DNA of 22,947 nucleotides from a virus: positions 1 through 22,947 of the IMG/VR virus record IMGVR_UViG_3300036829_000217; one strand, 5' to 3'. Position 1 is the stretch's first letter. Each line of letters opens with the position of its first letter. This document shows, one piece after another, positions 1-22,947 of the stretch. The notes beneath the pieces were generated by a model. That model was not told where the DNA came from. It worked only from the letters and a program-made list of their open reading frames with translations, and made no database searches. Both the position numbers and the translations under genes were made by a program.

Positions 1-342
1 CGGCGTCCCCTGGCGAGCAGGTGGGAACGTCACGTTTCCTGCATCCAAATCGAGTCGAGCAACAACTAGATCAAACCGCTCCGATGGGGATGTGTTGACG
101 CCGATTGTTACTCGCTCAATCGTGTCGGAGCTGAACCAGATACCACGGATGTGGCCCGAGCCTGGCGCGACTTTCACCTGACGACCGTCTTCATCTGAGT
201 AGACCCTCAGCGATGCTGGCAGACCCGAACCGTCGACCCCACGATCGATGACTCCGTTGGGCACAGCGGCGTTCCACAGTTCAGCCCAGCCGGTAGCACT
301 GAGATCGGCACCTCCTACGAAGGGTGCGGCAGTAATGGTCAT
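1..342 (-). CDS. Minor tail protein, N-terminal part (cut by window edge)
   Basis: An open frame starts with ATG at 342 and runs off the left edge without a stop; 114 residues are visible. Its start overlaps the stop of the upstream Gp37-like gene in an ATGA, as with most genes of this cluster. The protein begins MTITAAPFVGGADLSA and continues with a region containing DEDGRQVKVAPGSGHIRGIW and later RFDLVVARLDL. From memory this layout (a short N-terminal tag, a segment on construct position or value, then a sentence-like VARLD strand) is common in actinophage minor tail or upper-baseplate proteins encoded just after the tail hub. The position at the end of the tail module agrees. The exact role (receptor binding, baseplate or fibre anchor) cannot be decided because the C-terminus is missing. 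Confidence 0.7.
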   Translation of the reverse strand, partial: MTITAAPFVGGADLSATGWAELWNAAVPNGVIDRGVDGSGLPASLRVYSDEDGRQVKVAPGSGHIRGIWFSSDTIERVTIGVNTSPSERFDLVVARLDLDAGNVTFPPARQGTP

Positions 343-1436
343 CAAATGCTCCGTTCAAGAATAGCAACTCGCTGCGATAGCGAGCGCACTAGAGGGATTA
401 AGCGCGGCACCGTGGGGTTGCTACCGCCCGCGGTCGTGAGCACGGGCTTGATGTCCACCAGGCTGTTTGGCGATGCCGTGTAGTGGACCTCGCTAACCCG
501 AGCCGTCAGCGCCTCGCCATCGACATAGACGGTGACGAGATCGCCAAGGTTGTAGTGCACACCCAGCTGCCACGAGGTAGTCGCTACCGGCGTCGTAGAA
601 ACCGCGATGCGAGACTTCGCCTTGTCCAACGCCACTGTGCCGGCTTGGCTCAGGCTGGCTACGTCACTGCTATCAGTCTTAACCAAGGGCGGGCCCTCAA
701 TGCGGCCCCACACAGCTTCCAGCTCTTGGTCGATTACCTCAGTAGTTACTCCGCTCGCTCCACGAACTGTTAGCCGGGTGGCCGTAGGCGCGCCCACTTC
801 ACTTTGGTAACCAGCGAGTGTGCCCAGATCGACGTCGAATGCGCCTGCAGACGTTCGATCTGTACCTCCGTACGTCTCAAAGATCAGTTGCCCACTGTCG
901 AGCGGATTGGCGATACCAAACGCCACATCACTGAATGCAAGCGCCGCCGCCGTCTGACATAGATCAAACACGCTCTCATCGTTGGCTCGAACAGTCGAAG
1001 TCGGCCCACGGCCGAGATCGGTTCCCATCGTTACCCTTGGCACCGCCCGTGCGCCCGCGTCAGGACCAACGTGCGCGCCGGCGAACCCATGGAGCAACGA
1101 CTCAATTGGTCCAGTCCTGGTCTCACCTGCCGGTACACGACGGCGCTGCAGCCAGACGCCGTCCTCGTAGCCGCTGGGCACTCCTTCGTCGGTGCGCCCC
1201 TGCTCGGTTTCGATGTAGGTGCGTTGACGAGTCGACTTCGGTCCAGCGATCAGTTGCGCATCGTCGAGCAGGATGCTGACGCCTGCACCCGGCTCCCAGT
1301 CGCCATATTGACCGGGAAGACCAACCTTCCACGATGACAGCCCTTGCCAAAGTTGGATGACCTCGAGGCTCGTCCAATCATCAATCTGGCCTACACGCCT
1401 CAACGCTGGGCTTCGAAGATAGACCCCGATGTTCAT
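342..1436 (-). CDS. ReqiPepy6 Gp37-like tail hub/baseplate protein
   Basis: This 364-residue protein is encoded directly after the distal tail protein, where siphophages encode the tail hub (Tal-like) protein. The start is the ATG at 1436, which overlaps the previous stop in an ATGA; a longer in-frame opening upstream to 1724 lies wholly antisense-free but inside the distal tail gene in another frame and is not credible. The N-terminus MNIGVYLRSPALRRVGQID and the following ILLDDAQLIAGP and later VTVYVDGEALTARVSEVHYT segments resemble the Siphovirus ReqiPepy6 Gp37-like family, recognised from memory. Members are thought to sit at the tail tip and join the tube to host-binding parts. No peptidase or lysin motif is visible. 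Family assignment is fairly confident; the structural role is inferred from synteny. Confidence 0.8.
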   Translation of the reverse strand: MNIGVYLRSPALRRVGQIDDWTSLEVIQLWQGLSSWKVGLPGQYGDWEPGAGVSILLDDAQLIAGPKSTRQRTYIETEQGRTDEGVPSGYEDGVWLQRRRVPAGETRTGPIESLLHGFAGAHVGPDAGARAVPRVTMGTDLGRGPTSTVRANDESVFDLCQTAAALAFSDVAFGIANPLDSGQLIFETYGGTDRTSAGAFDVDLGTLAGYQSEVGAPTATRLTVRGASGVTTEVIDQELEAVWGRIEGPPLVKTDSSDVASLSQAGTVALDKAKSRIAVSTTPVATTSWQLGVHYNLGDLVTVYVDGEALTARVSEVHYTASPNSLVDIKPVLTTAGGSNPTVPRLIPLVRSLSQRVAILERSI

Positions 1437-2362
1437 ACGCCGTTGAACCGCTGGAAGTACTGAACACCAATGGCACAGTTGGCGTCGGGATCGGTAGCTG
1501 TGAAGGCGATAGTCGATTCCCCTGATGGGATAGGGAAGAGCGTGCCACGAAGATCCGGGAAACGGTCTTGGCCGAGCCGGGTCACAACCGTCTTTGCTCC
1601 AGGGCGGGTATCGATCAGGAGACCATCGTTGACGCCGACAACACCCGCGACCGAGAACGATGCGATCCCATTGAGGATTACTCGCACATCGGTGGCAGCT
1701 CCGGCGATTTCCCACACTGGCCATGCTTCTACGTCGCCGTCGTTGATCTCAGTCCACTGAGCGGCTCCACTGCTGCCTGACATACGGAAGGGCAAGCGCA
1801 GAGGCAGCGTGTGAAACGTGCTGATCCCAATCCGATGGCGGTCCTCCGACACCTCCGTGTCTTCCCAGAACGGATCGAAGGCTCGGAAGTTCAGCGCTAC
1901 CTTGGCTTCGTACTCCTCGCCGTCGGTCGCCGGATCGGCAGCGAACCCGGACTCGTAGATGCAGTTGATGCGCCGGGTCAGCCCATCGCTGGTCTCGACC
2001 GTAAGGAAGCCCAAGCCCCGAAAGGGGCTCAGGCGTGCGGCGATGCCCCGCAGCTTTGCCCGCAGCATAGTCACGTCGTCAGCAACGAACAGTTCGGTGA
2101 CTGTGACGAGACCAGGGGTTGCGCGCACACCCCGGAAGTAAGCGCCGTTGCCACCTGGCGCCAAGTCACTGAATAGCTGGATGGACGGCATGAACCGCCC
2201 GTCGATGCCTTGCTTGTATTGATCATCGATGATCGTCGTTAGGTCCGTCTCATTGTCCGCCGTCGTGTACCAGACGCGCTCGACGGCTGAACCGTAGAGC
2301 GGTCCTTCGTCCCACGTGTCCGAGGTCGGGCTGTGATCGGCGATCGGGCCGGTGATAGTCAT
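1433..2362 (-). CDS. Distal tail protein (Dit, Sipho_tail family)
   Basis: This 309-residue protein follows the tape measure gene, with an ATGA overlap at its start, and ends in an ATGA overlap with the Gp37-like gene. The order tape measure, Dit, hub is the usual siphophage one. The sequence has the family's look: an N-terminal half with a probable split-barrel fold, then RAFDPFWED at about residues 160-168, which corresponds to the conserved DPYW-type motif before the C-terminal galectin-like domain. Dit forms a hexameric ring that connects the last tail-tube ring to the hub. Length is normal for the family. No truncation or frameshift is seen. Confidence 0.82.
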   Translation of the reverse strand: MTITGPIADHSPTSDTWDEGPLYGSAVERVWYTTADNETDLTTIIDDQYKQGIDGRFMPSIQLFSDLAPGGNGAYFRGVRATPGLVTVTELFVADDVTMLRAKLRGIAARLSPFRGLGFLTVETSDGLTRRINCIYESGFAADPATDGEEYEAKVALNFRAFDPFWEDTEVSEDRHRIGISTFHTLPLRLPFRMSGSSGAAQWTEINDGDVEAWPVWEIAGAATDVRVILNGIASFSVAGVVGVNDGLLIDTRPGAKTVVTRLGQDRFPDLRGTLFPIPSGESTIAFTATDPDANCAIGVQYFQRFNGV

Positions 2363-5300
2363 CCGTAGACCAGCTCCAGATTCCGCAGCTGCTGCACAGC
2401 CTCGCGGCCAACCTGCTCAGGGGTGTATGGCACCACAGGTAGATGGATGTTGTAACTGTTGCCCACACCGCCGTCGGGACCACTGGCCGCTGCGGTTCTC
2501 GCGAGGCCAGGCCGCACCGACGCGACGTTCGTTGTAAGCCCTTCGACACCGAAGCTCGTAGCTACGTGGTCACCCATGCTCGCCATCGCGTTCGCGAGCC
2601 CACTTCGGCTATCGCGTACGCCAGCGATGAACCCCTGGACGGTGCTCTGGCCGAAGCTATGGAAGATCTTTGAGGGTGAACTGATACCAAGCGCTTTCTT
2701 GAACGGCTCTTTGATCCAACCCGGCACGATGTCAAGGAAGAACTTGCCGATGTTTCTTAACAGGGATCCAGCACCATCAATAAGGCCCTGAATGATGCTT
2801 TTACCGGCATTGAAGAGCCAACCGGCGGCGGCGCTGAACACTGAGACAACGGTGTTCCAGATCCCCTTGAATACGTCGACGACCAGGGTTGCCCCAGCTT
2901 TCACGATTTCCCACAGCACCTTAAGTGCGCCACGGACGATCCCGAAAGCGATATCCCACACTCCGCTTAGGACGCCGAGTAGAGCATTCCATGCTGCGCC
3001 CCAATCACCGTTGATGATGGCGAGTGCAAACCGAATGATGTTCATCACGACTTCGAGCGCCCCATTGATGACCTCTTTCACCGTTCCCCAGATGGCTTGA
3101 ACGATGCCCAGGATGTTCGATCCGAAGAGGTTCCATAGACCGGTGACTATGTCGAGCGCCGTCCCCACAATCAGCCCGATAACCGTCATCACGTTGCCGA
3201 TCGCCTGTTGTACCTGGGGCATGATCTCAACCACGAAGGCACCGATCTCGGCGAACTTGCTTAGGAAGAAACTGGCGAAATCCCCTAGCCCCGGAAGAAC
3301 AGTGGTCTGTAGAAAATTGACGAAATTCCCAGCAGCTGCAGCGACTTTGTCGAACGGATTGGCGCTATCGACGTTCTTTCCGCCGACCGCATCCATGAAC
3401 GAACCGCCGACGTTGGACGTCTTCGCTGTCTGCACGACCGACCGCACTCCGCCGCGGACTCTGTCGAGCGTGGTGAACAATGCCGACTGATGGGCCTGGT
3501 CAAGCCCAAGAGCGTCGCCGAGGTTGGTTACGGCTGCCCCGGTATGACCGGTAAACGCCTGTGCAATTCCGCTCAGTCCTTCTATGACTCGGCTCTTAAC
3601 TCCGCTAACAGCACCCACAACAGCAATCTGTTCCTGCGGGCCGAGGCCAAGCTGATGAAGGAGTCCTAAAAACTTGCCCGTGAAGCCGACTCCACTCCCG
3701 ATATCAGCTATCGCGGCCTGAATTCGGTTTTTTACTGGTGCCATCGCGCTGTCCACGCCCATCGGAGTGAGGCCCATTGTCGCCAGCAGGTTGGCGGAAC
3801 CGGAACGAAAATCTCCCTGAAAAAGCTGCCCGATACCGACTCGGAGGTGCTCAAGCGCGCCGCCGTTGCTGGTGACCTGGTCCAGCTCTCGACCAATTCC
3901 GGAAATCGCCCTGTGTGCGCGCTGCCCGAGCTGCTCGAACAAGCTCAGGTCCCGTTGGCCAGTCTGGATTGCCGTACCGCCCGGTGACCGCCAACCGCGT
4001 TCGAACTCATTGCGGGCCGACCTGATGGAACGAGCGACACCTTCAAGGCTGCGAACAACCGACGCAGCCGTTCGAGACGCGAAGGCCGCCATACTCGCGA
4101 GAGCCTGATTGAACACCTTGCCTAGGCCATCAAAAAGCCCAAGCTGCGCACCGAGCGCAACCGCTCCGGCGGTGAGAAGCGCGAGGATAGCTATCACGGG
4201 AGTTGACAGGGGAACGAGCGGTCCGAGCACCGTGATGACGCCCTTAAGACCCACGCTAAGCCCCGACAGACCTGAGAGCAGTGGGCCAAGGACCAGTGAG
4301 AAGCCGAGAAACTGAAAGAGGACGTTCTTCATGGACGCCGGCAGCGAATTGATCGCATCGAGCAAACCGACTATTGCCTTGGCGACAATGGGCACGCTGC
4401 TAGCCATGTTCGACGAGATCTGATTGAAGGCAGAGAGGATCGTGACAAGATCGCGTTGGCCTTTTGCGGAGGCCGACACAGCCGCGAATTGCTTTGTGAT
4501 CTTTTCGAGATTGGCGAGGAACTGGCCCGCATCGGCCGCTTTGAAGATGTTGAGGAGGACCCTGGTGAGGTTGATTCCGATCCGGTACAGCGACGCCATA
4601 ACGTCGCCGCCCTTTTGCAGCGCCGCTGCCATGCGTCGAGCTCCACGCTCACTACTAAGGAAAGCTCCTGCTGTGGCTAGTGAGCTACTCGCAAACTCCG
4701 TGAAGCGCAGAACAGTCGGCACACCAACTGCTGCCAAGTTGGCGAGTCCGGTGACCAAAGGTGCGACCGCTGTCGACAGCTGAGTTGTGGCAATGCGCGT
4801 ACCGTCGAAGACTGCTCGTACTGCTCCCTGAAACAGTGGAGTGCCAGCTGCCCTAATCGCCTCCCGCGCTGCAGCGTTGGTGGCTCCTGCTACGCCAAGC
4901 ATCCCGGTTTGCAGAGTCGGTAGAGAAACCGTCGCCAGTCCGTGTACATCTGCTGCCAGGTGACCAAAGAGACTGTCTTGGACCTTCTTGCGGAGGTCTG
5001 CGAGACCGACATTGATCCGCTGGGACTCAAGCACGAACTCTCGAGCTGCGGGGGATAGCTGCAGCATCGCCTCTTGCAGCTTTTTGGCATCACCTCGGGC
5101 TACCGCTTTGAAAGCATCGCCAACGCCCTGAACACCGAATGCGACGGTGCCCAACGACGCACTCACCACACCAGCTGTGGCCGGAATCGCGCCAAGAACC
5201 CCTACGGCGGGCGCTAGAGCAGCGGTGAGGTTGACCGCCTGCTGGCCAAGGACGACCAGACCGGTACCGATACCGACCCTTGTCAGCCCCGACCCGAGCG

Positions 5301-5391
5301 TGCTCAGACGCCGTTCTGTGGCGTCCAGAGCGCGATCAAGCTGAGCGGTATCAATTCGCAGCCGGGCGACAAGGTCGGGGAGGTTCGCCAC
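2359..5391 (-). CDS. Tape measure protein
   Basis: This 1010-residue protein is the longest in the window and lies right after the tail chaperone frames, as tape measure genes do. The start is a GTG at 5391, giving MANLPDLVARLRIDTAQLD, a typical tape measure N-terminus. It is Ala/Gly/Leu-rich and helical, with a long hydrophobic stretch at about residues 356-420 and further hydrophobic segments in the last third. Near residues 891-910 it has GWIKEPFKKALGISSPSKIF, a motif often seen near the C-terminus of tape measure proteins. It sets tail length and is thought to help DNA pass the membrane. At roughly 1.5 angstrom per residue (known relation) a tail of about 150 nm is expected. No peptidoglycan hydrolase domain is obvious. 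Confidence 0.93.
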   Translation of the reverse strand: MANLPDLVARLRIDTAQLDRALDATERRLSTLGSGLTRVGIGTGLVVLGQQAVNLTAALAPAVGVLGAIPATAGVVSASLGTVAFGVQGVGDAFKAVARGDAKKLQEAMLQLSPAAREFVLESQRINVGLADLRKKVQDSLFGHLAADVHGLATVSLPTLQTGMLGVAGATNAAAREAIRAAGTPLFQGAVRAVFDGTRIATTQLSTAVAPLVTGLANLAAVGVPTVLRFTEFASSSLATAGAFLSSERGARRMAAALQKGGDVMASLYRIGINLTRVLLNIFKAADAGQFLANLEKITKQFAAVSASAKGQRDLVTILSAFNQISSNMASSVPIVAKAIVGLLDAINSLPASMKNVLFQFLGFSLVLGPLLSGLSGLSVGLKGVITVLGPLVPLSTPVIAILALLTAGAVALGAQLGLFDGLGKVFNQALASMAAFASRTAASVVRSLEGVARSIRSARNEFERGWRSPGGTAIQTGQRDLSLFEQLGQRAHRAISGIGRELDQVTSNGGALEHLRVGIGQLFQGDFRSGSANLLATMGLTPMGVDSAMAPVKNRIQAAIADIGSGVGFTGKFLGLLHQLGLGPQEQIAVVGAVSGVKSRVIEGLSGIAQAFTGHTGAAVTNLGDALGLDQAHQSALFTTLDRVRGGVRSVVQTAKTSNVGGSFMDAVGGKNVDSANPFDKVAAAAGNFVNFLQTTVLPGLGDFASFFLSKFAEIGAFVVEIMPQVQQAIGNVMTVIGLIVGTALDIVTGLWNLFGSNILGIVQAIWGTVKEVINGALEVVMNIIRFALAIINGDWGAAWNALLGVLSGVWDIAFGIVRGALKVLWEIVKAGATLVVDVFKGIWNTVVSVFSAAAGWLFNAGKSIIQGLIDGAGSLLRNIGKFFLDIVPGWIKEPFKKALGISSPSKIFHSFGQSTVQGFIAGVRDSRSGLANAMASMGDHVATSFGVEGLTTNVASVRPGLARTAAASGPDGGVGNSYNIHLPVVPYTPEQVGREAVQQLRNLELVYG

Positions 5392-5394
5392 CGA

Positions 5395-5583
5395 CTATTT
5401 GCCGCCCATGGCCTGAGCCAAGCCGCGAAGGCCCTGCGACCCCCCGTTCTTCGAAGCGTCCGGATCATTGAACTTGTTATGTGCTTGGATGAGGAGGTCG
5501 AGTTGAGCTGGGGTCATACGCCAGAACTCGTCGTCCCTTCGGCCAAGGACGACGGTTGCGAGGTAGTAGTTGTCTCGCCAGGG
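5395..5583 (-). CDS. Tail assembly chaperone, downstream frame (gpT-like, made by -1 frameshift)
   Basis: A 62-residue open stretch lies in the -1 frame relative to the upstream chaperone gene and ends with TAG at 5395-5397, four bases before the tape measure start. It reads PWRDNYYLATVVLGRRDDEF and then WRMTPAQLDLLI, which looks like the T part of actinophage tail chaperones. The coding-like sequence extends upstream of the only ATG in this frame (the ATG of MTPAQ at 5517, which overlaps the upstream stop), so a frameshift product is more likely than independent initiation. One candidate slip site is A TCC CCT at 5580-5586, where the Pro codon can re-pair as CCC. The slip could also lie further upstream, since the -1 frame stays open there. 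The G-T fusion chaperones the tape measure protein during tube assembly. Confidence 0.68.
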   Translation of the reverse strand, partial: PWRDNYYLATVVLGRRDDEFWRMTPAQLDLLIQAHNKFNDPDASKNGGSQGLRGLAQAMGGK

Positions 5584-6011
5584 GATCCGTTCATTGCGCG
5601 CGGCACGACGCTGAGCTGCTTGCGAAGCTCCTCTTCGACGTCGATTTTCTCGGCTTCGGCCCGAGCCGCTTTGACCGCTTCTCGGGCCAGCTTGGGGAGC
5701 GCAACAGAGAGAGCTTCGAGCAACTGGGTATTCAGCTCATCGATGTCTGAACCGTCGAGCAGAGTTTCGATCTCTTCCTCGGCTAACTGCTGCTCCCAGG
5801 TCCCTGACCATACGGCTACGACGTGTGCCTCGTAATAGCGCGGTCCTGATGGAGTGATGAGCGACTGGACGAGCTCGATAACAGACGGGAATTTCGTTTC
5901 GATGCGGCGCATACCGCCAAAGCCGTAGTGCAGCTGCAGCCTGCGGCCGTTCGCGAGCGGGAGTTCCGTTCCGTTGCCATAGGCCAGCCGGTCGGCGTCA
6001 GTAATGGTCAT
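5514..6011 (-). CDS. Tail assembly chaperone, upstream frame (gpG-like)
   Basis: This 165-residue protein lies between the major tail protein and the tape measure gene, the canonical place of the G/GT chaperone pair. The start at 6011 has an AAGGA ribosome-binding site a few bases upstream. The body is mixed and acidic (YGFGGMRRIETKFPSVIELV, then EEEIETLLDGSDIDELN), with a charged helical region KAARAEAEKIDVEEELRK. The last part, about 20-25 residues rich in Thr and Ser (TTTTSQPSSLAEGTTSSGV), looks like the non-shifted tail left after the ribosome passes the frameshift site. The product binds the tape measure protein and recruits tube subunits; it is not part of the mature virion in known systems. 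Confidence 0.8.
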   Translation of the reverse strand: MTITDADRLAYGNGTELPLANGRRLQLHYGFGGMRRIETKFPSVIELVQSLITPSGPRYYEAHVVAVWSGTWEQQLAEEEIETLLDGSDIDELNTQLLEALSVALPKLAREAVKAARAEAEKIDVEEELRKQLSVVPRAMNGSPGETTTTSQPSSLAEGTTSSGV

Positions 6012-6079
6012 GTTGTCCTTCCGTGGATTCCCAGGGGTTTCCTGGTGTTCCTGATGTCCCTCTTGTGGAGGTCGGTACA

Positions 6080-6093
6080 GCCGGCGAACCGGC
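6080..6093 (-). terminator. Short hairpin with UUCG loop after major tail gene
   Basis: Six bases after the major tail protein stop codon the minus-strand transcript would read GCCGG TTCG CCGGC, a perfect 5-bp GC stem around a TTCG tetraloop. There is no clear U-run after it, so full termination is uncertain. It may be a weak terminator or an mRNA 3' end stabiliser that favours major tail protein over the chaperones. Confidence 0.35.
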
Positions 6094-6099
6094 GGTCAA

Positions 6100-6657
6100 C
6101 TACGAAATCGCGACGGCTGTCTCGTTGATGTCGATAAAGCCGTAGTTGTCATCGCTGTCTCGCGCAACCGCTCCGAGTTCGTAGCTAAACGTCTTGAAAT
6201 CCTCGCCACCGAAACCGAACGGGATGACATTGTTCAACGATGCCTTGTAGAGCGACAGGTGCACATCAGCCCCGGACAAGCTCACCGTCGTGCACTGAGC
6301 TTCCATCTGTACATAAGGGGGCACATTGGCCTTGCCAAAAACGAACCTGGCCTTCTCCGTCGTGCCGGTTCCCGAATCAACGACCGTGCCGCCCTCAAGC
6401 AACGCCTTGACATCAAGGTCCAGAACGGTGTTCTCGATGGTGCACTTCATGCCCGTGATAATCAATCGTTGGGAGCGCACAACCCCGTCACCGCGACGCT
6501 TCTTGACATCTACTTCGCCTTCGACCTGGACATTCGTCACGTCAGGCACGTCAACCCACGAGCTATAGCTCGCAGTGCCGCCGGCTGGGTCCGTCAGGAG
6601 CTTGCGGATCTTGCAGTCGTTGACATCGAGCAGCTCAGAGAAGTGCTGAACGGGCAT
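6100..6657 (-). CDS. Major tail (tube) protein
   Basis: This 185-residue protein starts immediately after the stop of the preceding small gene (TAG then ATG) and precedes the chaperone pair, which is the standard position of the tail tube gene. It is rich in predicted beta strands: VDVPDVTNVQVEGEVDVKKR, then RLIITGMKCTIENTVLD, and a C-terminal FSYELGAVARDSDDNYGFID. This fits the single-domain tube fold of siphophages. Length agrees with small major tail proteins lacking an Ig-like C-terminal domain. A stable hairpin follows the stop codon, consistent with a highly expressed message. Confidence 0.85.
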   Translation of the reverse strand: MPVQHFSELLDVNDCKIRKLLTDPAGGTASYSSWVDVPDVTNVQVEGEVDVKKRRGDGVVRSQRLIITGMKCTIENTVLDLDVKALLEGGTVVDSGTGTTEKARFVFGKANVPPYVQMEAQCTTVSLSGADVHLSLYKASLNNVIPFGFGGEDFKTFSYELGAVARDSDDNYGFIDINETAVAIS

Positions 6658-6870
6658 CTAGTTACCATCCTTGGTAGCGCCGGGCTTCGGCGTTGCTTCC
6701 TTGCTCTCCTTTGCGCCTTCGACGCTTCGGAGGAATAGTGCGAGGTCGGACCGCTTCAGCTTCACGACGTGGTCGACGACCTTGTAGGCGCGAGGTTTCT
6801 CCCCGCCTACGGCGATTCGGATTTCCCCATCTGTTTGGGGCACGTTCACTTCAACTTCGTTGGCAGCCAT
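6658..6870 (-). CDS. Small tail-module protein of unknown function
   Basis: The ATG at 6870 is preferred because an AGGAGG site sits 7 bases upstream of it. A longer in-frame opening (to 6888) would contain that site inside the coding region. The product has 70 residues: an N-terminal beta-like part (VEVNVPQTDGEIRIAVGG), a central KVVDHVVKLKRSDLALFLRS, and a charged Lys/Glu tail. It lies between the tail terminator candidate and the major tail protein, and its stop touches the start of the latter. Small proteins here are frequent in actinophages but I do not recognise a function. Confidence 0.7.
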   Translation of the reverse strand: MAANEVEVNVPQTDGEIRIAVGGEKPRAYKVVDHVVKLKRSDLALFLRSVEGAKESKEATPKPGATKDGN

Positions 6871-6918
6871 CCATGGCCCTCCTGGCATTGCAGCTTATTG
6901 CGGAAACCCGTGGACCGC

Positions 6919-7350
6919 TTAGATCTTCCGGTAGAGATTCACCGTCACGTTGTTACGGACGATCACTGGATTCGAGTCCAGTACTTCGGTGCGGTTAGGA
7001 CCGCTGAACAATGCAGTCATGAAGACGTACTGAGGAGCGGTCGTCGGCCGGGCCCCATCGAGAGCTTGCACGAGATCTGCCGTACGCGACGGCACCTCAT
7101 CCGTGGCTTCTTCATAGAGGTCCAGCTGCACCTGCTCGACCGCTCGACGGCGGCGGCCATTCCCGGAACGAAGGGGGACGGTGGCGATACGGTCGTTGAT
7201 GACGATGTATGGACAGCGCTGCGGCGTGCCATCGGCCTTGTTAATAGGTGCGTGCTTCTGAAAGATCGGGACGCCGAGGTTCTGAGTCTCAAGGAACGCC
7301 TTCATCGCAGCAGCTTGAGTTGCGCTCAATGCCCGATCCTTGGGTTCCAC
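6919..7350 (-). CDS. Tail terminator/completion protein candidate
   Basis: The gene encodes up to 143 residues and lies between the HK97-gp10-like gene and the tail tube gene, where the tail terminator (lambda gpU-like or DUF3168-like) is expected. The sequence has a small alpha/beta pattern, including PYIVINDRIATVPLRSGNG, a strand VEQVQLDLYEEA, the helix SRTADLVQALDGA, and a final VRNNVTVNLYRKI, which fits this fold. The start is uncertain. The GTG at 7350 overlaps the previous gene by 25 bases. A TTG at 7329 would overlap the previous stop by four bases (TTGA) and has an AAGGA site 7 bases upstream, so it may be the true start (136 residues). Confidence 0.7.
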   Translation of the reverse strand: MEPKDRALSATQAAAMKAFLETQNLGVPIFQKHAPINKADGTPQRCPYIVINDRIATVPLRSGNGRRRRAVEQVQLDLYEEATDEVPSRTADLVQALDGARPTTAPQYVFMTALFSGPNRTEVLDSNPVIVRNNVTVNLYRKI

Positions 7351-7682
7351 CCGAGAACGGACTCAAGCAGCGCTGGGCGCATGAAGGGCTGAGGGTTCAT
7401 GTAACGGGTGCCAAACTCAACGAAGGCGGCGTACTTCACGCGCGTGCCGACATCAACGAACGACCCGTTGCCGTCAGTACCCTTGCCCTGGATGGCGATA
7501 CTGCTGCGGAGACGACCCGTGTCGACCGGCGCGTAAACCTTCGCGCGGTTTGCTACGTCATGACCGAGCTTCTCGATCTCATGAGCGCTTTCCAGCTTCA
7601 TGTCCTTTACGGCCGCTCGCAAGGCGGCGCGAAAGGCTCGATCGTCGAGCTCGAAGTCGGCGTTGCGCGCCTGACCCGCCAC
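7326..7682 (-). CDS. HK97 gp10-like head-tail protein
   Basis: This 118-residue protein has the signature of the HK97 gp10 family: an N-terminal helical part, then KVYAPVDTGRLRSSI at about residues 48-62, FVEFGT at 87-92 and PFMRPAL at 99-105. The family is encoded between the connector genes and the tail tube gene and acts at the head-tail junction or in tail completion. The start is GTG at 7682, overlapping the previous TAG by one base (TAGTG). Length is typical of the family. Confidence 0.9.
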   Translation of the reverse strand: MAGQARNADFELDDRAFRAALRAAVKDMKLESAHEIEKLGHDVANRAKVYAPVDTGRLRSSIAIQGKGTDGNGSFVDVGTRVKYAAFVEFGTRYMNPQPFMRPALLESVLGWNPRIGH

Positions 7683-7990
7683 TAGTCGAGCCTCCGCAGG
7701 AAGACGCGCTGGTGTGTGACTAGGGGACGGATCATCATGACCACCCAGTCACTCCCGCGAAGACCTTCGAGATGGTCACCCAGCCGCGCCGGGAACGCCC
7801 CCGCGCACACGGCATCGACGACTTGACCCGCTCGAGCGGCGATGTCAAGGTCGCGGCTGCTCGGGCTGCCCCACGTCCCCCGGTACGACCCAACTGTCGT
7901 GAGATCCGCGCGTGGACTGCCTTCGTCGTCCACGCCTCCATGTGGTCGCTTGAGCATGAAGGGATCTCGGGAGAGAAGGGTGCCGAGCAC
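7682..7990 (-). CDS. Head closure (stopper) protein candidate
   Basis: This 102-residue protein is encoded between the gp6-like connector and the gp10-like protein, the usual place of the head-tail stopper (SPP1 gp16 or HK97 gp7 type). The start is GTG at 7990, overlapping the upstream TAG by one base. The sequence starts MLGTLLSRDPFMLKRP and includes VVDAVCAGAFPARLGDHLEG, then SDWVVMMIRPLVTHQRVFLR. These are compatible with a small beta-barrel adaptor, but no family motif is decisive. The assignment rests mainly on synteny. Confidence 0.65.
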   Translation of the reverse strand: MLGTLLSRDPFMLKRPHGGVDDEGSPRADLTTVGSYRGTWGSPSSRDLDIAARAGQVVDAVCAGAFPARLGDHLEGLRGSDWVVMMIRPLVTHQRVFLRRLD

Positions 7991-8577
7991 TACACGACTC
8001 CCGACTCAGTACCCATCGCCAGGTCGATTAGTCGATCAGCATCGTCGTTGCCCGTGGAGACTCGGTCATCACCTGGTCCAGCAGCGGCGGTCGCAGAGAG
8101 CCCTTCGACAGAGAACGACTTCAGCTTGCCGGCCAGCTTGGGGAGCACAGAACCAGTGTCGGAGGTTCCCGCGTTCAGCTCGTCCAGGGCGAGCAGAATC
8201 GTCGAGCGCTTGATCAGCTCGGGCACTACAGAGGTGAAGGTCGCTGTGACGGCCACATCAGGACCGAACCCCTCGCAGTCGACGCGAGGGCCGCTCAAGA
8301 GCCGGATACCCCATAGCTCGACCGTGTAGCTCGATGACGGGAGCTCGTGCCCGTCGACGGCGACTGCGGTGACATTTGAGAAAGGCAAGTCGACTACGAC
8401 GTTCCGCGTCCGTACGTCGTGGACGGTGACCGCGGTTGCCGATGCGGCGGCAAAGGTACGGCGCGCTCGGGCAGTGACGAGCGCTGTCGCGAAGTCCAGG
8501 GCCGCCTGGATCTGGCCGTCGGAGGCGCTGATGGAGGGGTCGTAGGCCTTGAGTTCGGCCACGGAGGCGAAGCTCAC
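7990..8577 (-). CDS. Head-tail connector (adaptor) protein, gp6-like
   Basis: This 195-residue protein opens with SFASVAELKAYDPSISASDG and a helix DFATALVTARARRTF. That is the look of gp6/gp15-like head-tail connector proteins, which form a ring below the portal. The middle is beta-rich (VTVHDVRTRNVVVDLPFSNV) and the C-terminal third helical, with an acidic end. The start is GTG at 8577 without a clear Shine-Dalgarno sequence. It is the first late gene after the antiparallel cassette, so it needs either read-through from the capsid genes or its own promoter in the gap upstream. Confidence 0.75.
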   Translation of the reverse strand: MSFASVAELKAYDPSISASDGQIQAALDFATALVTARARRTFAAASATAVTVHDVRTRNVVVDLPFSNVTAVAVDGHELPSSSYTVELWGIRLLSGPRVDCEGFGPDVAVTATFTSVVPELIKRSTILLALDELNAGTSDTGSVLPKLAGKLKSFSVEGLSATAAAGPGDDRVSTGNDDADRLIDLAMGTESGVV

Positions 8578-8592
8578 GACACTAGCGCCGAA

Positions 8593-8630
8593 GATCTTGG
8601 AGCGTCCGTGCTCGTTGTCATTCCAAGATC
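8593..8630. repeat. 9-bp perfect inverted repeat upstream of the connector gene
   Basis: GATCTTGGA at 8593-8601 is matched exactly by its reverse complement TCCAAGATC at 8622-8630, with a 20-base spacer. It begins 16 bases upstream of the GTG start of the connector gene. It could be a two-site operator or a long-loop hairpin in the 5' leader of the leftward transcript. Confidence 0.45.
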
Positions 8631-9028
8631 GACTTTAGACCCCAGATCTACGAGCGCGCTCGTCGATCTCACGCGGTGACCCCGCCGTGCAACCTCCTAG
8701 GACGTAGGGCATCATGAAGTGGTGGAGTTCCGTCGCCGGCCCGACAGACCGTCGGTTTCCGCTGAGTGGCCGGTTCACGTTCTAGTTGCTCTCATGGCCG
8801 TGTTCAACCTGCAGTTTCTCCGAGGTTGCCTTCACGCGCTGACCGCTGGAATGGGCCGCATTTTCGCTCGACGGGACATCAGGATGGTTCCTCGCGCGTC
8901 CCTCTCCCACTGATGTGATCAGTGCCGCATAGAAGCAGACACGTATCCATCAATGGGAGCAGAGTGCGTCTAACGGTGCGTCCGACTGGCACCAACTACT
9001 GATGTAATTCCCACGCGACGCTCTCTTA

Positions 9029-9053
9029 GCTCTTCAAACACTTCTCGAAGAGC
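9029..9053 (+). promoter_or_regulatory. Leader hairpin next to the ribosome-binding site of the SLATT-like gene
   Basis: GCTCTTC (9029-9035) and GAAGAGC (9047-9053) form a perfect 7-bp stem around an 11-base loop. The stem abuts the G-rich ribosome-binding site GGGGGGA (9054-9060), which lies 9 bases before the ATG at 9070. A stem ending exactly at the Shine-Dalgarno sequence could limit or tune translation of a potentially toxic membrane protein. The regulatory role is inference. Confidence 0.4.
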
Positions 9054-9069
9054 GGGGGGAATCAATCCC

Positions 9070-9570
9070 ATGGGCCCACAGGTAAATGATAGGACCGGCG
9101 GTGCCTTCGCGGCATGGCAGGGTATGGAGCAAGTTCGACAATGGCAACGAGATAACCAAAATGACATTCGGCGCACGGAGAGACGCCAACGCATTTGGAC
9201 GAGCACTGGATATTCCCTGGGAAGTATCGGTGTCGGGAGTGGATCAGTCGAGGCAGTTAACGCGGGAGCATCTGGCCCGCACTGGCTAACACTCATACTG
9301 CTCGGATGCATGGGGGTTTCTGGTGGCCTCCTCTATTTCTTGGATCCGGTTGAAGGGTATCGAGCCGCTGGCAAAGAATTATCCTGGCTTTCGGTCTGGG
9401 AAAACACGCTCGCCCTATCACTCGTCCAGCTCTCCAATCCTGAGATTACTCGTGACAAAGTCCAGGGCATACTCGAAGAATTAGCCGAAACACTACGGCG
9501 ACTCCGGGAGCAGATCAGGGTATTGCGCGAGACGAAGGACTTCCGGACACCTAATTCACCCTTCAGCTGA
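9070..9570 (+). CDS. SLATT-like two-helix membrane protein (cargo gene)
   Basis: This 166-residue protein runs against the late operon. Its layout is a charged, Trp/Arg-rich N-terminal helix (WQRDNQNDIRRTERRQRIW, about 26-43), a weakly hydrophobic Gly/Ser stretch (about 44-66), and a clear membrane helix (WLTLILLGCMGVSGGLLYFL, 72-91). After these come YRAAGKELSWLSVWENTLAL and a charged C-terminal coiled coil (about 125-153). Basic helix, two membrane segments, then an amphipathic YRxA...W region is the pattern of SLATT domains, which are predicted membrane effectors in nucleotide-second-messenger defence systems. No partner nucleotidyltransferase or SLOG gene is visible, so this would be a stand-alone form. 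It could instead be an unrelated superinfection-exclusion protein. A GGGGGGA site precedes the ATG. Confidence 0.55.
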   Translation: MGPQVNDRTGGAFAAWQGMEQVRQWQRDNQNDIRRTERRQRIWTSTGYSLGSIGVGSGSVEAVNAGASGPHWLTLILLGCMGVSGGLLYFLDPVEGYRAAGKELSWLSVWENTLALSLVQLSNPEITRDKVQGILEELAETLRRLREQIRVLRETKDFRTPNSPFS

Positions 9571-9687
9571 AGTCTCACGTTTGACTCGACGCGTCCCCAC
9601 TGGCAGTCAGAACTTGGGCGGGTCGACAATGGCGAATGCTCATATGGTTTGCCAGCTAATGTCAGGAAGCGCAAAGCGCAAATAGTG

Positions 9688-9716
9688 GCCCCGGCAAAGC
9701 TTCAACTTGCCGGGGC
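9688..9716 (+). terminator. Strong hairpin between the two cargo genes
   Basis: GCCCCGGCAA (9688-9697) pairs perfectly with TTGCCGGGGC (9707-9716) around a 9-base loop. It lies 118 bases after the SLATT-like stop and 28 bases before the O-antigen ligase-like start. No U-run follows, but GC-rich hairpins without one are common terminators in high-GC bacteria. It probably ends the first cargo transcript or attenuates entry into the second. Confidence 0.6.
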
Positions 9717-9743
9717 TGAACGAACCTATCTGGGAGGTCCGTT

Positions 9744-11033
9744 ATGAACCAGGTTATATCGGCCTCGGCTAGGCACGTACGCCAAGAGCAACAGGCGACT
9801 CGCGCTCTGTCAATCGCAATGGTCGCCGTTGCCGCCTATCCGTCAACCATCTTCACCGGCCGATCTACTTGGTTACCGCCTCTTGGCATTGCAATCTTCC
9901 TGCTGGCTCATTGGCCTTCGGTGGGAGCTACTCGAACCGCTGCAAGCCGCGTAGTTTTCATGGGCTTTTTCTTTCTCATCGCTGCTACCGGCGTAAACAC
10001 AGGGGGCAACTTCGGAGGACAGTACCTTGCCAGCGCCGCTCTCGTTCTAACGGCCATCCCCGTGGCTTCGAAGGCGAATCCTCACCGCATTGCGCGTACC
10101 GTTGTCTTGCTGACGTTGGCCGAGATCGGTTTAGCGCTCGGTCAGTTCTTCTTGCATGTTGAGGTGCCCTGGCATCACCAAGAGCCGCAATGGATGGCCT
10201 ATCTGACGCGCAACGAGCTTCTCGGCGGCGGCAGACCACGCGTTGATGGCACCATGGGGCATCCTCTGCTGCTAGCACTTCTCGTCAACCTGTCGTTCGC
10301 TATCGTCGTTCGGGCGTCCTACGTCCGGCGACGGCGACTCGTGATCATGAGCATTCTGGTTGCCGGCATCCTGATCACCGGAAGTCGCAGCGCTGCGGCC
10401 ATTGCCCTATTGCTTGTTCTCTTCGGAACAGTGCGTCGATTCACCCTCGGGCGGTTGGCAGGGCGCGCCCTACTTGCTGTCGGACTGTTAGTCCTAGCCA
10501 TCAACGCCGGAGTGCTCCAGAGCGGTGTAGTCGACCGGTTCACGGCATCGGGTTCGCTCTCGCACCGGCAGGGAGCCTTCTCCTCGGTCCCGGTGCTCTT
10601 CCACGAACAGTCTTTGTCGTATCTGCTATTCGGTAATGGCTGGGCTGGACCACAAACACTGTTCGATCGAGGGCTTCTACAGACGGACTACTTCCGCGCC
10701 GTCGACAACCAATGGGTCGCCACCATCGTTTCATCCGGGCTTGTCGGTCTCGCTCTGATCTCGTTCGCCATGTATCGAGCGGTTCGTCACGCTGATACCG
10801 ATCAGCGCGTCCTGTGGCTTACGTTCCTAGTCGAGTGGTTTGTCTTCGACGCTCTTTGGTGGACGCCGGGGCTCCTGGCGTGTGGTGTGCTACTCGGGGT
10901 CCGAGCTAGTCGGCCTGAGGTTGCTGAGCATCCGCCTCAGCAAGTGCCTCAGCAAGTTCCCGCTTCGCCTGGATCACCAACAGCGCCTTCGCTTCGAAAT
11001 CGGCGTGCCCCGCCGGAAGCTGCACTGAGTTGA
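9744..11033 (+). CDS. O-antigen ligase/polymerase-like (Wzy/WaaL superfamily) membrane protein
   Basis: This is a 429-residue polytopic membrane protein with about ten hydrophobic segments between residues 20 and 388. Features of the O-antigen ligase/polymerase superfamily are visible in order: RPRVDGTMGHPLLLA (164-178), then ITGSRSAAAIALLL (211-224), SLSHRQGAF (271-279), LLFGNGW (294-300) and DNQWVATIVSSGLVGL (321-336). Such proteins join or polymerise lipid-linked glycans on the outer face of the membrane. In a phage this suggests lysogenic conversion of a surface glycan that blocks the receptor for other phages. A GGAGG site lies 6 bases before the ATG. The last 40 residues are Pro/Gln/Ala-rich and overlap the leftward 56-residue gene tail to tail, so the C-terminus may be an extension without fold. 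Confidence 0.78.
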   Translation: MNQVISASARHVRQEQQATRALSIAMVAVAAYPSTIFTGRSTWLPPLGIAIFLLAHWPSVGATRTAASRVVFMGFFFLIAATGVNTGGNFGGQYLASAALVLTAIPVASKANPHRIARTVVLLTLAEIGLALGQFFLHVEVPWHHQEPQWMAYLTRNELLGGGRPRVDGTMGHPLLLALLVNLSFAIVVRASYVRRRRLVIMSILVAGILITGSRSAAAIALLLVLFGTVRRFTLGRLAGRALLAVGLLVLAINAGVLQSGVVDRFTASGSLSHRQGAFSSVPVLFHEQSLSYLLFGNGWAGPQTLFDRGLLQTDYFRAVDNQWVATIVSSGLVGLALISFAMYRAVRHADTDQRVLWLTFLVEWFVFDALWWTPGLLACGVLLGVRASRPEVAEHPPQQVPQQVPASPGSPTAPSLRNRRAPPEAALS

Positions 11034-11076
11034 GCAGGTCTTCGAACAGAAGCAAAGTCTCACGGGAAAGAGCCAT
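10906..11076 (-). CDS. Small helical protein coupled to the fibre gene
   Basis: This 56-residue protein starts with ATG at 11076, which shares its A with the fibre stop codon (TGATG). It reads MALSRETLLLFEDLLNSVQL, a central ADFEAKALLVIQAKRELAEA and an acidic Ala/Gln tail. It is largely helical, with no membrane segment. Tight translational coupling to the fibre gene suggests a partner of the fibre, such as an assembly or trimerisation helper; I do not know its function. Its 3' 128 bases overlap the end of the convergent O-antigen ligase-like gene. A 12-base tandem repeat (10934-10957) inside the overlap encodes repeated LAEA here. Confidence 0.68.
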   Translation of the reverse strand: MALSRETLLLFEDLLNSVQLPAGHADFEAKALLVIQAKRELAEALAEADAQQPQAD

Positions 11077-12794
11077 CACAGAATTCCCGTCCATGTGTTC
11101 GCTGCTGTAGCAACGTAAATACGCTGATTTGCCACGGTCGGCGTATCTGTCCGGATGAAGATGTCACCAGCGGCAGAACCGGACACCGTGCCTGGTATAC
11201 CTGTACCAGAGAAGATGCGGCCTCCCGCCCCTGCGGAGGTGCCTGGCTGCACGTATCCCGCGCTACTCGACAGACGCGCCAATAATGTGGCCGACCCGTT
11301 GTTTAGAAAGATGTCTTGGCCTTGCGTCGCCAACACGCCAGCTGCGTTGATCCTGACGCGCAAGTTACCCTGGCTGTCGTACCACTCCTGCGTGTTCTTT
11401 GACTGTGCTGCGTGCGCCATGACTCTGATAGCCGTAACGTTGGCCGCATTGGGGTCGACTATCACCTGGCCGTTCGTCGTTGCCACAGAACCCGATGCAA
11501 TCGTTGCACCTGAGATCGTTGTGCCACTAAACGACGTGTAAGTGACAACCGTCCGTGCCGTGCTGTCCAGGATGAAGGTTCCGCCTCCAGCAGGCAGCGT
11601 CACGCCAGCATTTGTGGTGAGTGTCTGCGGCGTTGTCGTGAGCGTGTAAGTACCCGATAACGTGCCGTAGCTCAGCACAGGTTGCTGGACAAACATCATG
11701 GAATTGACGCCGTCACCAGTTCCGCCGTACTTGACCTTGAAGGCTGTTCCTGCTGACCGGCCGACCGATAGCTGCGTCTCACTGTTTGCAGCATCGACCA
11801 CATACAGCCCATATGCGGTGGTGATCGTTCCACCGTTTGCAGACGCGGCCGCGGGCTGCCAGAACCCGTAGTACGTATCGATGGTGCCGAAGGTCGGACC
11901 ACCTGATGAATTGACTGAGGTTTTGAAACCAGCTGCGACGCTGACATGCGAAGTCCCCAGGGCGTTGATTCTCGAGCCCACGCCGAGCAGCGGAGCGTTA
12001 ACGCCCGTCAGTGCAGTGTTGGCACCTTCGATTTGCGCGATGGCCTCAAAACTCGTTGTTGCCTTCGTTTGGGCAAACCCTGTACCGGTGTCCTTCAACC
12101 CGACAAAGGTTGAGAATGCCTCGGCTGAGTCATCCGCTGTGGGGCCGTAGTAGTTCGTGAGCAGAAACCCGCCCTGGGTTGTCTTCGTGATCGGCGCGTT
12201 AGTTCCGCCTGTCGAATCCCCATACTTCTGGTACACCACAAACGGGCCGTAGCCATCAGCCGGACTACCCGTGCCAGCGAAACCGACCGAGTTACCTGCA
12301 TTGCCGAATGTGAACCACTTGCCATAAGTTGGTGAATCCGTGTTGCGATGAATACCTTGCGACGACGATGAGGTCTCCAGGTTCGCGTAACGCGCATCAT
12401 TCGACGCCAGCGACCCTCCGTTAGGCGTCTCTTTCCATGCCGTACCGTTGTATCGACATGTCGTCCAACGGCCCGCTACCGAGACCGTCGCGATTGTTGT
12501 GCCGCCTGATGTAGCGGTGAGCACGCTCGATCCCGAGGTGGCATCGAGGTACAGCTCCACCTCATCGCCCGCGCTAGGACTCGTCGGGAGGGGCTGAGCT
12601 ATGGACCCCGTTGTGCAGTCATAGTGGGCGCTGTGCCATGCGGCCATTGTGTACGAGCCGGTCTTTGCCGCGCCCTGGTCCACGAAACGGTTGCGTCGGG
12701 CGTTCTCGGCGGCCGTGGCGCGACTCTCCTCAGCAGCGACGGATGCCGACACGCCAGTGACACCAGCGGGCTTGCGTGCGTACCCCGTCGTCAC
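11076..12794 (-). CDS. Fibre-like structural protein (head fibre or tail fibre)
   Basis: The product has 572 residues and is very rich in Gly, Ser, Thr and Ala, with many short beta-like repeats, as in trimeric phage fibres. The first 40 residues are Ala/Glu/Arg-rich and probably helical (an anchor or trimerisation stem). A beta domain follows at about 48-125. The C-terminal part has NTQEWYDSQGNLRVRINAAG, a motif often seen in phage fibres, and ends with GDIFIRTDTP and a final NTWTGIL. The start is GTG, overlapping the previous stop in a GTGA. The location is odd for a tail fibre: it comes after the capsid gene and before the connectors, which favours a capsid-attached fibre or a displaced tail fibre. 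No depolymerase or peptidase motif is seen. Confidence 0.7.
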   Translation of the reverse strand: MTTGYARKPAGVTGVSASVAAEESRATAAENARRNRFVDQGAAKTGSYTMAAWHSAHYDCTTGSIAQPLPTSPSAGDEVELYLDATSGSSVLTATSGGTTIATVSVAGRWTTCRYNGTAWKETPNGGSLASNDARYANLETSSSSQGIHRNTDSPTYGKWFTFGNAGNSVGFAGTGSPADGYGPFVVYQKYGDSTGGTNAPITKTTQGGFLLTNYYGPTADDSAEAFSTFVGLKDTGTGFAQTKATTSFEAIAQIEGANTALTGVNAPLLGVGSRINALGTSHVSVAAGFKTSVNSSGGPTFGTIDTYYGFWQPAAASANGGTITTAYGLYVVDAANSETQLSVGRSAGTAFKVKYGGTGDGVNSMMFVQQPVLSYGTLSGTYTLTTTPQTLTTNAGVTLPAGGGTFILDSTARTVVTYTSFSGTTISGATIASGSVATTNGQVIVDPNAANVTAIRVMAHAAQSKNTQEWYDSQGNLRVRINAAGVLATQGQDIFLNNGSATLLARLSSSAGYVQPGTSAGAGGRIFSGTGIPGTVSGSAAGDIFIRTDTPTVANQRIYVATAANTWTGIL

Positions 12795-13075
12795 GAGCTC
12801 ACTCCGGTCACTGAGTACGCACAGGTGCTGGCAGCGATCAGACGGATCACGTCGGAAGCGTCGAGGCTCGGCACCTGCAAAGAGGCGCCAGCCACTACCA
12901 CGAAGCAGTCGTCGCCGCCCACCGTGGGCACAGTCCCATCGACACGGAAGTAGATCTCCACACTGCCGCGGTTCAGCACCTCGACGGCTTTGAACTTTGC
13001 AGTGAGCGTGACGACATCAATGGCGTTCGCCCCGAGCGTCTGGTGCTTCACTTTTGCGGCGCTGTAGTTCGCCAT
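12791..13075 (-). CDS. Small beta-rich virion accessory protein
   Basis: This 94-residue protein starts at 13075 behind an AAGGA site and overlaps the fibre gene start in a GTGA. It reads MANYSAAKVKHQTLGANAID, then KAVEVLNRGSVEIYFRVDG, FVVVAGASLQVPS and a final AYSVTGVSS. This small single beta-domain protein is familiar from actinophage genomes next to fibre or capsid genes. It is probably a capsid decoration or fibre-base protein. The function is inferred only from place and composition. Confidence 0.72.
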   Translation of the reverse strand: MANYSAAKVKHQTLGANAIDVVTLTAKFKAVEVLNRGSVEIYFRVDGTVPTVGGDDCFVVVAGASLQVPSLDASDVIRLIAASTCAYSVTGVSS

Positions 13076-13102
13076 GTCGTCAGTCCTTGCTCAGACGAAG
13101 AA

Positions 13103-13130
13103 AGCAGTGCGGCAGACCGTCCGCACTGCT
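13103..13130 (-). terminator. Hairpin terminator between capsid genes and fibre genes
   Basis: In the minus-strand transcript AGCAGTGCGG pairs perfectly with CCGCACTGCT (10-bp stem, 8-base loop), and TTCTTCG follows the stem, whose own last base is also T. It lies in the 140-base gap between the gene ending at 13216 and the one starting at 13075, the largest break in this part of the operon. A leaky terminator here would keep the capsid message abundant and lower expression of the fibre group and of genes further along. Confidence 0.6.
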
Positions 13131-13215
13131 CCTCCGTCGCCTTCCATGGCAACTCGCCCCCGTCCGTGGAGGCCTTCCCCCGCTCGTGCCTGAGACACGG
13201 CAGCGGTGAACGCGG

Positions 13216-13611
13216 TCAGGCCGCTACGACCGAGAACTGCGCGGTCCACTTGATCGTCTTGCCTGCCTCGCCAGTAACCGTGACCTTGGGTCCGCCGGCC
13301 GTGGTGTCAACACCGAGTGCTGCATCCCATGCCGCCGAGTCCTCGCCGAGAACGGTCTGGGTCGCGCTGCCGACGACGGCCGTGCTGGCAGCGTTCGCAC
13401 CCCGCTTGATCACGGCACGCAGGTCATAGCCAGCTACCTCGGATCCGCTGTCAGTGCGGCGACCGACAACGCGAGCGGTGACCACCCACGCTGAGCTATT
13501 TGGCATGACGAGTCCGCCTGTTACGACGATGGCTGTAGCGGTTCCGTTGGTCGTCGTCACCTTGCCGCGTGCTCGCTTGCTGCCTGCGGCGGCTCGAGTG
13601 TTGATCGACAT
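13216..13611 (-). CDS. Small virion-associated protein, unknown function
   Basis: This 131-residue protein starts with ATG at 13611, three bases after the previous stop. The N-terminus is basic (SINTRAAAGSKRARGKVTTT). The rest is Ala/Val/Thr/Gly-rich and beta-like, with SAWVVTARVVGRRTDSGSEV, DLRAVIKRGAN and a final KTIKWTAQFSVVAA. Such proteins can be fibre-associated or decorate the capsid. It is the last gene before the hairpin at 13103-13130, so it would share the abundant capsid transcript, which fits a virion protein. I do not recognise a specific family. Confidence 0.7.
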   Translation of the reverse strand: MSINTRAAAGSKRARGKVTTTNGTATAIVVTGGLVMPNSSAWVVTARVVGRRTDSGSEVAGYDLRAVIKRGANAASTAVVGSATQTVLGEDSAAWDAALGVDTTAGGPKVTVTGEAGKTIKWTAQFSVVAA

Positions 13612-13614
13612 GGA

Positions 13615-13977
13615 CTACGACCCCTTGATCTGACGCAGGATGTACGGCGTCACCTGGTGGCCCTCGTTCACGATGACCGTTGCCCGAACCGGCTCGGTCT
13701 CGGTGACCTCTCCCGTGTCGTAGTCCAGATACATCGTCTTAGGAGCGGGCTTGCCCAACTCCCAGCCATCGTCCTCGGCGCTGCCCACCGGTTGCTCGGT
13801 GACCTTTTTGAGCGTGCCAGCCTTCGGAGCTTCTGGTTCCTCCGTTGCCTTGGTCTCGGTTCCCTTTGCGGCTTCCTTGGCCTTGACCTCTGCCGCTGGA
13901 TCCTCGGGAAGAGCCTCAGGGTCCGTTGCCTCCGGATCGGTGTATTCCTCTGGCTTCACTTTGGCTGCCTTAGACAT
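13615..13977 (-). CDS. Acidic small protein after the major capsid gene
   Basis: The product has 120 residues, starting at the ATG at 13977 that overlaps the capsid stop (TGATG). A GTG three bases upstream is an equal candidate. The first 60 residues are Glu/Lys/Ala/Pro-rich and low in complexity (DPEATDPEALPEDPAAEVKA), probably disordered. The last 55 contain a more structured MYLDYDTGEVTETEPVRATV and then NEGHQVTPYILRQIKG. Its place suggests a head protein, perhaps decoration or head completion. The function is unknown. Confidence 0.72.
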   Translation of the reverse strand: MSKAAKVKPEEYTDPEATDPEALPEDPAAEVKAKEAAKGTETKATEEPEAPKAGTLKKVTEQPVGSAEDDGWELGKPAPKTMYLDYDTGEVTETEPVRATVIVNEGHQVTPYILRQIKGS

Positions 13978-15245
13978 CACTCAGCCCCCTGGAAAACGAT
14001 TTTGGTCCATGCCTTGGGCCTGTTGACTGCAAGACCGAGGCGGAGCTCTGCGAGCAAGGTCAGGATGTTCTGGCGGAACTTCGACGCGTCCGAGTCCGTC
14101 ACGTAGAGGGCCGCACGCTGACGGTCGTACAGAGTGGCTCCGAGCTTGGCGTCGCCTTCAAGGGCGGTGCCGGCGGCGACTGTGTTCGTGTCGACAACGT
14201 TCATGCCCCAAATGCGGGGAGTGAGGTTGTCCTGCACGTTCGGAGTAACTCGCCAGCGGCCGGTGTCGTCGGTCGACAGTTCGACAGTCTCCCAGTCGTC
14301 CGGGTTCAGGATGACGACGTTGGCGGCATATTCGTTGTGACGAACAAGGGTCTTGCCACGACGGAGCGAGATGATCTTTGCCTCGTCGTTGCCGACGCCC
14401 GTGTTGTACGAGTTGATGCCCGACGTGTTCAGGATGCCGACCATGGTGTTCGACGTACCGTCACCGTTGATGATCTGGTTGTCGACCCGGTAGGCCAGAC
14501 CGTAGAAGAGCCGGGTCTGCACAAGACCGCGGAGCTGGGTGTGGTCGTCGAGAGCCTGGCGGGCGATGTCAGTCCAGTGCGCGACCGTCTTGATCGTGTC
14601 GGTCACCAGTTCCCAGGTGTAGGTCGACTCGGGTTTGGTGCCGCCTTCGGCAGTCTCGGCCGCGGTTCCCTGCGGCGTTGAGCTGTTGTCACGGACGTAG
14701 CCGAACGCGTCGCTGGTGGACGGAACCTGCGTGAGCAAGTCGACCAGACCCAAAGGGCGGTCGGCCACCGCCTGGACGATGCCCGGCGTGCGAGGGATTG
14801 GGTCGAGGATGTTGCTGATGCCACCGACACCCGTGATGAGCGACCGGGTGTCCACGCCTTCAACGACCGTTCCGCCCTGCGAGCCTCCGCTCTGGGTGCG
14901 CCGGCCAACACGAGTGGACCGAAACTCCTCCAGGTCTCCCGACTCCATGAAGTAGTCGACAAGGCCCTTGGGGCCCACACGATTTTCAGCGTCCTGGCCG
15001 CCGCCTCGTTGATCACCTGCATCACCAGGGTTCGTGTCACCTGTCGGGGTGGGGCGGTCGAATCCAACGTCGCTAAGGCGAGAGCGGGCCTCATTGGCCT
15101 TAGCTACCTTGCCGTTGTACTCATCGATCTGGGAGCGAACTTCGTCTGCCTCAGCCACCAGGGCGTCGGCATCGTCGTCGGGGCCGAGATTGTCGATGCG
15201 CTCGAGGATGGCGATACGACGGGCTTCAAGTTCTTTGGGGTCCAT
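13977..15245 (-). CDS. Major capsid protein, HK97 fold
   Basis: This 422-residue protein has the HK97 pattern. An N-terminal charged coiled coil (about 1-58) serves as the delta scaffolding domain, followed by a Gly/Asp/Pro-rich linker (60-95). The capsid core then contains GLVDLLTQVPSTSDAFGYVR, the E-loop-like ESTYTWELVTDTIKTVAHWT, the spine helix region and an A-domain with VVILNPDDWETVELSTDDTG. The C-terminus LAELRLGLAVNRPKAWTKIV is typical. The prohead protease encoded two genes upstream should remove the delta domain, probably near residues 110-130. A 178-base gap with a promoter-like sequence precedes it, which suits its high demand. Confidence 0.95.
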   Translation of the reverse strand: MDPKELEARRIAILERIDNLGPDDDADALVAEADEVRSQIDEYNGKVAKANEARSRLSDVGFDRPTPTGDTNPGDAGDQRGGGQDAENRVGPKGLVDYFMESGDLEEFRSTRVGRRTQSGGSQGGTVVEGVDTRSLITGVGGISNILDPIPRTPGIVQAVADRPLGLVDLLTQVPSTSDAFGYVRDNSSTPQGTAAETAEGGTKPESTYTWELVTDTIKTVAHWTDIARQALDDHTQLRGLVQTRLFYGLAYRVDNQIINGDGTSNTMVGILNTSGINSYNTGVGNDEAKIISLRRGKTLVRHNEYAANVVILNPDDWETVELSTDDTGRWRVTPNVQDNLTPRIWGMNVVDTNTVAAGTALEGDAKLGATLYDRQRAALYVTDSDASKFRQNILTLLAELRLGLAVNRPKAWTKIVFQGAE

Positions 15246-15366
15246 CCGTGGATCTCTTTCGGGGAACAGAGAGGCAATAGCCTCAAACGATTACGTTCGT
15301 CTGTTCCACCGTGGGAGTTACCAGGACTGGCTATCCCGACGCAGCGGCGGCACCACTTACACAAGA

Positions 15367-15395
15367 TCTTTAGCACTACGCAATTCACTCGTCAA
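15367..15395 (-). promoter_or_regulatory. Candidate promoter for the major capsid gene
   Basis: In the leftward direction TTGACG (15390-15395) is followed after 17 bases by TAAAGA (15367-15372). The -35 hexamer matches the sigma-70 type consensus in five of six positions; the -10 is weak. It lies about 120 bases before the capsid start, in the only sizeable non-coding gap between the cysteine protease and capsid genes. Confidence 0.35.
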
Positions 15396-15423
15396 GTGAT
15401 TCATCGCGACTGAAAATGACTAA

Positions 15424-16080
15424 CTACCGCACCGCCACGGTCACATCGCCCTGCGCCTGCAACAGCAGATCGAGGTCGTGCCAGCTCATTAGGAATTTTC
15501 CACCCAGAGCCCAATCCGGGCCCCAGCTGTTATAGAACCAGACCGTTTTCATATCGACGTCCAGACCGAACGCCTCGATCTCGTGCCCGCCACGGACTTG
15601 CGAGTGCGACGTCACATGCACTTGACCGGTTCGATCCGGTTTGTCGAATGTGTCTAGCCAGTCGATACCAATGATCACTGGCGTGAGCACCAAAGCTTCA
15701 AGCGCGTGCTGTAGGCCGAAGGCATGGTGGTACGCCGAGATGTACCCGGCTGCCTTGGCTGCCTTGGCCACGGCAAGGCCTGACGATCCTGTGTCGTCCG
15801 GGGGATACGCCCCGGGAATGCCGTCCAGTCGCGTTGCAGCGGAGTACAGCTGGATAGCCGTCTTCTCATCAAAGTTCCACGATGGCTGACGCAGGGGATC
15901 AGTCATCAGTGCGCCGGCCATCGCATTACCCGTGCAATCGCCGAGGTCTTTCTGGTCCCACACTGGCGCGTGACGAACGTGCTTCACCGTTTTGAGGGCG
16001 GGCGCGCGAGCAGCTCTGTACAGCTTGCTGAGGGGATCGTGTTCGACATGGCGACCGAGGCGGAGAACCCGTTCGGTCAT
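15424..16080 (-). CDS. Papain-like (C1 family) cysteine protease
   Basis: This 218-residue protein has the complete papain catalytic set: Gln43 (VWDQKDLGDC), Cys49 (GDCTGNAMAGAL), His166 (VRGGHEIEAFGLD) and Asn184 (FYNSWGPDW), in the family's order and with its NSWG motif. There is no signal peptide and no long propeptide, unlike secreted papains, so it should act in the cell or in the particle. It overlaps the prohead protease stop in an ATGA and precedes the capsid gene. It may process a virion protein, or be packaged and act on the host at infection; neither is shown. Related stand-alone C1-like proteins occur in actinobacteria and their phages. Confidence 0.85.
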   Translation of the reverse strand: MTERVLRLGRHVEHDPLSKLYRAARAPALKTVKHVRHAPVWDQKDLGDCTGNAMAGALMTDPLRQPSWNFDEKTAIQLYSAATRLDGIPGAYPPDDTGSSGLAVAKAAKAAGYISAYHHAFGLQHALEALVLTPVIIGIDWLDTFDKPDRTGQVHVTSHSQVRGGHEIEAFGLDVDMKTVWFYNSWGPDWALGGKFLMSWHDLDLLLQAQGDVTVAVR

Positions 16081-17459
16081 GCGACCTTCACGGAGGCGAG
16101 ACGAAGGGCTGCGGCCTTGCGCTTCAACTCTTGCGCTGAGCGTTCGCCGCCTTCCGGAGGTGGATCCTCCGTACCGAGATGCTCGGGCTTGGTGTCAGCA
16201 ACAGCTTCCTGGCCCTTTCGGGTCTCGCGTGGAGTGTCGGTCGACCGGTCCCCGAGGCCTTCGTCGTCGGTGTCCGCTGGTGTGACCACGAGTTCGAGCT
16301 CGACCTGCGTTGCACTGCCGAGAGTGACGTCCTCACCATCACCGCTGACGACATATGGGAACGAGTAGGTGACGCCGTCATAGTCGTCGTCGACGTAGAT
16401 GGTCGCCACAACGTGATCGGCGAAGGTAGCGACGACGGATACATAGATCCGCTCGGCGTCAGGAAGTTGGTCTTCTGCCCACTCGTCGATAGCCTCTCGC
16501 AGTTCGTCGATGAGCGCTTCATACGACCCTTCGACCGGGTCGATGCTCCGGCGTTCAACTTTGCGCTTGCTCTGGCTTCTGTTCATGATGCCTTCCGCTG
16601 CTCGATTCGACTTATCACCAGGCCAGTGATTTAGCACGTCGTGGTACCACTTCGCCGCCGTAGCCTTGGCTTTCTCCGGCTCTTTGATGTATTTGAGCAA
16701 GTGGTGATACAGAGCGGTCCACGGCTTCGGTTTGCTGAGCCACTTGGCGAGACCCTCACCATGGGTCCAGTAATCGTGTAGCCGATCTGCGTTCGAACCA
16801 GGTACTGCGCGCTTCTCTTGGCCACTACTTGCAGGGATGGGCTCATCAGTGAGGTCGTCGTCAGTCAGCTGGACCGCGTATGCCTCTTCCGGCGATGGGA
16901 CACCGACCTCCTGGTGCGCCAGGTCTGGAGACTTCGCCGGTGTCTTGGTGCCATCTGCCCGCTTCATAAATTCAGCGGCTTTCCGGACTGCGGCGAGCTC
17001 TGCTCCCGGCTGAGAAGCCATGCCGAGCGTGATCTGACTGACCTCCACGAGTTCTGCCTCAGTGATGAGGCTCGAGTCGTTCTTGTCGACGGCACGGCGG
17101 ATGAACCCAACCGACAGCTCCGGCGCTGACCCTGATGCTGCCCGCTTGCGAGCCCGCTGGCCCTCGGGGGTGTCGTCATACGTGCCCTCGATCCACAGGC
17201 CCTTCTCGTCCTCTCGCCAGGTGAAGACCCCGACCGGTTCATCGACGTCGTGCATCCAGAGGTACGCGCGCGTGGTGGGGCCGCCGCCGGCCTCCCACGC
17301 CCCGGGGTTAAAGCGAGTGTTGAAAGAGTCGGTAACGAGGTGCAGATTGGCGTAACCGCTGAAAGTGCCGGGGCCTTCGCCATCGAGACGAGTTTCCAGC
17401 TGGCCAAGAGCGACGCGTCGATATTCAACCTGACCGAGCAATCCTTCAGTAATTGTCAT
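16077..17459 (-). CDS. Prohead (capsid maturation) protease with long C-terminal extension
   Basis: The ATG at 17459 is chosen because GGAGG lies 8 bases upstream; this gives 460 residues. The first 160 are an HK97-type S78 protease: NTRFNPGAW, His70 in YLWMHDVDEPVG, Ser116 in SAPELSVGFI, then AELVEVSQITLGMASQPGAE. It cuts the capsid delta domain and itself during maturation. Beyond this, residues about 223-286 contain RLHDYWTHGEGLAKWLSKP and KWYHDVLNHWPGDKSNR, a module I recognise from actinophage maturation proteases. The following 170 residues are acidic, with a probable coiled coil (ALIDELREAIDEWAEDQL) and a disordered Glu/Pro-rich end, possibly a fused scaffold. It overlaps the cysteine protease gene by four bases. 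Confidence 0.9.
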   Translation of the reverse strand: MTITEGLLGQVEYRRVALGQLETRLDGEGPGTFSGYANLHLVTDSFNTRFNPGAWEAGGGPTTRAYLWMHDVDEPVGVFTWREDEKGLWIEGTYDDTPEGQRARKRAASGSAPELSVGFIRRAVDKNDSSLITEAELVEVSQITLGMASQPGAELAAVRKAAEFMKRADGTKTPAKSPDLAHQEVGVPSPEEAYAVQLTDDDLTDEPIPASSGQEKRAVPGSNADRLHDYWTHGEGLAKWLSKPKPWTALYHHLLKYIKEPEKAKATAAKWYHDVLNHWPGDKSNRAAEGIMNRSQSKRKVERRSIDPVEGSYEALIDELREAIDEWAEDQLPDAERIYVSVVATFADHVVATIYVDDDYDGVTYSFPYVVSGDGEDVTLGSATQVELELVVTPADTDDEGLGDRSTDTPRETRKGQEAVADTKPEHLGTEDPPPEGGERSAQELKRKAAALRLASVKVA

Positions 17460-17557
17460 CGAACGCCCCTCCATGGCCTACTTCTATTCATAGCCTTACA
17501 GGTATACGCCCAGTGTGTGCGGTGCTTCCCAGGGCCAAAGCAAACAACGCATCATTG

Positions 17558-18028
17558 CTACCTCACTGGCTGGACCTCGCCAGCGATGTGTTCGGCGCGA
17601 AAGGCCTCCGCCTGCTCTCGATTTTGAATCGCCTTCGTCGGCGCCGTCTGGACCAGCTCGCCGTCGTAGAACAGCTCCCACCGATCCCGCTGCACACTGT
17701 GCTTCAGCTCGATCGTGTGTTTCTCTTGGCCCCCGGGTTGATCTTCCGAGCCATACAGGATCGTCGGCTTCGGTGCCTGCGGGCCGATGAGCTTGCGAGC
17801 CATGAGTGCCTGCCCAGTGAGGTGCTCATCGAACACCCATCGATCCCGCCCGTCTTCAGTCAACGGGTTGTCCTTGTCACGGCGGTAGGCGTAGCAGCCA
17901 GACTCAACAGAATCAGCCGGGCCGAGGAACACGACATCATCGCCGTTGTCGACGTAACCGTCGTCGCCTCCTCGTCCGTATTGATCGTATGGGCCACCGA
18001 TCAATAGAACTTTCCGTAGCTTCGTCAT
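17558..18028 (-). CDS. Small phage protein with IGGPYD start, unknown function
   Basis: The ATG at 18028 overlaps the HNH stop in an ATGA, giving 156 residues. The N-terminus MTKLRKVLLIGGPYDQYGRG is a strand-loop form seen in many short actinophage head-region proteins. Later it has SGCYAYRRDKDN, then VFDEHLTGQALMARKL, IELKHSVQRDRWELFYDGEL and a charged helical end. No catalytic motif is evident. The 98-base gap after it contains the ribosome-binding site of the prohead protease but no clear promoter. Confidence 0.7.
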   Translation of the reverse strand: MTKLRKVLLIGGPYDQYGRGGDDGYVDNGDDVVFLGPADSVESGCYAYRRDKDNPLTEDGRDRWVFDEHLTGQALMARKLIGPQAPKPTILYGSEDQPGGQEKHTIELKHSVQRDRWELFYDGELVQTAPTKAIQNREQAEAFRAEHIAGEVQPVR

Positions 18029-18624
18029 GCGACGTGTCTCCACGTTTCTCGCCGGACAATTTTCGATGCTGTCTTGTGATCCACTCCGAAGTGACGCGCA
18101 ATTGCACGCAAGCTCACGGATCCCCCGGCATGCATTTGGCGCAACTCTTTCACTCGCTCCTCATCCAGCCTTGCGCTGCCGACCTTGGAACCCACGACGT
18201 AATGCGCCCGGTTTTTCGCGTTCATATCGTCGACGTTCCCCTGATAGCTCCCCAGCTCCAGATGCGACGGCCTCACGCAGGCTGGGTTATCGCAACGGTG
18301 CATAACCAGCGCATACTTAGGCAGCAAAATGCCGTGCGCTAGTTCATAAGACACCCGGTGCGCCCGGAGGGTGGCACCCCTCCCATGGATCAGCCCGTAC
18401 CCGAACTCTGTTTGTTCTCCGTTCCATTCCCAGCACCGCCCTAACTCAGGAACGTGGGTTGGAACTGACCCGGCCTTATCGACCTTCGCCCACAACCGGA
18501 TCTCAATGGGAACAGAACGAGCTACGACCGAGCAGGGTCGACATCGCTTCGCCGTGTAACTGTCCAGCTTTTTCCCGCAGTCGAAGCAAGCGCTTGTTTT
18601 CCAGCTAGCGTTATTCCTTGTCAT
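18025..18624 (-). CDS. HNH endonuclease with zinc-ribbon and helix-turn-helix
   Basis: The frame stays open upstream to a TTG at 18705 that would overlap the previous stop, but the ATG at 18624 follows GGAGG (at short spacing) and the extra residues look non-coding, so 199 residues are preferred. An N-terminal CFDCGK...CRPC pair (about residues 13-31) looks like a zinc ribbon. The core RAHRVSYELAHG, then VMHRCDNPACVRPSHLELG and NVDDMNAKNR, is the HNH_3 homing endonuclease pattern. The C-terminus DEERVKELRQMHAGGSVSLR and IARHFGVDHKTASKIVR is a helix-turn-helix for DNA binding. It is probably a free-standing homing endonuclease inserted in the head module; some HNH proteins near portal genes instead assist packaging. 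Confidence 0.85.
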   Translation of the reverse strand: MTRNNASWKTSACFDCGKKLDSYTAKRCRPCSVVARSVPIEIRLWAKVDKAGSVPTHVPELGRCWEWNGEQTEFGYGLIHGRGATLRAHRVSYELAHGILLPKYALVMHRCDNPACVRPSHLELGSYQGNVDDMNAKNRAHYVVGSKVGSARLDEERVKELRQMHAGGSVSLRAIARHFGVDHKTASKIVRRETWRHVA

Positions 18625-18701
18625 CACCCTCCAACGGTGGTGGCCAAGCCGGGGGCTGTTGAAGCAGTTGCCCGGCCTTTTCTGTCTCACCGCGACGTTA
18701 G

Positions 18702-19241
18702 TCAAGCTTCAAGCTTCTCCACGACGAACGGCGCCCTGACGCCCTTGTTGATGTGCTCAGAGGCAGCGAGCGCCTGGCGGATACGCTCCTCCGGCTTATG
18801 ACTCGTGAGGACATGCAGAGCGCCCTTGGCTACTTCATCACCGCAGCCAATGGCGTCATATCCGTCTGCTGACTCTCCAACTTGGTAGTCCGAGTCGATG
18901 CGAAAAAGTCGGCCCCGGTACCCGACCAAGAACAGGCCACCGCTCTCGACAGAGTCGTGGACCTTCATCAAGCCGTTATCTCGGAAACACTGACGAACGG
19001 CGTCAACGAAGTCACAGACCATGTACTCCTCGACGCTCTGACTTCCGCGCTGTTCAGACACTATGAGCTTGTGGCGAAGAAGCTGACCCTGGCGAACTGA
19101 TCCAGAGTTGCCGAAAATGAAGTCACTGTCGCTCCACACCTTTGCCTCGACATAGGTCATCTGTGTGTAGTGCGTGGAAGCGCACGAATCTGCGCCGATC
19201 CACACAACTCCGTCCTCGGTAAGGCCCGCAACGCAAGTCAC
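18702..19241 (-). CDS. Proteasome beta/HslV-like Ntn hydrolase
   Basis: The GTG at 19241 overlaps the portal stop in a GTGA and encodes MTCVAGLTEDGVVWIGADS. Removal of Met leaves Thr1; Asp17 (GADS) and Lys33 (VEAKVW) then fall at exactly the catalytic positions of proteasome beta and HslV subunits. FIFGNSGSVRQGQLLRH matches the substrate-loop region after Lys33, and YDAIGCGDEVAKGAL matches the HslV IGSGG region. The product is 179 residues, close to HslV length. An upstream in-frame start (19280) would bury the Thr. No ATPase partner is encoded nearby. Placed between portal and capsid protease genes, it may process head proteins, or act as a host-directed peptidase; both are inference. Confidence 0.85.
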   Translation of the reverse strand: MTCVAGLTEDGVVWIGADSCASTHYTQMTYVEAKVWSDSDFIFGNSGSVRQGQLLRHKLIVSEQRGSQSVEEYMVCDFVDAVRQCFRDNGLMKVHDSVESGGLFLVGYRGRLFRIDSDYQVGESADGYDAIGCGDEVAKGALHVLTSHKPEERIRQALAASEHINKGVRAPFVVEKLEA

Positions 19242-21454
19242 GCTGGATCCTCCGAGTGGTAGAGCAGGACGCACCTGCACCCTATGGTTTCTTCGGGTAA
19301 TCCTGCCGGATCACCGGGAAATAGCAGACCATTCGCGAACCGGTCTCGCATCGGCACGGAGACTCCACGGAGTTTCTCGTGAGTAGGGCGAACGCGGTCA
19401 TCTTTCGCCGGAAGCCAGGACTTTGACTTCACAAAGTTCGACTCGCTGGCAGTCAGGAACGATGCGGAGTTATGACCGCTGACCACCTCAGTACGTGCCA
19501 CAAGCTCGGCTCGCCAGGTCTCGAGGTCGGTGAAGCGCTCCTTGAGTCTCTCGGCGAGTTGAGCCGTCCCCTCGCCCTCTTCCACGCCTTCCTTCAGCAC
19601 TTCCTCAGAAATGGCGTCATAAGTGGTCTGAGTGATCTGGCCAGCGAGCACATCAAGACGGTTCTGCATCTCCGTTGTGACGCGCTGAAGGAAGGAGTCG
19701 GTCAGCTCCACGCCCATCGCATCGGCCGTCGAAGATGCCGCTGAGGTCCAGAGGTCATCGAAGCGGCCGATCAACGTCTTCACGGTCTCTTTGACCCAGA
19801 AGACGACGTTGAACAGCGCCGTGGGGTCGAGCTTTGCTCGGTGCTCCGGGGAACCCTGGGCCTTCCGTTGAGCCTTCTCTAGGTTCCGCAACGTCATGGT
19901 GCGCTGCTTGCCGGCCAACTCCACGATGCCCCGAGCGAGCAACTTCTCGTGTCGGTCGTAGGCCCGCTGGACAGCTGCGGGATCGATGGTGATGTTCGGT
20001 GCCGGCTTGTCCGAAGTGAGGACATTCGCTAGCTCGTTAGCAACGTCGGATACCGTGATCGTCTTGGCGGGCAGTTCGAAGATGCCCCGCTGTGCATTGG
20101 TTGGCAGTGGTGCAGGGGCATTGGGATCTGCCGGTGGCGCCGCCACGGACACCTGCGGTGGCGCGTACTGCACTTTCACCCACTCCCGGTACTGACTCAG
20201 CGTCATGTTGTCGCGCTCGTCGCCGAACACCTCAAGATTCACCTTGGCGCGCGCTTCAGCCATCGTGGTGATGTCGGCTTCGTGGGCCTTAATCGTCCGA
20301 TCGTGGAGGCCGTCGATGTTCTCTTGAAGCGCCTGGACCGTGCGCACGTCGAACACTGCACTTAGGGCTACGTCGGGGAACACCTGCCGGTCGATCTCGG
20401 CCTCGACGAGCTCCTTCTTGCCGATCAACAGCCCTGACCACAAGCGGCTCCACGCGGCGTCCTGGTTGTTGAACGTCGACTGGCCGAAGATCAGGTCGAT
20501 CGGAACGCCGAGGGCCAACGCGATGTCCTGGCCGTTGACGCGGTGCGACTCCAGGTAGGACATTTCGGCAGGCGTCAGGCCGATACGGTCGAAGCCTGGT
20601 TTGTCGTCGTCACCGTAAGTGAAAAGAATGCGACCGGCGTTGCGAGCGCCACCGTTCTCGGCTTCCGTCTTGGCCTTGATCTTCTCTGCTTCTTCACGAC
20701 TGCGCTTGCCGAGGCGCATGACGCCGCTGGGACGGGCACCGTTGTCCAACTCACCGAGCTGCCACTCGCGGGCCTTGCGATCCAGCCCGGCCGCCATGCG
20801 AGCAGCTGCACCCGGCGGCATCGGTGCCCACGGCAGCTCGAAGTGCGGATAGCGCACCCACAGCACCTCGCTGGGCAGCAGGTCGACCTCGCCCCATCGG
20901 GTATACGCCCTGTAGCCCAGCAGCCGAGGAGCGATCTTCTCCCGGCTGGTCAACGGCCGCGGGTTGCCATCCTGGTCTAGTGCCCTGTTGGCGAAGACGG
21001 GAACGACCCGGTCCATGATGACGACGAAATCCCCAGGATCACCTTCGCCCGTCGGACCGCGGTCCATATAGACGAACCCTTCGCCCTTCATCTCAAGGCG
21101 GGCCCACATAATCCGCTTCATGGCCACGGCGTTGTCCGTGTCGGAGGAAGCCTTGTTGAACAGGTTGGCTACGGGGTCATCCTCGACGTACTCCTCGCCG
21201 CCGTCGGTTGTCTTCTTGAGCACGAGGTCACGGCCGGCCAGTTCCGTGGCGATTAGGTCGACGCAGCGGTAGATGACCTCACTGGCCTCGAACGCGTTGA
21301 GTTCGGCTGCGGGGTCGAACCCGAGGCGTGCATCACCGGCAAGGTTGATGTGATCAAGACCGATCGACCCCACGCTCTCAGTGAAGAACGTCGAGCGAGT
21401 TTCTGTCTTTGGGCTACGCCGGGACAGGCCCGGAAGCGTGAGGCGTACCGCCAT
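19238..21454 (-). CDS. Portal protein fused to MuF-like minor head protein
   Basis: The product has 738 residues, far longer than a usual portal (about 400-500). Residues about 30-430 are an HK97-type portal: VIYRCVDLIATELAGRDLVL, then EGFVYMDRG, VLWVRYPHFELPWAPMPPG, RVNGQDIALALGVPIDLIFG and NNQDAAWSRLW. A Pro/Ala linker follows (about 431-455), then a helical part. The C-terminus (about 640-735) is MuF-like: RTEVVSGHNSAS, KDDRVRPTHEKLRGVSVPMR and IGCRCVLLYH. The portal forms the DNA gate of the head; MuF proteins are minor head parts ejected or bound at the portal. The fusion is a known variant. A short coupled ORF may precede it (TGATG). Confidence 0.94.
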   Translation of the reverse strand: MAVRLTLPGLSRRSPKTETRSTFFTESVGSIGLDHINLAGDARLGFDPAAELNAFEASEVIYRCVDLIATELAGRDLVLKKTTDGGEEYVEDDPVANLFNKASSDTDNAVAMKRIMWARLEMKGEGFVYMDRGPTGEGDPGDFVVIMDRVVPVFANRALDQDGNPRPLTSREKIAPRLLGYRAYTRWGEVDLLPSEVLWVRYPHFELPWAPMPPGAAARMAAGLDRKAREWQLGELDNGARPSGVMRLGKRSREEAEKIKAKTEAENGGARNAGRILFTYGDDDKPGFDRIGLTPAEMSYLESHRVNGQDIALALGVPIDLIFGQSTFNNQDAAWSRLWSGLLIGKKELVEAEIDRQVFPDVALSAVFDVRTVQALQENIDGLHDRTIKAHEADITTMAEARAKVNLEVFGDERDNMTLSQYREWVKVQYAPPQVSVAAPPADPNAPAPLPTNAQRGIFELPAKTITVSDVANELANVLTSDKPAPNITIDPAAVQRAYDRHEKLLARGIVELAGKQRTMTLRNLEKAQRKAQGSPEHRAKLDPTALFNVVFWVKETVKTLIGRFDDLWTSAASSTADAMGVELTDSFLQRVTTEMQNRLDVLAGQITQTTYDAISEEVLKEGVEEGEGTAQLAERLKERFTDLETWRAELVARTEVVSGHNSASFLTASESNFVKSKSWLPAKDDRVRPTHEKLRGVSVPMRDRFANGLLFPGDPAGLPEETIGCRCVLLYHSEDPA

Positions 21455-21543
21455 CAGGTGTGCTCATGACGGAAAACAGCGATGAGCGCGGTGATCGACA
21501 GTGGTAGCGACAGGAAGGCGGCTATTTCCGCGTAAAGGTTCAC
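21454..21543 (-). CDS. Possible tiny membrane protein coupled to the portal gene
   Basis: A frame ending with TGA at 21454-21456 shares a base with the portal ATG (TGATG), as coupled genes in this cluster do. From a GTG at 21543 it encodes 29 residues, MNLYAEIAAFLSLPLSITAL followed by IAVFRHEHT, a single hydrophobic helix with a basic end. The frame stays open upstream to 21594 (KYAQWVNAWTHAERWV before the GTG), where only a CTG could start. It is too short for firm support. Coding-like content and the overlap argue for it; the weak ribosome-binding site argues against. It could be a tiny membrane or leader peptide. Confidence 0.38.
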   Translation of the reverse strand: MNLYAEIAAFLSLPLSITALIAVFRHEHT

Positions 21544-21679
21544 CCAGCGTTCCGCGTGCGTCCATGCATTTACCCATTGAGCGTACTTCAGCCTTCATAA
21601 ACCCGCTCGTGACCGACCGTTGTCGTTGCTGCTCGTTGTTCACCGACAAGCTAGCTAGCGGCACACCACAATTAGAGCC
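21544..21679. promoter_or_regulatory. Divergent control region between late operon and replication gene
   Basis: This is the only gap from which transcription must leave both ways: left into the portal and right into the primase-polymerase gene. It holds a 10-bp palindrome GCTAGCTAGC at 21650-21659, a possible protein-binding site. I find no convincing -10/-35 pair in either direction, so the promoters may use a phage-specific activator or lie further away. Confidence 0.35.
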
Positions 21680-22516
21680 ATGAGTCGTGATGGCGTTCTC
21701 GACGCGGCCTTGCGATATGCCGCACACGGTTGGCCTGTGATTCTACTTGGCTCCAGGTCAAAGATGCCTCGGCTCCCGAAGAGCAAGGGTGGAAACGGAC
21801 TCTACGATGCAACGACCGATGACGGCCAGATCCAGGCGTGGCTCCAGAAGCATCCCAACGCGAACATTGGCCTGCGTAGCGGAGTGGCTTTCGACGTGGT
21901 CGACCTTGATGGCCTGCGAGCAACTGAGGCGCTTGAGACTGCGCGGCAAGGTCGGGACAAGCTGCGGGGACCCATGGTCCAGACCCCTCATGGTTGGCAC
22001 GTGCTGGTTCAACCCACCGGAGTCGGCAACCGTGTCGGCGTTCTTCCCGGCGTCGACTTCCGCGGGGCGAACGGCTACGTCGTCGCTCCACCCAGCATCG
22101 TCGACGCACCGGACGTGCCTTTCGACCGCCGACAGTACAAGTGGTTCAACCCCACCGATGCCATTGTCCCGGCGCCGTCCTGGCTCCTTGATCTGCTCCA
22201 ACGCACACGAGAGCTACCAGTAAGGGCCGCTTACTTACCAGTAGGTCCCAGGACCACGGCCTATGGACGTGCAGCTCTACGCCGGGAGATCGAGTCGCTG
22301 TCCCGTGCGCGACTCGGCACCCGAAACGACCACCTCAACCGCAGTGCATTTGCCTTGGGTCAGCTCGTCGGCTCCGGCGTGCTGGAGGAGGAGCAGATCG
22401 TCACCGCCCTGACGGAGACGGGACTTGCGCTGGGGCTAGAGGAGCGGGAATGCGAGCGCACGATCGCAAGCGGCTTGAATGCTGGGATGGAAGCCCCTCG
22501 ATCGTTGACGCTCTAG
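21680..22516 (+). CDS. Primase-polymerase (prim-pol, AEP-type) protein
   Basis: This 278-residue protein begins LDAALRYAAHGWPVILLGSR, the hallmark N-terminus of bifunctional DNA primase/polymerase domains of phages and plasmids. The metal-binding acids are in FDVVDLDG (Asp72, Asp75, Asp77) and the catalytic His in TPHGWHVLV (His104 or His107). GANGYVVAPPSIVD (about 135-148) is also typical. The last 70 residues (LGTRNDHLNRSAFALGQLVG, then ECERTIASGLNAGM) form a primase C-terminal (PriCT-like) helical domain. No helicase domain is fused, so a separate helicase is needed, perhaps beyond the right edge. It is transcribed away from the late operon, probably early. Confidence 0.88.
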   Translation: MSRDGVLDAALRYAAHGWPVILLGSRSKMPRLPKSKGGNGLYDATTDDGQIQAWLQKHPNANIGLRSGVAFDVVDLDGLRATEALETARQGRDKLRGPMVQTPHGWHVLVQPTGVGNRVGVLPGVDFRGANGYVVAPPSIVDAPDVPFDRRQYKWFNPTDAIVPAPSWLLDLLQRTRELPVRAAYLPVGPRTTAYGRAALRREIESLSRARLGTRNDHLNRSAFALGQLVGSGVLEEEQIVTALTETGLALGLEERECERTIASGLNAGMEAPRSLTL

Positions 22517-22547
22517 AGCTGTACAGCAACCCCGGCGCCAGTCCTCG

Positions 22548-22934
22548 CTAGCGCTCGGCTCGTTTCGTATCTAAGCGACGCTTCCAATCTCTTAACTCAG
22601 ACGCGTGGTCCAGAAGTCGCTCAGTGTCTTTTTTCGACGCACCAGCAGCCTGCAGGATGGGCAGAAGAACCCCCTCCCGTGGAATCATCCTTCCATAGAC
22701 AACCTCGAAGACAGTCCTAGTAGGGAGCTGCGACTGACGGGCTAACTCGTTGAGATCGGGAGCCTGTCCGTTTTTTCCGAGTACTCTGCTCAACTCGGCG
22801 GTGAACCATTGCGTTGCTCTCGTGTAGCGCTCCGCTGACTCCTCTTGCCCGCGGGGCTGGCCACTGGCCGCAACCCACAATTCGTCGAACCTATCCAGCA
22901 TTCGGTCGGAATCCACGCGCGGCGCAAGACTCAC
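22548..22934 (-). CDS. Helix-turn-helix DNA-binding protein (putative regulator)
   Basis: At least 128 residues are encoded from a GTG at 22934. The frame remains open to the window edge, so the real start may lie outside; an ATG at 22901 is a shorter option. Residues about 59-90 (DLNELARQSQLPTRTVFEVV, then YGRMIPREGVLLPILQAAG) form a probable XRE-like helix-turn-helix: helix, sharp turn and recognition helix. The rest is helical and charged, ending RDWKRRLDTKRAER. It lies tail to tail with the primase gene, 31 bases apart. It could control early genes or lysogeny; the target is unknown. Confidence 0.65.
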   Translation of the reverse strand: MSLAPRVDSDRMLDRFDELWVAASGQPRGQEESAERYTRATQWFTAELSRVLGKNGQAPDLNELARQSQLPTRTVFEVVYGRMIPREGVLLPILQAAGASKKDTERLLDHASELRDWKRRLDTKRAER

Positions 22935-22947
22935 CAGTTGGCCGACG

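Follow-up and report, generated by a model that had tools for sequence, protein, structure and literature searches.

The window analysed here, which is the entire IMG/VR record IMGVR_UViG_3300036829_000217 (a phage fragment of 22.9 kb), carries three distinct peptidase genes beside its capsid genes, which raises the question of whether all three participate in capsid maturation. They encode an S78 prohead serine protease, a cysteine peptidase with a papain fold (CysP), and a peptidase of the Ntn type that resembles the proteasome and HslV (Ntn peptidase), and are located in a single late operon on the minus strand; judging from the sequences, all three sets of catalytic residues are intact. 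The preliminary description of the locus had recognized three different peptidases in one late-strand capsid module, and their positions, identities, and folds agree with our results. It had also proposed that they serve a multi-step maturation of the capsid or that two of them are directed at host proteins or host defense.

Organization of the head module

Read along the minus strand, the module comprises a 738-aa portal protein fused to a MuF-like domain (19238–21454; PF04860, E = 2.2e-38; PF04233, E = 4.2e-15), the 179-aa Ntn peptidase (18702–19241; phrog_1040 ‘peptidase HslV family’, E = 2e-16), a homing-type HNH endonuclease with HTH (18025–18705; PF13392, E = 2.1e-8; phrog_59, E = 1.1e-29; match to zf-His_Me_endon below the cut-off), a 161-aa ORF without family match (17558–18043), the 465-aa S78 protease with a long C-terminal extension (16077–17474; PF04586, E = 2.5e-11), the 218-aa CysP (15424–16080; phrog_16701 ‘peptidase’, E = 3.8e-51), and an HK97-fold major capsid protein (MCP) of 422 aa (13977–15245; PF05065, E = 1.7e-34). 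The partial overlaps mentioned in the preliminary description are each 4 nt long and join portal and Ntn peptidase (GTGA), Ntn peptidase and HNH endonuclease (TTGA), and S78 and CysP (ATGA). The HNH endonuclease and the 161-aa ORF, both missing from that description, separate the Ntn gene from S78.

The closest head modules are those of the Streptomyces phages mu1/6 (NC_007967) and OnionKnight (OQ938575), which are alignable with the window and have the same gene order, with a portal protein carrying a MuF-like C-terminus, one or more small ORFs, S78, and an HK97-fold MCP. The portal protein of the window is 31% identical to mu1/6 gp33 and OnionKnight gp3, and its MCP is 35–37% identical to OnionKnight gp8 and mu1/6 gp36. 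The 161-aa ORF occupies the position of mu1/6 gp34 and OnionKnight gp5 and resembles them by eye only (GGPYD..Y.YR); a BLAST comparison with gp34 gave no significant match. Scans of IMG/VR recovered no close relatives of the portal protein and only distant or fragmentary relatives of the capsid protein and S78, and there was neither a nucleotide-level match of the window to phages nor a match in the NCBIfam search.

The S78 protease, located between portal and MCP, scores well above the curated cut-off of PF04586 (44.4 vs. 21 bits) and is 47% identical to mu1/6 gp35 over 169 aa, with conserved regions around the His (MHD) and Ser (ELSVGF) residues; residues 216–294 match the phrog_6439 domain. 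It differs from gp35 by its C-terminal extension and from the S78 proteases of both phages (217–289 aa) by a long insert. In mu1/6 and OnionKnight, S78 is the sole peptidase of the head module, which lacks the Ntn, HNH, and papain-like genes. The earlier remark that one prohead protease is normally enough therefore holds for the closest heads, and S78 would be the prohead protease also of the module in the window.

Identity of the additional peptidases

The Ntn peptidase has no match in Pfam, and a sequence search of the PDB did not pick up the family. Its GTG start codon at 19241 lies within the GTGA shared with the portal stop and is preceded by GGAGGA. The structural model (pLDDT 95) matches bacterial BPH (PDB 5ovt and 5ovs; Z = 21.7) and HslV (1e94; Z = 20.2) over 161–170 residues, sharing fold and Thr1 register at only 17–23% identity. 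Because residue 2 of the model aligns with residue 1 of the matched chains, the Thr following the start codon corresponds to Thr1, which would be exposed by removal of the Met. T1, D17, and K33 are present in the protein of the window, and all 169 sequences compared have Thr or Ser at residue 1, D17, and K33, with the start codon immediately before residue 1. By analogy with its structural neighbors BPH and HslV, the subunit probably assembles into rings. A branch of 3.4 sets E. coli HslV apart from the entire Ntn family, which is therefore not HslV proper, and no HslU-like ATPase was noticed among the ORFs of this genome fragment.

Proteasome homologues of this kind have been described as AAH (KEGG OC.661151) and PPH by Fuchs et al. 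2021 (PMC8665760). Like these homologues and phrog_1040, the protein of the window is a compact Ntn subunit of ~180 aa that possesses T1, D17, and K33 but lacks a propeptide. It probably belongs with AAH: its relatives occur mainly in Frankia, Actinoplanes, Streptomyces, and Rhizobium, which matches the description of AAH, and both the length of 179 aa and the occurrence in Actinobacteria and Rhizobiaceae fit this assignment; PPH has about 140 aa (PMC8665760). Fuchs et al. reported neither a genomic context suggesting a function nor an Actinobacteria-specific phage with AAH (PMC8665760). By contrast, the Ntn gene is located here in the head modules of an apparent actinophage and a Streptomyces prophage (locus L171) and is linked to head genes in many phages.

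CysP has only a sub-threshold match to Pfam C1 (E = 0.062). The motifs QxxLGxCTGNA, GGHE, and NSWG are retained across its relatives, with the Cys-His-Asn triad in order, and comparison of its AlphaFold model (pLDDT 88) with the PDB recovered xylellain (3ois; Z = 21.7), with which it shares the papain fold and the triad, and cathepsins (Z about 17). CysP falls among the ‘cysteine protease/peptidase’ proteins of actinophages (phrog_16701), with 51.6% identity to gp26 of Mufasa8. Conserved motifs and confident models rule out that the peptidase ORFs are fortuitous or frameshifted.

Genomic context of the Ntn and CysP genes

We examined 58 informative, non-redundant viral loci (<85% identity); in 35 of these, the Ntn gene shares its strand with terL, portal, S78, or MCP and is no more than 4 kb away. 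Across all sources, the nearest head gene is on the same strand in 45 cases and on the opposite strand in one (p = 1.3e-12, with loci of <85% identity taken as independent although they share ancestry). Since short contigs inflate proximity, records of ≥25 kb with S78 were counted separately; the Ntn and S78 genes are ≤5 kb apart and on the same strand in 11 of these 15 records, compared to 1.5 expected by random placement, which is ruled out as the cause of this proximity also by the strand ratio. Because the head profiles were seeded with genes of the window and mu1/6, distant terminases and portals will have been missed, and the head linkage is a lower bound; the same is true for the counts of lysis neighbors.

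In several loci, the Ntn gene is located directly between portal and S78. Head linkage is dispersed over the Ntn tree (24 changes) and occurs in several bacterial phyla, including prophages of Pelosinus, Paenibacillus, Cytobacillus, Nitratireductor, Pseudorhodoferax, and Streptomyces. Pelosinus propionicus DSM 13327 (locus L129), Paenibacillus solani (L126), and Pseudorhodoferax sp. Leaf274 (L148) are among the hosts. The place of the gene inside the head module varies, and mu1/6-type heads lack it. In the readable loci (L227 and L275 left out), head-linked Ntn peptidases coexist with S78 or ClpP-like head proteases, which suggests that they do not replace them. A general replacement of S78 is not supported, because in the apparently S78-less heads (L200, L230, L128, and L219), ClpP-like proteases are encoded between portal and MCP, as recognized by eye in the sequences. 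Head linkage of the Ntn gene is rare in records of >65 kb (1 of 13), and in large phages the gene is found among genes of nucleotide metabolism, suggesting that it can function without co-location with head genes. An HNH gene accompanies it at a distance of ≤2 kb in 13 of 82 loci, so mobility could have placed it beside head genes.

The context of CysP is different. Its neighbors are lysis genes in 17 and head genes in 5 of 43 loci, whereas the Ntn gene is near lysis genes in 1 and near head genes in 35 of 68 (Fisher, 2e-9). Annotated lysin–CysP–holin cassettes occur in the Gordonia phages Lilbeanie, Morgana, GMA2, and Mareelih, and in Arthrobacter phage Mufasa8, CysP comes just after lysin A; other contexts are scattered, and in Streptomyces and Mycobacterium phages they include early regions as well as tRNA arrays. 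Unlike the phrog_16701 relatives in lysis cassettes, CysP of the window is situated between S78 and MCP and does not adjoin a lysin or holin. A lysis-cassette or accessory gene in its relatives, it would have been inserted here 5' of MCP, next to S78, and probably stands outside capsid maturation, but because it overlaps S78, it may have some role in the head.

Possible roles of the peptidases

With about even confidence, the locus can be regarded as a head module of the ordinary mu1/6 type with an HK97-fold capsid protein (portal/MuF, a small protein, S78, and MCP) and two additions, in which S78 is the usual prohead protease, the Ntn peptidase a recurrent, head-linked accessory of phage packaging and head modules, and CysP a displaced papain-like peptidase. 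In this view, the Ntn peptidase would act during the late phase of infection, and its target would be a protein of head assembly or the fragments cleaved from it; it might clear scaffold or delta-domain peptides or trim the portal, MuF, or a packaging component. This explanation rests on the order and linkage statistics of the genes, on their identities and predicted folds, and on the intact catalytic residues; enzyme activity, ring assembly, and substrates are inferred. Linkage to head genes is not proof of function. It is nevertheless the first genomic lead for an orphan phage proteasome homologue reported in 2021 without a functional clue, and its strand-consistent association with terminase–portal–protease–capsid modules, including those in prophages of cultivable bacteria, makes its role directly testable. 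We tentatively propose, with considerable reservation, that the proteasome homologue is a dedicated head-assembly or packaging component of many mid-sized tailed phages that operates beside and not instead of the prohead protease, as a self-compartmentalized peptidase or connectase-like ligase on proheads. This would add a second, mechanistically different step of proteolysis or ligation to an assembly pathway that ranks among the best studied in virology; if the enzyme does not act on proheads, it would be a candidate for a late counter-defense enzyme that travels with head genes.

A joint processing of capsid, scaffold, and portal by all three peptidases in the phage of the window appears highly unlikely. 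The intact catalytic residues, the shared operon with its 4-nt overlaps, and the linkage of Ntn and S78 genes in many phages are consistent with it, but the trio is present in no other record examined, so a capsid maturation in three steps is not supported. Surveys from both sides rule out a conserved unit: the Ntn gene is absent from all 49 carriers of CysP among 50 viral records surveyed and from 78 further CysP loci, and none of 50 Ntn records contains a full-length CysP homologue (weak partial matches in two). S78 is encoded by 9 of the 49 carriers, at a distance of 5–20 kb from CysP, and the same capsid type is served by S78 alone in mu1/6 and OnionKnight. The trio as a unit thus fails the check suggested in the preliminary description, but the idea of a link to the capsid module gains support for the Ntn gene, whose placement beside head genes is non-random; the coincidence of three proteases carries little general weight. 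A more serious possibility, although short of probable, is that the Ntn and papain-like peptidases are both morons acquired by HNH-assisted or illegitimate recombination that act on host or defense proteins, in which case their proximity to head genes would be uninformative about capsids. This would agree with the HNH gene adjoining the Ntn gene in the window and its occurrence near other Ntn genes, the middle-gene regions that harbor the Ntn gene in large phages, the scattered contexts of CysP, and the intact mu1/6 module without either peptidase. The strand concordance of 45:1 and the repeated presence of the Ntn gene in or beside the terL–portal–S78–MCP region across many lineages, with a single lysis neighbor, argue against it.

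It is also conceivable, albeit improbable, that the reactions are not proteolytic, with the Ntn peptidase working as an amidase or joining head proteins as a transpeptidase of the connectase type and/or CysP being a hydrolase of cell-wall or other amides. The proteasome-like clan contains connectase, a protein ligase (PMC8665760), peptidoglycan amidases are found among papain-like folds (PMC10318531), and CysP adjoins lysins in relatives. However, the Ntn peptidase lacks a large insertion like the two-helix element of connectase, as judged from secondary structure, and its model is nearest to the peptidases BPH and HslV.

Three peptidases in a mu1/6-type head module

The three unrelated protease folds noted in the preliminary description are real: the S78 prohead protease, a papain-like cysteine peptidase and a proteasome/HslV-like (Ntn) peptidase are all encoded on the minus strand of the window, which spans the entire record of 22,947 bp. 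The minus-strand genes run from portal/MuF (21454-19238) through the Ntn peptidase (19241-18702), an HNH endonuclease (18705-18025), a 161-aa ORF (18043-17558), the S78 protease (17474-16077) and the papain-like peptidase (16080-15424) to the major capsid protein (MCP; 15245-13977). Reading frames overlap by 4 nt at portal/Ntn (GTGA), Ntn/HNH (TTGA) and S78/papain-like (ATGA), a pattern that appears as in a coupled late operon, and we infer late co-expression.

Portal, S78, and MCP are all matched best by their counterparts in the Streptomyces phages mu1/6 and OnionKnight, whose genes follow the same arrangement: terL, portal, one or more small ORFs, S78, MCP. The window S78 (Pfam score 44.4 bits) has its His and Ser regions conserved in mu1/6 gp35 (47% identity) but differs from the proteases of both phages by a C-terminal extension of >250 aa (16077-16930, minus strand), whose phrog_6439 domain (residues 216-294) occurs also in other head proteins. 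The window has two further extras, namely Ntn and HNH genes after the portal gene and the papain-like gene after S78. Because the head modules of mu1/6 and OnionKnight contain no recognised peptidase besides S78, a single S78 appears to be sufficient for this head type, provided that these modules hide no unrecognised peptidase. Both the head, which is of the mu1/6 type, and the papain-like gene, which is of the actinophage type, suggest an actinobacterial host.

A plus-strand island of ~5 kb, which has no counterpart at that site in mu1/6, lies between capsid genes on one side and head-tail genes on the other. It encodes a membrane protein resembling O-antigen ligases/polymerases (9744-11033, plus; Wzy_C, E = 2.8e-5, below the curated cut-off), possibly a surface-modifying cargo. 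Adjoining the island, inside the head region, is a 572-aa fibre-like protein (11076-12794, minus) with no matches in Pfam and NCBIfam. A Prim-Pol domain protein (21680-22516, plus; PF09250, E = 1.9e-29) is encoded divergently upstream of the portal gene.

Association of the Ntn gene with head genes

With a six-row Ntn profile, 219 viral stretches were confirmed, of which 80 were fetched, and a further 93 came from bacterial genomes. Among 50 records with Ntn, S78 is present in 24 and a PF05065 capsid in 27. In 11 of 15 records (≥25 kb, S78 present), Ntn lies within 5 kb of S78 on the same strand, versus 1.5 (sd 1.1) expected from random placement and strand. When terL, portal, S78, and MCP genes were located with profiles of our own, 35 of 58 informative viral loci (<85% identity) proved head-linked (≤4 kb, same strand); when all sources are pooled, Ntn shares its strand with the closest head gene (≤4 kb) in 45 cases and lies opposite to it in 1 (p = 1.3e-12). 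Linkage is found in 34 of 45 records of up to 65 kb and in 1 of 13 larger ones (Fisher, 1.5e-5); in large isolated phages, the gene is surrounded by nucleotide-metabolism genes.

The position of Ntn within the module is variable (upstream of terL, between terL and portal, between portal and S78, or beside S78-MCP fusions), and on the Ntn tree (FastTree, many weak branches) head linkage switches 24 times, so head-linked Ntn genes do not form one clade. They occur also in genomes of Pelosinus, Paenibacillus, Cytobacillus, Nitratireductor, Pseudorhodoferax, and Streptomyces sp. SID3212. In four S78-less loci (L200, L230, L128, L219), the portal-MCP interval holds genes for ClpP-like proteins; thus, Ntn accompanies head proteases of two families. 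In five loci (L228, L246, L266, L118, L122), S78 and MCP share a single reading frame, and in most of them this protease-capsid fusion is directly beside the Ntn gene.

Gene identities, predicted folds, intact active-site residues, gene order, and statistical linkage are direct observations, and we propose that the substrate of the Ntn peptidase would come from head assembly. In the chief rival explanation, itself plausible, Ntn is a mobile cargo gene that is helped by HNH genes and acts on host or defence proteins; HNH genes are located within 2 kb of Ntn in 13 of 82 loci. Ntn genes are also present on many actinobacterial chromosomes (Frankia and Actinoplanes loci among L130-L194), and because no phage head genes were detected in the fetched flanks of these loci, the gene probably serves a chromosomal function too.

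The papain-like peptidase as a probable separate addition to the module

The 218-aa papain-like peptidase retains the motifs QKDLGDCTGNA, GGHE, and NSWG with few exceptions among 43 non-redundant relatives, and Cys49 and His166 are invariant in 30 alignment rows. Its AlphaFold model (pLDDT 88) matches xylellain with Z 21.7 (2.9 A over 206 residues) and numerous cathepsins with Z 17.

Its place in the window, after S78 and before MCP, is exceptional. In the annotated genomes of Gordonia phages Lilbeanie, Morgana, GMA2, and Mareelih, by contrast, the gene is flanked by lysin A genes and holin, and in Arthrobacter phage Mufasa8 it is just downstream of lysin A; other annotated relatives carry it in accessory/tRNA regions. 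Among non-redundant IMG/VR loci, a lysin or holin relative lies on the same strand and no more than 4 kb away in 17 of 43, a head gene in 5 of 43. Where S78 and the papain-like gene share a record, they are 5.2 to 19.9 kb apart. Among 78 further papain-like loci obtained by a profile scan, there is a head gene (≤4 kb, same strand) in 5, two of them near-identical loci in which terL adjoins the gene, and an Ntn gene in none. The neighbourhoods differ sharply (Ntn: head 35/68, lysis 1/68; papain-like: head 5/43, lysis 17/43; Fisher, 2e-9). The trio of the preliminary description therefore splits into one head-linked accessory, Ntn, and one peptidase that is not head-linked.

Fold and active site of the Ntn peptidase

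Phage-borne proteasome homologues (PPH, AAH) have been described, but their genomic context gave no hint of function, and an Actinobacteria-specific phage with AAH was not found (Fuchs et al. 2021; PMC8665760). The 179-aa window protein fits the published description of AAH in length and distribution of relatives. A search for later literature on these homologues, with most subscription journals outside its scope, found none.

Structural matches to the model (pLDDT 95) include BPH (Z 21.7) and HslV (Z 20.2), with 161-170 residues aligned; chain residue 1 of these structures aligns with residue 2 of the model. Residue 1 is Thr in 165 of 169 family members and Ser in the other 4, and Asp17 and Lys33 are invariant. 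The start codon immediately precedes residue 1 in nearly all members, so removal of Met alone would free the nucleophile Thr1. The subunit presumably assembles into rings. Both copies of two tandem gene pairs (L221:7415-8573, L186:7717-9342) keep T1, D17, and K33 and may form mixed rings of two active subunits; Aeromonas phage 2L372X (L112) likewise has two adjacent genes annotated as HslV-family.

Follow-up and report, generated by a model that had tools for sequence, protein, structure and literature searches.

Fuchs, Alva and Lupas have described 22 proteasome homologues in their 2021 survey, of which AAH and PPH occur in phages (PMC8665760). According to the same survey, the phage proteasome homologue (PPH) is about 140 aa long and misses helix H2, BPH is a cellular protein with a long acidic pore loop, the new homologues have no co-occurring AAA+ partner, and no Actinobacteria-specific phage was found with AAH (PMC8665760). 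AAH proteins are present in many Actinobacteria and phages, and their function is still to be assigned. HslV proper, for its part, needs HslU. In this work, we have analysed a gene of this kind in a virus record of 22,947 bases, which is probably a fragment and is called the window below. Since the carrier is apparently an actinobacterial phage, the window copy extends the AAH family to a type of phage that the 2021 survey did not have.

The features of the locus are collected in Table 1. Positions 18702-19241, read on the reverse strand, give VTCVAGLTEDGVVWIGADSCASTHYTQMTYVEAKVW... with a single terminal stop. The peptidase gene is real, and the coordinates first assigned to it are correct, the strand being minus. 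Its product of 179 aa has the N-terminus V/M-T-C-V-A-G. The start GTG at 19241-19239 shares bases with the portal stop TGA at 19240-19238, giving GTGA. With an alternative in-frame GTG at 19280, the protein would gain 13 residues and its Thr would be buried, and this longer reading frame was rejected, as the relatives give no support to it. Relatives with a complete N-terminus all have a reading frame able to begin with M/V/L-T and share no conserved extension, and in L006, L022 and L035 a stop codon lies immediately 5' of the M/V/L-T start codon. The shorter start is therefore preferred. The Shine-Dalgarno-like site, the GTGA overlap and the N-termini of the relatives all agree with the original prediction that the GTG overlapping the portal stop places Thr next to Met, and these N-termini speak against a start further upstream with Thr in an internal position. 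Thr would thus directly follow the predicted initiator, with no propeptide, as is the case in AAH.

Table 1 Features of the head operon in the window that bear on the peptidase gene
Feature	Position	Strand	Remarks
Major capsid protein, HK97 type	13977..15245	-	Closest to Streptomyces phages
Papain-like cysteine peptidase	15424..16080	-	Nearly all relatives in actinophages
S78 prohead protease (residues 28-159) with C-terminal extension	16077..17474	-	Dedicated capsid maturation protease
HNH endonuclease with C-terminal helix-turn-helix	18025..18705	-	Directly downstream of the peptidase; unmatched in sibling modules
AAH-like proteasome-homologue peptidase, 179 aa	18702..19241	-	GTG start; Thr1, Asp17, Lys33; from sequence, profiles and fold model
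GTGA overlap of peptidase start and portal stop	19238..19241	-	From sequence; translational coupling
Portal-MuF fusion, 738 aa	19238..21454	-	Nearest relatives in Streptomyces phages mu1/6 and OnionKnight
GGAGG Shine-Dalgarno-like site	19249..19253	-	From sequence; 7 nt upstream of the peptidase GTG

Pfam and NCBIfam give no match for the peptidase. PHROGs assigns it to phrog_1040, 'peptidase HslV family', with an E value of 3.6e-15, where the match covers only a part of the profile (positions 15-138 of 277). This family is the source of the annotation on many phage copies, and its name says nothing certain on function. A tblastn search matched 182 phage records, the best being Moorella phage MTATph1 with 42% identity, and the identity to any relative found is at most 46%. 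With the single sequence, a PDB search returned chance matches only and a profile was needed. The profile built from the window protein and 27 relatives in viral contigs and bacterial genomes (28 in total) matched T. maritima HslV (3.9e-7), BPH (6.7e-7) and also proteasome beta chains, and hhalign against E. coli HslV gave 94.5%.

The AlphaFold2 model of the peptidase has a pLDDT of 95.1 and a pTM of 0.90. It matches BPH, HslV and proteasome beta subunits with Z values of 19-21, for instance 21.3 for BPH (2.2 A over 168 residues) and 19.7 for E. coli HslV, and it also matches other phage proteins in BFVD. Helices are predicted at residues 49-58, 70-88, 135-144 and 150-164, followed by a final strand at 172-178. 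All four flanking helices H1-H4 are thus modelled, while the S12/H5 tail helix and insertions are absent, which corresponds to the compact core of AAH. Overall, structure prediction and superposition on HslV support the proteasome/HslV-type Ntn-hydrolase fold that had been proposed.

When the residue after the initiator is counted as 1, the peptidase has Thr1, Asp17 and Lys33 in the exact numbering of proteasome beta subunits, as claimed at the outset. Of 70 non-identical sequences, 69 have Thr at position 1 and the remaining one has Ser, and Asp17, Lys33, Gly43 and Gly131 are each found in 70/70. Since the pattern is near-invariant in these sequences, it is not due to chance. The catalytic set is intact, the protein looks intact judging from its residues, and this conservation suggests that it is active as a peptidase. 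In addition, the window protein departs from the majority of its relatives at some secondary or support positions, having Gln50 where 60/70 relatives have Met and Asn164 where 50/70 have Ser, and these substitutions would count against the reading as an active peptidase that we prefer below. They are in line with another reading, namely a proteasome fold without general protease function, such as a specific transferase, ligase or amidase or an inactive binding protein, for which connectase, a proteasome-fold ligase, is a precedent (PMC8665760). However, Thr1, Asp17 and Lys33 are kept across very divergent relatives, which argues against a loss of catalysis, and the two-helix insertion that connectase has between strands 3 and 4 is missing from the model, so that we give this reading a low probability.

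We then compared the peptidase with the described homologues. BPH (structures 5ovs, 5ovt and 5ovu) is the best fold match with a Z of 21 and apparently works without an unfoldase, but its identity to the window peptidase is 18-20%. HslV (1e94 and 1m4y) shares the fold, Thr1/Asp17/Lys33 and the GxG motif, but the identity is about 20% and the likely hosts have no HslU above the cut-off. HslV proper was rejected on this last point and on the lack of an NCBIfam or Pfam match. PPH is likewise phage-borne and proteasome-like, and was rejected as the window protein has 179 aa with both H1 (49-58) and H2 (70-88) modelled. The published features of AAH, a group I proteasome homologue, fit: four helices in a compact core, absence of the tail helix and of a propeptide, and T1/D17/K33. 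Because most of its close bacterial relatives come from alpha-proteobacteria and Actinobacteria, the groups after which AAH is named, and because PPH lacks H2, we file the peptidase as AAH-like. The difference from the AAH proteins of the survey is that the window peptidase apparently belongs to an actinobacterial phage and lies inside a head operon.

The bacterial relatives include those of the alpha-proteobacteria Nitratireductor, Rhizobiaceae and Azospirillum, and AAH-like copies are present in 36/395 Actinobacteria genomes. In the tree, the window protein falls into a broad clade that also holds copies from alpha-proteobacteria and Actinobacteria, without a supported sister, and it may thus derive from a cellular copy or from that of another phage. 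Two members from actinophages are more distant: the DSL-LC01 protein, which starts with MTT, lies outside it in the tree, and the Pumpernickel protein was found only when the related protein of ct2KA10 was used as the query.

The host is probably an actinobacterium, because the portal and major capsid proteins are closest to those of Streptomyces phages and the papain-like gene matches actinophages (50 of its 52 matched phage records). With the portal as the query, no relatives were detected among viral sequences, and the 161-aa reading frame downstream is not detectably gp34 of mu1/6. As HslV proper works with HslU, the HslV-like fold would be consistent with a peptidase that replaces the usual proteolytic core of a host unfoldase (HslU, ClpX/ClpC or Mpa/ARC). 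However, HslU exceeds the family cut-off in 0/395 Actinobacteria genomes, against 5/14 control genomes. Weaker HslU matches occur in all those genomes, as would be expected from ClpX-like proteins. No AAA+ gene is present among the window proteins scanned, in a partial record of 22.9 kb, and an ATPase may lie elsewhere in the genome beyond this fragment. Together with the survey result that no AAA+ partner co-occurs with these homologues (PMC8665760), these results make an unfoldase partner improbable, and they agree with the original prediction, which had seen no ATPase partner for the peptidase.

We consider it likely that the peptidase is a phage-borne accessory threonine peptidase, independent of HslU and belonging to a known uncharacterised family. 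Judging from the GTGA coupling to the portal gene, it is probably made together with the head proteins. The host methionine aminopeptidase would remove Met and expose the Thr1 nucleophile without propeptide cleavage, the subunits would probably assemble into a ring as in BPH or HslV, and Thr1, Lys33 and Asp17 could then cut peptides or unfolded proteins with no need of HslU. Late in infection, the targets would more likely be proteins of the host or excess proteins of the phage than the capsid.

The same coupling to the portal-MuF gene would also fit the proposed capsid- or scaffold-processing enzyme, which would act beside S78 and cut a head protein, e.g., the MuF portion of the portal fusion, as the head assembles. 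Against this, the operon already has its own S78 protease, and the head module can be compared with four siblings, i.e., those of Streptomyces phages mu1/6 and OnionKnight and of two actinobacterial prophages, which have portal-MuF, S78 and MCP in the same order as the window. The peptidase, HNH and papain-like genes have no match in the four sibling head modules. A profile that scores the window protein at 1.7e-73 found nothing in the four sibling regions, and an earlier profile had no match anywhere in the complete records of mu1/6 and OnionKnight. Since the four siblings keep portal-MuF, S78 and MCP without the peptidase, they build this kind of head in its absence, and an accessory enzyme is therefore more likely than a capsid maker. 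The peptidase and the HNH endonuclease would then form an accessory insertion in a head operon that functions without the peptidase in the siblings. As the gene is present in the head module of the window and missing from that of its siblings, the comparison offers a clean test of its benefit to the phage.

The positions of other family members bear on the same question. In ct2KA10 (L009), an unannotated record assessed by ORF calls and PHROGs, the copy lies directly after the portal, and in L030, L031, L019, L022 and L039 it is near the terminase or portal. A further member of the family is in phiTY18 (L105), also an unannotated record. Viral contigs of medium size frequently have the gene close to TerL or the portal. 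For 12 contigs, a small and chosen set, the distance to the portal is shorter than random, with a modest effect (combined Fisher p about 0.02; 0.019 linear and 0.012 circular). This nearness favours head processing and could mean a late or head role. On the other hand, the slots vary among contigs (before TerL, between TerL and portal, after the portal, or between MCP and portal), and the actinobacterial cellular copies examined, L112-L119, lie in chromosomal regions without obvious phage genes, as judged from the ORF sequences only. These cellular copies mostly start with VTCIVG.

We have further read the annotated neighbourhoods in 12 isolated phages, i.e., Moorella MTATph1, Geobacillus E3, Psychrobacter D'Alembert, DSL-LC01, Ochrobactrum OC, Tunturi_5, henriette, pT24, 4L372D, S132, 166E36-1 and Pumpernickel. 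The neighbours are genes of nucleotide metabolism, DNA enzymes, other enzymes or uncharacterised genes, and no head gene occurs in the stretches read, the one exception being DSL-LC01, with a terminase at a distance of about 5.5 kb. Virion proteomics of relatives was not found in the literature. Overall, we regard capsid or scaffold processing as unlikely, contrary to what had been proposed, and we read the placement near TerL and the portal as that of late-operon cargo. There is also only a slim chance that the protein forms a self-assembling proteasome-like chamber which is made with the portal and either processes the phage head or becomes packaged with it. If this were true, some tailed phages would have a second, threonine-type head protease, and such a role would explain why the gene recurs close to terminase and portal.

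Several observations concern single copies of the family. In Aeromonas phage 4L372D (L109:2501-3954), two adjoining genes are annotated as HslV-family peptidases, possibly encoding paired subunits. In Moorella phage MTATph1 (L005:6001-6558), the annotated start at 6043 is 14 codons inside the family start and would drop the catalytic Thr, and an in-frame TTG at 6001 gives Met-Thr. The copy on pSym of Cupriavidus necator (L044:8001-8594) has no recognisable N-terminus or Thr1, is the sole exception to the Met-Thr start, and looks degenerate.

Other genes of the window are also worth recording. The papain-like cysteine peptidase between S78 and MCP has apparently intact Cys, His and NSWG motifs, and threonine-, serine- and cysteine-type peptidases are all encoded in one operon within about 4 kb. 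On the opposite strand and amid the structural genes, positions 9744-11033 (+) encode an O-antigen ligase-like membrane protein (Wzy_C, below the cut-off), which is possibly a lysogeny or surface-modifying gene. A Prim-Pol domain protein (bifunctional primase/polymerase N-terminal) is encoded at 21680-22516 (+) and points away from the head operon.
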